Assembly (NCBI GenBank): GCA_900473915.1
Contig: UCNG01000011.1
Coordinates: 482,976-546,975 of the forward strand
Length of the DNA stretch: 64,000 nucleotides
DNA from: Hyphomicrobiales bacterium
GTDB taxonomy: Bacteria > Pseudomonadota > Alphaproteobacteria > Rhizobiales > Rhizobiaceae
Reading direction: 5' to 3'
Shown: one piece after another, positions 1 to 64,000 of the stretch
How the letters are laid out: each line of letters begins with the position of its first letter
Position numbering within the stretch: the first letter of the stretch is position 1
Made by a program: the position numbers and the translations under genes
The notes under the pieces: generated by a model
Database searches by the model: none
What the model was told of the DNA's origin: nothing
The model's input: the letters and a program-made list of their open reading frames with translations, nothing else

Positions 1-2
1 GC

Positions 3-1238
3 CTCATGTTCACCTCCATCGGTGAAGTGGCGCAGGCAATCGTCACCAATACCGGCATCAAGCGCGATATTGTCGACGTCGGCTGGCCCTCGGCTGCGGC
101 GATCGCTTTTGGATCGTCGGTGGGCTTGTGGGTCATTCCGGTCGGTATTCTGGTCAACATTGCGCTTCTGCTGCTGCGCTGGACGCGCACGCTGAATGTG
201 GACGTCTGGAATTTCTGGCACTTTGCCTTTGTCGGCTCACTGGTCGTCGCTGCAACGGACAATCTCGCCTACGGCATCATCATTGCAGCACTCGTTGCCG
301 CTCTATCCCTGTTGTTTGCAGACTGGTCCGCGCGCGCCGTTCAGCAATTTTATGGCGTACCAGGCGTTTCCGTGCCGCATCTGGCTTCCGCGCAGATTCT
401 GCCGATTGCGATCATCCTCAACTGGATCATGGACCGCATTCCCGGCATCAACAAAATCAATATCAGCACCGAAACCATCGAACGCCGCTTCGGCGTGTTC
501 GGCGAACCGGTCGTGCTTGGCCTGATCATCGGCTTGGTGCTCGGACTCATAGCATTTTACAATGCGGGCGATTTCGGCACCGTTCTCGCCAAGGTTCTCG
601 GCACCGGCATGACGCTTGCAGCAGTCATGCTGCTTCTGCCGCGCATGGTCAAAATCCTGATGGAAGGCCTGTTGCCCGTGTCGGATGCAGCGCAGGAATT
701 CGTGCGCAAGCGCACCGGCGATCGTGAACTTCTCGTCGGCCTCGACTCGGCAATTCTCATCGGGCATCCGGCGGCGATTTCGTCCTCGCTCATTCTCGTG
801 CCGATTGCGATCATCCTGTCGGTTATCCTGCCGGGCAACCGCGTGATCCTGTTCGCAGACCTTGCCGTTATTCCCTTCATTGTCGCGATGACAGCGCCGC
901 TCCTGAAAGGAAACGTGTTCCGCATGGTCGTCGTCGGAACGATTACGCTGGCCATCGGCTTCTACGTAGCCAATGCGCTTGCACCATTGTTTACCAGCGC
1001 TGCCGTTTCGTCGGGCTTCAAGCTGCCTGAAAACGCCCTGCAAATTACGTCTGTGGTCGATGGTTTCCTGTGGGTGCCATATGTCATCATCTCGGCCATC
1101 CAGTGGCTTGGTGCTATCGGTATCGCGGTGATTGCCGTTGTTATTGCAGCACTTTTCATGCTCTATCGTCGCAACACGCTGGCATGGGAACGCGCCGCAG
1201 GCGCCGAGGACGAACCGGCGGACGAATTTGCTGCCTGA
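3..1238 (+). CDS. gatC: PTS galactitol-type transporter subunit IIC, 5' truncated by window edge
   Basis: This is the integral-membrane sugar channel of a galactitol-family phosphotransferase system, translocating the polyol while IIB phosphorylates it. The visible part is about 410 residues, very hydrophobic, with the family block IVDVGWP near residue 22 and the stretch NVDVWNFWH near residue 65. In E. coli GatC (about 450 aa) the VDVGWP block lies roughly 55 residues further from the N-terminus, so the frame almost certainly continues upstream of the window and the first ATG (base 6) is internal. IIA and IIB follow on the same strand, giving the order C-A-B. A catabolic dehydrogenase or aldolase is not visible here and may lie upstream. 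Galactitol is inferred from the family; a different polyol is possible. Confidence 0.88.
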   Translation, partial: LMFTSIGEVAQAIVTNTGIKRDIVDVGWPSAAAIAFGSSVGLWVIPVGILVNIALLLLRWTRTLNVDVWNFWHFAFVGSLVVAATDNLAYGIIIAALVAALSLLFADWSARAVQQFYGVPGVSVPHLASAQILPIAIILNWIMDRIPGINKINISTETIERRFGVFGEPVVLGLIIGLVLGLIAFYNAGDFGTVLAKVLGTGMTLAAVMLLLPRMVKILMEGLLPVSDAAQEFVRKRTGDRELLVGLDSAILIGHPAAISSSLILVPIAIILSVILPGNRVILFADLAVIPFIVAMTAPLLKGNVFRMVVVGTITLAIGFYVANALAPLFTSAAVSSGFKLPENALQITSVVDGFLWVPYVIISAIQWLGAIGIAVIAVVIAALFMLYRRNTLAWERAAGAEDEPADEFAA

Positions 1239-1267
1239 TGGCAGCAATGATCGGCGCAAGAATCAAA

Positions 1268-1300
1268 GTCGCACGTCGCAATCGGCGTGCGGCCTTCTTT
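1268..1300 (+). promoter_or_regulatory. Intercistronic hairpin between IIC and IIA
   Basis: GTCGCACG (1268-1275) pairs with CGTGCGGC (1286-1293) over 8 pairs including one G-U, loop of 10, followed by CTTCTTT. It sits just before the IIA ribosome site. It could be a weak attenuator or a transcript-processing stem that sets IIC versus IIA/IIB levels; the T tract is interrupted. Confidence 0.4.
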
Positions 1301-1314
1301 AAACGGAGAATGGA

Positions 1315-1776
1315 ATGGCAGCCGGCCTGATTGAGTTTCTCGACCCGCAAGCAATCGAGCTTCAGAGCGAAGCAAAAACCAATGAAGAAATTATCCGCAT
1401 ACTCGCGGGCAAACTGGAAAAGCTCGGCTATGTAAAGGCGAGCTATGCCGACGCCGTTGTCAGCCGGGAACTGTCGATGCCGACGGGACTGCCGCTTGAG
1501 CGCGACGAGAATGTCGCCGTGCCTCACACCGACCCCGAGCATGTCCTCAAGGCCGGAATTGCTTTGGCGACACTGAGATCACCAATTGAATTTGCCAATA
1601 TGGAAGACCCTGAAGAAGCTGTTCCCGTTGGATTAGTCTTTCTGCTTGCCATCGATGACAAGGATAAACAGATTGAAACCCTGCAGCAGATTATGGCGAC
1701 CATACAGGATGCTGACGCACTCGACAGGCTGAAAGCGGCGCGCACGCTGGAAGACGTCCAATCCGCGTTGCAATGA
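1315..1776 (+). CDS. gatA: PTS galactitol-type subunit IIA (EIIA type 2)
   Basis: A 153-residue cytoplasmic phosphocarrier that accepts phosphate from HPr and passes it to IIB. The active-site histidine is His71 in the block VAVPHTD, typical of the mannitol/fructose-type (PTS_EIIA_2) fold, and the length is normal for the family. The ATG is preceded by an ACGGAGA ribosome site 6 bases upstream. It lies 76 bases after IIC, with a hairpin in the gap, and 34 bases before the IIB start. Substrate assignment rests on the neighbouring galactitol-like IIC. Confidence 0.9.
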   Translation: MAAGLIEFLDPQAIELQSEAKTNEEIIRILAGKLEKLGYVKASYADAVVSRELSMPTGLPLERDENVAVPHTDPEHVLKAGIALATLRSPIEFANMEDPEEAVPVGLVFLLAIDDKDKQIETLQQIMATIQDADALDRLKAARTLEDVQSALQ

Positions 1777-1810
1777 AACGCGCTCTCAATAAATGAACCT
1801 GGAGGAACCC

Positions 1811-2098
1811 ATGGCCAGAATAAAAACAATCCTCTTCGCTTGCGGCACGGGTGTGGCGACATCCACGGCAGTGAACGCGACCGTTACCGAAGAAATGAAA
1901 AAGCGCGGGCTTACCTTCAATGCCCAGCAGGCGAAGGCAACGGAAGTCGCTTCACTGGCCGACAACGTGGATTTCATTGTTTCCACCACGCCTATTTCGG
2001 CTTCGGTGACCAAGCCTGTCATCAAGGGATTGCCCTTCCTCACCGGCATCGGCAAGGATCAGGTTCTCGATCAGATCGAGGCTGAACTGCGCAAGTAA
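1811..2098 (+). CDS. gatB: PTS galactitol-type subunit IIB
   Basis: A 95-residue PTS IIB protein that carries phosphate on a cysteine and transfers it to the incoming sugar alcohol. The P-loop-like motif FACGTGVATS places the phosphocysteine at Cys11. An upstream in-frame ATG at 1793 exists, but GGAGG at 1800-1804 lies correctly for the ATG at 1811, and only that start gives the usual 94-95 residue length. Last gene of the operon; a strong terminator follows 30 bases later. Confidence 0.9.
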   Translation: MARIKTILFACGTGVATSTAVNATVTEEMKKRGLTFNAQQAKATEVASLADNVDFIVSTTPISASVTKPVIKGLPFLTGIGKDQVLDQIEAELRK

Positions 2099-2128
2099 TA
2101 TCTTGACGGTCTGCGGGTTGCAGCAAGG

Positions 2129-2160
2129 AAGGAGCGGCTATGGCCGCTCCTTCTCGGTTT
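2129..2160 (+). terminator. Rho-independent terminator, gat operon
   Basis: Perfect 10-bp stem AAGGAGCGGC / GCCGCTCCTT with a TATG loop, followed by TCTCGGTTT. It lies between two convergent units and could serve both; the purine-rich left arm gives TTCC on the other strand. Confidence 0.75.
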
Positions 2161-2164
2161 CAGC

Positions 2165-2923
2165 TCAAGAAGAAGCCTGCTCGGGCATCCTCGGCAAACT
2201 CGTCAGAAGCTTCCTCGTATAGCTATGTTGCGGGTCGGAAAGAATATCCCGCGTATTGCCCTGTTCCACAATCCGCCCCTGTTCCAGAACGATCAGCCGT
2301 TCACATAGCAGCGCGACCAGCGCAATGTCGTGCGACACCACCACGAAAGTGGTCCGTTCCGAAAGCGAACGCATGAGTTCGATGATGCGGGCGCGCGTCG
2401 TCAGGTCGAGTGCACTCACCACCTCATCGGCGATGATGAGATCGGGCTTCGAGACGATCGCCCGGGCAATGGCGATGCGCTGGCGCTGGCCGCCGGAAAA
2501 CTCGTGCGGATAACGGCGAGCCGCATCCGCAGGCAGATCGACGGAAGCAAGCGCCTGCGCAACGGCCTGTGCAATATCGGTCTGGATTTTCAGGGACCGC
2601 AGCGGTTCTGCGATAATGTCGAATACGCGCTGACGCGGGTCGAGCGATGAATAGGGGTCCTGAAACACCGCCTGCACCGAACGGCGGAAATCGCGCATGA
2701 AACTGCGATTGCGAATATCCAGCGGGTTGCCGCGAAACGAGACATTTCCTGAGGAGGCGCGCTGCAATCCGAGCAGCAATTTCAGCATGGTCGTCTTGCC
2801 CGAACCGGACTCACCGACAATGCCGAGATTGCTTCCGGTCTCAAGCTTCAGATCCACCTCATGCAGGACCGTCTTGCCCCCGGGATAGGCGAATGAAACA
2901 CGCGAAAGGTCCATCAATGTCAT
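2165..2923 (-). CDS. Peptide ABC transporter ATP-binding protein (DppF-like)
   Basis: One of two cytoplasmic ATPases energising a dipeptide/oligopeptide importer. It is 252 aa, with Walker A GESGSGKT at 37-44, Q-loop Gln88 in VFQDP, signature FSGGQ at 142-146, Walker B LIIADE at 162-167 and switch His198. The Walker B tail reads DEVVSALD where the family usually has DEPVSALD, a conservative oddity. It is shorter than many DppF proteins because the C-terminal oligopeptide extension is brief. Its start overlaps the stop of the upstream ATPase gene (ATGA-type), showing translational coupling. Last gene of the operon. Nickel import is an alternative substrate for this family. Confidence 0.88.
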   Translation of the reverse strand: MTLMDLSRVSFAYPGGKTVLHEVDLKLETGSNLGIVGESGSGKTTMLKLLLGLQRASSGNVSFRGNPLDIRNRSFMRDFRRSVQAVFQDPYSSLDPRQRVFDIIAEPLRSLKIQTDIAQAVAQALASVDLPADAARRYPHEFSGGQRQRIAIARAIVSKPDLIIADEVVSALDLTTRARIIELMRSLSERTTFVVVSHDIALVALLCERLIVLEQGRIVEQGNTRDILSDPQHSYTRKLLTSLPRMPEQASS

Positions 2924-3729
2924 CGCGCAACCTCCAACGCAGCATCGAATGCCCGCGCCGCAGCCACGAGCCCCTGCGTATAGGGTTGCTGCGGGTCGGT
3001 GAAGAGCCTTGTGACCGGCCCTTCTTCTATAAGTTGGCCGTGCCGCAGAACCAGCGCGCGTTGAGTGACTGTAGCGACCACCGGCAAATCGTGGCTGATG
3101 AACAGAAGCCCCATCCCTTCGTCGCGCACCAGTTGCTCCAGCAGTTTCAAAATTTCGGCCTGCGTGGTGACATCGAGCGCCGTCGTCGGCTCATCCGCAA
3201 TCAGAAGCCGGGGGCGGCAGGCAAGAGCCATGGCGATAGCCGCACGCTGGCGCTGCCCGCCGGATATTTCATGCGGCCAGGATCGGGCTATACGTTCCGG
3301 GTCCGGCAGGGACACGCGTTCCAGAAGCGCGTGGACTTGAGCATTCACTTCACTCTTTCCCAGCCTGCGCCCGTCACGAGCGGCGCGCCGATGGACGACC
3401 AGACCAACCTGCTTGCCGATCCGCATCAGCGGGTCGAGCGCCGTCATCGGCTCCTGAAACACCGTTGCCACGCTCTGGCCGCGCGACGGCACCAGATCGC
3501 GGTCGCGTGCGCCCACCACCTGATGGCCATCAAGCATGACCGATCCGCTTGCGCGCATCCCGTCCGGCAGCAGTCCCATGATGGCAAGGGCCGTCAACGA
3601 CTTGCCTGAACCGGACTCGCCGATCAGGCCGACCCGTTCCCCCTGCCCGACCGACAGCGAGACGCCCGAGACCAGCGGCTTGCCGCCGGTTTCGATATGA
3701 AGGTTCTCTACTTGCAGCAAAGCGCTCAA
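2920..3729 (-). CDS. Peptide ABC transporter ATP-binding protein (DppD-like)
   Basis: The second ATPase of the peptide importer, 269 aa. Visible motifs are Walker A GESGSGKS at 37-44, the Q-loop in [12 protein letters not shown] near 91, signature ISGGQ at 155-159, Walker B LLIADEP at 175-181 and switch His213. The C-terminus ends with the family tail around [12 protein letters not shown]. It overlaps both neighbours by 4 bases, so permease, DppD and DppF are a coupled unit. The order permease-permease-ATPase-ATPase is standard for Dpp/Opp operons. Confidence 0.9.
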
Positions 3730-4586
3730 CGTCGCCTCCTTCGCGTCGGGTCAGCCACGTCCCTCAGGCCGTCTGCGAACAGATTGAGCCCAATCACCAG
3801 CGACACGAGCGCCAGACCGGGCGCTATGGCACCAAAGGGCGCCGTATAAACCGACGCCTGCGCTTCCTGAAGAAGCCGCCCCCAAGATGAGTTGGGCGGC
3901 GGTGCGCCGAGACCGAGATAGGAAAGCGATGCTTCGGCAATGACCGCCAGCCCGAACTGGAGAGCGAAATTCACGATCAATGTCGGCCAGATATTCGGCA
4001 GCACATGGATGCGAACCAATCCGAGCCACGACGTGCCGGAAATGCGCGAAGCCGTGATGTAATCCATCGCCAGAACCCGCTTGGCAAGAATGCGGGTCAG
4101 ACGCGCCACAATGGCCGAGCCGGCAATACCAATGGCCACTATCGCTGTCGTGAGGCTGGCGCCATCGCTGGAAGCGACGATCAACATGGCCAGCAACAAC
4201 GTGGGGAAGGCAATCAGAATATCGAGCGTCGCAGCCAGAACGTCATCGAGCGTCTGTGTCGCAAACGCGGCAAGGACACCCAGCGTCACGCCAATCACCG
4301 CGCTGATCGCGACCGCCCCGCAGCCGACGACAAGCGCAATGCGCGAACCGACCATGATCTGGGTCATCAGATCGCGCCCCAAACGATCCGTACCGGCCCA
4401 ATGCAGCCATGAAGGCGCCTCCAGCCGCCCGCCCACCATTTCGCCGACACCGTAAGGCGTCCACACCAGCGTGAGAAGCGCGACAACCAGATGCACTCCG
4501 AGCAGCAACCCTCCCGCGACCAGCGGCCATGGCAGACGCCAGGCTGGCTTGGGATTTGAAATTCCCATTTCCACAGGCTCCGTCAT
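3726..4586 (-). CDS. Peptide ABC transporter permease (DppC-like)
   Basis: Inner-membrane permease of 286 aa. After a short cytoplasmic tail there is a transmembrane segment, then the DppC hallmark GTDRLGRDLM near residue 68 and a BPD_transp_1 core with five further hydrophobic segments. The cytoplasmic EAA-type loop contacting the ATPase is around TASRISGTSWLGLVRIHVLPN. It overlaps the next permease gene by 4 bases. It pairs with the DppB-like protein to form the translocation pore. Confidence 0.88.
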   Translation of the reverse strand: MTEPVEMGISNPKPAWRLPWPLVAGGLLLGVHLVVALLTLVWTPYGVGEMVGGRLEAPSWLHWAGTDRLGRDLMTQIMVGSRIALVVGCGAVAISAVIGVTLGVLAAFATQTLDDVLAATLDILIAFPTLLLAMLIVASSDGASLTTAIVAIGIAGSAIVARLTRILAKRVLAMDYITASRISGTSWLGLVRIHVLPNIWPTLIVNFALQFGLAVIAEASLSYLGLGAPPPNSSWGRLLQEAQASVYTAPFGAIAPGLALVSLVIGLNLFADGLRDVADPTRRRRR

Positions 4587-5605
4587 GCTCGCTCTCCGGC
4601 AGATCGTTGGCGCAGGCGTGGGTCAATCAGCCGTTGCAGCAGGTCCGCGGCAAAGCCGACCAGCAGCACCAGAAGCGTGGAGACAAACAGGACACCCTGA
4701 ACGTTGGGATAGTCGCGCTGCTCGATGCCGAGCAGGAGCATCGAACCGAGGCCAGGGAGCGAGAATACGCGCTCGACCACAACCGCACCCAGCAATGTCG
4801 ATGCAAGCTCGATCCCCAGAATGGAGATCACGGGCACTGCGCCGTTGCGGATACCGTGACGGACAAGCGCCTGCGAGAATGTCGCGCCAAGCGCACGCGC
4901 GGTGCGAAGATAATCGCTGCCAAGCACATCCTGCGTGGCGGAACGAACATAACGGATCAAAGACGCCGACATGACGATGGCAATGGTCGCGACAGGCAAT
5001 ACCAGCGACTGGAACGCGGCAGGCGCTGTCTGCCAACCGCGCGATGGAAAGCCGCCGGAGGGAAACAGCCGCAACTTAACGGCAAAAACCCAGACCAGCA
5101 GAATGCCGATCCAGAAAACCGGCACGGCGATGCCCAACTGGGAAACGACAGATATGAGCGATCCATACCACCGGTTCTGGCGCACGACCGACAGAAGGCC
5201 GAGTGGCACCGCGATGATGATAGCAACGAGAAATGCCATCAGCGTCAACGGCACGGTCACGATCAACCGCTTGCCGATTTCGCCGAGAACCGACGCTCCG
5301 CTCACAAAGGAATTACCGAGATCGAAGCGCAAAAGACTGCCGATAAAGCGCAGGAACTGTTCATAGAGCGGCAGGTCCGACCCGACCTGCTTGCGTGCGG
5401 CTTCGATCTGCGCTGCATCCGCGCCGACGGAAACAAGCGCATTGGCAGGATCGCCCGGCAACAGGCGCAGCAGCAGAAACAGCACGATCGATGCGATGAG
5501 AACCGACAGGACCAGTATGGCCGAGCGGCGTATGATATAGGCGAAAATAGCGTTTACCTCTCCGATGTGAGGGGCAGCGCTCGGACCCTCATGCAAATGC
5601 GACAA
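4583..5605 (-). CDS. Peptide ABC transporter permease (DppB-like), start uncertain
   Basis: The second pore subunit, up to 340 aa, with the DppB N-terminal pattern (RR-hydrophobic helix-LLLRLLPGDPA) and an EAA loop near RTARALGATFSQALVRHGIRN. The start is problematic. The only canonical codon giving the full frame is TTG at 5605 with a poor ribosome site, adding about 20 residues before the conserved AYIIRR. A good GGAGAG lies just before that point, but no ATG, GTG or TTG follows it; the nearest codon at the expected distance is ATT. See the finding. The binding-protein gene lies 68 bases upstream on the same strand. Confidence 0.85.
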   Translation of the reverse strand: MSHLHEGPSAAPHIGEVNAIFAYIIRRSAILVLSVLIASIVLFLLLRLLPGDPANALVSVGADAAQIEAARKQVGSDLPLYEQFLRFIGSLLRFDLGNSFVSGASVLGEIGKRLIVTVPLTLMAFLVAIIIAVPLGLLSVVRQNRWYGSLISVVSQLGIAVPVFWIGILLVWVFAVKLRLFPSGGFPSRGWQTAPAAFQSLVLPVATIAIVMSASLIRYVRSATQDVLGSDYLRTARALGATFSQALVRHGIRNGAVPVISILGIELASTLLGAVVVERVFSLPGLGSMLLLGIEQRDYPNVQGVLFVSTLLVLLVGFAADLLQRLIDPRLRQRSAGERA

Positions 5606-5673
5606 CGCCGCCGGAAACTAATTCAGGCGGCGCGCGCTGTCGAGTTCATGTTCTCGATATCGACAGGCGGTTA

Positions 5674-7197
5674 TTACTCCGCCTTCACGATGTCATAAGC
5701 GAAGAATTGCGAATTCAGGCCGTTGACCGGATAACCGCTGACCGATTTCCTTGAAACGACGATCTGCGGATAGAGATAGAACCAGTTGCTGGCCGCATCC
5801 TCGGCGATGATCTTGTTGGCCTCGGTCAGTTTCGCCGTCTGTTCGTCCGTAGTCGCGCTCGCTTCCGCTTCCTTGACGAGATCGACAACCTTCGGATTGT
5901 TATAGCCCCAGTAAAAATCAGGATTGCCGTAGAACACGATGTCGCGATGGTTCACATGTTCCTGCAAGGTTGCCTGGAAATCATGCGCCTTGTAGACCTT
6001 TGTGTACCACTCATTGGCGGTAATGACGTTGATCTTGACCGTCACGCCGATCTTGGCCAGCTCGCTCTGGATGAACTGCGCGGCAATCGGGTGCGGATCG
6101 TAGTTCGGCGTATCGATGGTGAAGGTGAAGCCATCCGGATAACCGGCTTCCTTCAACAGCTCCTTGGCGCTTTCAGGATCATAGGCGTCGACCTTTGTAA
6201 GATCGACATACCACGGATCGGTCGGCGGCACGAAGGAACCGATCAACGTGCCGTAATCGCCCCAGACGGCCTTCAAGAGCTTCTGATCGTCGATGGCACG
6301 GGCAAGCGCCTTGCGCACTTTCACATTGTCGAAGGGTGCAACGCGGTCATTATAGGCCAACAGCAGCTTGGTGGTGGACTGTCCTTCGCTGAGGGTGAAA
6401 TCAGGATTATCCTTGAACTGGGCCAGCGAATCCGGGCTTTGAACCGACGTGATAATATCGACAGAACCAGTCAGCAACGCATTGTTGAGCGCGCTGGCGT
6501 CGGTGAAATACTGGAATACCACCTCGCCGTTTTTCGGCTTGGCGCCCCAATATTTATCGAAGCGCTTCATCGACAGCGACGAACCGCGACGCCAGTCTTC
6601 CAGCTCGTAAGGTCCGGTTCCGTCTTCCTTCGACTGCAAATCCTTCGCTTCGTCGTTCACCACCCACACATAGCTCAGATTATATGGCAGTGAGATGGAG
6701 CGCGACGACAGCTTGACGACAACCGTCTCATCGTCAGGGGTTTCGATAGCCGAAATGGATTTGAGGCTGCTTTTGCGCGAGCTTTTCGATTCCGGCGCGG
6801 CAACGCGCTCGATGGAAAACTTCACATCCCTGGAAGTCAGCGGCGCACCCGAGTGAAACGTTACGCCCGGCTGCAGCTTGAACGTGTAAGTCAGCCCGTC
6901 GTCGCTGACTTTGTAATCCTTCGACAGCACCGGCTCGACCTTTCCGTCATCGGCCAGCCGAAACAGCGCTTCATAGACATTGCCGTTGAAGGCTTCGTTG
7001 ATGCCCTGCCCTGCGCCTGCGGTATTATCGAGGTTCTGCGGCTCATAGAGCGAACCAATATTGATTGTCGCGTCTGGGTCGCTTTCCTGCGCCAGCGCCT
7101 GGCTGAACGATCCGGCGCCAAGCGCCACGGCCAATGCCGCGCTCAGCCCCCAGTAAGCCAATCCGGGTTTGCGATTACGAATGTTGAAGCCGCCCAT
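5674..7197 (-). CDS. Peptide ABC transporter substrate-binding protein (DppA-like, family 5)
   Basis: A periplasmic solute-binding protein of 507 aa. The N-terminus has a basic stretch, a hydrophobic core and an AQA site near residue 36, a Sec signal peptide. The mature part shows SBP_bac_5 landmarks: the LYEPQNLD opening, YTFKLQPGVTFHSGAPLTSRDV near 110 and VRKALARAID near 300. It delivers peptide to the Dpp-like permease. It is first in the operon and its promoter lies in the divergent gap shared with an M24 peptidase, suggesting peptide uptake coupled to hydrolysis. Confidence 0.9.
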   Translation of the reverse strand: MGGFNIRNRKPGLAYWGLSAALAVALGAGSFSQALAQESDPDATINIGSLYEPQNLDNTAGAGQGINEAFNGNVYEALFRLADDGKVEPVLSKDYKVSDDGLTYTFKLQPGVTFHSGAPLTSRDVKFSIERVAAPESKSSRKSSLKSISAIETPDDETVVVKLSSRSISLPYNLSYVWVVNDEAKDLQSKEDGTGPYELEDWRRGSSLSMKRFDKYWGAKPKNGEVVFQYFTDASALNNALLTGSVDIITSVQSPDSLAQFKDNPDFTLSEGQSTTKLLLAYNDRVAPFDNVKVRKALARAIDDQKLLKAVWGDYGTLIGSFVPPTDPWYVDLTKVDAYDPESAKELLKEAGYPDGFTFTIDTPNYDPHPIAAQFIQSELAKIGVTVKINVITANEWYTKVYKAHDFQATLQEHVNHRDIVFYGNPDFYWGYNNPKVVDLVKEAEASATTDEQTAKLTEANKIIAEDAASNWFYLYPQIVVSRKSVSGYPVNGLNSQFFAYDIVKAE

Positions 7198-7509
7198 ATT
7201 ATTCTCCTGCGTGGAAAGTGCCCTTCCGGGCTCTCCGTCAGAGCATTTCCCGTTCTATCGGGAATGCTCTATCTATTTGTTTTTACGCCTGTCTTATTTC
7301 GAAACCGGTACCGCTTTCGAGAAGCATGCCTTGACGACGGTTATACCGCGACGGAGAGAGCATCGGTAAGCGGCGACACGATGAGATAGTGAGAATTATT
7401 AGAAATTTATTCTATAAAGAGTCAATCGATTGGATAAATCATCCGGACGCCAGCTCGGACCATCCGATATAAGCCACACCGACAAAGCACCAACCCCGAG
7501 AGATGAGCT
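7198..7509. other. Divergent intergenic region, dpp-like operon and M24 peptidase
   Basis: This 312-bp gap must hold the two divergent promoters. It carries the rhizobial mosaic-like repeat at 7240-7330 and an A/T-rich segment near 7390-7440 that probably contains the peptidase promoter. I could not pick a convincing operator. Confidence 0.5.
7240..7330. repeat. Rhizobial intergenic mosaic-like (RIME-type) repeat
   Basis: A palindrome AGAGCATT(T)CCCG / CGGGAATGCTCT with a TTCTAT loop is followed by ATCTATTTGTTTTTACGC and a C-rich/CCGCTTTCG tail. This architecture (AGAGC stem, TTTGTTTTTACGC spacer, CCGCTTT tail) matches, from memory, a dispersed intergenic element common in Brucella, Ochrobactrum and rhizobia. 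One copy is seen in the window, so its repetitive nature is inferred from family knowledge. Confidence 0.6.
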
Positions 7510-8736
7510 ATGACCTATATGGATCGGCACCGCGTTCAGGAACTGCTTACCGCGGAAGGACTGGATGCACTGGTGCTTTTTCAGCCTGAAAATTTTCGCT
7601 ATGCTACCGGGATTGCGGCAGGCGTGGCGACAATGTGGGGGCGCGCCGGATCGGCCATAGCGCTTGTTCCGGCAGAGGCATCGGCGCAACTTGGCGCGAT
7701 TGTCAGCGATCAGGCGCTGGCAGCGGCTGGCGCCACGACGGATGACATCGACTTTCGTTCGCACAGAATCTGGATTGATGCCGTTACGGTTCACGGTGCC
7801 CGCACGATAGAAGACATTAACCTGGCTTATCGCGAGAGCGGCAATATCGGACCGCGCCCGGAAACCTTCGACCAGACAGCAGCCTTTCAACTGCTTGCCG
7901 ACATGATTGCCGAACGGGGCCTTGCTCGGGCGAGCGTCGGGATCGACCTGGAATTCGTACCCGCCGCCGATTTTGAACGCCTGAAAGCAACCCTGCCTTC
8001 GGTTCATTGGCGCGATGCTTCCGGCATCGTCAAGCAGTTGCGCCTGATAAAGAGCGCCCGCGAGATCGAGTTTCTGCGCAATGCCGCCCATTATGCGGAA
8101 AGCGGTCTGCAGGAGATGGCGGCGAAAGCGCGTTCCGGTGCCACGGCGGCGGAACTTTCCGACGCCTGGTTCGCCGGAGCAACCAGTGCCGCCAAGGCGA
8201 AGGGCCAAGGCCTGTCCGGTCACTGGGCCTATATTTCGGTCGGGCCGAACCTCCAGAACCCGGCGGCACAACTGGCGGAAGGCGGTCTCATCAAGGCCGA
8301 TGTCGGCACGCTGGTAAACGGCTATTCTTCAGATGGCGCGCGTACCTATGTCCACGGCGAGCCTGCGCCCCTTGCCAGGCAGATTTACGACGCGCTTTTC
8401 GAAACCTTCCATGCCGGTATCGCCTTGCTGAAGCCCGGCAATACATTCGGACAGGTCCACGAAACGATGCTTTCCACCATGCGGCGTCGTGGTTTTAGCG
8501 AATATTATCGCGGGCATTTCGGGCACTCGGTCGGCTCCGCGCTAGGAATCGAGGAATGGCCTTTCATCTCGCAGGGCAACAACATGGTTTTTGAACCGAA
8601 CATGGTGCTGGCTGTTGAAGCCCCGTTCTATGCCAACGGTTTGGGGGCGCTGATGATCGAGGAACAATTCCTCATCACCGCAGACGGGGCGGAAACGATG
8701 AACGCTCTTTCGCGCGATCTGGTCTCGATAGGCTGA
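7510..8736 (+). CDS. M24 family metallopeptidase (Xaa-Pro dipeptidase/creatinase-like)
   Basis: A cytoplasmic pita-bread-fold hydrolase of 408 aa with an N-terminal creatinase-type domain (about 1-170) and a catalytic domain. The five dimetal ligands are all present: Asp264 (KADVG), Asp275 (SSDGAR), His339 (GHFGHS), Glu370 (AVEAP) and Glu384 (MIEEQ). This argues for a true metal-dependent peptidase rather than metal-free creatinase. It is divergent from a peptide importer, so a likely role is cleaving imported Xaa-Pro or modified dipeptides. Substrate is unproven. Confidence 0.87.
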   Translation: MTYMDRHRVQELLTAEGLDALVLFQPENFRYATGIAAGVATMWGRAGSAIALVPAEASAQLGAIVSDQALAAAGATTDDIDFRSHRIWIDAVTVHGARTIEDINLAYRESGNIGPRPETFDQTAAFQLLADMIAERGLARASVGIDLEFVPAADFERLKATLPSVHWRDASGIVKQLRLIKSAREIEFLRNAAHYAESGLQEMAAKARSGATAAELSDAWFAGATSAAKAKGQGLSGHWAYISVGPNLQNPAAQLAEGGLIKADVGTLVNGYSSDGARTYVHGEPAPLARQIYDALFETFHAGIALLKPGNTFGQVHETMLSTMRRRGFSEYYRGHFGHSVGSALGIEEWPFISQGNNMVFEPNMVLAVEAPFYANGLGALMIEEQFLITADGAETMNALSRDLVSIG

Positions 8737-9297
8737 CCAAAACGGGTATGCGGCCTGCTTTGGGCGCTCTTTGCGCGCGAAGCGAGGCCGTGGTTGGCCT
8801 CACTTCATGCGAGCAACAAATAGCTTCATTATAAAGGCAACAATTATCTTCATTTGACTTTCCTTTTGTTTTCGATTTTCATTGTTTGGCTTTCACACAC
8901 GCAAAGGCTGAACGTGTGGATCAGGTGGAGGAACATGTCAGTTGCTAATGCGCATGCCCTCTTCTCAGACAAAAGCTGCAAGCTATATGCTTATCCAGGT
9001 AATCCAACTCGAGTGTTTTCGAGCATAGGTCGCGGCTCCACAGCCGCGCCTGCTGACGGGCGCTCATCAAGCATCTGGTCGGGCGTTGTGGTAAGTTGGG
9101 CGGAGCCTTTGGCGAAACCTCTCTTCGGCAACGCTCGGAACGGCGTTGGAATATGCATGTTTTCCGAACAAGCACGGAAACGGCCTGTAGAACACGAGTT
9201 GCTCATAAGGGATGAGGCACAGTCCCTTGAAGTCCATATTGAGAGGATTTGCCAATAAGCGCAATAATTCCGACGGTTGGAGGAGGCCTCGGGACAT
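8737..9297. other. Intergenic region upstream of glp-like operon; no gene recognised
   Basis: 561 bases. After the peptidase stop there is an imperfect hairpin at 8779-8806 (GAAGCGAGGCC / GGCCTCACTTC, one mismatch, no T run). An A/T-rich segment at 8820-8890 looks promoter-like and contains TTTTCGATTTTCATT at 8869-8883, reminiscent of DeoR/GlpR-type TTTCG direct repeats. Short open frames on both strands between 8850 and 9350 resemble nothing I know and are probably non-coding or decayed sequence. Confidence 0.4.
8869..8883 (+). promoter_or_regulatory. Possible DeoR/GlpR-type operator
   Basis: TTTTCGATTTTCATT contains tandem TTTTC(G/A) half-sites like those bound by DeoR-family repressors of polyol operons. 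It is 415 bases before glpS, so the leader would be long. No glpR gene is visible nearby. Confidence 0.2.
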
Positions 9298-10380
9298 ATG
9301 CTGGAACTGCGTAATATCTCGAAGACGGTCGGAGGAGCCGCTCATATCCATCCGACAAATCTGGTCCTGCCACGCGGGAGCCTGAATGTGCTGCTCGGAC
9401 CAACCTTGTCCGGCAAGACCTCCCTCATGCGCCTCATGGTTGGTCTGGACAAGCCAAGCGAAGGCTCAATTCTGTTCGACGGGCAGGATGTTACCGGCAT
9501 GCCCGTGCAGAAGCGCAATGTGGCGATGGTCTATCAGCAGTTTATCAACTACCCGGCTTTGACCGTTTACGAAAACATCGCTTCGCCGATGCGTATCGCA
9601 GGAAAGTCACCGTCTGAAATCGACAGTGAGGTTCGCAAGGCGGCTGAGCTTCTGAAGCTGACGCCCTATCTTGACCGGACACCGCTTAACCTCTCCGGCG
9701 GCCAGCAACAGCGCACTGCGATTGCTCGTGCCATCGTAAAGAAGGCCAATCTGGTTCTGCTCGACGAACCGCTGGCCAATCTGGACTACAAGCTGCGTGA
9801 AGAATTACGCGAGGAGTTGCCGCGCATCTTCGCCGAATCCGGCGCCATCTTTGTCTACGCAACAACCGAACCTTCCGAAGCCTTGCTGCTCGGCGGCAAT
9901 ACGGCGGCACTGTCGGAAGGCCACGTCACACAGTTTGGCAAAACAATCGACGTCTATCGCCGCCCGCTCGACCTCATCACAGCACGCACATTTGCCGATC
10001 CACCGTTGAACACGGCTCGCATGGTCAAGTCAGGCGATCGGTTCCTGCGGGCCGATCGCCCGGCCATCGCCGTGCCCAGCCAGTTGGCCCATATAAGTGA
10101 TGGACCGCTGACCATCGCGTTTCAGCCGCATCATCTGCTCGTCCGCCCAGCGGAGAACGCTACAGTTCCTATCCGGGCCCGCACACTGGTGTCCGAAATC
10201 GCAGGATCGGAAAGCTTCATCCATCTCGATTACGAAGGTGATCGCTGGGTCATGCTGGCGCACGGAATCCAGATCATCGAACCGGACCGCGAGATCGAAG
10301 TCTACCTCGACACGCGGCATCTGATGGCATTCGACGAGACTGGTCGCGCTGTCGGCCACGCGGCCGGTTTGGCGGCATAG
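9298..10380 (+). CDS. glpS: Glycerol ABC transporter ATP-binding protein GlpS-like, degenerate H-loop
   Basis: Cytoplasmic ATPase of a rhizobial-type glycerol importer, 360 aa. Walker A is GPTLSGKT (34-41), signature LSGGQ is intact (132-136), Walker B LVLLDE spans 152-157, and a C-terminal TOBE-like domain follows about residue 240. The switch histidine is missing: the loop reads YATTEPSEAL with Thr190 where VTHDQ.EAL is expected. The ATG at 9298 is preferred over an in-frame TTG at 9277 because the protein then starts MLELRNISK like its relatives. Ten bases separate it from glpT, whose protein has the reciprocal defect. Confidence 0.85.
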   Translation: MLELRNISKTVGGAAHIHPTNLVLPRGSLNVLLGPTLSGKTSLMRLMVGLDKPSEGSILFDGQDVTGMPVQKRNVAMVYQQFINYPALTVYENIASPMRIAGKSPSEIDSEVRKAAELLKLTPYLDRTPLNLSGGQQQRTAIARAIVKKANLVLLDEPLANLDYKLREELREELPRIFAESGAIFVYATTEPSEALLLGGNTAALSEGHVTQFGKTIDVYRRPLDLITARTFADPPLNTARMVKSGDRFLRADRPAIAVPSQLAHISDGPLTIAFQPHHLLVRPAENATVPIRARTLVSEIAGSESFIHLDYEGDRWVMLAHGIQIIEPDREIEVYLDTRHLMAFDETGRAVGHAAGLAA

Positions 10381-10390
10381 GAGGACGGCG

Positions 10391-11461
10391 ATGGCACGTA
10401 TCACACTCGATCATATCCGCCACGCCTATAATGCCAAGGCGCAGGCCGCAGGCGAATACGCCCTGAACATGGTCAATCATGAGTGGGAGGACGGCAGTGC
10501 CTATGCGCTGCTCGGCCCGTCCGGCTGCGGAAAGACAACCCTGCTCAATATCATCTCCGGTCTTCTGAAGCCGACCGAGGGGCGTATCCTCTTCGATGGT
10601 CAGGACGTGACCGGCCTGGCGACCGAAGACCGCAACATTGCGCAGGTGTTCCAGTTTCCCGTCGTTTACGACACGATGACTGTTTTCGACAATCTCGCCT
10701 TTCCCCTGCGTAACCGTCGCATGCCGGAAGCGGAAGTGGAACGCCGCGTCAAGGACATTCTCGAAATGACGGGCCTCGGCGGCATTGCCCGGCGAAGGGC
10801 ACGCGGACTGACGGCCGATCAGAAGCAGAAGATTTCACTGGGTCGAGGCCTGGTACGCGCAAGCGTGAACGCGATCCTGTTCGATGAACCGCTGACGGTC
10901 ATCGATCCACACATGAAATGGGTGCTGCGTTCGCAGCTGAAGCGCCTGCACCGTCAATCGGGTTTCACCATGGTTTATGTCACGCATGACCAGACGGAGG
11001 CACTGACATTCGCCGACAGGGTGGTGGTAATGCACAATGGAGAGATCGTGCAGATCGGCACGCCCGCTGAACTGTTCGAGCGCCCAAAGCATACATTCGT
11101 CGGCTATTTCATCGGCTCCCCGGGCATGAACCTCATGCCCGCCCGTATTGACGGCCAGATTGCCACGGTCGGCGCGCAAACTATCTCACTGCCCGGCATC
11201 CCTCAGATTGGCCATTCAACACAAATCGAGCTCGGCATCCGACCAGAGTTTATAAAGCTCAGTCGTGAAGGCATGCCGATCCGTGTCGACAAGATCGAGG
11301 ATATCGGGCGTTACCGCATCGTGCGCGCCGGCTTCGAGGGGCAGAAACTGGCGGTGGTGGTAGGCGAGGATGAGGACATACCGGCCGAACCACGTGTGAC
11401 CTTCGATCCGAAAGCTATCGGCATATTTGCAGATTCCTGGCGCGTGGGGATGGAGGGCTGA
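10391..11461 (+). CDS. glpT: Glycerol ABC transporter ATP-binding protein GlpT-like, degenerate signature
   Basis: The partner ATPase, 356 aa. Walker A GPSGCGKT (42-49), Walker B AILFDE (161-166) and switch His199 (VTHDQTEAL) are intact. The ABC signature is LTADQ (140-144) in place of LSGGQ, followed by KQKISLGRGL where QRVAIARAL is usual. A TOBE-type domain occupies the C-terminus. It sits between glpS and the permeases with gaps of 10 and 2 bases. Together with GlpS it can form only one canonical ATP site. Confidence 0.85.
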   Translation: MARITLDHIRHAYNAKAQAAGEYALNMVNHEWEDGSAYALLGPSGCGKTTLLNIISGLLKPTEGRILFDGQDVTGLATEDRNIAQVFQFPVVYDTMTVFDNLAFPLRNRRMPEAEVERRVKDILEMTGLGGIARRRARGLTADQKQKISLGRGLVRASVNAILFDEPLTVIDPHMKWVLRSQLKRLHRQSGFTMVYVTHDQTEALTFADRVVVMHNGEIVQIGTPAELFERPKHTFVGYFIGSPGMNLMPARIDGQIATVGAQTISLPGIPQIGHSTQIELGIRPEFIKLSREGMPIRVDKIEDIGRYRIVRAGFEGQKLAVVVGEDEDIPAEPRVTFDPKAIGIFADSWRVGMEG

Positions 11462-11463
11462 CC

Positions 11464-12330
11464 ATGGAGAAAAGCTGGAACAACAAAGCCTGGTTCATGG
11501 TCCTGCCGGTACTGGTTCTCGTCGCCTTTTCCGCCGTCATTCCGCTGATGACGGTAGTGAATTATTCGGTGCAGGATACGTTTGGCAATAATCAGTTCTT
11601 CTGGGCTGGAACAGACTGGTTCGAACAGATTCTTCACTCCGGCCGTTTCTGGGATGCGCTCGGGCGCAATCTCATTTTTTCGTTCGTCGTTCTGGCTATC
11701 CAGATCCCTCTCGGCATCCTGATAGCACTCAACATGCCCAAAAAGGGTTTCTGGGTTCCGGTGTGCCTCGTCACCATGGCGCTCCCCCTGCTGATACCAT
11801 GGAACGTGGTCGGCACGATCTGGCAGGTTTTCGGACGCAGTGACATCGGCCTGCTCGGCTATTACGCCAACTGGCTGGGGCTGGATTACAATTACGTCAA
11901 CGATCCGTTCGACGCCTGGGTAACGATCATCCTCATGGATGTCTGGCACTGGACCAGCCTCGTGGTGCTGTTGTGCTATGCAAGCCTCGTCTCCATCCCC
12001 GATGCCTACTATCAGGCTGCAAGGATTGACGGAGCCTCGCGGTTCTCGGTGTTCCGTTACATCCAATTGCCCAAGATGAAGCGCGTTCTCCTGATCGCTG
12101 TTCTGCTTCGTTTCATGGACAGCTTCATGATCTATACCGAACCGTTCGTGGTAACGGGCGGCGGACCGGGCAATTCGACGACATTCTTGTCGATTGATCT
12201 GGTCAAGATGGCGCTCGGACAGTTCGATCTCGGCCCGGCGGCAGCCATGTCGTTGATCTACTTCCTTATCATCCTGCTGCTGTCATGGGTGTTCTACACG
12301 GTCATGACCAGCCACGATCAGGAGGCATGA
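11464..12330 (+). CDS. glpP: Glycerol ABC transporter permease GlpP-like
   Basis: Inner-membrane permease of the MalF type, 288 aa, six predicted hydrophobic segments. The first is at about 10-30 (LPVLVLVAFSAVIPLMTVVNY). The EAA loop is PDAYYQAARIDGASRFSVFRYIQLPKMKR near 180-205. The start lies 2 bases after glpT with the ribosome site inside its end, so translation is coupled. The assignment to glycerol comes from the six-gene order and the DUF2160-type gene downstream. Confidence 0.87.
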   Translation: MEKSWNNKAWFMVLPVLVLVAFSAVIPLMTVVNYSVQDTFGNNQFFWAGTDWFEQILHSGRFWDALGRNLIFSFVVLAIQIPLGILIALNMPKKGFWVPVCLVTMALPLLIPWNVVGTIWQVFGRSDIGLLGYYANWLGLDYNYVNDPFDAWVTIILMDVWHWTSLVVLLCYASLVSIPDAYYQAARIDGASRFSVFRYIQLPKMKRVLLIAVLLRFMDSFMIYTEPFVVTGGGPGNSTTFLSIDLVKMALGQFDLGPAAAMSLIYFLIILLLSWVFYTVMTSHDQEA

Positions 12331-12331
12331 G

Positions 12332-13222
12332 ATGAACGCCGTACAAGGAACCTCTATGGGCAGCGTGAATGCGATTGGACCGGATGCCAGCACCGTCAGA
12401 CAACGCGCGAGCAGACGCGAGACGTCGCGGTTTAGCTGGCTTATACCGGCAATCTACATCATATTGCTTCTGATCCCGATCTACTGGCTCATCAATATGA
12501 GCTTCAAGACCAATCAGGAAATCCTGACGTCGCTGACGCTGTTTCCGCATGAGCCGACGCTGCAGAATTATCGCGCCATCTTCACCGACTCCGCATGGTA
12601 TTCGGGTTATATCAACTCGATCATCTATGTTGTCATGAACATGGTGATTTCAGTTTCGGTAGCATTACCTGCGGCCTATGCTTTCTCGCGCTACCGGTTT
12701 CTGGGCGACAAACACCTGTTCTTCTGGCTCCTGACCAACCGCATGGCGCCTCCGGCTGTGTTCGCCCTGCCGTTCTTTCAGCTCTATTCGGCATTCGGGC
12801 TCATCGACACGCATATTGCGGTCGCACTGGCGCATTGTCTGTTCAACGTGCCGCTGGCGGTGTGGATTCTCGAAGGCTTCATGTCCGGCGTACCGAAGGA
12901 AATCGACGAGACAGCCTATATTGATGGCTATTCGTTTCCGAAGTTCTTCGTGAAGATCTTTATGCCGTTGATTGCATCAGGCATCGGCGTCGCGGCCTTC
13001 TTCTGCTTCATGTTCTCGTGGGTCGAGCTGCTGATCGCACGTACCCTCACGACCACGGACGCGAAACCCATTGCAGCTACGATGACGCGCACCGTATCAG
13101 CCGCTGGAATGGACTGGGGATTGCTCGCTGCTGCGGGCGTTCTGACGCTGATACCCGGCGCTTTGGTGATCTGGTTTGTCCGTAATTACATCGCCAAGGG
13201 CTTCGCCCTGGGGAGGGTCTAA
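12332..13222 (+). CDS. glpQ: Glycerol ABC transporter permease GlpQ-like
   Basis: Second permease (MalG type), 296 aa, with a polar 30-residue N-terminal tail, six hydrophobic segments and the EAA loop at PKEIDETAYIDGYSFPKFFVKIFMPL. ATG at 12332 lies one base after the glpP stop; a second ATG eight codons later is an alternative start. It forms the pore with GlpP. Confidence 0.87.
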   Translation: MNAVQGTSMGSVNAIGPDASTVRQRASRRETSRFSWLIPAIYIILLLIPIYWLINMSFKTNQEILTSLTLFPHEPTLQNYRAIFTDSAWYSGYINSIIYVVMNMVISVSVALPAAYAFSRYRFLGDKHLFFWLLTNRMAPPAVFALPFFQLYSAFGLIDTHIAVALAHCLFNVPLAVWILEGFMSGVPKEIDETAYIDGYSFPKFFVKIFMPLIASGIGVAAFFCFMFSWVELLIARTLTTTDAKPIAATMTRTVSAAGMDWGLLAAAGVLTLIPGALVIWFVRNYIAKGFALGRV

Positions 13223-13223
13223 C

Positions 13224-13517
13224 ATGTTTCATATGCCTGACTTCTCATGGATGGCCTGGACCTGGCAGACCGCAGCTTTTTTCTGCGGTATCGCCGCCCT
13301 GCTCGTTGGAATGGGCGTCTGGGAATATGCTTCCCCCGGAGGGGCGCCACGCAACGGCATTCTGGGGTTCGAGACGACGCGCGGCGACCGATTGTTTCTC
13401 TCGCTGCTCGGCAGCGCATTCATCAATCTGACATGGCTGGGGCTGGTTGGTCCGAACCTGTGGTGGGCTGTCGCCCTCTCGGTGGTCTACGCCATTGGCG
13501 TATTTCGCTTTGTTTAA
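13224..13517 (+). CDS. glpU: Small integral-membrane protein GlpU-like (DUF2160)
   Basis: A 97-residue protein with three hydrophobic stretches (WTWQTAAFFCGIAALLVG, LFLSLLGSAFINLTWLGLVG, WWAVALSVVYAIGVFRF) and the family block TTRGDRLFLSLLG. It begins at ATG 13224, one base after glpQ, with GGGAGGGT in the glpQ end as ribosome site. Genes of this kind sit between the permeases and the binding protein in rhizobial glycerol operons; their exact function is not established. The membrane location suggests an accessory transporter subunit. Confidence 0.8.
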   Translation: MFHMPDFSWMAWTWQTAAFFCGIAALLVGMGVWEYASPGGAPRNGILGFETTRGDRLFLSLLGSAFINLTWLGLVGPNLWWAVALSVVYAIGVFRFV

Positions 13518-13524
13518 GGAGTCC

Positions 13525-13545
13525 GAAGCGGAACAGGTCCGCTTC
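13525..13545 (+). promoter_or_regulatory. Intercistronic hairpin before the binding-protein gene
   Basis: Perfect 8-bp stem GAAGCGGA / TCCGCTTC with ACAGG loop, 8 bases after the glpU stop and not followed by a T run. Such stems before binding-protein genes often protect or segment the mRNA so the periplasmic protein is overproduced; that role is inferred. Confidence 0.5.
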
Positions 13546-13617
13546 ATGCAGTAGTGGGCCGGGGGACATACCGCGCCCGAAAGTCGATATGCACTCGCAA
13601 GCTTTGGGAGGATCAAC

Positions 13618-15339
13618 ATGCGACGGCATCTAATGACAACTACGGCACTCATCGTGCTGGCAATGACAGGCGCAGCTTCAGCGGGAATGGATGAGGCAAA
13701 GCAGTTTCTCGACAAGGAAATCGGTGACCTTTCATCCCTTTCACGCGCTGACCAGGAAAAGGAAATGCAATGGTTCATCGATGCAGCCAAGCCCTTTCAG
13801 GGCATGGAGATCAAGGTTGTTTCCGAATCGCTGACCACCCACGACTATGAATCGAAGGTGCTGGCCCCCGCATTTACAGCCATTACTGGCATCAAGGTCA
13901 CACACGACATTATCCAGGAAGGAGACGTCGTCGAGAAAATCCAGACCCAGATGCAGACAGGCCAGAATCTTTATGACGGCTGGGTCAACGATTCCGACCT
14001 GATCGGCACACATTGGCGGTATCAGCAGGTTCGCAACCTGACAGACTTCATGGCCAATGAAGGCAAGGACGTTACCAATCCGGGCCTCGATCTGGACGAT
14101 TTCATCGGTAGCAAGTTCACTACCGCACCGGACAAGAAGCTCTATCAGCTTCCCGACCAGCAGTTCGCGAACCTCTACTGGTTCCGCTACGACTGGTTCA
14201 ACGACGAAAAGAACAAGGCCGATTTCAAAGCCAAGTACGGTTATGACCTCGGCGTTCCGGTCAACTGGTCGGCCTATGAGGATATCGCCGAGTTCTTCAC
14301 CGGCCGCGAAGTCGACGGCAAGAAAGTCTATGGCCATATGGACTATGGCAAGAAGGACCCGTCGCTGGGCTGGCGCTTTACCGATGCGTGGCTTTCCATG
14401 GCTGGCAATGGCGACAAGGGCCTGCCGAACGGTCTGCCGGTCGATGAATGGGGCATCAAGGTCGATGAGAATTCACGCCCGGTCGGTTCCTGCGTCGCGC
14501 GCGGCGGCGACACCAACGGACCGGCTTCCGTCTATGCGATCCAGAAATATCTGGACTGGATCAAGGCCTATGCGCCGGCGGAAGCGCAAGGGATGACCTT
14601 CTCGGAATCCGGCCCGGTTCCGTCGCAGGGCAATATCGCCCAGCAGATTTTCTGGTACACGGCGTTCACCGCAGACATGGCCAAACCCGGTCTCCCGGTC
14701 GTGAATGAGGACGGAACGCCCAAATGGCGCGTGGCCCCTTCCCCGCACGGCGTTTATTGGAAAGACGGCATGAAGCTCGGCTATCAGGACGTTGGTTCAT
14801 GGACGCTGATGAAGTCCACGCCAGATGATCGCGCCAAGGCCGCGTGGCTCTATGCGCAGTTTGTCACGTCCAAGACGGTCGATGTGAAGAAGAGCCATGT
14901 GGGACTGACCTTCATCCGCGATTCAACGATCCATCATCAAAGCTTCACGGATCGCGGACCGAAACTTGGCGGTCTGGTCGAGTTCTATCGTTCCCCGGCC
15001 CGAGTGCAGTGGTCGCCGACCGGCACCAATGTGCCTGACTATCCAAAGCTCGCGCAGCTTTGGTGGCAGGCAATCGGCGATGCGTCATCCGGCGCAAAGA
15101 CGGCGCAGGAAGCGATGGATTCTCTTTGCGCCGAGCAGGAAAAAGTTCTCTCCCGCCTGGAGCGTGCAGGGGTGCAGGGTGATATCGGACCGAAACTCGC
15201 CGAGGAACATGACATCGAGTTCTGGAACAAGGATGCCGTTTCCAAGGGCAATCTCGCTCCACAGCTGAAGATCGAAAATGAAAAGGAAAAACCAACCACC
15301 GTCAATTACGATGAATTGGTCAAGAGCTGGCAGAAGTAG
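13618..15339 (+). CDS. glpV: Glycerol ABC transporter substrate-binding protein GlpV-like
   Basis: Periplasmic binding protein, 573 aa, large for the family, which is characteristic of the GlpV group. A Sec signal peptide is visible (RRHLMTTTALIVLAMTGAASA, cleavage near residue 22). The mature protein has an extracellular-solute-binding fold with YPDQQFANLYWFRYDWF-like aromatic blocks near 185-200. GGGAGG lies 7 bases before ATG 13618. Last gene of the operon. No glycerol kinase or glycerol-3-phosphate dehydrogenase gene is present in the window, so catabolism must be encoded elsewhere. Confidence 0.87.
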   Translation: MRRHLMTTTALIVLAMTGAASAGMDEAKQFLDKEIGDLSSLSRADQEKEMQWFIDAAKPFQGMEIKVVSESLTTHDYESKVLAPAFTAITGIKVTHDIIQEGDVVEKIQTQMQTGQNLYDGWVNDSDLIGTHWRYQQVRNLTDFMANEGKDVTNPGLDLDDFIGSKFTTAPDKKLYQLPDQQFANLYWFRYDWFNDEKNKADFKAKYGYDLGVPVNWSAYEDIAEFFTGREVDGKKVYGHMDYGKKDPSLGWRFTDAWLSMAGNGDKGLPNGLPVDEWGIKVDENSRPVGSCVARGGDTNGPASVYAIQKYLDWIKAYAPAEAQGMTFSESGPVPSQGNIAQQIFWYTAFTADMAKPGLPVVNEDGTPKWRVAPSPHGVYWKDGMKLGYQDVGSWTLMKSTPDDRAKAAWLYAQFVTSKTVDVKKSHVGLTFIRDSTIHHQSFTDRGPKLGGLVEFYRSPARVQWSPTGTNVPDYPKLAQLWWQAIGDASSGAKTAQEAMDSLCAEQEKVLSRLERAGVQGDIGPKLAEEHDIEFWNKDAVSKGNLAPQLKIENEKEKPTTVNYDELVKSWQK

Positions 15340-15354
15340 GCTGGCGTAAAAACT

Positions 15355-15385
15355 CTGCCGGTCGGCCTCATAGGCCGACCGGCAG
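15355..15385 (+). terminator. Strong hairpin at end of glp operon
   Basis: A 14-bp perfect stem CTGCCGGTCGGCCT / AGGCCGACCGGCAG with a CAT loop, 15 bases after the glpV stop. It lacks a clear downstream T tract (CCTGCGCCGGATTATTTCG), so it may be rho-assisted or act mainly in mRNA stability. Confidence 0.6.
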
Positions 15386-15486
15386 CCTGCGCCGGATTAT
15401 TTCGTGACGATGGACCTCTTAGATCACCGCCCCGTAAACCGCTTAATTACATTCCCTTACGACATATAATTTTGAATATACTTACA

Positions 15487-15515
15487 TTGACAAGAAAAAC
15501 TGCATGATATCCTAT
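15487..15515 (+). promoter_or_regulatory. Candidate promoter for nucleoside hydrolase gene
   Basis: TTGACA at 15487-15492 is followed after 17 bases by TCCTAT, a weak -10, in an A/T-rich stretch. The -35 is perfect, the -10 is poor. Confidence 0.3.
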
Positions 15516-15563
15516 TCCAATGCTGCGTTTTACCCATGCGGCTCACCATAAAGGGAGGACAGA

Positions 15564-16826
15564 ATGGATATCAGGCCGTCTATCTTTGCCTGGACTTTGA
15601 CTTGCTCGCTGGCAGTAACCGGCGCCGCATTCTCGCAGGAATCCCGCACGAAAGTCATCCTCGACGCGGACATGGTCGAGCTCTTCGACGATGGCACCGC
15701 CATGCTTCTGCTCGAGCGCGCCCCCAATATCGACCTGCTCGGCGTCACCGTCGTGTCCGGAAACACACCCATGCCAGCCGGTGTAGCCGCAGGCGTCCGA
15801 CAATTGGAGGCGCTGGCTTCCGACGTTCCCATCTATGAAGGCAGCCGATACGGCATTCGCAACTGGCGAGGGAACAAAGCCACGCCGGAAGTGCTGGCGG
15901 CCGAATTGCAAATCAGCCCCATCACCGGCTGGGGCGGCTATCTGCGACCGGATGCGGGCAACGAGATCGACGCCGACCCCACGGCAAAATGGGCCGACGT
16001 TTACAAACACAAATATGGCGAGGCGCCATCCTATAAACGGGTATATGGTCTGGATAATCCAGACCCCGACGGCAACAGGGACGCCGTCGATTTTCTCGTC
16101 GACACTGTCAACAAATATCCCGGCCAGATCAAACTGGTCGCTATTGGCCCGCTCACCAATATTGCCCGCGCCATTCTCAAGGACCCGAGCTTTCCGTCGA
16201 AGGTCGCCGAAATCGTCTATATGGGCGGTGCTTTCTATGTGCCCGGAAATTCGTCGGCATCGGCGGAATTCAACTGGTGGGCCGACCCGGAAGCCGCCAA
16301 GATCAGTGTTCGGGCAAAATGGGGCGATCCAAATTCCGAAACTTTCAAGGCGTATGGAAATCAGGTGATTTCGGGTCTGGAGGCCAATGAACATACGGGC
16401 GGAATGCCGGAAGACCTCTATCGGAAAATGGTCGACGGCAGTGTTCCGGGCATTCAGAAGCTTTGGCTTGCCCGAGAGGAACGGATCAAGGCAGAGGGTG
16501 GAACCACTTTCGGCCCTGACAATGTATGGGACCTGTTTGCAGCCGCCTACGTCATCGACCCGTCGATTGTGCTCGCATGGAACAATGCGCCTCGCCCCAA
16601 GGATGGAGCAGCGGCACCCGCCACCGGTGTTTATGTGGACGTGAACACGGAGATGGGGCTGGACTATGGCCGAAGCCTTGCTTTCACCAACAATGACATT
16701 GGAGGCAATGCCGAAGCAAAGCCGGGACCGGTCGGCACGCAGAAAGCCGCCATTCAGAACTACATCGATGAGGACAAGTTCTGGAAAGAGATCGTCGTCC
16801 CGCTGACAACCGCCACAAAGAAATAG
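15564..16826 (+). CDS. Exported nucleoside hydrolase-like protein (IUNH family)
   Basis: A 420-residue inosine/uridine-preferring nucleoside hydrolase homologue that should split ribonucleosides into base and ribose. It has a Sec signal peptide (about residues 1-24, ending AAFSQ), so it should act in the periplasm. The N-terminal Ca-binding motif, usually DxDxGxDDAxA, reads DADMVELFDDGTAM, with Asp34, Asp36, Asp42 and Asp43 but two extra residues between the pairs. Later landmarks AIGPLTNIA (near 193), VYMGGAF and FNWWADPEAA are good. Convergent with a ribose-type ABC operon, which could take up the released sugar. Confidence 0.82.
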   Translation: MDIRPSIFAWTLTCSLAVTGAAFSQESRTKVILDADMVELFDDGTAMLLLERAPNIDLLGVTVVSGNTPMPAGVAAGVRQLEALASDVPIYEGSRYGIRNWRGNKATPEVLAAELQISPITGWGGYLRPDAGNEIDADPTAKWADVYKHKYGEAPSYKRVYGLDNPDPDGNRDAVDFLVDTVNKYPGQIKLVAIGPLTNIARAILKDPSFPSKVAEIVYMGGAFYVPGNSSASAEFNWWADPEAAKISVRAKWGDPNSETFKAYGNQVISGLEANEHTGGMPEDLYRKMVDGSVPGIQKLWLAREERIKAEGGTTFGPDNVWDLFAAAYVIDPSIVLAWNNAPRPKDGAAAPATGVYVDVNTEMGLDYGRSLAFTNNDIGGNAEAKPGPVGTQKAAIQNYIDEDKFWKEIVVPLTTATKK

Positions 16827-16837
16827 GCTCCAAGCCA

Positions 16838-16872
16838 AACCCGGCGCGATACGAAATATCAAGCGCCGGGTT
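16838..16872. terminator. Bidirectional hairpin between convergent units
   Basis: AACCCGGCGC (16838-16847) pairs perfectly with GCGCCGGGTT (16863-16872), loop 15. It lies between the nucleoside hydrolase and the ABC permease stops. T tracts are weak on both sides. Confidence 0.5.
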
Positions 16873-16891
16873 GAAGCCTTTCATGGCGCGG

Positions 16892-17905
16892 TCAGCGAAT
16901 GCGCCGCAGCAACCTTTCGCGATAGGTATCGACAATCACCGCGAGGATAATCACCGTACCGATAATGATCGGTTTGTAATTGTCACCTATGCCGAGCAAT
17001 TGCAGGCCGGTCGCCAAAACCTGCAGGATGCAGGCACCGGCCAGCGTGCCCACGATTGATCCCTTGCCGCCGAAAAGACTTGTTCCGCCGATGATGACGG
17101 CTGCGATCGCGTTGAGTTCATAGCCGACGCCCGCAATGGGGCTGCCGATGTTCAGGCGCAGGAGATAGACAATCGCGGCAATACCGGCAGTGACGCCGGA
17201 AATGACAAACGCTGCGATCTTGTATGCATCGGGATTATGCCCCGAAAGGCGCACCGCCTCATCATTGGCACCGACCGCATAGATCATGCGGCCGAAGACC
17301 GTAAACCGGAGGACGAACCAGCCGACGGCGATCACAGCCACCGCGATCAGGAAGATCGAGGGCAGGAAGCCCCCGACTATCAGATTGCCGAAATCGACAA
17401 ACCCCTGTGGAAGCCCGGTGATGGTGGAATTGTTCGAGACCACACGTGCCGCACCGGCGGCGATATTAAGCATGCCGAGCGTGACGATAAACGATGGGAT
17501 TTTCCAGTAGGTCGACACCTTGCCGTTGATGAACCCGCAAAGCCCGCCGACGGCAATACAAGCCAGAACGGCCAGCGGGATCGACAAGGCGGGCTCCAGA
17601 CCGGAAGTCATGATAAGGGCGCCTACGACCGTGCATAAGGCAAGCACCGAGCCAACGGAAAGGTCTATGCCGCCGGTTAGAATAACGAAGGTCATACCGG
17701 CGGCAAGAACCGTGTTGATCGCGATCTGAACGAAAATCTTCAGCGCGTTGCCCGACGTCGCGAAATAGGGCGCGGTGAAAGAAAATACCAGCGTTATCAG
17801 GATCAACGCCAGAAACACGCCGGCATCACGCAACAGGAAGCGCTTCAGCTTCTGGCGATCGCCAGCATCGGATTGTTGGACAGATGGAGAAGTGGGTTCC
17901 GTCAT
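16892..17905 (-). CDS. Ribose-type ABC transporter permease (RbsC-like)
   Basis: Inner-membrane permease of the CUT2 sugar family, 337 aa, about ten hydrophobic segments. Typical blocks are ILTGGIDLSVGSVLAL near 85 and NAIAAVIIGGTSLFGGKGSIVGTLAGA near 265. A longer frame opens at 18085, but the ATG at 17905 overlaps the stop of the upstream ATPase gene by 4 bases (ATGA) and gives the normal MTEP... start, so it is preferred. Third gene of the operon binding protein-ATPase-permease. Confidence 0.88.
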   Translation of the reverse strand: MTEPTSPSVQQSDAGDRQKLKRFLLRDAGVFLALILITLVFSFTAPYFATSGNALKIFVQIAINTVLAAGMTFVILTGGIDLSVGSVLALCTVVGALIMTSGLEPALSIPLAVLACIAVGGLCGFINGKVSTYWKIPSFIVTLGMLNIAAGAARVVSNNSTITGLPQGFVDFGNLIVGGFLPSIFLIAVAVIAVGWFVLRFTVFGRMIYAVGANDEAVRLSGHNPDAYKIAAFVISGVTAGIAAIVYLLRLNIGSPIAGVGYELNAIAAVIIGGTSLFGGKGSIVGTLAGACILQVLATGLQLLGIGDNYKPIIIGTVIILAVIVDTYRERLLRRIR

Positions 17906-19407
17906 GCGTGAACATGCTCCTGATAAGCGAGCGAAAGAATACGTTCCTGGTCGAATTGCGACCGCTCCAGTTCTCCCACCAGTTTGCCGTTGGAGAAGAC
18001 GATAATGCGATGACACATGCCGATCAGCTCCGGCAGGTCCGAGGAAATCATGATGATTGCCTTCTGGCTGGCGGCCAGCATCCACAGGAGTTGATAAATC
18101 TCGCGTCTGGCGCCGACATCAACCCCGCGCGTCGGTTCATCGAGGATCAGCGTGGACGACCCGCGAAACAGCCATTTTGCCAGGACCACCTTTTGCTGAT
18201 TGCCGCCGGAAAGATTACGCACCGGCGTGTCGATGGATGCCGTCTTGACGCGCAACCGCTCGACCAGCTCAGCCACCGCACTTTTTTCCACGCGGCCATC
18301 CAGCAAGCCGCCGTGCGAGATTTTTTTCAGGTCGGTGAGCGTGGCGTTGACATAGACAGGCATGTCCAGCAGCAGCCCCTGGCTCTTGCGGTCTTCAGTC
18401 AGGAAACCGAGACCGTTGCGCACCGCATCGCGCGGGTCGCGAATATTCACCGGCCTGCCATCAACATCGATTTCCCCTGCCGATCTCGGATCGGCGCCGA
18501 AGATTGCGCGCATCACCTCGGTACGGCCTGACCCGACCAAACCGGCTACACCGAGAATTTCTCCATGGCGCACCGAAAACGAAACAGGCGGGGCACCGTT
18601 GTTGCGCTTCACATCCCTCACCGCCAAAGCCACGGCACCAGGCTTGATATCAGCGTTGAAGCCGTATTCATCCGCGATGTCGCGGCCGATCATCATGCGC
18701 ACCAGATGCGGCACACTCAACCCTTGCAGGTCGCGCGTCTCGACCAGACGACCATTGCGCAACACTGTTACGCGGTCACCGATCTCGAAGACCTCGTGCA
18801 GACGGTGGGAGATGTAGATGATTGTGACACCTTTCGCCTTCAGGCGCTTGATGATCGCAAACAGCCGCTCGATTTCCGGCGGCGTCAATGTCGCCGTCGG
18901 CTCGTCGAGAACCAGTAGTTTGCTGTCATAACCAAGCGCCTTGGCGATCTCGACCAATTGCATTTGCGCAACGCCCAATTCCGAGACCGGCATCCGCGGA
19001 TCGACCGCCAGACCGACCTCGGCCAGAAGCTCTTCGGCGCGGCGGTTCAGCGTTGCCCGATCCATGATCCCGAAGCGCCTCGGAAGACTTTCCAGCATCA
19101 GATTTTCGGCGATGGAAAGATGCGACAGCAGGTTGAGTTCCTGATGTACGATGCGGATACCCTGAACCTGCGCGTCGTGCGGGGTCTTTGGGTTATAGGG
19201 CTGGCCGTTCAGAAAAATCTCGCCCGCGTCGGGCTGATATATGCCCGCGAGAAGCTTGATGAGGGTCGACTTGCCGGCCCCGTTTTCACCCAGGATGATA
19301 TGTGTCTCGCCACGCTGCAGTTCCAGCGTGATACCATTCAACGCAACCACACCCGGAAAGGTCTTGCCGACATTTTCCAATCTCAAAATGGCGTCGGCTG
19401 ACTGCAT
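17902..19407 (-). CDS. Ribose-type ABC transporter ATP-binding protein (RbsA/MglA-like)
   Basis: A double-ATPase protein of 501 aa. The first half carries a canonical Walker A GENGAGKST (40-48) and Walker B LLVLDEPTA. The second half has the characteristic degenerate P-loop GLVGSGRTE, signature LSGGNQQKV and Walker B LILDEPTRGVDVG. This tandem layout is diagnostic for CUT2 importers (ribose, galactose, xylose, nucleosides, autoinducer-2). It lies 66 bases after the binding-protein gene and overlaps the permease gene by 4 bases. Confidence 0.9.
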   Translation of the reverse strand: MQSADAILRLENVGKTFPGVVALNGITLELQRGETHIILGENGAGKSTLIKLLAGIYQPDAGEIFLNGQPYNPKTPHDAQVQGIRIVHQELNLLSHLSIAENLMLESLPRRFGIMDRATLNRRAEELLAEVGLAVDPRMPVSELGVAQMQLVEIAKALGYDSKLLVLDEPTATLTPPEIERLFAIIKRLKAKGVTIIYISHRLHEVFEIGDRVTVLRNGRLVETRDLQGLSVPHLVRMMIGRDIADEYGFNADIKPGAVALAVRDVKRNNGAPPVSFSVRHGEILGVAGLVGSGRTEVMRAIFGADPRSAGEIDVDGRPVNIRDPRDAVRNGLGFLTEDRKSQGLLLDMPVYVNATLTDLKKISHGGLLDGRVEKSAVAELVERLRVKTASIDTPVRNLSGGNQQKVVLAKWLFRGSSTLILDEPTRGVDVGARREIYQLLWMLAASQKAIIMISSDLPELIGMCHRIIVFSNGKLVGELERSQFDQERILSLAYQEHVHA

Positions 19408-19473
19408 GTCTGTTCCTGCCTGCCGGGTGGTGAAGAGCGGCGCCTAACGCGCCGCCCTATGATTGGCAATTTT

Positions 19474-20454
19474 TTAGAGATCCTTGGCGGTGATGAGCTT
19501 GATATCCGTCTTGACCCAGCCGGAAAATTTCTCGCCCGCCAGTTCCTTCAGCCCGTAATCAATGCCCATGGCTGCCATCTGCGCACCGAACTGATCGACG
19601 GTGGCCAACATCTTGCCATCCTTGATCAAAGGCTGGACGGCAGGAATATTGTCGAAGCCCACCACCTTGATCTGCCCCGATTTTCCGGCCGCATCCAACG
19701 CCTTCACGACGCCGAGCGCCATGGAGTCGTTGGCTGCCATGACACCTTGAATGTCCTGATACTGGGTCAGGAAATTGGTCATAAGCGTGTTGGCTTCTTC
19801 CGTTTCCCAATGCGCGGTCTTGGAATCGAGCAGTGTCAGGCCGCCCTCGGCCACGGCATCATCAAACCCTTTCTTGCGCTCCTTGGCATTGTCGGCCTCA
19901 GGATTGCCTTCCAGAATAACCACCTTGCCGCCCTTGCCCAGTTCCTTGGCAAGAGCCAAGCCAGCGAGCTTCGCACCCTCGCGATTGTCGGGGCCGAAAA
20001 AGGCAAGATCGACACCGGCCTGCTTTTTCGCCTCTTCATCGAGCGCCACGTCGATGTTGATGACCTTGATGCCAGCTTCCAGAGCCTTTTTGACCGGCGT
20101 CACCATGGCCTTGGAATCCGCCGGGGCAAGCACGATCACATCGAACTGCTGCGTGACGAAATTCTCGACCGCATCCACCTGGGCAGCGAAATCCCGCTCG
20201 TCCTTCATGCCGACGGCGGCAAAAGAGAACTTGTCGGTATTTTTGGCGGCATAATCCTCGGCGCCTGCCTGCATCTGCTTAAAGAACTCATTGGCGAGCG
20301 ACTTCATGACCAGACCGACTTTGGGCTTGTCCGCCGCGAAAGACGGCAAGGACGGTAGAAGCAGAGCACCGGCGCCCAGTGCGCTCGATGTTATAAACTG
20401 GCGCCGTGAAATTGAAACCCGACCCAGTCCTGTAATAATTGAACTTTTAGTCAT
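19474..20454 (-). CDS. Ribose-type ABC substrate-binding protein with Tat-like signal
   Basis: Periplasmic binding protein of the Peripla_BP_4/RbsB group, 326 aa. The N-terminus has SRRQFITSSALGAGALLLP, a twin-arginine signal with the S-R-R-x-F core, ending near SFAA (residue 41); most relatives use Sec. The mature protein shows DNREGAKLAG and GVMAANDSMALGVVKAL, typical of ribose-type sites. First gene of the operon. The facing nucleoside hydrolase hints at ribose or nucleoside uptake, but the ligand is not determined. Confidence 0.87.
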   Translation of the reverse strand: MTKSSIITGLGRVSISRRQFITSSALGAGALLLPSLPSFAADKPKVGLVMKSLANEFFKQMQAGAEDYAAKNTDKFSFAAVGMKDERDFAAQVDAVENFVTQQFDVIVLAPADSKAMVTPVKKALEAGIKVINIDVALDEEAKKQAGVDLAFFGPDNREGAKLAGLALAKELGKGGKVVILEGNPEADNAKERKKGFDDAVAEGGLTLLDSKTAHWETEEANTLMTNFLTQYQDIQGVMAANDSMALGVVKALDAAGKSGQIKVVGFDNIPAVQPLIKDGKMLATVDQFGAQMAAMGIDYGLKELAGEKFSGWVKTDIKLITAKDL

Positions 20455-20716
20455 GAATTCCTCCCCTCACTTCAGTAAAAATCTGCCGTGTTACTGCAGC
20501 CTAGTGCCGCGAATGTAATACTGTCAAGACGGCAAGATAGAGGGAAACGTTCACGGTTTCGGGCTGCCATGACCGACTTGACACAGCAAGACCGATGACA
20601 CTTCTCATCACAATATCTTCGGAGTGTTAGGAGGAGTTGACCACCCCGATGGGAACCGGCGGCGGACTTATCGGTTGATGTCGACGGCAAGCGTGAAACC
20701 AGCAAGGATAACTGCC

Positions 20717-21025
20717 ATGTACAAGTTTCCGGCAATCGCAGTTTTGGTACTGTCGGCTCTCATTCCAACTGTTCCCGCACATGCGCAGAGCATTGAAATC
20801 GGTCCCAACGGTATAGAGGTCAATCCGGATGGGAATCGACGCTACGGCCGCGAGGAAATCAGCGAACGCAGGGCCGCCAGAATCGCGCGCAGCGAAGGGA
20901 TGGACGAAGTCGAAAGCATCTCAAGGCGCAGGAACGTTTATGTTGTCCGAGGAATAGACCGTCGCGACGATGAGATGCGCGTAGTCATAGATCGCCGCAC
21001 CGGCGAAGTACTTGAAGTGCGCTAA
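20717..21025 (+). CDS. Small secreted PepSY-like protein
   Basis: A 102-residue protein with a Sec signal peptide (ends AHA near residue 23) and an arginine-rich mature part. The C-terminus, YVVRGIDRRDDEMRVVIDRRTGEVLEVR-like, matches the strand-turn pattern ending V-x-D-x-x-T-G-E-V-L of PepSY domains. A longer frame starts at 20624, but the ATG at 20717 has AAGGA eight bases upstream and gives a proper signal peptide. Function unknown; PepSY proteins are usually periplasmic inhibitors or sensors. Confidence 0.7.
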   Translation: MYKFPAIAVLVLSALIPTVPAHAQSIEIGPNGIEVNPDGNRRYGREEISERRAARIARSEGMDEVESISRRRNVYVVRGIDRRDDEMRVVIDRRTGEVLEVR

Positions 21026-21061
21026 CTGCGCCAAGAATACGCGCGAGCGGGAGCAATCAAC

Positions 21062-21089
21062 AAAAGCGGTTTCCAAAGGCCGCTTTTTT
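21062..21089. terminator. Rho-independent terminator (bidirectional)
   Basis: AAAAGCGG (21062-21069) pairs with CCGCTTTT (21080-21087) followed by TT; the reverse strand has the same symmetry. It serves the PepSY-like gene and the convergent polyol operon. Confidence 0.75.
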
Positions 21090-21127
21090 GCCTGAATAGC
21101 GCAGGGATAGAATTGAGTTCCATGCTG

Positions 21128-22189
21128 CTACCCGCCGGATATTGAGCTACGCAAGCCGGTTTGCGTATCGAACAGATGCAAGCTGTTCGGCATCACATCG
21201 AGCCCGACATTATGCCCTTCCCGCAGGCGCACGGAAGTAGGCACGGCGATATTGAAGATATGTTTACCGGCCCGAATTGTAACCAGACGGTTCTCTCCGT
21301 GAAATTCGTTGCGTTCGATCTCGCCGCGAATTTGGCCTTCAACCTCGTTCAGTCGGAATGCTCCCGGCCGAATGCCGACCGTTACCGGACCCGGCTTCAA
21401 GCCGGAAGGACGCGGCAGGCTTATGGTTTCGTCGGCAATTTTCTCCTCGTCAGCGTTCAGCTCGAAGAAATTCATATTGGGCGTACCGATAAATCCGGCG
21501 GCAAAAAGCGTCGCGGGCGCCTCATAGATTTCTTCGGGCGTTCCCATCTGCTCTATGCGCCCATCCTTCATCAGCACGATCCGGTCCGCCAATGTCATGG
21601 CTTCAAGCTGGTCGTGAGTGACATAAATACTGGTCGTCTTCAGTTCGCGATGGAGATTGGCGATCTCGACCCGCAGGCTTCCGCGCAATTTTGCGTCAAG
21701 GTTGGATAACGGCTCGTCGAAGAGGAATACTTCGGGCGTCTTTATCATCGCGCGGGCGATTGCGACGCGTTGTTGCTGGCCGCCCGACAGCTCGGACGGC
21801 TTGCGTCCCAGATAGACTTCAAGTCCCAGAGCGGCCACGACCGGCTTCAGCCTCTCGGCTATCGTCTGCCTCGGTATACCCGCACGCTCCAATCCAAAAA
21901 CGATATTCTCCTGAACAGTCATATGCGGATAGAGCGCGTAGTTCTGGAACACCATGGCAATACCGCGGTCACCCGGATCGCGATCGTTCATCCGTTGGCC
22001 GCCGATCAGAAGATCGCCGCCTGTGATTTCCTCAAGCCCGGCAATCATTCTCAAGATCGTGGATTTTCCACAGCCGGAGGGCCCAAGGAAAACTACAAAC
22101 TCATGATCGCTGATTTCAAGATTGAAATCCCGGATGACTTCCTGCGCGCCATATCGCTTCAGTATGGACCGACATTCCACGGTGGACAT
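21128..22189 (-). CDS. Sugar/polyol ABC transporter ATP-binding protein (UgpC/MalK-like)
   Basis: Cytoplasmic ATPase of a CUT1 importer, 353 aa. Walker [10 protein letters not shown] (36-44), signature [14 protein letters not shown], Walker [14 protein letters not shown] and switch [10 protein letters not shown] are intact; a TOBE-type regulatory domain follows from about residue 240. Its start codon shares a base with the stop of the dehydrogenase gene (TGATG), so the two are coupled. Last gene of the polyol operon. Confidence 0.9.
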
Positions 22190-23235
22190 CAGTTTTTCTC
22201 CCCGTCCAGGACGATCTGCAGCTTGATGTCTGTCGCACGACCTTCCGCTGCGCGATCGAAAGCGGCAATGGATTGCTCGAATGAAAACACTCCAGAGATC
22301 AGCGGCTTGAGGTCAACCTTGCCTGCGGCGATCAGTGCAAGAGCGCGATCGAACACATTGGCATAGCGGAAGACCGTCTCGATCCTGCATTCCCGTGCCG
22401 TCGCCGCCGAAATGTCGAACAGGACGGGTTCGGGAGGCAGGCCAACCAGCACAACCGTGCCACCCGGGCGCACTATCTTGAACAAGTCCTGGACGGCTGC
22501 CGCCGCTCCCGAACATTCAAAGACGATATCCGCCCCCCAATTTCCGGTAGCATCATTGACCGCTTCAACGATGTCGGTTTCGCCAAGATTGATGCCGGTA
22601 ATGCCCTCATAGGTTTCTGCAATTTGCAGCTTGGCTTCCGAAAAATCCGAGATCAGAACGCGGGAGCAGCCTCCTGCCAGGGCCGCAAGCGCAACCATGA
22701 TGCCGATTGTCCCACAGCCGGTCACGACGGCTGTATCGCCCGGATTGATGCGCGCGCGCGTTGCCGCCTGCATGCCGACCGCAAAGGGCTCGACCATCGC
22801 GCCCTCTGCAAAAGAGACGTTGTCCGGCAGCTTATATGTGAAATTTGCAGGATGAACCGTTTCGGGGCAAAGGACTCCGTGGACGGGCGGCGTTGCCCAG
22901 AAACGCACGGCAGGGTCGACATTATAGAGGCCAAGCTTCGAAGCGCGCGAGAGCGGATCTGGAATGCCCGGCTCCATGCAGACCCGATCTCCGGGCTTGA
23001 GATGCCTCACGTTCCCGCCGACCTCGACCACCGTGCCAGCCGCCTCGTGCCCAAGCACCATGGGCTGATCGACCACAAAATCCCCGATACGCCCGTGCGT
23101 GTAATAATGCACATCGCTCCCGCACACGCCTACGGTGTGCAATTTGATGCGAACGTCATCCGGCCCCATATCGGTTGGCAATTCAATGTCGCGCAGATTC
23201 AATTCGCCGATGCGTTCCAGAACAAGTGCTTTCAT
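22189..23235 (-). CDS. Zinc-dependent polyol dehydrogenase (xylitol/sorbitol dehydrogenase-like)
   Basis: Medium-chain dehydrogenase, 348 aa, oxidising a sugar alcohol to a ketose with NAD. The catalytic zinc ligands Cys38, His63 and Glu64 are present, as is the Rossmann motif GCGTIG (173-178). The structural-zinc cysteine lobe is replaced by [21 protein letters not shown], a form I associate with rhizobial xylitol dehydrogenases. A frame opens at 23274, but the ATG at 23235 gives the conserved MKALVLER start. It sits inside an ABC operon, so the imported polyol is its likely substrate. Confidence 0.87.
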
Positions 23236-23239
23236 CGGA

Positions 23240-24058
23240 TCATTCCTGATTTTGTTTTTTGGTGAAGACGGCATTTAATCCGCCAGCAAGAAGCCCAAGC
23301 AGAATTAAGGGCGGAAGGGAGAGAAGAACGACAGCGGCATTGAGAATGCCCCATGGCACATTCATGCCGAGCTGTGACATTTCAGAAGCTATGATCGGCA
23401 ATGTTTTGGCGCGAGACGTCGTCAGCATCATTGCCAGCAGGAATTCATTCCAGACCAGTACGAAGGAAAAAGCGATGGCGCCGAATATCTGAAATCGGGC
23501 TATAGGCAGGGCAATTCGGAAAAAAGTTCCATAACGTCCCAATCCATCGACCCGCGCCGCTTCCTCGACATGGAGGCTCACGCGCTCGAACGCGGGAACC
23601 GACAACCAGATCGTAATCGATGCAGTAATGATCAGATAGGTTACGATGAGAGACAGGCGGCTGTCGTAGAGATCAAGCGAGAGCCAGATCACCAGCATCG
23701 GAATGGCCACTGCCACCGGCGGCAGAAAACGCAAGGACAGAACGAAGAACTGAGCTTCGGCTGTTATACGGTTCTTGTATCGCGCGATCACATAGGCGGC
23801 GGGCACGCCAATCAGAGCGCCAATGACGACAGCGGCCGAGCAGATGATAAGCGAGTTCGTAAGCGCACGGGCAACCGAACGACGATTGAGCACATAGCTC
23901 ATATTGTCCCATACGGGCTGAAATAGAATTTTCGGCGTGCTGACCAGAAGATCGGCGTTGGTCTTGAACGCGTTGAGCAGGGTCCACAGCAATGGCAACA
24001 CAACGAGCGCTGCCGCAAAGACAAGGACCGCGCGCAGAAGGAAGGTCGAAATCTTCAT
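23240..24058 (-). CDS. Polyol ABC transporter permease (MalG-like)
   Basis: Inner-membrane permease, 272 aa, six hydrophobic segments. The N-terminal helix is [26 protein letters not shown] and the EAA loop [24 protein letters not shown] is near 165-190. It overlaps the upstream permease gene by 4 bases and ends just before the dehydrogenase start. Forms the channel with the MalF-like partner. Confidence 0.88.
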
Positions 24059-24918
24059 CGGTTCAGTCTCTTCCAGGCGACAGTGAAAATGACGATGGTC
24101 AGCAGCATCATGATGACGGCCATCGACGAGGCGTAGGAGATTTTTCCGGACTCGATGAAGCCTTGCGAATAGGCATACATATCAAGCGTTTCGGTCGAGA
24201 TGCCGGGACCGCCCCGCGTCATGACATAAACCAGATCGAAAGAACGCAGGCTTTCGATGGCCTTGACGAGCAGAAGGCTGATCAGCGGCGTCTTGAGCAT
24301 CGGAAGGGTGATGAAGCGATGGATTTCCCACCTTTTGGCGCGATCGATGCGAGCCGCTTCCAAAGGCTGGACCGGCAACGCTTCGAGCAGTTTCAGGATG
24401 ATGACCGCGAAAAACAGACCCCATTGCCAGACGTCCACGAAAGCAACGGCAAGAAGCGCCCCGGCTGGCGTGGAAAGTATATCGGGCGTAGCCCCAGTCA
24501 GTTCACGGACAGGCCAGGTCAGGGCGCCATAAAGCGGATGGAAAGCAAACTTCCATACGAATGCTGCGCAGACGCGCGGCAACAACACAGGAATAATGAA
24601 CAGGACGCAAAGAAGATTTCGCAAGCGCGGGCTGGCGGCTTCGAACATCGCAATACCAAGTCCGATGCCGGTCAGCATGGTAAGTGCCACGGTCAGGACT
24701 TCCCATTTCAGCGAAACCCACAATGCGTTGAGAAAACGCGGATCGCTGAGCAGAGCGGCATAGTTCGCAAACCAGACATATTCGGCCACTGGCTGTGACA
24801 AGGTCCTGTTCTGGAGCGAAATCGTAATCGCAAAAACAGTCGGAACCAGCGCCAGAATGACGAGAATGAGCAGGGTTGGCCCAAGGAAAAGATATGGGAG
24901 CGAGCGTCCACGTTGCAT
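24055..24918 (-). CDS. Polyol ABC transporter permease (MalF-like)
   Basis: Inner-membrane permease, 287 aa from the preferred ATG at 24918, where AAGGA lies six bases upstream; frames from 24924 or 24996 would add residues without family support. It shows an N-terminal helix LPYLFLGPTLLILVILALVPTVFA and an EAA loop QPLEAARIDRAKRWEIHRFITLPML near 190-215. Second gene after the binding protein. Confidence 0.87.
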   Translation of the reverse strand: MQRGRSLPYLFLGPTLLILVILALVPTVFAITISLQNRTLSQPVAEYVWFANYAALLSDPRFLNALWVSLKWEVLTVALTMLTGIGLGIAMFEAASPRLRNLLCVLFIIPVLLPRVCAAFVWKFAFHPLYGALTWPVRELTGATPDILSTPAGALLAVAFVDVWQWGLFFAVIILKLLEALPVQPLEAARIDRAKRWEIHRFITLPMLKTPLISLLLVKAIESLRSFDLVYVMTRGGPGISTETLDMYAYSQGFIESGKISYASSMAVIMMLLTIVIFTVAWKRLNR

Positions 24919-25056
24919 GAACATTCCTTGTCTGAAGGCGGTGACTGGGACGGCCCGGCAGCGTGAGGCGCACGTGGCTTTCAGGGCAGTACCCATCTTG
25001 GGAGGCGGGGCGGTTTCGACCGATGTGGCCGCAAAACCGCCCCGAACGCGCGATGC

Positions 25057-26307
25057 CTAGAGCTTCTCAGCGAATGACTGAAGCTCGTCGAGCGTCGCTT
25101 TGATATCCTTGCGGCTGCCGGTGATAAGTTCTTCCAGCATGATGCCCCACTGATTTCCCAGTTCCTGCCAGCGCGCGTCCTGCCAGAAAGTTACCGTAGT
25201 GCGGGCGCCGGTAGCGGCCATTGCATCTGCAAGGTTCTGTCCGAATGTCTCGGCATATTTCGGGCTTCGATAGGTGCTGGTGCGTGTCAATTCACCGGGC
25301 TGCCCCGCAGCCAGACGACGGGCTTCCTGCTCCTTGGAGGTCGCCCATGCCACGAAGAGGCCGGCGCAAGCCTTATCTTCGTCCGTCGCATTGGCCTTGG
25401 ACGCAATTGCAAATCCATGCGCGTAGCCAGCTCCCGGAAGAGGCGTTGGCGGAACAGCGAAAGCGACCTTGTCCGCCACCTGGCTCTGCGCCTTATCGAC
25501 CGACATGCCGCCAAGGGGAGCCGATTCAATGATAATTGCTACCTTGCCTGCCCGGAAAGCACCAGTGGATTCATCCCACGAACCCGTCTGGGTGCCGGGA
25601 GCGGAATATTTGAAAAGATCGAGATATTCCTCAGTTGCCTTCACTGCCGCGTCCGAGTTGAAAGCAGGCTTGCCATCCTTGAACCATTCGCCGCCGTTTG
25701 CCTTGAACAACGGCATCCACCGCCAGACATTGGCGCCCGAGCCGCGCTGTCCGCGCAATGCGGTCCCATAGACGCCATTGTCCGGGTCATGCAACTTGGC
25801 GACGACTGCCTTGTATTCGTCCCAGGTCTTTGGCGGCTGGAGGCCAGCCTTTTCGAGCAGATCGGTACGATAGACCATCAGGTCGCCGCCGCCCTGAACG
25901 GGTGCAAACCACTGCTTGCCGTCATAAGTGGCAGCCGCACGCATGCCTGCGTCGAAATCGTCGTAATCATATTCCTTGGGATAAAAGCCTTCGAGCGGAA
26001 CGATCCAGCCCGACGATGCAAACAATGCGAGATTGGCTTCATCGACATAGTAGACATTGTAGCTGCCTACGGTCGATGCATCCGCCTGTGACTTGGCGCG
26101 GCGGTCATTCTCGTTCAGATAGCTGATTTCAAAACCGGCGCCGGACAGTTCCTCAAACTCGTCCACGTAGTCTTCAAGCAAAGTAAGGCCATCGCGCGGT
26201 TGCGCCAGAACTCTTACATCCTTGCTGCAAACCGCAGCCGCCATGGCACTGGATGCGGCAGTGAGCGCTATGACAGCGCAACCGGTACGCAAAAATGTAC
26301 GTAGCAT
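25057..26307 (-). CDS. Polyol ABC transporter substrate-binding protein (family 1)
   Basis: Periplasmic binding protein, 416 aa from ATG 26307, which follows a perfect GGGAGGAAC ribosome site; the longer frame to 26409 has no such site. A Sec signal peptide ends near AMAAA (residue 24). The mature protein has SBP_bac_1 blocks such as KTWDEYKAVVAKL and AIIIESAPLGG. First gene of a five-gene operon (binding protein, two permeases, dehydrogenase, ATPase) and divergent from an AraC regulator. Confidence 0.88.
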   Translation of the reverse strand: MLRTFLRTGCAVIALTAASSAMAAAVCSKDVRVLAQPRDGLTLLEDYVDEFEELSGAGFEISYLNENDRRAKSQADASTVGSYNVYYVDEANLALFASSGWIVPLEGFYPKEYDYDDFDAGMRAAATYDGKQWFAPVQGGGDLMVYRTDLLEKAGLQPPKTWDEYKAVVAKLHDPDNGVYGTALRGQRGSGANVWRWMPLFKANGGEWFKDGKPAFNSDAAVKATEEYLDLFKYSAPGTQTGSWDESTGAFRAGKVAIIIESAPLGGMSVDKAQSQVADKVAFAVPPTPLPGAGYAHGFAIASKANATDEDKACAGLFVAWATSKEQEARRLAAGQPGELTRTSTYRSPKYAETFGQNLADAMAATGARTTVTFWQDARWQELGNQWGIMLEELITGSRKDIKATLDELQSFAEKL

Positions 26308-26412
26308 GTCGTTCCTCCCATTATGTTCCACCGGATGCTCCTCTTCCCCGCATCCTGTGGGTTGAATTTTGTAAAAACGGCGAGAAGGGACTAGTTTGCT
26401 TTTTGTCAATAA

Positions 26413-26433
26413 TTGATACTATTTTGATATTAT
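26413..26433. promoter_or_regulatory. Tandem 11-bp direct repeats, candidate AraC operator
   Basis: TTGATACTAT (26413-26422) and TTGATATTAT (26424-26433) are 9/10 identical and phased by one helical turn. They lie in the gap between the AraC regulator and the polyol operon, the usual arrangement for AraC-family binding sites. Confidence 0.4.
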
Positions 26434-26456
26434 GGCGCCTTATGCGGTGAGATATC

Positions 26457-27389
26457 ATGGTTCTATCATCGGAAATTTCGTCCTCCCTGCCGAATGCCTA
26501 TGCTGCCACGCGAGAGCGCATCACGCTGCCGGGCGGGAAGTCCTATCTCATCCGCCGCGACGACTATCCCAATCCGATATGCATCTGGAACTATCATCCT
26601 GAGTGGGAAATCCATTATATTCCTCAAGCACAGGGTCTGGCCTATGTTGGCGATTACGTGGGGCCATTTCAGCCCGGTCATCTCGTCCTGACCGGGACGA
26701 ACCTGCCCCATAACTGGATTACGCCGGGTGCGGCATCCATTCCGGGCCGTGATCTCGTACTCCAGTTCAATGCCGATGCACTTATTCAGGTTCGGTCGGT
26801 TTGCCCTGAATTCGAAGTGCTGCATCGCCTGAAAGAATTATCCCGCCGGGGGATCGAAATCACAGGTCACGAAGCGCTCGATATCGGGGAAATGATACTG
26901 GCATTGCACCGGCAGTCGGATGCTGCGGGGCTGGGTCTTTTTCTTGAGATATTGAATGCGATCGATAGCGCTGGGCAAAAGCGGCCCCTCGCCAGCGAGC
27001 ATTTCGTATCGCTCTATAGCGAAGCCTCCGACAAGCGGCATCGGCGTATCGATCAGGCGATCCAGATTCTGCAATCCAACCCTGACCGCCAGATGCAGGA
27101 TGTCGCCGAAGCTGTCGGCCTCGACACAGCGTCTTTCTCCCGCGCTTTCAAGCGGCTGACAGGCATGACGTTTTCGACTTACAGCCGTTCTGTTCGGGTG
27201 TGGCGGGCGCGAACCTTGCTGGTGGAAACGGATCTTGCAATAACCGATATTTGTTTTGAAGCGGGCTTCAACAATCTCTCCAATTTCAACCGCTATTTCT
27301 TGCTGGAAACGGGGCTTACTCCGCGCGCATATCGAAACGCTGCCCATATTCGGGACAGTTCGATTGCGGCGGCATCGCGGACGCTGTGA
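26457..27389 (+). CDS. AraC-family transcriptional regulator of the polyol operon
   Basis: A 310-residue regulator with an N-terminal cupin-like sensor domain (about 20-130, blocks HPEWEIHYI and GHLVLTGTNLPHNW) and a C-terminal double helix-turn-helix: DVAEAVGLDTASFSRAFKRLTG and TDICFEAGFNNLSNFNRYFLLETGLTPRAYR near 215-295. It is transcribed away from the polyol ABC/dehydrogenase operon with 149 bases between starts, so it probably activates that operon in response to the polyol. Confidence 0.87.
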   Translation: MVLSSEISSSLPNAYAATRERITLPGGKSYLIRRDDYPNPICIWNYHPEWEIHYIPQAQGLAYVGDYVGPFQPGHLVLTGTNLPHNWITPGAASIPGRDLVLQFNADALIQVRSVCPEFEVLHRLKELSRRGIEITGHEALDIGEMILALHRQSDAAGLGLFLEILNAIDSAGQKRPLASEHFVSLYSEASDKRHRRIDQAIQILQSNPDRQMQDVAEAVGLDTASFSRAFKRLTGMTFSTYSRSVRVWRARTLLVETDLAITDICFEAGFNNLSNFNRYFLLETGLTPRAYRNAAHIRDSSIAAASRTL

Positions 27390-27492
27390 GCGCCCCGTGA
27401 GGTGCGATAGCCATCCATCCGCTGCCAGGTGACGTCAGCGTGAATGAAACCTTTTCGCCAGGTTCTTGTTAACCATGCTGGAGGACATGGCC

Positions 27493-27585
27493 ATGCAGTT
27501 GATTTTTTGGATTGAGATAGCAGCGATCCTGGCCGTCAGCGCTGTCGTCTTCGGCATTACCTGGATCGAGACCCACAAGAAGTGA
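27493..27585 (+). CDS. Very small single-span membrane protein (30 aa)
   Basis: The frame encodes MQLIFWIEIAAILAVSAVVF then GITWIETHKK, a single hydrophobic helix with a basic C-terminus. GGAGG at 27480-27484 is 8 bases before this ATG; two earlier in-frame ATGs (27475, 27487) would place the ribosome site inside or too close. A short stem ACCCG-CTAA-CGGGT follows the stop directly. Function unknown; it resembles small membrane regulators in form only. Confidence 0.45.
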   Translation: MQLIFWIEIAAILAVSAVVFGITWIETHKK

Positions 27586-27667
27586 ACCCGCTAACGGGTG
27601 TCGCTCCCTTCGCGCAAGCAAATTTAGACGGTTGAGTTAGCGCGCAAACTGGGCCAAGGTGCCAGGC

Positions 27668-27838
27668 ATGTTGGATTGGTCACTCATATTTGTCAGCCTG
27701 CTAGCGATCGGCGTGGCGGCATTTCTGATCTATTGTTTGTGGGTGATAATTTTTGCCAAGCCAGACGGTAATCCCGTCGAGCCAACGACAATCGACACCG
27801 TCGATATGCTCCCTTTCATGAATCACGACGCTGATTGA
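27668..27838 (+). CDS. Small membrane protein (56 aa)
   Basis: The frame starts MLDWSLIFVSLLAIGVAAFL and continues IYCLWVIIFAK, one long transmembrane segment, then an acidic tail (PVEPTTIDTVDMLPFMNHDAD). AAGGTG lies about 8 bases upstream. It follows the 30-aa membrane protein by 82 bases on the same strand, so they could be co-transcribed. No family recognised. Confidence 0.45.
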   Translation: MLDWSLIFVSLLAIGVAAFLIYCLWVIIFAKPDGNPVEPTTIDTVDMLPFMNHDAD

Positions 27839-28114
27839 TGCCCCTTCAAGGCTGCGAAGGCACGCGGGCTGATCTGTTCGCTTCCAGCTGGACCGTGAGT
27901 TTTTTTCCTGTTCCTTGGAGGTTTTGGCATTGAGTTCCTCGTTTCCAAGGCGCTTGCAGTGCTACAAGTTTTTTCAGCACGAATTGGAATTATCCTGAAA
28001 GCGGCGCCCGAAACATACCATCACAAGAGTGTAATTTCGTACGGTTTGCACCACGATTATATCATAAACGGACGTCACGATCAGCTCCATATCTTGCCAT
28101 CGGAGATGCAGACC

Positions 28115-28393
28115 ATGATTCACTCGACATCCAATACCGTCGCCTCGGGCGCACCGGAAGCCGGTTTTCATGCGTTTGGCAATTCGCGCATGCTTCAGGA
28201 ATTGCAGGCGAAAGTCGAAGACGCCAAGCGCAAGGCCAGTAACAGCCTGCACCGCGCTCGGTCCGCGCCCGGGCCGCATGTAACAACGAACGCCATTTTC
28301 CTGTCTCTCTATGAAGAGCATCTCCGCGATCGGGAATCCTTGTTTTCGTCTTTAAGACAGCTTGATGACATGCGCAAAAACGCGAGTGTCTGA
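28115..28393 (+). CDS. Hypothetical small helical protein (92 aa)
   Basis: Hydrophilic protein rich in charged helices: a stretch MLQELQAKVEDAKRKASNSL is followed by FLSLYEEHLRDRESLFSSLRQL. GGAG lies nine bases before ATG 28115; ATG 28106 three codons earlier is an alternative, and the frame is open back to 27959 without a credible start. Family not recognised. It precedes glnII by 391 bases and is probably a separate transcript. Confidence 0.5.
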   Translation: MIHSTSNTVASGAPEAGFHAFGNSRMLQELQAKVEDAKRKASNSLHRARSAPGPHVTTNAIFLSLYEEHLRDRESLFSSLRQLDDMRKNASV

Positions 28394-28784
28394 GGCGACG
28401 CATCGGCTGGCGGCTTGCCAGGACGCCAGATGGCAACATCACCGCCGAATCTTCCCTCATCCCATGCCGGCCTGACGAAGGTCGGCATTCTCGTCCGCAT
28501 GGCCAATGCGCCGCGATGCCCAATACGGTGGTTTCCGCAGCATTGATGAAGGCCTGCACCGAAGACGTGATGAAATTCTGATCCGTTGCCTGTTTTTTGA
28601 GCAGATAATCTCCGCTTGCGTTGCGCAAATCTTGCCCGCCCAGTCGCGCTTGCCTTTTCCGCCCTGAAAACTCATCCGATTCAAAACTGGCACGGTCCTT
28701 GCTTCTCTTAAATCGAACACCGAGCCGCGCGACACCGCATGACTTGTGGTGATGGATCAACCGAGGATGACAGAGAGACTAGCG
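28394..28784. other. glnII upstream region
   Basis: 391 bases. It contains the sigma-54 promoter at 28688-28703. A long minus-strand frame crosses the whole region, including that promoter and the hypothetical gene, and looks spurious. I searched by eye for NtrC dyads (TGCAC...GTGCA) and found only loose half-sites such as TGCACC near 28555. Confidence 0.5.
28688..28703 (+). promoter_or_regulatory. Sigma-54 promoter of glnII
   Basis: TGGCACG-GTCC-TTGCT matches the -24/-12 consensus TGGCACG-N4-TTGCW exactly. It lies 82 bases before the glnII ATG with expected transcription start near 28713. This agrees with NtrC/RpoN control of glnII in rhizobia. Confidence 0.9.
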
Positions 28785-29825
28785 ATGACCAAGTACAAGC
28801 TCGAATACATTTGGCTCGATGGGTGCAAGCCAGCTGCAAACCTGCGCGGCAAGACGCAGATCAAGGAATTCGACGCTTTCCCGACGCTTGATCAATTGCC
28901 GCTCTGGGGTTTCGACGGCTCTTCGACGATGCAGGCCGAAGGCCGCAGCTCCGACTGCGTCTTGAAGCCGGTCGCGATCTATCCTGATCCCGCGCGCAAG
29001 AACGGCGCTCTCGTGATGTGCGAAGTCATGATGCCGGACGGCGTCACCCCGCATCCATCCAACAGCCGCGCAACCGTGCTGGAAGACGACAATGCATGGT
29101 TCGGTTTCGAGCAGGAATATTTCTTCTACAAGGATGGCCGTCCGCTCGGCTTCCCGGAACAGGGCTTCCCTGCCCCACAGGGTCCGTATTACACCGGCGT
29201 CGGCTACAAGAATGTCGGCTCCATCGCCCGCAAGATCGTTGAGGAACATCTCGATCTTTGCCTCGATGCCGGCATCAATCACGAAGGCATCAATGCGGAA
29301 GTGGCCAAGGGCCAGTGGGAATTCCAGATTTTCGGCAAGGGCTCAAAGAACGCCGCCGACCAGATGTGGATCGCCCGTTATCTCCTGCTTCGCCTTTGCG
29401 AACAGTATGAAATCGACATCGAATTCCACTGCAAGCCGCTCGGCGACACCGACTGGAACGGCTCGGGCATGCACTGCAACTTCTCGACCAAATACATGCG
29501 TGAAGTGGGCGGCAAGGATTATTTCGAGGCGCTCATGACGCAGTTCGAGAAGAATTTGCAGGACCATATCGACGTTTACGGCCCGGACAACCACATGCGC
29601 CTGACCGGCAAGCATGAAACCGCTCCGTGGAACAAGTTCTCCTACGGCGTCGCCGATCGTGGCGCGTCGATCCGTGTTCCGCACTCGTTCGTCAGGGATG
29701 GCTATCGCGGCTATCTGGAAGATCGCCGCCCGAACTCGCAGGGCTGCCCGTACCAGATCGCTTCGCAGGTCCTGAAGACGATTTCTGAAGTCCCGACCTC
29801 GGAAGACGAAGCACTCGCTGCTTGA
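28785..29825 (+). CDS. glnII: Glutamine synthetase type II
   Basis: Cytoplasmic eukaryotic-type glutamine synthetase, 346 aa, condensing ammonium with glutamate using ATP. Family blocks include LPLWGFDGSSTMQAEG near 44-60, the nucleotide/substrate segment EQEYFFYKDG, INAEVAKGQWEFQIFG near 175, and DWNGSGMHCNFSTKYMR near 225. The frame opens at 28746, but ATG 28785 has GAGAG upstream and gives the conserved MTKYKLEYIWLDG start. A sigma-54 promoter precedes it and a strong terminator follows, so it is a single-gene, nitrogen-regulated unit. GSII supplements GSI when nitrogen is limiting. Confidence 0.95.
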   Translation: MTKYKLEYIWLDGCKPAANLRGKTQIKEFDAFPTLDQLPLWGFDGSSTMQAEGRSSDCVLKPVAIYPDPARKNGALVMCEVMMPDGVTPHPSNSRATVLEDDNAWFGFEQEYFFYKDGRPLGFPEQGFPAPQGPYYTGVGYKNVGSIARKIVEEHLDLCLDAGINHEGINAEVAKGQWEFQIFGKGSKNAADQMWIARYLLLRLCEQYEIDIEFHCKPLGDTDWNGSGMHCNFSTKYMREVGGKDYFEALMTQFEKNLQDHIDVYGPDNHMRLTGKHETAPWNKFSYGVADRGASIRVPHSFVRDGYRGYLEDRRPNSQGCPYQIASQVLKTISEVPTSEDEALAA

Positions 29826-29848
29826 TTTCTAATGCATATACGCTTTAA

Positions 29849-29891
29849 CCGGACGGCCTGCTGAAACCTCCAGGCAGGCCGTCCGGCTTTT
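29849..29891 (+). terminator. Rho-independent terminator of glnII
   Basis: CCGGACGGCCTGC (29849-29861) pairs perfectly over 13 bp with GCAGGCCGTCCGG (29874-29886), followed by CTTTTCTC. Confidence 0.9.
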
Positions 29892-29912
29892 CTCTCGGAA
29901 ATCGCAGACAAC

Positions 29913-29944
29913 AAAAAAGGCCGGGGCGAAAACGCACCGACCTT
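29913..29944 (-). terminator. Rho-independent terminator on the minus strand
   Basis: Read on the minus strand, AAGGTCGGTGCG and CGCCCCGGCCTT form a 12-position stem with two mismatches and a TTTT loop, followed by TTTTTTG. It ends a minus-strand transcript whose only candidate gene stops 6 bases before it. Confidence 0.75.
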
Positions 29945-29949
29945 CCTCA

Positions 29950-30156
29950 TCATCGCTTTCCTACCAGTGCCAGTACATCCGTGGTCAAAAGCATCAAGCG
30001 ATGAAGGCTATTGCGAGCGACAGACGCGTTCCAGCGCTCTTGAGCAATGCCTATGACAGCCATATAGGTGCACATCTTGTTCAAAACAAGGTCGTGCAAC
30101 AAATTAATTGGCAACAGCCTGATCCAGTTTTTCCCTTCCCGCGCAGGGCCGTGCAT
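29950..30156 (-). CDS. Small hypothetical protein convergent to glnII
   Basis: A 68-codon frame whose stop lies 6 bases before a good minus-strand terminator, which supports real transcription. The protein is basic and helical (core MAVIGIAQERWNASVARNSL, end DVLALVGKR). ATG 30156 lacks a clear ribosome site; an internal ATG 27 codons later would give about 41 residues. No family recognised. A small RNA ending at the same terminator is an alternative. Confidence 0.5.
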   Translation of the reverse strand: MHGPAREGKNWIRLLPINLLHDLVLNKMCTYMAVIGIAQERWNASVARNSLHRLMLLTTDVLALVGKR

Positions 30157-30280
30157 TCAGCGGTCGGTCGACAGGGTCAGCAATGCCGGACCAAGGCGGA
30201 GGGCGGAAGCGATAGCCAAGCACCTCACAAACGGCACAGACTCGAATCATTGACTTTTCAAAGGCCCCGCATTTAAACAC

Positions 30281-30298
30281 CTGTCACATTCCTGAAAC
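30281..30298 (+). promoter_or_regulatory. Pho-box-like site upstream of pit
   Basis: CTGTCAC-ATTC-CTGAAAC resembles the PhoB box of two CTGTCAT-type 7-mers separated by 4 bases: the first repeat matches 6/7, the second 4/7. It lies 60 bases before the pit start. In Sinorhizobium PhoB represses pit, so repression at low phosphate is a reasonable inference. Confidence 0.5.
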
Positions 30299-30357
30299 GG
30301 ATCATTCCCCGGCGGCCGCCTGAACCGGTACGCAACGTTAGAAATCAAGAGTAAATC

Positions 30358-31848
30358 ATGGCAAACGAAGATCTCGAAGCTCGGCATTTAGAGACTCTGG
30401 ATCGCGACCTCGGCCGCTTCGTCAAGCTGGAAACGGCGGCGAGCTACGTTTCCCGTCCGCTCGTGGCACCCGGCATCGCTCTTGTTTTTATCATGCTTGC
30501 CGGGCTTGGAGCGGCGATGCTGCTCGGCCAGACCAGTCAGACGCTCATCGTTGTGGCCGCAGCCGTCTTCGGCGCCTATATGGCATTGAATATCGGCGCC
30601 AATGACGTTGCCAACAACATGGGCCCAGCAGTGGGCGCCAATGCGCTGAGCATGGGCGGCGCGATTGCCATTGCCGCCGTTTTTGAAAGTGCGGGCGCAC
30701 TTATTGCAGGCGCGGATGTCGTCTCGACAGTAGCAACCGGAATCATTGCGCCCGATACGCTCGCAACCCCGGTCATGTTCATCTGGGCGATGATGGCGGC
30801 GCTGCTCGCCTCGGCGCTTTGGGTCAATCTTGCGACGTGGATCGGCGCTCCGGTTTCGACCACCCATGCGGTTGTCGGCGGCGTCGTCGGCGCGGGCATC
30901 GTTGCGGCAGGCTTTGGAGCGGTGAACTGGTCGCAGATGGCCGCCATAGCGGCAAGCTGGGTTATTTCGCCCGTGTTGGGCGCAATCGTCGCTGCCGGTT
31001 TTCTGTGGCTGATCAAGGCCCGCATTGTCTATCGTGCAGACAAAATCGCGGCAGCGCGCGTATGGGTACCCATCCTTGTCGGCCTTATGGCTGGAACCTT
31101 TGCAACATATCTGATCATGAAGGGGCTGAAGCAACTGGTCGATGTGTCGATTGGGGTCGCCTTGCTCATCGGCCTGGCTTTCGGGCTTGCAAGCTGGCTA
31201 ACCTTGATCCCGGTCATTCGCCGCCAGTCGCTGGGGCTCGAAAACCGCAACAAGTCACTCAAAGTGCTGTTCAGCATCCCGTTGGTCGTTTCTGCGGCGC
31301 TGTTGAGCTTCGCCCATGGCGCAAATGATGTGGCCAATGCTGTCGGACCGCTCGCGGCAATCGTCCAGACGTCGCAGACCGGCGCGTTAAACGATGGCGT
31401 CGAGATTCCGCTCTGGGTCATGCTGATCGGCGCAAGCGGCATTTCCTTCGGCCTGTGCCTGTTTGGCCCCAAGCTCATTCGAATGGTTGGCAACCAGATT
31501 ACCAAGCTCAACCCGATGCGGGCCTATTGTGTGTCCCTCTCCGCCGCAATCACCGTCATTCTGGCGAGCTGGCTCGGATTGCCGGTCAGTTCGACCCACA
31601 TCGCTATCGGTGCGATTTTTGGCGTCGGGTTCTTTCGCGAATGGGATACGGAACGCCGGTTGAAAAAGGCTCGTCAGGCCCTGCCGCTTGAATCCATCCC
31701 GGTTGAAGAGCGTCGCCGCCGCAAGCTGGTTCGTCGCTCACACGCGCTGACGATTGCCGCTGCATGGGTGGTAACGGTTCCCGCCGCGGCGATACTTTCA
31801 GCCATTCTGTTTGCCTTGCTGAACCAGTTGCCTGTCGGAAACTCCTGA
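30358..31848 (+). CDS. pit: Low-affinity inorganic phosphate transporter (PiT family)
   Basis: Inner-membrane metal-phosphate/proton symporter, 496 aa, about ten to twelve hydrophobic segments. The duplicated PiT signature is present in both halves: NIGANDVANNMGPAVG near residue 80 and FAHGANDVANAVGP near 320. The cytoplasmic tail before the last helix is basic (EERRRRKLVRRSHAL). It stands alone with a possible Pho box upstream. The DUF47 gene that often precedes pit in rhizobia is absent here. Confidence 0.92.
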   Translation: MANEDLEARHLETLDRDLGRFVKLETAASYVSRPLVAPGIALVFIMLAGLGAAMLLGQTSQTLIVVAAAVFGAYMALNIGANDVANNMGPAVGANALSMGGAIAIAAVFESAGALIAGADVVSTVATGIIAPDTLATPVMFIWAMMAALLASALWVNLATWIGAPVSTTHAVVGGVVGAGIVAAGFGAVNWSQMAAIAASWVISPVLGAIVAAGFLWLIKARIVYRADKIAAARVWVPILVGLMAGTFATYLIMKGLKQLVDVSIGVALLIGLAFGLASWLTLIPVIRRQSLGLENRNKSLKVLFSIPLVVSAALLSFAHGANDVANAVGPLAAIVQTSQTGALNDGVEIPLWVMLIGASGISFGLCLFGPKLIRMVGNQITKLNPMRAYCVSLSAAITVILASWLGLPVSSTHIAIGAIFGVGFFREWDTERRLKKARQALPLESIPVEERRRRKLVRRSHALTIAAAWVVTVPAAAILSAILFALLNQLPVGNS

Positions 31849-32022
31849 TCCGGCGGTCTGGGGACAGTTGCTGCGAAGGTAATACGGGCAGAGAGCCACA
31901 GCCTTATTGCTCACGCCTTGGGAGCACGGAATAGCCGCTAGATTGTGCGCCGGGAAAATGCTCCAATCCTGTGGACAGATTCATCGAACCGGACAGCAGA
32001 ACTGAAATTCAAGGAGACTGGC

Positions 32023-32631
32023 ATGAGTGTGCATTTTGCCCCGCAGCTGACGGTGTGCGGGATTGAGGAACTCCTCGAACAGCGGACGCGCAAAGTCACC
32101 CATGTTCTGTCGCTGGTCGATCCCGATCTTCCCGAACTGGATGCGTTTCAGGCTTTCGAGGAACATCACCGTCTGACGCTGCGCTTTCACGACATCATCA
32201 ATGCCGCTGACAATCACACGATGCCAACGCCTGATCATGTAAGCGCAATCCTCCAGTTCGGCTCGGAATTCCTTGCCGCGCAAAACCCGGAGGCGCCGAG
32301 CCACCTTCTGGTCCATTGCCATATGGGCGTATCGCGTTCGACAGCGGCCATGGTTTCGCTCATGGCGCAGGGCAATCCCGATGAGAGCACCGACAACCTT
32401 TTCGCACGCCTTGTCGCCATTCGCCCGCAGGCCTGGCCGAATTCACAGATGATCGGCTTTGCCGACGAACAGCTTGGGCGTAACGGCGAGTTGATGAGCG
32501 CATTGCGCAGGCATTACGGACGCCAGATTGAACGGAACCCACAATTCACGGAATGGATGACAAGGCTGGGCCGTCAGGCTGAGCTTCAGATGGCAATACC
32601 GGTTGCATCTTCGACCGCATCGTCGATGTAA
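32023..32631 (+). CDS. Tyrosine/dual-specificity-type protein phosphatase
   Basis: A 202-residue cytoplasmic phosphatase-fold protein. The P-loop HCHMGVSRS fits HCx5R with nucleophile Cys99 and Arg105; an upstream aspartate in FHDIINA (Asp57) could be the general acid. The ATG at 32023 is preferred over the open frame from 31945 because AAGGAG lies 7 bases before it. Followed by a strong terminator; monocistronic. Substrate unknown. Confidence 0.8.
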   Translation: MSVHFAPQLTVCGIEELLEQRTRKVTHVLSLVDPDLPELDAFQAFEEHHRLTLRFHDIINAADNHTMPTPDHVSAILQFGSEFLAAQNPEAPSHLLVHCHMGVSRSTAAMVSLMAQGNPDESTDNLFARLVAIRPQAWPNSQMIGFADEQLGRNGELMSALRRHYGRQIERNPQFTEWMTRLGRQAELQMAIPVASSTASSM

Positions 32632-32651
32632 CCACACCACGCCCGCAAAAG

Positions 32652-32677
32652 AAAAAGGCGCCTCCCGGCGCCTTTTT
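32652..32677. terminator. Bidirectional rho-independent terminator
   Basis: AAAAAGGCGCC / GGCGCCTTTTT, 11-bp perfect stem with a TCCC loop, symmetrical for both strands, between the phosphatase and the GlsB gene. Confidence 0.9.
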
Positions 32678-32678
32678 G

Positions 32679-32927
32679 CTAAGTTATCAATCGGCCCAGC
32701 CATATCAATATGCAAGCGCCGATGAAGCCCGCGATCAGATAGCCCAGCCAGCCGCCGAACGAAACACCGAGAAGTCCGAAGATAAAACTCGCCACGGCTG
32801 CGCCGATGATACCGAGAATGACATTCATGAATATCCCGGTATTGCTGTTCATGAAATTGGAGGCAATCCAGCCGGCCAGTCCGCCGATGATGATTGCCGC
32901 AATCCAGCCTATTCCTGCGCTTCCCAT
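32679..32927 (-). CDS. GlsB/YeaQ/YmgE family stress-response membrane protein
   Basis: An 82-residue, glycine-rich inner-membrane protein with three hydrophobic segments. The family pattern GGLAGWIASNFM, ILGIIGAAVASFIFGLLG and WLGYLIAGFIGACILIWLGR is clear. GGAGGG precedes ATG 32927. It lies 15 bases after the DUF3597 gene and is probably co-transcribed. The family is linked to general stress; molecular function is not known. Confidence 0.85.
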   Translation of the reverse strand: MGSAGIGWIAAIIIGGLAGWIASNFMNSNTGIFMNVILGIIGAAVASFIFGLLGVSFGGWLGYLIAGFIGACILIWLGRLIT

Positions 32928-32942
32928 CGGGAACCCTCCTGA

Positions 32943-33344
32943 TTACAAGCCGGCGGGCACCTTGCCGCCGTTGTCCTTGAGTTTCTGGATGACCTGCTTG
33001 TGCAGCCACATATTCATGGTGGCGGAATCGCCCGTATCGCCGGTATAGCCAAGCTCCTTGGCAAGTTCCTTGCGGTGTTCCAGGCTGCTGTCGAGGCCAA
33101 GTGCCTTCATCAGATCGACGATCGAAGTCTTCCAGTTGAGCTTCTGGCCGCTTTTGGCGACGGCAGCATCAAGAATGGCGCCCACGTCGACAGAGCCCGC
33201 GGCAGCAGGTGCCGACTGTGCCGGAGCGGCAGCGCTCGGCGATGCGGTTGGCGTTGGCGCAGACGAAGCAGCGGTTTCCGTCGCAGGAGTTGCTGCATGC
33301 GCCTCTCCCCAAATGGCGCTCTTAATCTTGTCGAAAATCCCCAT
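32943..33344 (-). CDS. DUF3597 domain protein
   Basis: A 133-residue protein starting MGIFDKIKSAIWG, then an Ala/Pro/Ser-rich low-complexity linker (about 15-55), then the DUF3597 core (VDVGAILDAAVAKSGQ, SIVDLMKALGLDSS, RKELAKELGY). The core resembles a LysM-like or peptidoglycan-associated fold in annotation, but function is unproven. ATG 33344 has GGAG six bases upstream; the frame to 33356 adds four residues without support. First gene of a two-gene unit with GlsB. Confidence 0.82.
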   Translation of the reverse strand: MGIFDKIKSAIWGEAHAATPATETAASSAPTPTASPSAAAPAQSAPAAAGSVDVGAILDAAVAKSGQKLNWKTSIVDLMKALGLDSSLEHRKELAKELGYTGDTGDSATMNMWLHKQVIQKLKDNGGKVPAGL

Positions 33345-33656
33345 CACGAACTCCAATCGTTAAAAAATCGATATGTCCCAAACTTCCCGGCTTACGACGA
33401 TGGGAAACCTGGACACAGCAGATCATCCGGTGATTCCCGGACAAACGCTCGAATTAAATGAACGGGAAGCGGTTTTGTTCCCTATAAAGTTGTAACAGAA
33501 AATTTCATCCGGATATGGAAACGCCGTTGCCTGATCTGGCGTAGCCCCGGTCCCGGGTGCGGGGTCCAGCCCGATGATCTGCGCTGGACATATCGTCAGC
33601 CCGAAACACTCCCCTATCTTGTTACGTATCAGCCACGAACAAGGGAGAGGCCGGGC
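33345..33656. other. Intergenic region between DUF3597 and ackA
   Basis: 312 bases separating divergent units; both promoters must lie here. An A/T-rich stretch near 33475-33515 (TTCCCTATAAAGTTGTAACAG) may contain them. A short minus-strand frame at 33423-33662 resembles nothing known and is likely spurious. Confidence 0.4.
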
Positions 33657-34862
33657 GTGCACAAGCAGCTTGTTACGTTCAATGCCGGTTCTTCAAGCGT
33701 CAAGATCGGCACGTTCGCTTCTGACGGACAGCAAATTCGAAAACTGGCGCGGGGCGAGATCGATCTGAATGCATCTCCCGTAACCTTTCAGTTGCGCGGT
33801 GAAGGCGTGAAGCTGGACATTGCCCTGGCATCTGCTGGAACCGCGAATATCGTCAGCATTCTGGAAGAACTGTTCGCTCGCTTGTCCGATCATGTCAGTC
33901 CCGAAAACATTCTAGCCATCGGCCATCGCGTCGTCTTTGGCGGCGATGAATTTGCCGGGCCGATATTGCTGGACGACAAACATATCGAGGCTATCGAGAG
34001 CCTTTCCATTTACGCGCCGCTCCACCAGCCGAAAAGCACAGCTTTGATAAAGGCCGTTCGGAAGCTCCTTCCCCATCTTCCCCAAACTGCTTCCTTCGAC
34101 ACCGCCTTCCATCAGACCATACCGGACACAATCCGGCGTTTTGCGGTGCCCATCGCGCTCCATGAACGCGGAATAAAGCGATATGGCTTTCATGGCTTAT
34201 CCTACCAGTCCATCATCGAGAACTTTTCCCGACGAGAACCGGAGCTTGCCCGCGGGAAGATTGTCGCCGCACATCTGGGAAGCGGAGCAAGCCTGTGCGC
34301 CATGGACGGAGGGAAAAGCGTCGACACCAGCATGAGCTTTTCAACGCTTGACGGCATTCCAATGGCGACCCGTTGCGGCGCCCTTGATCCGGGGGTTCTT
34401 CTGCATTTGCTGCAGCAGGAGAACATGAAAGCCGACGCACTTTCCGACCTGCTCTATCATCGCTCCGGCCTTCTCGGATTGTCCGGCATCAGTGGCGATA
34501 CACGCGATCTGCTCGCAAGCGACGATACCCGCGCGCGAGAGGCCATCGACATTTTCACCGCGCGCATTGCCGGTGAAATCTGCCGGCTCGCTGCGACGCT
34601 TGGCGGTCTCGATGCTCTCATCTTCACCGCAGGCATCGGGGAACATCAGCCCGCAATCCGCAAAGCCGTCTGCGCGCGTCTTTCCTGGCTCGGTTTGGAA
34701 ATGGACGCTTCTGCCAATGAAAACAATGCGTTTCGGATCACAAAACCATCCTGCAAGGTAGCAGCGTTCGTGCTTGCTACCGACGAAGAACAGATCATCG
34801 CCTCCCAGACACTGGAGGTCATCCAGAACACGGCTGAAACGGCGGCCAGCGTGTCTGCCTAA
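33657..34862 (+). CDS. ackA: Acetate kinase
   Basis: Cytoplasmic acetate kinase, 401 aa, converting acetyl phosphate and ADP to acetate and ATP, or the reverse. Signatures are FNAGSSSVK near the N-terminus, [12 protein letters not shown] near 175, [10 protein letters not shown] near 205 and FTAGIGEH near 320. It uses a GTG start with GGGAGAGG upstream. The phosphoketolase gene follows 22 bases later, so the product acetyl phosphate is handed directly to this enzyme. Confidence 0.93.
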
Positions 34863-34884
34863 CCATCCGCGAAGGAGACAAAGC

Positions 34885-37263
34885 ATGAGCAAAGCAATCG
34901 CCCAAGGCCCTTTGGCACCACAGCAACTTGCGCTGATCGATCGCTACTGGAAGGCCGCCAACTATCTTTCCGTCGGGCAGATCTACCTGATGGACAATCC
35001 CCTGCTGCGCGAGCCGCTGGAGCCTGAGCATATCAAGCCAAGACTGCTCGGCCACTGGGGTACGACGCCCGGCCTCAATTTCATTTATGCGCATCTCAAT
35101 CGCATCATTCGGGAAAGAGAAGCCAACATAATCTACATATGCGGGCCGGGGCATGGCGGTCCGGGCATGGTAGCGAACACCTATCTGGAAGGTTCCTATT
35201 CTGAAATCTATCCTGCCGTCAGCGAGGACGAGGCAGGGATGCGCAAACTGTTCCGGCAGTTTTCCTTTCCCGGCGGCATACCAAGCCATGCAGCGCCGGA
35301 AACGCCGGGATCAATTCACGAAGGCGGCGAACTGGGATATGCGCTGGTCCACGCCTATGGCGCTGCTTTCGACAACCCTGACCTGGTGGTCGCCTGCGTG
35401 GTCGGCGATGGCGAGGCGGAGACGGGAACGCTCGCCGCCTCGTGGCATTCCAACAAATTTCTCAATCCCGCGCGCGACGGCGCCGTGCTGCCGATCCTTC
35501 ATCTGAACGGCTATAAGATCGCCAATCCCACCATTCTCGCGCGTCTTTCCGATGACGATCTGGCCGGCCTTTTCAAAGGCTACGGCTATGAGCCTTTCTT
35601 CGTCGAGGGCAGCGAACCCGAAGCCATGCACCAGAAAATGGCAGCAACCCTCGATACGATCTTCACGCAGATCACGAAAATCAAGCAACATGCCGATGTA
35701 AAATCACCGGAACGCCCACGCTGGCCGATGATCATTCTGCGAAGCCCGAAAGGCTGGACCGGCCCGAAGGAAGTCGACGGGCTCATCGTTGAGAATTTCT
35801 GGCGCTCGCATCAGGTACCCGTTGCCAACTGCCGGGAAAACGATGCCCATCGCAAAATCCTTGAAGACTGGATGAGAAGCTATGACCCGGGGGATTTGTT
35901 TGACGAAAGAGGTGCGCTGAAGCCGGAACTGCGCGCGCTGGCGCCGAAAGGCGATTTCCGCATGGGCGCCAATCCGCATGCAAATGGCGGCTTGCTTCGC
36001 AAGGAATTGCATACGCCCGACTTCCGGCAATATGCCGTCGAGGTGAGCGAGCCGGGCGCGATTGAGGCGCAGTCCACCAAGATACTTGGCGAATACCTCC
36101 GGGACGTGCTGAAGCTGAACGAGCCGGAAAAGAGCTTCCGCGTGTTCGGCCCCGATGAGACCGCGTCGAACCGTCTGAGCGCCGTCTTCGACGCCAGTGA
36201 CCGCGTATGGATGGCTGAAACCCTCGACATAGACGATCACCTTTCAGCCGATGGTCGCATCATGGAAGTGTTGAGCGAGAACCTCTGTCAGGGCTGGCTG
36301 GAAGGCTATCTGCTCACCGGAAGGCACGGATTTTTCTCCTGCTACGAAGCCTTCATCCATATCGTGGATTCCATGTTCAACCAGCACGCCAAATGGCTGC
36401 AAGTCGCGCGCGAACTGAAATGGCGAAAACCGATTTCCTCGCTCAACTATCTTTTGACGTCTCATGTCTGGCGTCAGGATCATAACGGCTTTTCGCATCA
36501 GGACCCCGGCTTTGTCGATCTGGTGGCCAATAAAAGCGCCGATATCATCCGCGTCTATTTCCCGCCGGATGCCAACACGCTGCTGTGGGTGGCCGATCAC
36601 TGCCTCAAGACCTGGGATCGCATCAACGTTATCGTGGCGGGAAAACAGCCCGAACCGCAATGGCTGTCGATGGACGACGCCGTGCGCCATTGCGAAGCCG
36701 GTCTCGGCATATGGGACTGGGCCGGAACCGAGGACGGTCTGGAACCGGATATCGTCATGGCCTGCGCGGGCGATGTGCCGACAATGGAAACGCTTGCCGC
36801 GGTCGATCTCCTGCGCCAGTCCTTGCCGCATCTGTGCATCCGCGTGGTCAATGTCGTGGACCTGATGGTCCTCCAGTCACCGCAACACCACCCGCACGGC
36901 ATTGCCGATGACGAATTCGATCGGATTTTCACCACCAACCGGCCCGTCATCTTTGCCTATCACGGCTATCCCTATCTTATTCACCGGCTGGTCTATAAAC
37001 GCGCCAATCATCCCAATTTCCACGTGCATGGCTTTATCGAACAGGGGACGACGACGACGCCTTTCGATATGACGGTCCTGAACCAACTGGACCGATTTCA
37101 TCTGGCCATCGCGGCTGTCAAACGGCTGCCAGTCAGCGATGATGTGGCCGCTCCCTTGATCGCCAGGCTCGAGGAAAAACTGGTCCTTCACAAACGTTAC
37201 GTGCGTGAACATGGTGAGGACATGCCGGAAATCCGGAATTGGAAATGGGAAGCCAGACCGTAA
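34885..37263 (+). CDS. xfp: Phosphoketolase (xylulose-5-P/fructose-6-P)
   Basis: Thiamine-diphosphate enzyme of 792 aa that cleaves xylulose-5-phosphate (or fructose-6-phosphate) with phosphate to acetyl phosphate and glyceraldehyde-3-phosphate (or erythrose-4-phosphate). Seen are [21 protein letters not shown]-type N-terminal blocks, [12 protein letters not shown], the ThDP-binding GDGEAETG followed by NGYKI, and C-terminal SPQHHPHG. The frame opens at 34774, but ATG 34885 has GAAGGAGAC upstream and gives the normal length. With ackA it forms a phosphoketolase shunt yielding ATP and acetate. Confidence 0.94.
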
Positions 37264-37282
37264 GGGCAACCGCGCGACATCC

Positions 37283-37930
37283 TTATGGCTGCGCGCGCTT
37301 GCGCGCCACAATATAAGGACGATTATCATTGCCCGTCATGGCGTGGCCTTCGACCGCCAGAATATCGAAGCCTGCGGCAGATATTTGCTGGCTCAGTTTC
37401 GTTGCCCCGAAGACGCCCGCATAGGGCGCCTTGCCGATCGCGCGCATCGCGGGCAATAAGGCAAGACGGATGAGCGGGTTCATGTCGCCCACGCAAGGCG
37501 TCTTGGAAATGAACAAGCCCTCAGGCTCAAGCAGGGTATGGATACAGCGCAGCGTGCCCGGCAGGTCGCGAACCAGATGGAGATAATTGAATCCAAGAAC
37601 CACGTTGAACCGTACTGCCTCGGACGCAAGCGTTTCCGCGGTGGCAGTCCGGAAGCTGAGAGCCGGGATTGGGGCAGCTGCAAGCTTTTCGTCGGCAATC
37701 GCGATCATTCCAGCCGAGAAGTCTGTCGCGAGGTAACCCTGCACAGCGCCTGCAAGCTTAAGCGCTGTTGTTCCTGTGCCGCAACCCAGCTCCAGCACCT
37801 TGTCACTTGTTCCAAGCAAAGCTCGGGTCCGGTCCAGCGTGCGCTCATAGCCGGCCTGATCCGCGATTTTGCCCAAGGCATATTTCCGCGACGTCCGATC
37901 CCAGAAACGCGCATCGCTTGCTGTGCCCAT
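37283..37930 (-). CDS. Class I SAM-dependent methyltransferase
   Basis: A 215-residue cytoplasmic methyltransferase. Motif I is LELGCGTGTTAL near residue 50; ATDFSAGMIAIA and a VVLGFNYLHLVRD post-motif follow. ATG 37930 (MGTASDARFWD) is preferred over 37966. The pattern F-W-D-x-x-S-x-K-Y at the N-terminus is common in UbiE-like small-molecule methyltransferases. Substrate cannot be told. Convergent with xfp, 20 bases between stops. Confidence 0.8.
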   Translation of the reverse strand: MGTASDARFWDRTSRKYALGKIADQAGYERTLDRTRALLGTSDKVLELGCGTGTTALKLAGAVQGYLATDFSAGMIAIADEKLAAAPIPALSFRTATAETLASEAVRFNVVLGFNYLHLVRDLPGTLRCIHTLLEPEGLFISKTPCVGDMNPLIRLALLPAMRAIGKAPYAGVFGATKLSQQISAAGFDILAVEGHAMTGNDNRPYIVARKRAQP

Positions 37931-38098
37931 GACGGGTCGTCTCCCAACCACCTTTGCACGCATCAATACTGGAGAAATACCATTGCGTGAAGTGGCGGCT
38001 CTCCGGGCTTGGGCCGGTCGATACCTTCACATGCGAATGAATAGCCCTCCGCGCCGCCGCAGCGATGCGACAGCGCGTCATGGTCGTCAAGGGTTTTT

Positions 38099-39577
38099 CT
38101 ATCTCGTGCAACGCTGGACCAGATAGGTAGCAACGGTTGCAGCGAACAGCAGCAATGCCGTTGCCACCACAACGGCGACATAGGCATTCTCGAACGCCTG
38201 CGAAGCGAGCGTGGTCAGCGCACTGGCGTCAGTGGGGGCCATCGCTTGCGCTGCAAGCAGCGCTTCATCGAGGCTGTCGCGGACAACCGGAGGAATGCCT
38301 GAACCGGCTGGCAGAACAAGGCTCGCCGTATAGAATGCCGACAGGATACTGCCGAAAATCGTCACGCCCAGTGCATTGCCTAGCTCAAACGAGACTTCCT
38401 CCACCGAAGCGGCCATGCCCGCCTTCTCGGCAGGCGCACTTCCCATGATCGAGGATGAGGCGCCGGTCATCGCGCAGCCGACGCCAAAGCCAAGGACGGC
38501 GAGCCCGGCCAGGTAGAAGTGCGCCGAGAGCCGATAGGTGAGGATGTAGATCATCACCCCGAGCGCCGTAACGCCAAGCGATACCCAAAGCACTTTGCCC
38601 GCACCGAAGCGCGGCAACATTGCGCCCGCAAGAGGCCCTGCAACGAAGGCCGCCAGCGGGATAGGCAGAATGGTCAGACCGGCCTGCAGCGGTGTCATGC
38701 CTTCGATCAGCTGCATGCGCTGGCTGAAAACCAGTTCCATGCCGGTCATCGACCCCGACGCGACCAGCGCTGCAAACACGCCCAACGAGAATAGTCTCGT
38801 CTTGAACAGCGAGAAATCGATCAGCGGTTCAGCGCTTGCAAACTGTCTGCGGACGAAGATCGTCGTGGCAACAAGGCCGATGACGAGAGCTGCCGCGAAT
38901 ACCATCATCGATGCATCGCGCTTTGCCAGTTCCTTGACGGCATAGGTGAGCGCGATCAGACCGATCATGATCTGGACCGAGCCCACGAGGTCCCATTTGC
39001 GCTTTGAGCCGAGCGGGCGGTTTTCAAGGTGGAAGGCCGAAAGCCCGAGCGCCACCAGAACAACCGGCACGTTGATCAGGAAAACCGAACCCCACCAGAA
39101 ATATTCCAGCAGAATGCCGCCCGCGACCGGGCCGATGGCAGCGCCACCCGAAGCGATTGCCGCCCATATGCCGATGGCAAGTGAGCGTTCCTTCTCATCG
39201 GTGAAAGTGAGACGGATGATCGAGAGGGTGGCAGGCATCATCATGGCCGCGCCGCAGGCGAGGAATGCGCGCGCCGCGATCAGAATTTCCGGATTTGGCG
39301 AATAGGCCGCACAGAGCGAGGCAAGGCCAAACACCGCCAGCCCGTTCATGAACATGCGCTTGTGGCCGAGCTTGTCGCCAAGCGTGCCGAGGCCCGGCAG
39401 CAGACCTGCCACCACCAGAGGGTAGATGTTCATGATCCAGAGCTTTTCCGAAGCCGTTGCCGCGAGATCATGGGTGAGGCGCGGCAGGGCCGTGTAGAGC
39501 ACTGTCATATCCACGACGATGAGGAACAACGCGCTGGAAACAATTGCCAGAACGAGCCAGCGATTTTGCGGCAACAT
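38099..39577 (-). CDS. MFS multidrug efflux transporter, DHA2 (14-TM) type
   Basis: Inner-membrane drug:proton antiporter, 492 aa, with about 14 hydrophobic segments. Helix 1 (LVLAIVSSALFLIVVDMTVLYTALP) carries the DHA2 motif D1-like LxxVDxTxxxxALP, motif A is near GTLGDKLGHKRMFMNGL, and antiporter motif C is in GGAAIGPVAGGILLEYFWW. ATG 39577 has AAAAGG nine bases upstream; an in-frame TTG at 39610 is less likely. Divergent from a TetR regulator with an operator between, so it is probably repressed until drug binds TetR. Quaternary ammonium export (SmvA-like) is a guess. Confidence 0.87.
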   Translation of the reverse strand: MLPQNRWLVLAIVSSALFLIVVDMTVLYTALPRLTHDLAATASEKLWIMNIYPLVVAGLLPGLGTLGDKLGHKRMFMNGLAVFGLASLCAAYSPNPEILIAARAFLACGAAMMMPATLSIIRLTFTDEKERSLAIGIWAAIASGGAAIGPVAGGILLEYFWWGSVFLINVPVVLVALGLSAFHLENRPLGSKRKWDLVGSVQIMIGLIALTYAVKELAKRDASMMVFAAALVIGLVATTIFVRRQFASAEPLIDFSLFKTRLFSLGVFAALVASGSMTGMELVFSQRMQLIEGMTPLQAGLTILPIPLAAFVAGPLAGAMLPRFGAGKVLWVSLGVTALGVMIYILTYRLSAHFYLAGLAVLGFGVGCAMTGASSSIMGSAPAEKAGMAASVEEVSFELGNALGVTIFGSILSAFYTASLVLPAGSGIPPVVRDSLDEALLAAQAMAPTDASALTTLASQAFENAYVAVVVATALLLFAATVATYLVQRCTR

Positions 39578-39593
39578 CGGTTCATACCTTTTC

Positions 39594-39607
39594 AATACGT
39601 TCGTATT
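39594..39607. promoter_or_regulatory. TetR operator, site 1
   Basis: AATACG-TT-CGTATT is a perfect inverted repeat placed just upstream of the MFS ribosome site, so a bound repressor would block MFS transcription. Confidence 0.65.
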
Positions 39608-39637
39608 CAAACTTGTCAGAGGAGCCGACCTAATATA

Positions 39638-39651
39638 AATCCGTCCGTATG
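39638..39651. promoter_or_regulatory. TetR operator, site 2, overlapping tetR start
   Basis: AATCCGTCCGTATG matches site 1 at 11 of 14 positions and covers the regulator's start codon. It also covers the predicted transcription start of a TTGTCA-N15-TATAAA promoter (39613-39639), which suggests autoregulation. Confidence 0.5.
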
Positions 39652-40209
39652 GAAAGTAAGAAATTGCAAAAAACGGGTCGTCCGCGCTCGATCAACCGCG
39701 ATCATGTGCTCGACATGGCTGAAAAGCTGGTTGAGGAAGGCGGCATCCTTGCGCTGACCATGGACGCGGTTGCGCAAGCCGCCGGCGTAACCAAGGGCGG
39801 CGTGCAATATTGCTTCGGCAACAAGGACGGGCTGATGAAAGCCATGATCGAACGGCTGGGCGATCGGTTCGATGATCAGGTGGCGGCACGCAAACAGCAG
39901 AAGAATGACGCGATCTCACACATAGCAGCCCATATCGCGGTGACACGCGAAAGCGACGCGGACGACGATTCACGGTTTGCCGCGATGATGGCGAGCCTTA
40001 TTCCCAACTCCCACTATCTCGAAGAAACCCGGGCCTGGTATCGCAAGCAATGGGACGGCCTTGATGTTTCCACGCCGGAAGGACGGCGGGCACGGTTGGC
40101 ATTCATTGCCAATGAAGGCGCATTCTGGCTGAGAAGCTTCAACCTGTTCGAGCTGACGCAGAAAGAATGGCAGTCGATCTTCGATGACATCGAAGACCTT
40201 CTTGCGTAG
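39649..40209 (+). CDS. TetR-family repressor of the adjacent MFS pump
   Basis: A 186-residue repressor. The N-terminal helix-turn-helix (about 10-57) contains MDAVAQAAGVTKGGVQYCFGNKDGL, then an all-helical ligand domain of the TetR_C type ending ELTQKEWQSIFDDIEDLLA. No ribosome site precedes ATG 39649, while a -10-like TATAAA lies 10 bases upstream, so the mRNA may be leaderless. Divergent from the MFS gene with two operators between them. Confidence 0.86.
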   Translation: MESKKLQKTGRPRSINRDHVLDMAEKLVEEGGILALTMDAVAQAAGVTKGGVQYCFGNKDGLMKAMIERLGDRFDDQVAARKQQKNDAISHIAAHIAVTRESDADDDSRFAAMMASLIPNSHYLEETRAWYRKQWDGLDVSTPEGRRARLAFIANEGAFWLRSFNLFELTQKEWQSIFDDIEDLLA

Positions 40210-40270
40210 GCTGGGGCGAAATTCCTGCGCTAGCACCTGGATCAGGAAGTCCAACGCGGGAAGCATGACG

Positions 40271-41299
40271 CTAAAAGCCTGCCTTCGCCATCGGCTGGTG
40301 CCCGGTCACACAATGGATGCCTCCGCCTCCTGCGGCGATCGCGTCTATATTCAGTTGAACGATTTCCCGCCCCGGATAGAGTTCGGCCAGCAATTCCCGG
40401 CATCTTGCGTCCGCTTCTGCATCGCCGAACTCCGGGGCTATTACGCCATCATTGACTGGCAGATAGTTGATATAGCCCGGGGCAAAATCAGGATTCTGCG
40501 AAAATTTGTTCCGGCGCGGCTTCAACGGGGGCGCCAATGTGTGGATGCGGAGGCGATTTCCATCGGCATCCGTGGCCTGTTTTAATATTTCCAGATGCTC
40601 TCGGGTGACGTCGTAATCAAAGGAAGCGGGGTTCATCTCCAGATTGGCCACGACCTCTCCTCTTCGCGTGAAGCGGGCATAAAAGTCGACATGCGCATCC
40701 GTGATGTCGCGGCCCTTGATACCCGGTAGCCATATGATTTTCCGCAACCCCAGCATCGAACGAAGCTCGGCCTCAATGTCCTGTTTGCTCCAACCGGGAT
40801 TGCGGTTGTCATTGATCCAGCAACTTTCCGTTAAAATCGCGGTACCATAACCATCAACTTCGATTCCGCCTCCTTCACCGTGCAGCCGGCTGCGAATATA
40901 AGTCGTCGCCAACGCATCGCTGACGAGCCGCGCCACACCGCTATCCTTTTCGTGTTGCTGCTTCCCGCCCCAGCCGTTGAAATTGAAGTCAACGGCGCCC
41001 AGTTCACCCCGCGCGTTCACGACGAAGTTCGGTCCGATATCACGCATCCAGATATCGTCGAGTTCGGCCTCGATGAACGACACATTGCTTGCAGCGCAAT
41101 TGAGCTTCGCGCTTTCCAACTCGGTTGCGCGGTATAAAACCGTCACAGGCTCAAACCGGGCGATCAACCTGGCGAGAGCGCCAATGGCCTTCTGCACATC
41201 GGCTGTCAGATCGCCCCAAATTGCGTCCTGCGCGCCGAAGGCGAGGAACGTTCGGCTGTGATGCCGATCCTCAGCCGGCATAACCCAGTCAAGCATCAT
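40271..41299 (-). CDS. Agmatine deiminase / peptidyl-arginine deiminase-like enzyme
   Basis: A 342-residue PAD_porph-family amidinotransferase-fold enzyme that would hydrolyse a guanidino group, typically agmatine to N-carbamoylputrescine. Family blocks are DDIWMRDIGP near 81-90, HGEGGGIEVDG near 140, DITDAHVDFY near 205 and the terminal GGGGIHC with the nucleophile Cys330. The ATG follows AAGGGAAAGA. It is shorter than plant-type AguA by about 25 residues. No carbamoylputrescine amidase gene is nearby, so substrate remains uncertain. Confidence 0.85.
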   Translation of the reverse strand: MMLDWVMPAEDRHHSRTFLAFGAQDAIWGDLTADVQKAIGALARLIARFEPVTVLYRATELESAKLNCAASNVSFIEAELDDIWMRDIGPNFVVNARGELGAVDFNFNGWGGKQQHEKDSGVARLVSDALATTYIRSRLHGEGGGIEVDGYGTAILTESCWINDNRNPGWSKQDIEAELRSMLGLRKIIWLPGIKGRDITDAHVDFYARFTRRGEVVANLEMNPASFDYDVTREHLEILKQATDADGNRLRIHTLAPPLKPRRNKFSQNPDFAPGYINYLPVNDGVIAPEFGDAEADARCRELLAELYPGREIVQLNIDAIAAGGGGIHCVTGHQPMAKAGF

Positions 41300-41411
41300 T
41301 CTTTCCCTTCATGCAGCTCACCTAACATATTGATCCGGATAAAGTTGTCGCAAGCGATCACCCCATCCTTTTTCGCGCAAAGCTATCGCATATACGCTGG
41401 GTGCCTTCATT

Positions 41412-44400
41412 CTATCCAGGCGCCTGCTTGTTCAGGATTTGCTCGCCAAGCGCGCGATCACCTTCCGTCACGGAGGTGAGCCGTTTCAGCTTGCTGCCGA
41501 GCCAGCCATTGAGATCGTCCATGGCGGTGAACATGACCGGCACGAAGATCAGGCTCAACGCCGTCGAAGCGATGAGGCCGCCGATGACGGCAATCGCCAT
41601 CGGCGCGCGGAAGGCTGCGTCGCCACCGACGCCTATGGCTGCCGGGACCATGCCCGCCACCATTGCAATGGTGGTCATGATGATCGGGCGAACGCGGGTA
41701 ATGCCGGCCTTCAGCAGCGCGGAGCGGCGATCGAGACCCTCCCTGCGGCATTCGATGGCAAAATCCACCAACAGGATCGAGTTCTTGCAGACGATGCCCA
41801 TCAGCATCAAAATGCCGATGACCGAAGAAAGATCGAGTGCCGCGCCGTAAATAAGGAGCGCCAGCGCCGCGCCTCCAATCGAAAGCGGCAGGGCGATCAG
41901 AATGGTGAGCGGCTGCAGGAAATCCTTGAACAGGAGCACCAGCACGGCAAGCACCATCAATATGCCCGTCAGAAGCGCGAGGCTGAAATTGACGAACATC
42001 TCGTTCATGGATTCGGCATCGCCATATTCGATCTGGCTAACGCCCGCGGGGAGATCCTTGTATGCGGGCAATTTCGTAATCGCCGCCATGGCGCTTCCCA
42101 GCGTGGCGCCATTGTTGAGATTGGCCTCAAGCTGGATCAGCCGCTTGCGGTCCAGCCGCTCCAACCGGCTTTCGGCGGTGCCGAACGAGATATCGGCCAC
42201 CGAAGCGAGCGGCACCGCCTTTCCAGACGCCGTTCCCACCTTCAGACTGCGCAATATATCCAGATCGCTGCGAACGGTTCCTTCCAGGCGAACCCGTATC
42301 GGAATCTGCCGGTCGCCAAGATTGAACTGCGCCGAGTTGGAATCGGTCTCGCCAAGCGTGGCTATACGCGCAACCGTGCCGATCACTGCCGGCGAAACGC
42401 CGAGCCTGGCCGCTTCATCGAGGCGCGGCCTCACGTGCAATTCCGGTGCAGGCAGCGGCTCCGTCGAGACGACATTGGCCAGTTCCGGCAATTGCCGCAT
42501 CTCCGCCTCAAGCTTGCGGGCAGCACGGGTGAGTTCCTCGCCATCGTTCCCGGCAAGCGTGACGGAAACTTCCTTGCCGCCGCTATCGTTCAGGAATGTG
42601 AACTGGATATCCGGCGTGGCGGTGAAGATTGGGCGAACCGCCGCCTCAAACGCCTTGCGGCTCAAGCTTCGTTCCGAACGCGGCTTCAGTTTGATCAGGA
42701 GATCGAAATCGCTAATGCTGTCGCTGGTGGACGCCAATACATCCTTTACTTCAGGCCGCTCCAGCAATCGTCGAACGATCCGGTCGGAAACCTCGGCGGT
42801 TTCATTCAGTTGCGATCCAGGCGCCAGTTTGACATTTACCTGCGAGAGATTGGAGTCGCCATCCGGCAGGAAGCCGGTGGGCAGCAAGGTCATCAGATAG
42901 ATGGAGCCTGCGAAGATAGCCGCGACGAGCGCGAAGGTAGTCTTGCGGTGATCGAGCGTCCAGCCAAGAACGCCCAGATACCAGCGGCCCAGCCAGCTTT
43001 CCGTGGCATCATGGTGCGCCGCGCCCGCCGGCTGCAGCAGATAGGCTGCCATCAGCGGCGTCAATAGCCGCGCGACGGCCAGCGAGATCAGCACGGCGAT
43101 AGCAACCGTCAGGCCGAACTGCTTGAAATATTGCCCGACCGCGCCGCCGATGAAGCTGACTGGCGCGAAGATGGCGACGATGGTGAGCGTGGTCGCCACG
43201 ACCGCGAGCCCGATAGCGTCGGAGGCTTCGAGCGCCGCAATATAGGGCCGCTTGCCCATATGCACGTGCCGTTCGATATTCTCGATTTCGACAATGGCGT
43301 CATCGACGAGAATGCCGATAACCAGCGTCAAGGCCAGGAGGCTGATGCTGTTGAGCGTGAAGCCCAGCATATGCATGGCGAAAAAGGTCGGCAGGATCGA
43401 CAGAGGCATGGCGACGGCGGCGATCAGGGTCGCGCGCCAGTTCCACAGGAAAAGGAACACGACGACGACCGTCAGGATTGCACCCTCGATCAGGGCCGAC
43501 ATGGCATTGTCATAGCTCTGGAGCGTGTACTCCACGGTGGAGATCAGCTCGATGAGCTTTAGTTCGGGATGCGCCTTCTGGATTTCCGCCAAACGAGCGG
43601 TGGCCGCATTGGCGACTGTCGTATCGCTATAACCCTTGGCGCGCGATATCGAGAAGCCGACCACCGGCTTGCCGTCCAGACGGGCAAAGCCGCGCGGCTC
43701 GGAAGGGCCATCTTCCAGCGTGGCGATCTCACGCAAGGGGATCCAGCGGCCGCCCGGCAGCGATATCGTCAGCCGCGCGAGGTCGTCCAGGGTTCTGGCG
43801 CTGGCGATGGTGCGAACCGACTGTTCCCGGTCACCAATATTACCGCGCCCGCTCGGCACATTGACGTTCAATTCGCGCAGCGCCGTGTTGATCTGGTCCG
43901 CCGAGATACCCAGCGCCTGCAGCCGGTCCGGCTTCAGGGAAACACGGATTTCCCGGTTGACGCCGCCCAGCCGCTGCACCTTCTGGACGCCCGGAACGGT
44001 CAGCAGCTCGCGGGTGATCGCATCGTCCACGAACCATGACAGATCCACCGGGGATATCTGCGGCGCGGAGACCATGTAATAAAGGATGGCGCTGCCATCG
44101 ACATCGACGCGCGAGATCACGGGTTCCTGGATCGATTGCGGCAAGTCGGAGCGGATTTGCGTCACCGCTTCGCGCACATCATTGGTCGCGCGATCGGGAT
44201 CAATGCCGATCTTGAACTCGACCGTCGTCGTCGATACGCCATCCGCGATGCTCGAGCGGATATGCTTGACCCCGGCAATGCCGGAAACCGCGCCTTCGAC
44301 ACGGCGGGTTACCTGCGTTTCCATCTCGGAAGGGGCCGCGCTCGGCTGCGTGACCGCCACCGTGACGATCGGGAAGGTCACATTGGGGTTGGCATTGATC

Positions 44401-44504
44401 GGCAGCTTGGTGAAAGCGATCCAGCCAGCCAGTGTCAGCACGATGAAGAGAACGATGGTCGGAACCGGCTTGCGGATCGCCCAGGCGGAAATATTGCTGG
44501 TCAC
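41412..44504 (-). CDS. RND-family efflux transporter, inner-membrane pump
   Basis: Proton-driven HAE-type RND pump, 1030 aa, with two symmetrical halves of six helices and large periplasmic loops. Helix 1 is PTIVLFIVLTLAGWIAFTKLP. The helix 4 proton-relay aspartates lie in VIGILVDDAIVEIENIERH near 400. GTG 44504 is the start, 11 bases after the adaptor stop. The pump pairs with the upstream membrane-fusion protein. No outer-membrane gene is in this cluster, so a TolC-like channel elsewhere is expected. Confidence 0.9.
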   Translation of the reverse strand: MTSNISAWAIRKPVPTIVLFIVLTLAGWIAFTKLPINANPNVTFPIVTVAVTQPSAAPSEMETQVTRRVEGAVSGIAGVKHIRSSIADGVSTTTVEFKIGIDPDRATNDVREAVTQIRSDLPQSIQEPVISRVDVDGSAILYYMVSAPQISPVDLSWFVDDAITRELLTVPGVQKVQRLGGVNREIRVSLKPDRLQALGISADQINTALRELNVNVPSGRGNIGDREQSVRTIASARTLDDLARLTISLPGGRWIPLREIATLEDGPSEPRGFARLDGKPVVGFSISRAKGYSDTTVANAATARLAEIQKAHPELKLIELISTVEYTLQSYDNAMSALIEGAILTVVVVFLFLWNWRATLIAAVAMPLSILPTFFAMHMLGFTLNSISLLALTLVIGILVDDAIVEIENIERHVHMGKRPYIAALEASDAIGLAVVATTLTIVAIFAPVSFIGGAVGQYFKQFGLTVAIAVLISLAVARLLTPLMAAYLLQPAGAAHHDATESWLGRWYLGVLGWTLDHRKTTFALVAAIFAGSIYLMTLLPTGFLPDGDSNLSQVNVKLAPGSQLNETAEVSDRIVRRLLERPEVKDVLASTSDSISDFDLLIKLKPRSERSLSRKAFEAAVRPIFTATPDIQFTFLNDSGGKEVSVTLAGNDGEELTRAARKLEAEMRQLPELANVVSTEPLPAPELHVRPRLDEAARLGVSPAVIGTVARIATLGETDSNSAQFNLGDRQIPIRVRLEGTVRSDLDILRSLKVGTASGKAVPLASVADISFGTAESRLERLDRKRLIQLEANLNNGATLGSAMAAITKLPAYKDLPAGVSQIEYGDAESMNEMFVNFSLALLTGILMVLAVLVLLFKDFLQPLTILIALPLSIGGAALALLIYGAALDLSSVIGILMLMGIVCKNSILLVDFAIECRREGLDRRSALLKAGITRVRPIIMTTIAMVAGMVPAAIGVGGDAAFRAPMAIAVIGGLIASTALSLIFVPVMFTAMDDLNGWLGSKLKRLTSVTEGDRALGEQILNKQAPG

Positions 44505-44515
44505 AACGATAACTT

Positions 44516-45658
44516 TCAGGGGGTCTGGACGTCGACGGGCGTGACAGGCTCGCCATCGCGAAGCAGCGGCCCTGCCTTCGCGACCACCCGCTCGCCGTCT
44601 CGCAGGCCGGAGCGGATTTCGACCTTGCCGTTCTGCCGCGCGCCAAGCTCGATGCTTCGCTTGACCGCCTTGCCGTCGACAATGACAAATACCGACGCAT
44701 CGCGGGGCTGCGCGCCATGAAGAAGCGCGGAGTCGCTGACGAGGATCGCATTTCTATGCGCAACTTCGACTTCGGCTCTGCCGAAAGCCCCCGAAAAGAG
44801 CGCCTCCCCCTTCCCTTCGAGCGCAATATAGGCCGTGCCCAGTCGCGTTTCCCGTTCGATCCTGGGCGAGACGAGCCGGATGCGCCCCGGAACCACAGTA
44901 CCGTCGGGCAGGGTGACGCGTGCCGCTTGTCCCGCCTTCAGCAAAGGCAGCTCACTTTCCGGCACTTCCGCCGCAAGCTCGATTTCGCCGTCGCGGATGA
45001 GACTGACAAGCGGCTCGCTGCCGGCAAGCGCACCGGCGCGCGCCTTGCGCTCCGATACGATCCCGGCGACAGGCGCCTCGATGACGGCGCGGGCACGCTC
45101 CCGTCGGGCTTCGGCCAGTTGCGCCTCGGCCTGCGTAAATTCGGCCTCCTCCGCCGCGACCGCCTGATGCGCCACATCGAGCGAGGATTGCCGGTCGTCA
45201 TATTCTTTTTTGCTGATCGCTTTGGAAACGATCAGCCGCTTTGCCCGCTCGAAATTGGCCTTGGCCTGCACCAGCGTCGCCTGCTGCTGGGCAAGGGCGG
45301 CGCGGGCACGCGCCACGCGGCCTTCGTTTTCCCGGACCTGATTGTCGAGCTTGCCCGTATCGAGCCGGACGAGCACCTGCCCCTTTGACACCACATCTCC
45401 TGCCTCCACTTCAACGGAAGCAATCCGCTGATCCTGCAGCGACGTGCCGACTGCCACCTCCTCGCGCGGGACAAACAGACCGTTGAAGGACAATTTCCAC
45501 GTGGCGGGCGCCTTGACGGCGGCAAAAACCGATACGGCGCGCGGCGCAGGCTCGGTTGGCGCGGCTGCGGCAGCCGCATTCCTCTCCGCCCGTGCGGCAT
45601 GGACAGCGATGAAAGCCAGGGAACAGACGGCAAGCAGGAGGCCCGGGGGATACCTCAT
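44516..45658 (-). CDS. RND efflux periplasmic adaptor (membrane-fusion protein)
   Basis: A 380-residue HlyD/AcrA-type adaptor with an N-terminal membrane signal (LLLAVCSLAFIAVHAARA), a barrel-sandwich half near EVEAGDVVSKGQVLVRLD, a long alpha hairpin rich in Ala/Gln/Glu (about 120-185), the second half IEAPVAGIVSERKARAGAL and a C-terminal beta barrel. It links the RND pump to an outer-membrane channel. First gene of the operon; 300 bases to the divergent TetR gene. Confidence 0.88.
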   Translation of the reverse strand: MRYPPGLLLAVCSLAFIAVHAARAERNAAAAAAPTEPAPRAVSVFAAVKAPATWKLSFNGLFVPREEVAVGTSLQDQRIASVEVEAGDVVSKGQVLVRLDTGKLDNQVRENEGRVARARAALAQQQATLVQAKANFERAKRLIVSKAISKKEYDDRQSSLDVAHQAVAAEEAEFTQAEAQLAEARRERARAVIEAPVAGIVSERKARAGALAGSEPLVSLIRDGEIELAAEVPESELPLLKAGQAARVTLPDGTVVPGRIRLVSPRIERETRLGTAYIALEGKGEALFSGAFGRAEVEVAHRNAILVSDSALLHGAQPRDASVFVIVDGKAVKRSIELGARQNGKVEIRSGLRDGERVVAKAGPLLRDGEPVTPVDVQTP

Positions 45659-45958
45659 TTCTATATACCTTTAAAAGCTGACAAACCGCGAAATCGCGAA
45701 GCGGTGAACCGTGAAATTGTCCAGTTTCTGTCAAGAAAGTTTGTGCACCGCGCAAACTCCTGATTTCTCAAGCCCAGAAAGCCTCCTCCAGCTCTTCATC
45801 CATGACATTGCAGGGGGCAGCGCTGACCTTTGCACCGGCGCGCCCCGCGAAACCCAATTTGCTTGCTCATATTCGCACGGATAAAATCATAACAGTTGTT
45901 ATGATGTCAATGCGCTTTCGTGTTGATGTTCCGTGATCGTCAGGGCTATGCTTTCCGC
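45659..45958. other. Divergent regulatory region, RND operon and tetR
   Basis: 300 bases with the TetR operator at 45886-45905. The MFP-proximal half is A/T-rich near 45660-45760 and probably holds its promoter. No other feature seen. Confidence 0.5.
45886..45905. promoter_or_regulatory. TetR operator, perfect 20-bp inverted repeat
   Basis: ATCATAAC-AGTT-GTTATGAT has perfect 8-bp arms. It is 54 bases before the tetR start and about 230 bases before the RND adaptor gene, so autoregulation is certain in geometry, pump control is probable. Confidence 0.7.
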
Positions 45959-46588
45959 ATGTCGATCAAGAATCAAAATGCTAGCCGGCCAGGGCGCGAA
46001 AAGTCAGCCAACTACGAAGCCAAGCGTGACGAGGTTGCGCGCGCCGCGCTGCTGGTCATTGCTCGCGACGGGCTTGAGCGGGCTTCCATGAGAGCGATCG
46101 CACAGGAAATCGGTTGTACCACCGGCGTGTTGACGCACTATTTTCGCGACAAGGACGCTCTTCTGGATTTTGCCCTTAAGTCGATCGTCAATGCACTTGA
46201 AGACGATGGGAACGAGGATACATCAGTACGATCCCTCGATGCCTTCACGACTGAGGTGGCGAACACCCTTCCCCGCGATGCCGACAGCAAGCAGATGTGG
46301 CGAGTCTGGTTGAGTTTCACCGCAGCGGCCTTCAGCCGCCCGGAACATCATAAACGACACCACCTTCTTTACGAAGCAATTCGCGAGCATTGGGTGCAAC
46401 GCTTCGTGCACCTTTCACAAGCGGATGCCTTCTCCGCACCGATCGATGTAAAAGAGGAAGCCGCCTTGCTGTTTTGTTTGATCGACGGGATTGGAGTGCA
46501 GTCCATTATCTCGCCCCGGCAGTTTTCTGCGACCCAGCAACGCCATCTGATTTACGCGCACCTCGCGCGCCTTCCATGGAAAGATTGA
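45959..46588 (+). CDS. TetR-family regulator of the RND pump
   Basis: A 209-residue regulator. The helix-turn-helix lies about 25-70 (ASMRAIAQEIGCTTGVLTHYFRDKDALL) and a TetR_C_6/BetI-like ligand domain follows. The ATG at 45959 is used; the frame to 45920 has no extra homology. It is divergent from the RND adaptor gene with a perfect operator between, so it should repress the pump and itself. Its own gene may continue into grpB, 29 bases downstream. Confidence 0.85.
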   Translation: MSIKNQNASRPGREKSANYEAKRDEVARAALLVIARDGLERASMRAIAQEIGCTTGVLTHYFRDKDALLDFALKSIVNALEDDGNEDTSVRSLDAFTTEVANTLPRDADSKQMWRVWLSFTAAAFSRPEHHKRHHLLYEAIREHWVQRFVHLSQADAFSAPIDVKEEAALLFCLIDGIGVQSIISPRQFSATQQRHLIYAHLARLPWKD

Positions 46589-46617
46589 GTGTATTCCCGT
46601 CGAAAAGGTCCAGAATC

Positions 46618-47241
46618 ATGAGCCTACGAGAACAAGCATGGCCGGATCCCGCTTCGATCATCACGTTCGAAGATGGCGATCCCAGTGAAAATCCCTGGGT
46701 CAACGGAAAACCGAAACGCGAAGAAATCGAGATCGAAGACTATAGCCCTCTCTGGCCCCAGCAGTACCAAATCTGCAAGACGCAGATCACAGGAGCACTC
46801 GGGAAGACGGTACTGAACATCGAACACGTCGGATCGACGGCGGTGCCCGGACTTCCTGCCAAGCCGGTGATTGATATCGATTTGATCGTTTCCGATCCAG
46901 AACGGGAAAACGAATATGTCCCTGCGCTCGAAGCACTCGGGTATATTCTGACGATCAGGGAACGCTCATGGTATCAGCACCGCATGTTGCGCCATGAAAA
47001 TCCACGGGTAAATCTACATGTATTCGGCCCCGCCTGCCCTGAACATATTCGGCATATTCTCTTTCGGGATTGGTTGCGGGAGCATCCAGCGGACAGGCAG
47101 CGATATGCCGAGGCGAAGCTGCGGGCAAAAGGCGGGTCATTCAACGCGGCCGTCTACAATGCAAGAAAACAGGATACGGTGCGCGCAATTTATGACGAAA
47201 TTTTCATGAACCGTGGCTGGATCACCGATAACCACACCTGA
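46618..47241 (+). CDS. GrpB-family nucleotidyltransferase-fold protein
   Basis: A 207-residue UPF0157/GrpB protein. The characteristic block NIEHVGSTAVPGLPAKPVIDIDLIV holds the GS...D.D nucleotidyltransferase-like motif near 65-90, followed by LRHENPRVNLHVF and FRDWLREHPADRQRY. The true start is ATG 46618 after AAAAGG; the long upstream extension overlaps tetR and is spurious. Biochemical role unproven, although some relatives transfer nucleotides to small molecules. Confidence 0.83.
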   Translation: MSLREQAWPDPASIITFEDGDPSENPWVNGKPKREEIEIEDYSPLWPQQYQICKTQITGALGKTVLNIEHVGSTAVPGLPAKPVIDIDLIVSDPERENEYVPALEALGYILTIRERSWYQHRMLRHENPRVNLHVFGPACPEHIRHILFRDWLREHPADRQRYAEAKLRAKGGSFNAAVYNARKQDTVRAIYDEIFMNRGWITDNHT

Positions 47242-47252
47242 CAGGACAAGCC

Positions 47253-48494
47253 ATGCTGAAGATGGTCGCGCCAGCTCTGGGACTTTTTGTCGGGATGGGA
47301 ACATTTCTTGCCGGTACAACTACGCTGCCAATTGCTCCCGCGGCAGCACAGACAAGAGAAACCCACCCGGTGGTTAAACTGCAATCGCTCTTTGATACGA
47401 AATCGATCGATCGGGACTGGTTTGCGCCAGCGTTTCTCGAACAGGTTTCCGCGTCGCAGGTCGAGCAGATCATCACCCAGATGAAATCCGCCTTTGGTGC
47501 GCCGTCCGCTATAAATATTTCGGAGAACAAAGGGTTCGTCAATTTCGAGAACGCACGTGTGCCAGTTCGCATAGTGCTGGATCAGCAGGGCAAAATTGAA
47601 ACCCTGTGGTTCGGACCGCCCCAGTCGGAAAATAGATCCCTCGAAGGTTTGCTACAGGACATAAACAGTGCCGGGACCGGGGATATTTCGGTGCTTGTTA
47701 TGATAGATGGCAAGCGGATCTTGGATCGGGGCAGCGACAGGCCAATGGCTGTCGGCTCGGCCTTCAAACTGGTGGTCCTCAAAGCGTATGAGGACGCCAT
47801 TCAGGCAGGAACGGTCAAACGAGATCAGGTTGCCATCCTTGGGGAGCATGATCGTTCCCTGCCGTCGGGGACGCTTCAGGAATTGCCGGCTGGAACCCCG
47901 GTAACGGTGGAGTTGCTGGCGCAGTTGATGATCCGAATTAGCGACAACACGGCAACCGATATCCTTATCCGTTTGCTCGGTCGGGACAAGTTGGAGGCGC
48001 TGTCGCCACGTAACACGCCATTTTTAAACACGCGGGAGTTTTTTCAGCTCATAGCGTCCGGGGCAGAGCAAATCCGGGATCAATATAAAGCAGCAAGCAG
48101 GCTGGAACGTCTTCAACTGCTCGACGACCTGTCGTCGAAATCCTTACCCCCAATCGCCGAAATCGGTCATTCCATCACATGGCGCGATGTCGAATGGCAC
48201 CTGACAGCGAGCGAGATTTGCGATCTGCTGCGGAGCTTGAAAGACGCACCGTCCCTCACGCGTTCCACAAATCCTCTGTTCGCAGAACTCGGATGGCCAC
48301 AAATCGGCTTCAAAGGGGGATCGGAAACTGGGGTACTGAACCTCTCTGCCATAGGCACGACAAGTAAAGGAAAAGAGGTTTGCGCTGTATACACCGTGAA
48401 TGGCGACCAGCCGCAACCGGAAGATCGCATAGCTGCGCTTTTTGCCGACATTCTGCGCCTTGCAGAAACAGTCGATGCTGCGGGACCGGATTAA
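47253..48494 (+). CDS. Exported serine hydrolase, class A beta-lactamase-like
   Basis: A 413-residue secreted protein with a Sec signal peptide (about 1-32, ending AAA) and an N-terminal Cpe/LpqF-like domain (45-125). A penicillin-recognising domain follows with Ser169-x-x-Lys172 (SAFK), SDN at 230-232 and KGGS at 354-357. The class A Glu166-type ExxLN block is not visible in the expected place after SDN, so efficient beta-lactam hydrolysis is doubtful. It starts 11 bases after grpB and may share its transcript. A peptidase or esterase on cell-wall substrates is an alternative. Confidence 0.8.
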   Translation: MLKMVAPALGLFVGMGTFLAGTTTLPIAPAAAQTRETHPVVKLQSLFDTKSIDRDWFAPAFLEQVSASQVEQIITQMKSAFGAPSAINISENKGFVNFENARVPVRIVLDQQGKIETLWFGPPQSENRSLEGLLQDINSAGTGDISVLVMIDGKRILDRGSDRPMAVGSAFKLVVLKAYEDAIQAGTVKRDQVAILGEHDRSLPSGTLQELPAGTPVTVELLAQLMIRISDNTATDILIRLLGRDKLEALSPRNTPFLNTREFFQLIASGAEQIRDQYKAASRLERLQLLDDLSSKSLPPIAEIGHSITWRDVEWHLTASEICDLLRSLKDAPSLTRSTNPLFAELGWPQIGFKGGSETGVLNLSAIGTTSKGKEVCAVYTVNGDQPQPEDRIAALFADILRLAETVDAAGPD

Positions 48495-48547
48495 CACTGA
48501 GGGTTCGTGGTTGCCCCTCGTACTTCCACTTAATTGCAGCATCGCAA

Positions 48548-49018
48548 TTAAGCATCCTCAAATTCTGAAATGATTTTCCGTAACATGAAAGCAACCCCGA
48601 AACGCACAGGGGTTTCCTCGACAATCACAAAGCCGCACCGACGATAAAACCCCAGCACTTCGGGTGAGGCGATAACCATGAGGCTCGAGGCTCCATCCGC
48701 ACGTGCTCGCTGCGTTGCCTTCTGAACCAGATATCGGCCTATACCTGCACCACTGCGCTCAGGCTCCACGAACAAGGCATCCAGTTCCATCTCGCTCGCT
48801 GATAGTCTGAGAACCACAGCAAAGCCGACAATCAGCCCATCCACTTCCGCTACTATCGTGTTGCCGTCCTCAATATGAGAAACAGGCAGCTCGACAGCTT
48901 CCGGATGCTGTAGCAGCAGTTCGCGGTAAGCGTCGTGGGTCAAAGACGCACGCCATTGCAAGTCAAGTAGAACGGGCTGCTCGCCTACAACAGCAGGCCG
49001 TGTGCTAATATTGGTCAT
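48548..49018 (-). CDS. GNAT-family N-acetyltransferase
   Basis: A 156-residue acetyl-CoA-dependent acetyltransferase. The acetyl-CoA loop is in LFVEPERSGAGIGRYLVQKATQRA near 92-115, preceded by the strand MELDALFV and followed by ASPEVLGFYRRCGFV. ATG 49018 (MTNIST) has GGGACGGG upstream; the frame to 49135 lacks family support. Stand-alone gene; substrate unknown. Confidence 0.85.
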   Translation of the reverse strand: MTNISTRPAVVGEQPVLLDLQWRASLTHDAYRELLLQHPEAVELPVSHIEDGNTIVAEVDGLIVGFAVVLRLSASEMELDALFVEPERSGAGIGRYLVQKATQRARADGASSLMVIASPEVLGFYRRCGFVIVEETPVRFGVAFMLRKIISEFEDA

Positions 49019-49174
49019 TGTTCCCGTCCCTTGATGTATAGCTGCGCTGTTTGCCAACATTACACCGACGCAGCCGCCGCGGTTATTGTAACGAAATCCG
49101 ACCGGTATCAAACAGGTAGCCGAGGCAACCCGCAACGCTGTAAAAACCGGATCATCGACCAGTGAATGGAGTTC

Positions 49175-50215
49175 CTACGACAAAAAGGTGGCAACGTCCT
49201 GGGCAGCAATTTTGCCCAATCGAGGGGCGAGCATTATGCCAGGGTGGCCGACCACTGCATATACCCCTTCCACGCCAGGAAGAAATTGCTGAAACGGGAG
49301 CCCATTTTTCGTCATCGGACGAGATGCAGCAACTATCGAAAGTAGTGAAATACGCGAATCTGAAAACAGATCACCTATCAATTGACCGGTCTCGATCCCC
49401 AGATCGGCAAGTCCGTCTTCTCCGCGCTCTGGATAGTCTGCGGCCACGACCAGATTCCCGTCGATGTCCGGACGTAGTTCCAGGTCCGCATTGCAGATCA
49501 GGTGCTTCAAGAGTTTTTCGTCCGTTTTAAACCGCAGCAAAACAGCTGGTTCATATTTAACGGGCAATTCCGGTTGGAGATCTTTTGCACAGGACAGCGT
49601 GATCCCCGCACTGGCCAGCACAATAACATCGGCAGGAATTGAGCGCTTCGTTGTGCGGAGGGCGGCCACACGGTCGCCCCTTATCTCAATGACTTGTGCG
49701 GTTTCTCCAAGATAGAGCTGCGCGCCATATTTAACCGACGCATGGACCAATTGGTTGGTCAATGCGATTGGGTCGACTGCAAAATCATCTGCGAGCCACG
49801 CTGCCGCAACCGGTGGAGTTGAAATTCGCGGCTCCAACTGTTGAATGTGGCTTTGCATAATCTGCTCAACCCGTGCTCCCATTGCCTGCTGGGACGCTAT
49901 GAAATTCTCCGTTTCATCGGCTGTCTCCAACCAGACCAGGGCACCTTTTGCTGCTATCGGCAGCGCTCCGAGAGCTTGCTCCATACGGTGGAAATCATCC
50001 AAGGCATCCTTTTGCATCTCAAATCGTTGCCCATTGTGTGGTGGGAACGAGCTACCTGTACCTACCCAACCATACGAGGCGTGCGTCACTCCTGCAGCGA
50101 GCCCATTATGCTGGTCTACAAGCGTTACACCTGCGCCAATACGAGCCAAGTGCCATGCGACAGAAGCGCCAATGATACCGCAGCCGACGACAACAACCCG
50201 TCTCGAACCTAACAT
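49175..50215 (-). CDS. FAD-dependent oxidoreductase (DAO/glycine oxidase-like)
   Basis: A 346-residue flavoprotein with an N-terminal dinucleotide-binding motif VVGCGIIGASVAWHLARIG and VTLVDQ. A DAO-domain GVTHASYGWVG block at the isoalloxazine edge and a C-terminal GHPGIMLAPRLGKIAAQDVA FAD block follow. It probably oxidises an amino acid or amine. Of two ATGs, 50215 (MLGSRR) has AAAGGA seven bases upstream, whereas 50221 is too close. It sits next to a deleted ABC exporter gene; no pathway partner is seen. Confidence 0.83.
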   Translation of the reverse strand: MLGSRRVVVVGCGIIGASVAWHLARIGAGVTLVDQHNGLAAGVTHASYGWVGTGSSFPPHNGQRFEMQKDALDDFHRMEQALGALPIAAKGALVWLETADETENFIASQQAMGARVEQIMQSHIQQLEPRISTPPVAAAWLADDFAVDPIALTNQLVHASVKYGAQLYLGETAQVIEIRGDRVAALRTTKRSIPADVIVLASAGITLSCAKDLQPELPVKYEPAVLLRFKTDEKLLKHLICNADLELRPDIDGNLVVAADYPERGEDGLADLGIETGQLIGDLFSDSRISLLSIVAASRPMTKNGLPFQQFLPGVEGVYAVVGHPGIMLAPRLGKIAAQDVATFLS

Positions 50216-50265
50216 TCTCATATCCTTTAAACTTCGGAATTAGCAGGCTATCCCCTTCTCCACTT

Positions 50266-50394
50266 CTATATTCCGGTTCTCAGCAAATTTGCATAGATGC
50301 TGTTGGCCTGAGCTAGTTCCTCATGGGTGCCCTGCTCCGCCAGTCTACCGTCCTTCAGAACGAAGATGCGATCAGCATTGCGCACCGTTGACAG
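50266..50394 (-). pseudogene. C-terminal remnant of an ABC exporter ATPase
   Basis: The last 42 codons read LSTVRNADRIFVLKDGRLAE then QGTHEELAQANSIYANLL, the unmistakable end of an MsbA/HlyB-type exporter ATPase from just after the switch histidine. The preceding sequence (HAELVVW) no longer matches IAHR, so homology stops abruptly near 50394 and everything upstream, including Walker motifs and membrane domain, is gone. The deletion joint abuts the 3' end of an araC gene. Confidence 0.75.
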
Positions 50395-50407
50395 CCAGAC
50401 CACCAAT

Positions 50408-51316
50408 TCAGCGTGAATGGTCCCGGCGGGAAAGCGGCACAACATTGCCGACGGCCCGAGATGCGTTGTGTGGGCAGCGGGCACCGCAGACATGATAAAC
50501 GTTTTCTTGCCCGCCGCCGCTCGCCTCGGTCGCCGCCGCTTCGGTGAGATAGCGCGCCGGTGTCGTGCCGAGCATCCTCCGGAACATGGCGATGAAGGCG
50601 CTCGGGCTTTCATATCCCAGATCAAGGGCGATATTCGTTACGGAATGGCCATCCGCCAACCGCTGAAGCGCAAGGCCGACATGCAATTGCTGCCGCCAGC
50701 GGCCGAACGACATGCCCGTCTCGCGCTGGAAGAGCCTCGTCAGGGTGCGATTGCTTGCGCCGACGCGCGCGCCCCATTCCTCCAGGTTCAATCGAAGGGA
50801 CGGATGCTCGATCAGCGTCTCGACCAGCCTTTTCAATCTCCGGTCAGCGGGCATGGGAAGGCGCAGCGGCTCCACCGGCGCGTTCTCGAGCTCGTCCATC
50901 AACACTGACGCCAGCCGCTCCTCTCTTATATCGCCATCAGAGTAGCAATGCGGTTCGTTGACGAACCGCAGGATCAGTTCGCGCAAGAGAGGCTGGACGA
51001 AAAGAATGCCGCAATCGGCGCGCCGGCTGCCGCTATCGTCCGGCTCGATATAAAGATTGCCTAGAGAGACCTGCCCCGCCGCTCGCGCAAAATGCGTGAC
51101 CCCACCCGGAATCCAGATGGCGCATTGCGGCGGTACGGTCCAGACCCCCTGCGCGGCCTCGACCGTGATGAGCCCCTCGATGACATATAGCAACTGGTCC
51201 TTGCGGTGCTTGTGCGGCTGCGTCTCCCCGGCAAAGGCCAGCTCGACTTTCAACCCGACGACCGGCCGCGCGATGGCGTCCGGATAGTTGAAAGGAGGAA
51301 GGATTGGATTGGTCAT
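50408..51316 (-). CDS. AraC-family transcriptional regulator with cupin domain
   Basis: A 302-residue regulator. The N-terminal cupin (about 20-90, QPHKHRKDQLLYVIEG and WIPGGVTHFARA) and C-terminal AraC HTH (NLEEWGARVGASNRTLTRLFQRETGMSF, then SVTNIALDLGYESPSAFIAMFRRMLGTTPARYL) are complete. The last ~45 residues past ARYLTEAA look abnormal and may be new coding sequence created by the deletion at 50394-50408. It follows 99 bases after the MFS start region in opposite order (MFS end adjacent), so it may control the EmrAB-like pump. Confidence 0.83.
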   Translation of the reverse strand: MTNPILPPFNYPDAIARPVVGLKVELAFAGETQPHKHRKDQLLYVIEGLITVEAAQGVWTVPPQCAIWIPGGVTHFARAAGQVSLGNLYIEPDDSGSRRADCGILFVQPLLRELILRFVNEPHCYSDGDIREERLASVLMDELENAPVEPLRLPMPADRRLKRLVETLIEHPSLRLNLEEWGARVGASNRTLTRLFQRETGMSFGRWRQQLHVGLALQRLADGHSVTNIALDLGYESPSAFIAMFRRMLGTTPARYLTEAAATEASGGGQENVYHVCGARCPHNASRAVGNVVPLSRRDHSR

Positions 51317-51415
51317 GAATACCTCGATGCCTGTGCGCTCCCCTTAGCTCCTTTGCGACCATAGCACCAACCACTCGCACAAACCGGCCATTTTTTAGCG
51401 TGAAACGGCCATGCC

Positions 51416-52957
51416 TCAGGCGGGCCTCGGTGGCGTAAGCGGATTGGGCGGCGCCTGTTTGAGGGTGGCGGACAGGATGAGGGCAACGATCCCCACCCAG
51501 AAGACCAGATAGAATCCGTCCACATAGGACAGCACGGCGGACTCGCGTGCGACAAGGGCGGCGATGCCGGACACGCCGCTCGCGGCGGCACGCTGGACGA
51601 CAACAGGCTGCCCGGCTTCCACGCCTGCCTTCAGTATCATGCTGTGAACATCCGTCGAGAAACGCAACGCGACCGGAATGATGCCTCCCGCAATCCCCGG
51701 CGCAAAGATGCGCGCCAGCGGCGCATAGAAGCCGATGGCGATGCCATGCGCCGGGTTCATGTTGACGACGATGATCGGGATGATCCCCATCAGCGTCAGG
51801 CATTCCCCCGTCGCAAACAGAACGAGGGCGGGCACATATTGATCGGTCCGCCATTCATTGTTGATGCTCGATCCGCACCAGCCCGCGGTGAAGACGATGA
51901 TGCCGAGGCCCGCTATCAGGATGAGCCGCGCATCCACGCGCCGGACGAGCCACACTGCGACTGGGGTCATCATCAGATAGGTGGCGAAGACGATGAAGGA
52001 TGCGCTGCCGGTCTGGAGCGGCTTCAATTTGCCGATTGCCGCTAGGAAGCCCGGTATCAGCGTCGATGTCGGCGCCATCAGGAAGGCGTAGAGACAGGCT
52101 ATCAGCAGGGCGGTGCGGACATTGTGGTTTCCGAGCGCACTGAAATCGATGAACGCATCGTTGCTGAAGGCGATATGGGCTATCGATATCGCCAGCAGCA
52201 GGGAACCGGCTATGAAAAAAGCCATCACGGCGCCGGAATCGAACCACCCGAGCGTTTCGCCGAGCGAGCATCCGGCAAACAGCATCGCCAGAGCAAGGCA
52301 GAATATCGTCATGCCGCCCCAGTCGCTGCCACGCAATCTGGCGTGGTCTACCGGCGTGAGGGGTATCCCTTTCCATGCCACCCCTGCGATCAGCGGCCCG
52401 GCGATCGACGCGGTCCAGTAGATCCATCGCCAGTCGATCACGTCGACGTAAAAGCCTGACATGCCCACACCCACATCCGTTCCGAAGGAAGCGCGCAGAC
52501 TATAGACCGCCATCGCCAGCAGCCAATATTGCGGTTTCAGGCTGCGTAGCGCCAGCGAAATCGTCAGCGGGAGATAGGTTCCCAGACACAAGCCCATGAT
52601 GACATGCAGTAAAACGAGCAGGCCATAGCTGTGCACAAAAGGTATTGCGAGGGCCGCCAGTGCAATTGCGAGGCTCGGCACGATGAGGACGCGCGCCGGT
52701 CCGAATATGAGCGAAAGCCAGACCGTGATCGGCATCGTCAGGAACTGCGCCGCGTTCATCGCCGTGCTCAGCCAGGCACCCTCGATGACATCCAGACCGA
52801 ACTGCCCCCTGAGGTCTGCGAGCGACATCGTGAAAAGCCGCCCCTGCAGAGTGGTGAGGAATGCGCCCATGAACACAACCGCCACCGTCAAGGCAGGGCT
52901 CGGCGTTTGAGCCGGGCGCAGGAGGCCGCGGTCAGACACGAAATCAATGCGCGGCAT
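51416..52957 (-). CDS. MFS multidrug transporter, DHA2/EmrB-like
   Basis: Inner-membrane exporter, 513 aa, about 14 hydrophobic segments, beginning TVAVVFMGAFLTTLQGRLFTMSL. Its N-terminus overlaps the adaptor gene stop by 14 bases, typical of emrA-emrB pairs. Unusually the helix 1 aspartate motif seen in most DHA2 pumps (LxxLDxTIVNVALP) is replaced by LQGRLFTMSLADL, so the coupling site may differ. Acts with the HlyD-type adaptor to carry substrate across both membranes. Confidence 0.83.
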   Translation of the reverse strand: MPRIDFVSDRGLLRPAQTPSPALTVAVVFMGAFLTTLQGRLFTMSLADLRGQFGLDVIEGAWLSTAMNAAQFLTMPITVWLSLIFGPARVLIVPSLAIALAALAIPFVHSYGLLVLLHVIMGLCLGTYLPLTISLALRSLKPQYWLLAMAVYSLRASFGTDVGVGMSGFYVDVIDWRWIYWTASIAGPLIAGVAWKGIPLTPVDHARLRGSDWGGMTIFCLALAMLFAGCSLGETLGWFDSGAVMAFFIAGSLLLAISIAHIAFSNDAFIDFSALGNHNVRTALLIACLYAFLMAPTSTLIPGFLAAIGKLKPLQTGSASFIVFATYLMMTPVAVWLVRRVDARLILIAGLGIIVFTAGWCGSSINNEWRTDQYVPALVLFATGECLTLMGIIPIIVVNMNPAHGIAIGFYAPLARIFAPGIAGGIIPVALRFSTDVHSMILKAGVEAGQPVVVQRAAASGVSGIAALVARESAVLSYVDGFYLVFWVGIVALILSATLKQAPPNPLTPPRPA

Positions 52958-54110
52958 TGGCGTAGGTCTCTTTCACCGTACCGAGCCGTTGGCGGGAATA
53001 GACGGCCACCTTCGCACCCTCTGTATCGATCCGGGTTTCGGCGGACATGCCGGGCCGCAGCAGGGCGATATCTGCTTGTTCCGGGTCCAGTTCGATACGC
53101 ACAGGGATACGCTGAACGACCTTGGTGAAATTGCCGGTCGCGTTGTCGGTGGGGATGAGCGAGGATTCATTGCCGCTCATCGGCGCGATCTCATCGACGC
53201 GCCCGCGAAAATGAAATCCGGGAAGCGCATCGACCGTGACATTTACCGGTTGGCCGGCGCGCACGTTTTTGAGCTGCGTTTCCTTGTAATTGGCGATGAC
53301 ATAGGCGCGAGCGAGCGGCACTATGGTAACGATCTGCGCCCCCGGTGACACGAGGCTTCCGATTTGAACGCCGCGTCGTCCAAGCACGCCGTCGAAAGGC
53401 GCGATGATCCGGGTATATCCCAGTTCCAGTCTGGCGGAAGCCAGCGAAGCCGCTGCCGCATCGCGATCCGCAATGCGCTGGGCGCGTTCTCCCGCCAGCG
53501 TATCCAGCTGCCTTTGCGCCAGCGTCAGGGCGGCGGCTGCCGCATCGCGTGAGGCTGTTGCTGCGATAAGATCAGCCTTGGCATCATCGACGGACTTCTG
53601 CGAGACGATTCCATTCTGAACCAGCTGCGCCTTGCGGTCATAATCCTGCCGGGACTGCTCCAGCCGCGCCTCAGCGCTGTGAAGCGACGCCTCCGCCTGC
53701 GCAATGGTGGCGCGCTGCTGCGCTTCCTCGTTGCGCAGATTGTCGAGGACCGCTTGCGCCTTGGCAAGCGACGCTTCCGCCGCTCTTACCTTGACCGCAT
53801 AATCGTCGCTCCCGATTTCCGCGATGATATCTCCAGCCTTGACCGTCTGGTAGTCCGTGACGGGAAGACCGCGAACATAGCCGCTGACGCGCGCGCTCAG
53901 CACCGCAGGCTCGGATTTGACGAAGGCGTTCTGTGTCGACTGGATGGTCCGGCTGCTCGTCCACGCATCCCAGCTTGCAACCGTGTAGGCAATCCCGCCT
54001 AGGGCAAGGGCACAGGCCAGCCACGGTGCCAGTTGGAGCGGCCATGCGCTGCGGACGGGTGGTGATGACGGCGTCGATGATTGGGGAGCATTTGCTGCGG
54101 GACCTGACAT
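52944..54110 (-). CDS. EmrA-like membrane-fusion adaptor
   Basis: A 388-residue HlyD-family adaptor with one N-terminal transmembrane helix (LAPWLACALALGGIAYTVASW near 28-48). The first lipoyl half is VKAGDIIAEIGSDDYAVKV, a long coiled-coil hairpin of Ala/Glu/Gln repeats spans about 95-215, the second half is TRIIAPFDGVLGRRGVQIGSLV, and a beta-barrel end follows. First gene of the two-gene efflux unit. Upstream lies a minus-strand LysR gene, 170 bases away. Confidence 0.86.
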   Translation of the reverse strand: MSGPAANAPQSSTPSSPPVRSAWPLQLAPWLACALALGGIAYTVASWDAWTSSRTIQSTQNAFVKSEPAVLSARVSGYVRGLPVTDYQTVKAGDIIAEIGSDDYAVKVRAAEASLAKAQAVLDNLRNEEAQQRATIAQAEASLHSAEARLEQSRQDYDRKAQLVQNGIVSQKSVDDAKADLIAATASRDAAAAALTLAQRQLDTLAGERAQRIADRDAAAASLASARLELGYTRIIAPFDGVLGRRGVQIGSLVSPGAQIVTIVPLARAYVIANYKETQLKNVRAGQPVNVTVDALPGFHFRGRVDEIAPMSGNESSLIPTDNATGNFTKVVQRIPVRIELDPEQADIALLRPGMSAETRIDTEGAKVAVYSRQRLGTVKETYANAAH

Positions 54111-54279
54111 AACTCAACAACTCGACTCTATTGTTCACTGCGACAGGTCTTCCCATGCCAGCCGCCTCCCCGCGCCCGCGAAAAGGACAGGAAATCGTGC
54201 AAACAGGCCAAGTTGACCGACCGCGCCGGCCTGCAAAGCCGTCGGAAATGCGCACGTGGTCGGCGCCGATACTCCGCTG

Positions 54280-55179
54280 CTATGAATTTCTTTCCGAGAG
54301 CAATCCTTTCACCAGATCCACAACATGCTGCAATCCCGCATCCCTTGTCCGCCGCCTGTGCCATGCAAGATGCAGGGCGAAACCCGGCACAGCGATCGGT
54401 GGCGGCAAAATGGTGAGGCCGTCGGCAAGTTGGGCAACACGCGAGGGCAGCATTGCGATCATGTCAGAGCCGCGCAGCAGTTCAGCCACCATTCCGAATG
54501 ACGGAACCACCAAACCGACACGCCGCGACCGCCCGATCCGGGCAAATTCCATATCCAGCGGGCTGCGTCCTTCACCCCTGCCTGAAACCAGAATGTGTGG
54601 AAAATCCAGCCATCGGTCGAGATTGAAACCATCCACCGCCGGATGGCCCTCGCGAAGCGCAACGACGTAGTGCTCATTCAGCAAAGTATCGCGATGGATG
54701 TCGTCATCTTCACCCGGAAGGACGGAAATGGCGAGGTCGATTGCGCCGTCGATCAATGCAGTCCGTGCGGCCTCTGCTCCTTTCCAGGGCAGGATCACCA
54801 GATCTATGCCGGGCGCCGACCGCTGCAAAGCGCGCTGAAGCGGCGACAGCACGAAGAGCGCCGGATAATCCGCCATCGAAAGACGCAAGGTCTGGCGAAT
54901 CTCCTTGAGCGGAAGCACCGGCGGATCGACGAGTTCCGTGATCCCGGCAAGCAGAGATTTGAGCGGAGCGCGAAGAGATTCCGCCTTGGCCGTCCGCCGC
55001 ATCGTTCCGCGTCCGCGTTCGAAAAGTTCATCCCCGAACAACTGGCGGCATCGCTGCAAGGCAGCTGAAGCGGCGGGCTGCGACAGTCCAACCCGGTTGG
55101 CGGCGCGGCCGACGTGGGCCTCATCCAGCAGCACATCAAGGATGACAAGAAGGTTCAGGTCGACCGATCTTAAATTCAT
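54280..55179 (-). CDS. LysR-family transcriptional regulator
   Basis: A 299-residue regulator starting MNLRSVDLNLLVILDVLLDE, with the winged helix at about 20-40 (VGRAANRVGLSQPAASAALQRCRQLFGDELFERG) and the effector domain from about 95. The frame runs to 55332 but only ATG 55179 gives the conserved N-terminus. Divergent from an NAD(P)H oxidoreductase gene with an ATC-N9-GAT site between, so it likely controls that gene. Confidence 0.87.
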   Translation of the reverse strand: MNLRSVDLNLLVILDVLLDEAHVGRAANRVGLSQPAASAALQRCRQLFGDELFERGRGTMRRTAKAESLRAPLKSLLAGITELVDPPVLPLKEIRQTLRLSMADYPALFVLSPLQRALQRSAPGIDLVILPWKGAEAARTALIDGAIDLAISVLPGEDDDIHRDTLLNEHYVVALREGHPAVDGFNLDRWLDFPHILVSGRGEGRSPLDMEFARIGRSRRVGLVVPSFGMVAELLRGSDMIAMLPSRVAQLADGLTILPPPIAVPGFALHLAWHRRRTRDAGLQHVVDLVKGLLSERNS

Positions 55180-55205
55180 GTTACGGATAATAAGATAGAC
55201 AATAT

Positions 55206-55220
55206 ATCGATTGGAATGAT
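55206..55220. promoter_or_regulatory. LysR-type T-N11-A operator candidate
   Basis: ATC-GATTGGAAT-GAT, an ATC-N9-GAT dyad containing T-N11-A, lies between the divergent lysR and oxidoreductase starts, in the expected place. Confidence 0.5.
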
Positions 55221-55268
55221 TTTCTGACTTCCGGCATCGTCTCTCCAACAAAAATATTGGAGTTGGTG

Positions 55269-55835
55269 ATGACCAAAACCCTTGTGCTTCTTTTCCATCC
55301 GGACCTAGGCCGCTCCAAAGCCAACGCCGCACTTGCCAGGAGGGCGGCAGCGCTGCCCGATGTCGAGGTGGTCGGTATGCAGGAGACCTATCCCGAAGGA
55401 GTGGACATGGTCCGTGACGGCGAGCGTGAGGCAGCGCGGTTGCTCGAAGCGGACCGGATCGTCCTGCAGTTCCCAGTTCAATGGTATTCGACGCCGCCTC
55501 TTCTGAAAGCCTGGCAGGATGCCGTGCTCACGCGCATGTTCTATATCGCTTACGAGGCGGAGGGGCGTCGCCTTGAAGGTACACCACTGATGATAGCGGC
55601 AACCGCCGGCAACACGGCCGAAGCATATCGGCGCGGCGGAGCCAACATGTTTGAGATATCAGACATATTCACGCCCCTGCGCGCCACGGCGCACCGATGC
55701 GGACTGATCTGGACCGAGCCGTTCGTCCTATACCGGGCCGACAAGCTGTCTACCGATGAGATCAAGACCGCCAGCGAAAACTACACCGCCACTCTCACGA
55801 ATTGGATCGCCAATTCCGGTTCGAAGAAAGGATGA
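55269..55835 (+). CDS. NAD(P)H:quinone oxidoreductase, KefF/MdaB-like flavodoxin fold
   Basis: A 188-residue flavodoxin-fold enzyme that should reduce quinones with NAD(P)H using FMN or FAD. Blocks are VLLFHPDLGRSKANAAL at the N-terminus, RIVLQFPVQWYSTPPLLKAWQDAVLTRMFYIAYE near 60-95, and ATAGNTAEAYRRGG near 110. ATG 55269 has GGAG about seven bases upstream. A membrane protein gene follows three bases after the stop. Controlled probably by the divergent LysR. Confidence 0.87.
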   Translation: MTKTLVLLFHPDLGRSKANAALARRAAALPDVEVVGMQETYPEGVDMVRDGEREAARLLEADRIVLQFPVQWYSTPPLLKAWQDAVLTRMFYIAYEAEGRRLEGTPLMIAATAGNTAEAYRRGGANMFEISDIFTPLRATAHRCGLIWTEPFVLYRADKLSTDEIKTASENYTATLTNWIANSGSKKG

Positions 55836-55838
55836 ACC

Positions 55839-56243
55839 ATGACAAAGGGACATGACACGTTGACCGACCTGCACCTTGGTACGCCTCCCTGGTTTTTCCT
55901 GTCCGCGCGGCTGCTTCCATTGGGCATTGTCAGTCAATTCCTGAGTGCGGGAGCGGCGCTTTTCAGCGGAGCGTGGGATTGGGAGATACACAAGGCAATC
56001 GGAGGGGCCTTGTCCTTGCCGATAATGGTCCTATGCGCTGGCGCCTTTGCTGTGCCGCGCTTGCGTGGATTCAACTGGTGGGCCGGCTTGGTCTTCACCC
56101 TCTATATCATTCAGTTCGCATTGGCGGCGGGAGCGACCCCGCTACCGCTCGCATTTCATCCGTTCAACGGAACGCTCTTGCTGATGGCCAGCTTGGTTCT
56201 GCTCGCCAAAGTCGAGCGTCGCGCGAGAAAGAGCAATACGTAG
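55839..56243 (+). CDS. Four-helix membrane protein, DUF6220-like
   Basis: A 134-residue inner-membrane protein with four hydrophobic segments (FFLSARLLPLGIVSQFLSAGAALF, IGGALSLPIMVLCAGAFAV, WWAGLVFTLYIIQFALAAG, PFNGTLLLMASLVLLAKV) and the family-like HPFNGTLLL. It begins three bases after the quinone oxidoreductase with AAAGGATGAACC as ribosome site, so they are co-transcribed. Function unknown; the pairing suggests a role in quinone or redox stress. Confidence 0.75.
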   Translation: MTKGHDTLTDLHLGTPPWFFLSARLLPLGIVSQFLSAGAALFSGAWDWEIHKAIGGALSLPIMVLCAGAFAVPRLRGFNWWAGLVFTLYIIQFALAAGATPLPLAFHPFNGTLLLMASLVLLAKVERRARKSNT

Positions 56244-56280
56244 CGGTGCAAGAAGAGAGCTTTACTTTGCGTCGGTCGAG

Positions 56281-56502
56281 CTAAAGTTCCAAGCCGCGCT
56301 GCTGCCCCAACCGCCAAGAAACCGATCCGCCCTGCATGATACCCGTCGCCTCACGACCGAGCTGGCGGTCGATGATAGGCCGCCACGGGACAAGAGTAAA
56401 CTCGTGCGCTTTTTCCACGACGGTGAACTTGCCGCTCGACGGCTGCACGGCGCCGAACATCTCACCCCCTTCAGTTTCTACGCCTAAATTGAAAGGCGTC
56501 AT
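56281..56502 (-). pseudogene. C-terminal remnant of a relaxase (DUF3363/TraI-type)
   Basis: Frame ending in EFTLVPWRPIIDRQLGREAT then GGSVSWRLGQQRGLEL and a stop. This matches, from memory, the extreme C-terminus of plasmid/ICE relaxases with a DUF3363 domain (FSLVPWRPV, GGGVSWxxGRQRG). Only about 60 codons remain; the catalytic N-terminus is absent. It marks past presence of a conjugative or mobilisable element next to the tRNA-derived sequences. Confidence 0.65.
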
Positions 56503-56534
56503 TATCTGCGGGTGTCATGTTTGCTCCGGAAACG

Positions 56535-56568
56535 CCAAAACCCCGCTGCGTGGGCAACGGGGTTTTGG
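56535..56568. terminator. Hairpin terminator downstream of a tRNA-like 3' end
   Basis: CCAAAACCCCG / CGGGGTTTTGG, 11-bp perfect stem, loop 12. On the minus strand it sits 6 bases after a tRNA-type ...CCCCCGCAACCA end, the position of a tRNA terminator. Confidence 0.65.
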
Positions 56569-56573
56569 ATCGT

Positions 56574-56725
56574 TGGTTGCGGGGGCAGGATCTAATCTTC
56601 ACTTGCTCCCCGAGCAAGTGAAGATGGTTGCGGGGACCGGCGTCGATCATAACTTGCGATCGACGCCGGCAAAGATGGTTGCGGGAGCATGCATCCATCT
56701 TCACCTGCTGTTCCGGACGGCGGCA
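56574..56725. repeat. Three phased 51-bp units derived from a tRNA-fMet 3' end, with perfect hairpins
   Basis: TGGTTGCGGG occurs at 56574, 56625 and 56676, exactly 51 bases apart; copies 2 and 3 share AAGATGGTTGCGGG. Copy 1 extends to TGGTTGCGGGGGCAGGAT, the reverse complement of the initiator-tRNA 3' end (ATCCTGCCCCCGCAACCA). Unit 1 contains a 14-bp perfect hairpin ATCTTCACTTGCTC/GAGCAAGTGAAGAT (56595-56625), and unit 2 a 12-bp one CCGGCGTCGATC/GATCGACGCCGG (56637-56669). Unit 3 repeats ATCTTCAC at the same offset as unit 1 but without the pairing arm. No intact tRNA is present. Confidence 0.75.
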
Positions 56726-56736
56726 TAAGTGCCGAT

Positions 56737-56783
56737 CCTTGCCAAGGTTGGGGTCGAGGGTTCGGGCCCCTTCGCCCGCTCCC
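56737..56783 (+). pseudogene. 3' half of tRNA-Gly(GCC), probable attachment-site scar
   Basis: From the anticodon loop onward (CCTTGCCAAGGTTGGGG, GTCGAGGGTTCG, CCCTTCGCCCGCTCC) the sequence follows tRNA-Gly(GCC), with three changes in the T loop (GGC for AAT) and CG instead of the A of CCA. The 5' half is replaced by unrelated sequence. Elements that integrate in tRNA genes leave such 3' duplications at their far end. Confidence 0.7.
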
Positions 56784-56896
56784 GTTCTTTAAAGAAATCA
56801 ACGGCTTAAGCGAGAGTCGCCTGTGGGCGGCCTTTACTTTTTTGGCTTGGTCAACACATGGTCAACACGGCGATGAATCGTAATCGTCCAAATGTT

Positions 56897-57037
56897 TCAT
56901 AGTATCCGCCATGGCAAACAGTTCTGGAGGGCGGGGCTGTGGTTGTGCAGGGACCAAACGACCGAAAAGGTGACCGGATCTGCCTCGTCGGTGATCGGTA
57001 GGAAGTCGATCTCGGCCACGAATGCAACCGGCTTAAT
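56897..57037 (-). pseudogene. C-terminal remnant of a LysR regulator
   Basis: A 46-codon open stretch, bounded upstream by TAG, reads FLPITDEADPVTFSVVWSLH then NHSPALQN. It resembles the end of LysR effector domains of the type FLPIxDExxPxxFSxVWSPHNxSxxLRN. No start codon or DNA-binding domain is attached. A matching type of LysR N-terminal fragment lies at 59769 in the opposite orientation. Confidence 0.45.
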
Positions 57038-57126
57038 CTAATTCTCTTTCTCTAACTCCAGCGTCGCTTTTCGGTAGAGGCAGGTTGCGACATGAGCCGA
57101 TGATGCATCGGCATGACGTACAAATT

Positions 57127-57726
57127 TCATGTAGCAGGTCGCAAGAAGCGGCTCACCATCGTTGTGATCAGCTTCCTGCTTTCCTCGAAACCAATGTCGG
57201 ACGCCATCAGCGGCAGCATCGGCGCGGCATCAAGGATGGCCACCAGAACCGCGCTTGTGTGCTTCGGGTCAAGATCGGGATCGACCTCTCCACGCGATTG
57301 GCCGGCTTTCAGGGTCTCCATCAGGAGCGCCCGCACGCCATCGGTATTCTCTTTGAGGATAGCGCGGATTCTTTCGTTACGTCCCGCTTCTGCCAGCAAT
57401 TCAAACAGGATGCGACAATGGGTGAGGTCGTCCCACCCCTTCATGCTCCAAAGTTCCGATAGCAACACGGTCGCAGTTTGCTCGGCTTCTGCATGACCGC
57501 TGAAATGGGCGTGGAGTTGCGACAGGTATTCGTCGGCCATCTGTTCGATGATCGCGTCCTTACTCGGAAAGTAGTGATATAGGTGGCCGGGGCTCATGCC
57601 CGCCTCCTTACAGATCATCGAAATCGACGCGCCTTGCAGCCCGTGGCGCAGGAAGCAGCGGTGCGCCGCCGCGAGAATCTCCTGCCGTTTGCCTTCGTGC
57701 TGTTCGGGAACGAGCTTGCGGACCAT
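57127..57726 (-). CDS. TetR-family repressor
   Basis: A 199-residue regulator. The helix-turn-helix at about 12-58 contains ASISMICKEAGMSPGHLYHYFPSKDAIIEQMADEYL; the C-terminal domain is of the TetR_C (BetI-like) type. ATG 57726 has GGAGG four bases upstream; the frame to 57780 is spurious. Two near-identical palindromic operators lie in the gap to the divergent DoxX-like and MFS genes, so it likely represses itself and them. Confidence 0.87.
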   Translation of the reverse strand: MVRKLVPEQHEGKRQEILAAAHRCFLRHGLQGASISMICKEAGMSPGHLYHYFPSKDAIIEQMADEYLSQLHAHFSGHAEAEQTATVLLSELWSMKGWDDLTHCRILFELLAEAGRNERIRAILKENTDGVRALLMETLKAGQSRGEVDPDLDPKHTSAVLVAILDAAPMLPLMASDIGFEESRKLITTMVSRFLRPAT

Positions 57727-57742
57727 GGGGCCTCCATAATCA

Positions 57743-57758
57743 TAGAATGATCGCTCTA
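57743..57758. promoter_or_regulatory. TetR operator, proximal to tetR
   Basis: TAGAATGATCGCTCTA, imperfect palindrome, matches the distal site at 13/16 positions and lies 17 bases before the tetR start. Confidence 0.6.
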
Positions 57759-57787
57759 ATATAGCTTGACCTTGCCGCAATCATAAC

Positions 57788-57803
57788 TAGAGTGATCACT
57801 CAA
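57788..57803. promoter_or_regulatory. TetR operator, distal site
   Basis: TAGAGTGATCACTCAA contains the perfect 12-bp palindrome GAGTGATCACTC (57790-57801). It is placed 45 bases from the other site and 76 bases before the DoxX-like gene. Confidence 0.65.
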
Positions 57804-57878
57804 TCTATGTTGGAACGGCCAGCGGGTCCAGCACAATGCGGCCTCGGCCAATCCGCTTTCTCGAAGGTGCGAGGTGTC

Positions 57879-58244
57879 ATGAACAAATCCCTGCCTGTTA
57901 TATCGTCCATCCTGGCCTGGCTTCTGGCTGCATTCTTTCTGTTCGGGGCGTATGGAAACGCCTTCATTTCCGAAGAAAACGCCGCGGCCTATGCGGCCTG
58001 GGGCTACCCCGGCTGGTTCCACTACATCACGGCTATCCTCGAGCTGGCGGCCGGGCTGCTGCTGATACGGACAGCCACACGTCCCCTTGGGGCCGGGCTG
58101 GGCGCGATCGTGATGGCAGCCGCCACCCTCACAACGCTGCTGAACGTGGACTACGGCCATTCGGTCGCTCCAAGCATCGTGTTGCTCGTCTCTCTCATTG
58201 TGCTGGGCTTGTCGTTGATCGTGCGGCGCACGGCAGCTTGGTAA
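57879..58244 (+). CDS. DoxX-like small membrane protein
   Basis: A 121-residue inner-membrane protein with four hydrophobic segments (SSILAWLLAAFFLFGAYGNAF, YITAILELAAGLLLI, LGAIVMAAATLTTLLNVDY, SIVLLVSLIVLGLSLIV). The pattern GYPGWFHYITAILELAAGLLL is typical of DoxX/DUF4345-like proteins. ATG 57879 follows GAGGTGTC; the frame from 57792 overlaps the operator. First gene of a two-gene unit with an MFS pump, under TetR control. Function unknown. Confidence 0.75.
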   Translation: MNKSLPVISSILAWLLAAFFLFGAYGNAFISEENAAAYAAWGYPGWFHYITAILELAAGLLLIRTATRPLGAGLGAIVMAAATLTTLLNVDYGHSVAPSIVLLVSLIVLGLSLIVRRTAAW

Positions 58245-58268
58245 CTCTCATCACCGAGGCAAACTTCC

Positions 58269-59690
58269 ATGAACGACTCACCTACACCGGCCCAATCGGC
58301 CGATCCCAAAAACACGCCAGCATCCCATGCGGACGGCTGGTTCGATCTTCTATCCGGGCGTCATCTCGCCATCGTTCTGGTCATGGCGAGCGGTGTCCTG
58401 CTCTATGCCATGAACCTCTATTTCACCGCCGCTCTGATGCCGTCCATCGTCGCTGATATTGGCGGACAGCAATATTATGCGTGGGTGACGACAGTCTTCG
58501 TCATCTCGGCCATCGTGGCCTCCCTATTCGTCAGCCGTATCCTCGACTGGAAGGGAGCGGCGCTTGCCTATGTCGCGGCCTTCGCCGTCTTCGCGCTCGG
58601 CGCAGCGGCCAATGCCGCCAGCCCGACGATGGAACTGCTGATCGTCGGCCGAGTGGTGCAGGGGCTCGGTGGCGGATTGCTGGCCGGCCTTGGCTACGCA
58701 GTGATCCGCGCAGCACTTCCCGGACGTCATTGGGCACGGGCAACCGGCGTCGTATCGGCCATGTGGGGCCTGGGCACGCTGTTCGGGCCGGCGCTCGGCG
58801 GCGTGTTCGCGGAACTCGGACTCTGGCGCTGGTCATACGGTGCGCTTGCTGTGGTTTCGCTGCTGTTCGGAATTATTGCACACCGAGCGTTTGGACGCAC
58901 GGCCGGTTCGGGGCATCGTTCGCCCGTTCCCGTCGCCTCTCTCATTCCGCTTGTCCTTGCGGCCATCGCTATTAGCCTCAGCGCCATCGTGCCGATAGGC
59001 TGGCCGACGCTGGCCATGGTCGGAATCGGCCTTGTGCTGCTCTGGCTGTTCGTCGTCGTGGAGCGGCGGGCGAAAGAGACTATCCTTCCCCACATCACCT
59101 ACCGTCGCGGCAATTCACTGAAATGGATCTATCTCACGGTCGCGGCTCTGAGCGCGGGCGTGATGGTAGAGAACTTCATCCCGCTGTTTGGCCAGAAACT
59201 GGCTGGGCTATCCCCGCTGATCGCCGGATTTCTCGGGGCGGTTCTGTCGCTGGCTTGGGTCATCGCGCAGCTCTTTGTCGTGTCGGTCAAAAGTGAGAGC
59301 GGCCGCCGTCGCGCCATCCGTCTCGGCCCGTTACTGCTGACAGCTGGGTTGATTGCCTATGGCCTGCTGCAAGTCGCGGCTGCCGATACGACTATGGTGC
59401 TGATCTGGGCGGCCGTCCTCGCGCTTGCCGGGGTCGGCATCGGACTGGCTTGGCCGCTGCTGGGAGTTGCCGCGATGAGCAGCACCCATGATCCCGCCGA
59501 GGGTGGCAAGGCGGCGGCTGCGATCACCATCACGCAGCTTATTGCTTTCTCGATCACCTCTGCGCTCGCAGGCACGCTGATGGCCGCAGGCGGGGAATCT
59601 GCGGTGGACTCCGCACGCTATATTACGCTCGGCATCGCGCTGCTCACCCTGCTCGGCATCTTCGCCGCCGGCGTGGCAACGAGAAAGTAG
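58269..59690 (+). CDS. MFS transporter, TetR-controlled efflux
   Basis: Inner-membrane transporter, 473 aa, with about 12-14 hydrophobic segments. A polar N-terminal tail of 30 residues precedes HLAIVLVMASGVLLYAMNLYFTAALMPSIVADIGG, and motif C-like GRVVQGLGGGLLAGLGYAVI and WGLGTLFGPALGGVFAE follow, consistent with drug/proton antiport. It lies 24 bases after the DoxX-like gene. Substrate unknown. LysR remnants on both sides suggest that this TetR-DoxX-MFS cassette was moved as a unit. Confidence 0.83.
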   Translation: MNDSPTPAQSADPKNTPASHADGWFDLLSGRHLAIVLVMASGVLLYAMNLYFTAALMPSIVADIGGQQYYAWVTTVFVISAIVASLFVSRILDWKGAALAYVAAFAVFALGAAANAASPTMELLIVGRVVQGLGGGLLAGLGYAVIRAALPGRHWARATGVVSAMWGLGTLFGPALGGVFAELGLWRWSYGALAVVSLLFGIIAHRAFGRTAGSGHRSPVPVASLIPLVLAAIAISLSAIVPIGWPTLAMVGIGLVLLWLFVVVERRAKETILPHITYRRGNSLKWIYLTVAALSAGVMVENFIPLFGQKLAGLSPLIAGFLGAVLSLAWVIAQLFVVSVKSESGRRRAIRLGPLLLTAGLIAYGLLQVAAADTTMVLIWAAVLALAGVGIGLAWPLLGVAAMSSTHDPAEGGKAAAAITITQLIAFSITSALAGTLMAAGGESAVDSARYITLGIALLTLLGIFAAGVATRK

Positions 59691-59768
59691 TGAGCCACCA
59701 TGCGACGGCGGCATTTGAAAAATGCGCAACCGGGTCGATCGCCCCAATTAGTTGGCGGCCGCATTCCC

Positions 59769-59965
59769 ATGGCGTCGCTAATCCAGACAATCGCCGTCGC
59801 CGAACACCTGAGTTTTCACCGTGCCCCACGGGCGCGTGGCATCAGCCAGTCCAGTGTCCGCGCGGGGATCAAGGCGCTGGAAGAAGACCTCGGCATCCTC
59901 GTGTTCGAACAACACAAGAGTCGTTCGGCTCTCATCTGATCGGCTCATGAATCTACAGCGCCGAC
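59769..59965 (+). pseudogene. N-terminal remnant of a LysR regulator, frameshifted
   Basis: The frame MASLIQTIAVAEHLSFHRAP then RARGISQSSVRAGIKALEED is the winged-helix start of a LysR protein. After VFEQ the matching continuation (TRVVRLS, for TRGVRLT) is in the next frame, so a frameshift lies near 59911; homology ends soon after and the effector domain is missing. Several core residues also deviate (RAP-RARG for RAARALG), indicating decay. Confidence 0.7.
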
Positions 59966-60006
59966 CGTGGGCAAATCGTGCGCGCGGTAGGCGGCATGGC
60001 TGTAGC

Positions 60007-61425
60007 TCAACGCATAACAAACCTGACGTCGCTCGTGTTCGCGTACCCTCCGCCAATCGCAACATTCAGGGATACGTAGCTTAACGCTGTCTGCTGGACG
60101 GCTCTAGCAAGATCGGCTTGTGCGTCGGCGACAGATCGCTGAGCATCCAGAACTTCGAGAAGGGTTGAGACGCCGTTCCGGTAATTGGTCGTCGCGATAG
60201 AAAGAGCGTCTTTGTAGGATTCAACGGCTTTTCTCAGTGTGGCTTCCTGCTGCACGCTGCGTTTTATGGCTGCCAGTGCGCTCTCAACCTCTTCAACTGC
60301 GACCAGAACAGTCTCTTTCCATTCAAGATATTGCTCCTTGGCTGCGGAGTTGGCGATGGCCACATTTGCGCGCAAGCGGCCACCGTCGAGGATTGGCAAA
60401 ACCAGCGTTGGCCCGAAGGACCAGACGTTCAAGGAACCACTCGACCCACCATTGAGAAAGGTGTAGCTGGGAGAAATCGATCCGCTCAGCTGAATACTCG
60501 GATAGAGTTGCGATTCCGCGACGCCTATTTTCGCGACCGAGCTGGCCAAGCGCCGTTCTGCCGCCCGGATATCGGGGCGATTGCGCAGCAGATCGGCAGG
60601 AATGCCACTGCGCGCAACCGCACGTGCGACGGGTTGCCTGGCCCCTTTTTGAAGCTCGCTAATTAAAGATGAAGCAGGCAACCCCAAGAGTGTTGCTATG
60701 CGATGAGCTGATCGACGGAAATTGATCTCCAGTTCAGGAATTTCGGCCAGTGTCACCTGGACGAGTCCTTCTGCTTGCGTAACGTCCAATCGCGACGTCG
60801 CACCTGCTGCCAACTGCTGTTTCGTTAGCGCAAGTGTTTCTCGACGCGACTTGAGATTCTGGCGCGCGATCTCGATGCGCTCCTGATAATATCGAAGATC
60901 AACATAGGCTGAGGTCAATTGCGATATGAATGCAAGGCGCTGAATGTTAATGTCGGCATAAGCCGCATCGAGCGAAGCGGAAGCACTTTCTTTTGCGCGA
61001 CGATATTGCCCGAAGAAGTCGACAAGCCAACTGACGCCAAGTCCGCCGGCGGTGATGTTCTTCATGGGTTGATCGGCATTGAACAGACTGCCCTTCTGCT
61101 CGCTAGTAGTGTTGCTCGCGGAGGCTATCAGGCTCGGGAGAGCTCCAGAGCCGGCTACGATGACATCCGCCTGCGCCTGGTTGATCCTCTCGATCGCCTG
61201 CTGCACCGTCAAGTTCTGTTCCAGCCCCAGGGCGACGTAGCGATTGAGGCGAGCATCGCCAAATGCATTCCACCATGCGGCCAGTGCCATATTTCCATTG
61301 CTTGCCACGGAGCCTTCCCCAAACTTATCTGGCAAAGCAATTTGTGGGGCTTCGTGATCGGGGCCAGTGACGCAGCCGGCGAGGAATATTAGTATAATAG
61401 GCACAACGTAATTTGTGGTTCTCAT
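60007..61425 (-). CDS. Outer-membrane efflux lipoprotein (OprM/NodT-like)
   Basis: A 472-residue TolC-superfamily channel. The signal IILIFLAGC is a lipobox with acylated Cys18; two OEP repeats follow (about 60-250 and 270-460) with long helical segments such as RAKESASASLDAAYADINIQRLAFISQL. The block GIPADLLRNRPDIRAAERRLA is diagnostic. It lies 165 bases downstream of an RND pump gene on the same strand, so it is its outer-membrane exit duct. Confidence 0.9.
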   Translation of the reverse strand: MRTTNYVVPIILIFLAGCVTGPDHEAPQIALPDKFGEGSVASNGNMALAAWWNAFGDARLNRYVALGLEQNLTVQQAIERINQAQADVIVAGSGALPSLIASASNTTSEQKGSLFNADQPMKNITAGGLGVSWLVDFFGQYRRAKESASASLDAAYADINIQRLAFISQLTSAYVDLRYYQERIEIARQNLKSRRETLALTKQQLAAGATSRLDVTQAEGLVQVTLAEIPELEINFRRSAHRIATLLGLPASSLISELQKGARQPVARAVARSGIPADLLRNRPDIRAAERRLASSVAKIGVAESQLYPSIQLSGSISPSYTFLNGGSSGSLNVWSFGPTLVLPILDGGRLRANVAIANSAAKEQYLEWKETVLVAVEEVESALAAIKRSVQQEATLRKAVESYKDALSIATTNYRNGVSTLLEVLDAQRSVADAQADLARAVQQTALSYVSLNVAIGGGYANTSDVRFVMR

Positions 61426-61589
61426 AAAGATCTCTCACTAGAGTTGCGCTGAGTCTAAGTGAGCAGTCAGGCTTGCGCCGCCCGCCTGCGGTCATTTCTT
61501 CAGCGCATCAGAATCGTTTTTGATTGTGGGAGCGATCGCATTCGGTCTCGGGTCTTACGACCAAACTGGATGCGATCGCCGTGAATTGT

Positions 61590-64000
61590 TTATGGTTGCT
61601 GTTTCAGGACAGCCCCTTCTGTGCTCATGCGCCTTTCGCGGCGGGTCGCAAATTTCCGCACGACGACGTAGAACACCGGCGTCAAGAGCAGGCCGAAGAG
61701 CGTGACGCCGAGCATGCCTGCGAACACGGCAATGCCCATGACATGCCGCATTTCGGCGCCGGCGCCGGTTGCGATGACAAGTGGAACGACACCGGCGATA
61801 AATGCGAGTGATGTCATCAGGATCGGCCGCAGGCGGAGCCGGGCCGCTTCGAGCACGGCATTCAATGGATCGACGCCTTCATCTTCCTTCGCTCGCGCGA
61901 ATTCCACGATCAGGATGGCGTTCTTGGCGGCTAAGCCAACCAGCACCACAAAGCCGATCTGGGTGAAGATGTTGTTGTCGCCGCCGGTCAACCAGACGCC
62001 CGCGATGGCCGATAGCAACGCCATTGGCGCGATCAGCAGCACAGCGAACGGCAACGACCAGCTGTTATACTGCGCAGCAAGAATGAGGAACGCGAGCAGA
62101 ACGGACAGCGGGAAGATGTACATTGCTGTGTTTCCAGCCTGCTTCTCCTGATAGGCAAGCTCGGTCCACTCGAAGGCCATGCCGGGCGGCAAAGTCTCCG
62201 TGATGATCCGTTCTATCGCAGCAGTTGCCTGTCCGAACGAGTAGCCGGGTGCAGGCCCACCGCTGATATCGGCCGACGGGAAGCTGTTGTAATGCATCAC
62301 CCGGTCTGGCCCCGAACTGTGCTCGATCGTTAGCAGAGCCGACAGCGGAATCATTTCGCCCGTTGCGTTTCGCACCTTCAGGCGGCCGATGTCCTCCGGC
62401 TGCATGCGGAAGGGGGCGTCCGCCTGGACGACGACACGATAGGTCCGGCCAAAGCGATTGAAGTCATTCGCGTAAAGCGAGCCAAGGTTGACTTGCAACG
62501 TTTCGAATATGGTGTTGAGCGGCACACCCTGCGACTTGGCCTTCACCCGGTCGATGTCCACTTGCACCTGTGGCGCATTTACCTGGAAGCTCGCAAGCAT
62601 ACCGGCCAGCTCCGGTGCTTGCATCGCCTTTGCCATGATTGCACCCTGCGCCTTAGCAAGCTCTTCAAAACCAAGTCCCGCCCGATCCTCGATCTGGAGC
62701 TTGAAGCCGCCGGTCGAGCCGAGGCCTGGAACGGGTGGCGGCGGGAAGATACCGGCGAAGCCATCGGGTATCTTGCTGAACCTGCCCATCAGGCGGCCTG
62801 CGATGGCGAAAGCAGACATCGAGGGGTCCTTGCGTTCGTCAAAAGGCTTGAGCATCGTGAACATAACGGCGGCATTGGGAATATTGACCATGCCATTGAC
62901 GGACAGACCCGGAAATGCCACGACACTCTCCACGCCCGGTTCGGCGAGAGCGATCTCCGACATTTCCTTGACGACTGCCTCGGTCCGGTCGAGCGAGGCT
63001 CCGGTCGGCAGTTGGGCGATGCCGACGAGGTAGTATTTATCCTGAGCCGGGACAAATCCGCTGGGTACAGACTGGAAACCCATCCATGTCAAACCCAACA
63101 GGCCGACATAGACGATCAGAACGAGCGAGCTTACCCTCAGGGCACGGCGCACGGACCAGACATAAGCATTCGAGGCCGTGTCGAAGAAGCGGTTGAACAG
63201 CCTGAAAAACCAGCCGAACAGACCATCAATCACCCGGGTCAGGAGATCGCGCTTCAGGTCGCCGTGGTGCGGCTTCAGGAGCACGCCTGCAAGCGCCGGA
63301 GAGAGAGTGAGGGAGTTGACCGCCGACAGGATGGTCGAGATTGCGATCGTGAGCGCGAACTGGCGATAGAATTCGCCTTGCAGGCCGGACAGGAATGCTG
63401 ATGGGATGAACACGGCCGACAGCACGGACGTAATGGCAACGATCGGCCCGGTCACTTCGTCCATGGCCTTGCGCGCCGCTTCCTTCGGCGTTTCGCCAAG
63501 CGCGATGTGCCGCTCGACATTTTCGACGACCACGATGGCGTCGTCGACCACGATTCCGATGGAAAGTACGAGACCGAACAGCGACAGTGTGTTCAGCGAG
63601 AAGCCGAACATATACATTAGCGCGAATGTGCCGACCAACGATATCGGGACCGCAACGAGCGGAATGATCGAAGCCCGCCATGTCTGAAGGAAAAGCACGA
63701 CGACGATCACGACCAGGACGATGGCTTCGAGCAGTGTCATCACCACGGCCTCCAGAGACGCCTTGACGAAGACGGTGGGGTCGTAGGCAATGCGGTATTC
63801 TATTCCCTCGGGAAAGCCTTTCTGCAGTTCTTCCATGGTGCTGCGAACAGCGCTCGCCACGTCGAGTGCGTTGGCGCCCGGGCTCTGGACGATCTGCATT
63901 GCCAGCGCCGGCTTGCCGTCGAGAAGACTGCGCAGCGCGTAAGCGTCTGCGCCGAGCTCGATACGGGCAATATCGCGTAAACGGGTAATCTGGCCATCGC
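61590..64000 (-). CDS. RND efflux pump, HAE1 type, partial at window edge
   Basis: The C-terminal ~800 residues of an AcrB/MexF-like pump; the frame stays open to base 64000 with family-like sequence (ITRLRDIARIELGADAYALR), so the ATG at 63899 is internal and about 240 N-terminal residues are missing. Proton-relay aspartates are in SIGIVVDDAIVVVENVERH. Other landmarks are FIPSAFLSGLQGEFYRQFALTIA, VPSGFVPAQDKYYLVGIAQLP and the C-terminal GFVVLVGLAAKNAILIVEFA. A membrane-fusion gene is expected just upstream of the window end; the outer-membrane lipoprotein follows downstream. Confidence 0.92.
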   Translation of the reverse strand, partial: DGQITRLRDIARIELGADAYALRSLLDGKPALAMQIVQSPGANALDVASAVRSTMEELQKGFPEGIEYRIAYDPTVFVKASLEAVVMTLLEAIVLVVIVVVLFLQTWRASIIPLVAVPISLVGTFALMYMFGFSLNTLSLFGLVLSIGIVVDDAIVVVENVERHIALGETPKEAARKAMDEVTGPIVAITSVLSAVFIPSAFLSGLQGEFYRQFALTIAISTILSAVNSLTLSPALAGVLLKPHHGDLKRDLLTRVIDGLFGWFFRLFNRFFDTASNAYVWSVRRALRVSSLVLIVYVGLLGLTWMGFQSVPSGFVPAQDKYYLVGIAQLPTGASLDRTEAVVKEMSEIALAEPGVESVVAFPGLSVNGMVNIPNAAVMFTMLKPFDERKDPSMSAFAIAGRLMGRFSKIPDGFAGIFPPPPVPGLGSTGGFKLQIEDRAGLGFEELAKAQGAIMAKAMQAPELAGMLASFQVNAPQVQVDIDRVKAKSQGVPLNTIFETLQVNLGSLYANDFNRFGRTYRVVVQADAPFRMQPEDIGRLKVRNATGEMIPLSALLTIEHSSGPDRVMHYNSFPSADISGGPAPGYSFGQATAAIERIITETLPPGMAFEWTELAYQEKQAGNTAMYIFPLSVLLAFLILAAQYNSWSLPFAVLLIAPMALLSAIAGVWLTGGDNNIFTQIGFVVLVGLAAKNAILIVEFARAKEDEGVDPLNAVLEAARLRLRPILMTSLAFIAGVVPLVIATGAGAEMRHVMGIAVFAGMLGVTLFGLLLTPVFYVVVRKFATRRERRMSTEGAVLKQQP

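Follow-up and report, generated by a model that had tools for sequence, protein, structure and literature searches.

A tandem 51-bp array beside an initiator-tRNA remnant as the probable element-side half of a multi-core attachment site of integrative conjugative elements

How does the 3′ end of an initiator tRNA come to stand at the head of a regular tandem array in DNA that has no tRNA gene? This question is raised by a stretch of 64,000 nucleotides from a Hyphomicrobiales bacterium, here called the window, in which ARAGORN found no tRNA genes. The sequence TGGTTGCGGG occurs in it three times, starting at 56574, 56625 and 56676 and thus spaced by 51 and 51 bp, and ATGGTTGCGGG occurs twice against 0.04 occurrences expected. 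The first 18 bases of unit 1, TGGTTGCGGGGGCAGGAT (56574..56591), are the reverse complement of the tRNA-fMet 3′ end of many related genomes, including CCA, so that the identity lies on the minus strand. The array further contains perfect palindromes of 14 bp (arms 56595-56608 and 56612-56625) and 12 bp (arms 56637-56648 and 56658-56669), and a terminator-like hairpin with 15-bp arms that are 93% complementary is found to its left (56535..56568). A preliminary description of the locus had reported the exact spacing, the 18-base identity, the two hairpins and the stem, all of which are borne out, and had offered recombination sites or processed RNAs using tRNA ends as explanations. The array reads as a single open frame of 17 codons per unit, ending in LFRTAA with the stop at 56728, and no large serine recombinase (LSR) gene adjoins it in the window. 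On comparison with related loci, it is very probably the attL half, i.e., the element-side half, of the attachment site of an integrative conjugative element (ICE) that enters the 3′ end of tRNA-fMet by an LSR, the circular attP being a tandem of up to three LSR sites. Of the two earlier proposals, the array of recombination sites is therefore the one retained.

The element can be followed from end to end in Haematobacter pOT1-2. Here, the reading frame of a 567-aa recombinase, which has the Resolvase, Recombinase and zinc-ribbon domains of LSRs, continues across one unit and on into an intact, oppositely oriented tRNA-Met gene. The L007 protein has PF00239, PF07508 and PF13408, all above cut-off, and other recombinases were assigned as LSRs by their similarity to this protein. 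The far end of the pOT1-2 element (14158-88555), 74 kb from the recombinase end, carries units 2 and 3. The recombinase, a DUF3363 protein, TraG and trb genes are situated between its two ends, and on this ground the element is an ICE, with integrase, relaxase (by annotation) and conjugation genes between attL and attR. Its cargo includes a BREX gene set and other defence-like genes (L237/L238).

Whole or partial arrays were detected by blastn in plasmids of Paracoccus, Novosphingobium, Rhizobium, Shinella, Ensifer, Sinorhizobium, Haematobacter and Pelagibacterium. When species genomes were scanned with the unit pattern, at least 117 stretches were obtained, whose hosts, judging by their titles, we take to be Alphaproteobacteria or unclassified Proteobacteria. 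Together with plasmid and viral matches and the window, the genome matches listed amount to at least 126 arrays with an exact pattern match. Counting units across related genomes, as had been suggested at the outset, gives 72, 34 and 20 arrays with one, two and three units among those listed; these numbers are corrected from 66, 39 and 21, in which the tRNA had been counted as a unit in seven right junctions. Some arrays repeat one sequence (L001/L059, L015/L053, L049/L090 and L051/L057/L072), and L065 and L120 are two halves of one array split by a locus border. In related genomes the array is found in one of two places, with an LSR gene on one side and tRNA-fMet on the other, or else at the far end of the element. 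A phage origin was considered and rejected, as 50,697 phage records gave two weak 31-bp matches and only a few viral contigs matched, three with the unit pattern and one with a right junction. In nine loci (L011, L025, L058, L069, L074, L104, L127, L129 and L131), the last unit has a core of the form T(G/A)GTTGCAGG, with the dinucleotides TG, TT, CA or CT.

Each unit is made up of an attP core, its right half-site and the left half-site that belongs to the following core. The left half-site is GCAAGTAAAGATGGTTGC, in place of which the host flank stands in the first units of attL. The right half-site is approximately an imperfect reverse complement of the left one, and 8 bp separate the two, with the variable dinucleotide of the core in the middle of this spacer. 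In the window, unit 1 (56574..56624, plus strand) has the core GGGGGC with GG at 56584-56585, and its right half-site (56589-56606) has 6 mismatches in 18 positions against the reverse complement of the left half-site. Unit 2 (56625..56675, plus strand) has the core GGGGAC with GA at 56635-56636, between a left half-site at 56614-56631 (1 mismatch) and a right one at 56640-56657 (5 mismatches). Unit 3 (56676..56708, plus strand) has the core GGGAGC with AG at 56686-56687 and half-sites at 56665-56682 and 56691-56708 (3 mismatches each). The left half-site and most of the core are constant, and the core dinucleotide and the right half-site vary. Of the fixed backbone with exchangeable hairpins that had been proposed, the backbone thus stands, but what is exchanged is the dinucleotide with the right half-site. 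The unit-1 hairpin arises because each right half-site forms an inverted repeat with the left half-site that follows it, and the unit-2 palindrome goes beyond this symmetry. Since the copies differ at the crossover dinucleotide, the view that simple att duplication does not give such an array was well founded.

The dyad symmetry around the dinucleotide is present in attP, although it is weak in first units. The search pattern itself prescribed nine of the 18 positions of the right half-site; at the nine left free, the mean match is 0.57 (199 cores). Third units match at 7.4 of the nine, single units at 5.95 and first units of three at only 3.1, which makes the first right half-site a poor dyad partner. 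The motif GCAACC, the start of the right half-site and outside the search pattern, is found at offset 15 in 34 of the 199 cores, and the other offsets from 8 to 25 have none; the dyad centre therefore falls on the varying dinucleotide. In the 20 three-unit arrays among the matches listed (L050 was left out, its third core being the tRNA), the first core is GG and the second GA in all 20, and the third is AG in 19 and TT in one, so that 19 of the 20 have the order GG, GA, AG. The dinucleotide would correspond to nucleotides 66 and 65 of tRNA-fMet, counted from the CCA end. Of 115 genomes sampled from the class, 71 gave a match to tRNA-fMet, and a hand count of their alleles gave 56 GG (one also with an AG copy), 9 GA, 2 AG and 4 others. 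The GG, GA and AG cores thus match tRNA-fMet alleles of different hosts.

A mechanism can be proposed from this arrangement. In the circular ICE, attP would consist of up to three sites, 51 bp apart, that overlap the 3′ end of the recombinase gene in frame and share half-sites, with GG, GA or AG as central dinucleotide. A serine recombinase joins only sites with matching central dinucleotides and, as hosts differ at nucleotides 66/65 of tRNA-fMet, it would use the core that matches the host tRNA, the 3′ end of which would be rebuilt from identical sequence on integration. Units to the left of the used core would then stay beside the recombinase and the tRNA (attR), and units to its right would go to the far end (attL). 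The window would be an attL split at core 1 (GG).

If the matching core is used, right junctions are predicted to keep 0, 1 and 2 units at GG, GA and AG tRNAs, respectively. To be taken, a junction had to show an LSR match of 50 aa or more; those identical in the last 200 bases to an earlier one were dropped, also across genomes, which left 50. Among the junctions with an LSR at least 70% identical to the L007 protein, a cut chosen after the data had been seen, 32 have a GG tRNA and no unit, 8 a GA tRNA and one unit, and one, L050, which by itself makes up the AG class, an AG tRNA and two units. All 41 follow the rule, as well as which none of 200,000 shuffles of the labels performed. The LSR match of L024 measures only 57 aa, at a contig end. 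All 41 accordingly speak for an equal central dinucleotide in attP and attB, with a reservation for L235 (LSR 70.7%), which was counted as GG with no unit by the 51-bp rule but has a GA-core unit of about 93 bp before its GG tRNA. The rule does not extend to LSRs below 70% identity, as the nine junctions there comprise six GG and three GA tRNAs, all with no unit. Two further GA junctions with no unit, L243 and L244, have LSRs of 38% and 67% and lie outside the rule as well. Additional GG junctions with no unit were found with LSRs of 77-91% in five genomes (L245-L249, two of these belonging to species that the set already contained) and one viral contig (L241), and without an LSR match in L242 and L250; L215 is a GA junction with one unit, likewise without an LSR match.

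Seven of the eight GA junctions were first found by searches that required a unit. Unit-blind searches met five of the eight (L224, L101, L084, L043 and L007), all with one unit. L224 was met when 149 genomes of a single family were sampled without regard to units, and it is hardly independent of L007, as the two LSRs are 99% identical. The class-wide and family scans yielded a right junction in 1 of 385, 1 of 149, 3 of 149 and 2 of 248 genomes, and 36 of 73 array-bearing genomes have one when one mismatch is allowed. On a tree of the LSRs, comprising 39 of the 41 rows, the GG label changes five times, all forced by well-supported (starred) branches, and the GA label five times, four of them forced. 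With the labels taken together, there are 6 changes against a shuffled mean of 7.6, a number as low in 10 of 200 shuffles, which indicates some clustering. The split is therefore not simply inherited with the recombinase, as label changes are forced on its tree, although the labels are somewhat clustered. L235 itself (Paracoccus versutus pBEN, about 2600-2800) combines a related LSR (71%) with a two-core site in which GA precedes GG, with other half-sites and a spacing of about 93 bp; it is possibly an independent array.

The most direct view of the partition is given by one element in two hosts. Aligned over 73 kb, the ICE of Haematobacter pOT1-2 shares 94.1% identity with that of Novosphingobium pSA1; in the array, all 51 positions of unit 1 are identical, as are 182 of 185 in units 2-3 with the tail. 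In pOT1-2, where the tRNA reads GGGGAC, unit 1 is found at attR beside the recombinase and units 2-3 at attL; in pSA1, where it reads GGGGGT, all three units are present at attL. Both ends on one contig were found in MKWE01000024 (87.6 kb, tRNA GGGGAT, 1+2 units) and in G062:C25, taken as NZ_SLVX01000025 (85.8 kb, tRNA GGGGGC, 0+3 units). In G055:C16 (tRNA GGGGAC), unit 1 lies at one end and one GA unit at the other, i.e., a two-core array divided 1+1, the whole form of which is seen in L056. Comparison of the related loci thus supports the anatomy of the site, the partition of its units and their match with the host to the point where we regard them as shown; we infer from it that dinucleotide matching causes the choice of core and that the array broadens the host range.

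At the other end of the element the same match is expected. Among the arrays listed that are not right junctions and to which a host allele can be assigned, 89 in number, the first core and the host allele agree in 73, where 57.9 would be expected from shuffling, and none of 100,000 shuffles was as high. Without the arrays next to LSR-like genes, the match is 60 of 72 against 50.4 expected (4 of 100,000 as high). The 16 that mismatch the host allele (L016, L026, L027, L032, L036, L044, L046, L051, L065, L066, L072, L078, L096, L113, L114 and L127) indicate that scars also travel or derive otherwise; L051 and L072, from different genera, have a left flank in common, as though flank and array had been transferred jointly. 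The 45-bp left flank of the array was moreover compared with the flank of an intact tRNA-fMet of the same genome, one copy per genome being chosen without an adjacent LSR of the main group. In 8 of 39 pairs the score is 40-45, three of them 45/45, against a maximum of 35 in 1365 between-genome pairs; a ninth same-genome pair exceeds the 99th percentile only. The same agreement is seen between the Kaistia attL L265 and the intact tRNA copy L167. The idea that the flank of the intact tRNA-fMet gene would be informative is thereby confirmed in part of the pairs, in genomes other than that of the window.

Successive elements inserted at the same tRNA-fMet and lost by deletion could also leave tandem 51-bp remnants. 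Several elements do sit side by side at this tRNA, as LSR genes followed by a full array occur in L001, L003, L055 and L080, and some arrays stand behind another conserved left flank (class B). This flank, ending about GGATAGCGTGGCGTGCTGTAG, directly precedes the tRNA-fMet core in L018, L023, L041, L046, L083, L121, L128, L162 and L215 and is perhaps the end of another element family at the same tRNA; no obvious integrase adjoins it among the open reading frames at the four loci inspected. Such an accretion of scars is nevertheless improbable, as it fits neither the constant order of cores in three-unit arrays, nor the division of the same units between the ends of one ICE according to the host tRNA, nor a reading frame that is kept through the units.

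That frame belongs to the recombinase. In the window, the array forms an in-frame C-terminal coding tail, LVAGAGSNLHLLPEQVK-MVAGTGVDHNLRSTPAK-MVAGACIHLHLLFRTAA (56573..56728, plus strand), that is separated from its gene in this attL. The L080 protein, an LSR followed by a full array, ends in LFRTAA, and the L007 protein (attR) ends in MVAGTGFEPVTFRL; integration replaces ...LFRTAA by ...FEPVTFRL. Tails were compared in 117 arrays, namely the 126 minus eight filtered by text (seven right junctions and L131, the second unit of which happens to contain the filter word) and one running off its sequence. Among these arrays listed, 98 of the 117 in-frame tails have LF in the last seven residues and a final A, the commonest ends being LFRTAA (29) and LFRAAA (27). 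This conservation, although most tails have no LSR in front of them, suggests that selection acts on the tail in its role as the recombinase C-terminus of the circular form. LFRTAA-like endings presumably resemble ssrA-type tags, and, speculatively, LFRTAA might act in the circular form as a degradation tag that is removed by integration.

The same open frame and conserved tail could be read as 17-aa units kept only for the recombinase C-terminus, with any effect on site choice incidental. This is less probable still than an accretion of scars, as 0, 1 or 2 units precede the tRNA within the same LSR group, so that the recombinase needs no fixed unit number, and the cores differ precisely at the crossover dinucleotide. 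The preliminary description had held that an ordinary part of a longer coding gene would speak against its proposals; the array does form the 3′ part of a coding sequence, yet this sequence is that of the recombinase, and the point at which the array is split varies between hosts. The last alternative, a locus of processed RNAs or of tRNA-derived regulatory RNA, to which the tRNA identity and the hairpins had pointed, can be set aside as very improbable, since no Rfam family reaches the gathering score in 56000-57200, the tRNA identity lies on the strand opposite the recombinase gene and follows from the restoration of the tRNA end on integration, and arrays are located between an LSR gene and tRNA-fMet or at the far end of the element.

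The surroundings of the array in the window can be read along the same lines, as an attL of an LSR-borne ICE. The hairpin at 56535..56568 is probably the native flank downstream of tRNA-fMet. A relic of an ICE relaxase C-terminus (56290..56496, minus strand, 71 aa) is 62% identical to the DUF3363 protein of the pOT1-2 ICE; in the window, annotated in part, this relic and attL at 56.3-56.7 kb are the ICE parts recognised. For 56300-56455 there are further matches, near floR in L002 and in many plasmids. To the right, a second att-like segment (56737..56868, plus strand) contains the 3′ half of tRNA-Gly(GCC) and, behind it, two TGGTCAACAC repeats. Similar segments lie behind the array in L031, L034, L065, L066, L078, L088, L110, L111 and L125, in several of which direct repeats such as TGGTCAACAC occur with the tRNA-Gly(GCC) 3′ half right after the array stop codon, and an intact tRNA-Gly(GCC) of matching sequence is present in L036. 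The segment is probably a second att site, used by a tyrosine recombinase and adjoining that of the LSR.

Several known systems have elements in common with this arrangement. In the phiC31 integrase system, the central 2 bp must match, which defines six orthogonal classes including CC/GG, TC/GA and CT/AG (PMC3936721). The phiC31 and Bxb1 systems share with the recombinases described here the Resolvase, Recombinase and zinc-ribbon domains and half-sites around a central dinucleotide matching attB (PMC3936721). The difference is that up to three tandem attP sites with three dinucleotides are found here in nature, whereas the orthogonal sites in that report were designed. Mesorhizobium ICEs, including the tripartite ICE3 (IntS, IntG and IntM), also reside at tRNA genes, and one integrase of a tripartite ICE specifies a tRNA-Met(a) (PMC5882170; PMC8627217). 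However, IntM is called a tyrosine recombinase and is thus rejected as the same recombinase (PMC5882170), and the available text of the two reports mentions no core array. PMC4741004 was discarded as a precedent for an ICE at the initiator tRNA, as its available part describes no such ICE. In mycobacteriophage BPs, attP lies inside an open reading frame, so that integration changes the C-terminus of the product, and integration-dependent immunity results from the removal of an ssrA-like tag from the repressor (PMC4557955). The attP inside the frame and the changed C-terminus recur here, but the altered gene is the recombinase itself rather than a repressor. Multi-targeting LSRs likewise reach more than one attB with one family, there in different target genes (PMC10083194), here in alleles of one gene through separate matched attP cores. 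In titles and abstracts, with few subscription journals covered, no tandem attP with different cores for tRNA alleles was found.

Tentatively, and with more doubt than confidence, attP may be pictured as a key ring that holds one core per common alphaproteobacterial tRNA-fMet allele, combined with a C-terminal switch by which the recombinase would be short-lived in the circular element and stabilised once integrated. If true, the array is a host-range device that can be read from DNA, as the unit count at the right junction would predict the host tRNA allele and the reverse, and it would account for the presence of closely related elements in widely different bacteria. It would also be a natural example of orthogonal serine-recombinase sites, otherwise met as synthetic design (PMC3936721), and it draws attention to recombinases and sites able to act at a single conserved tRNA in several bacterial orders. 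With a C-terminus that changes through the reaction it catalyses, the recombinase would also provide a testable integration switch.
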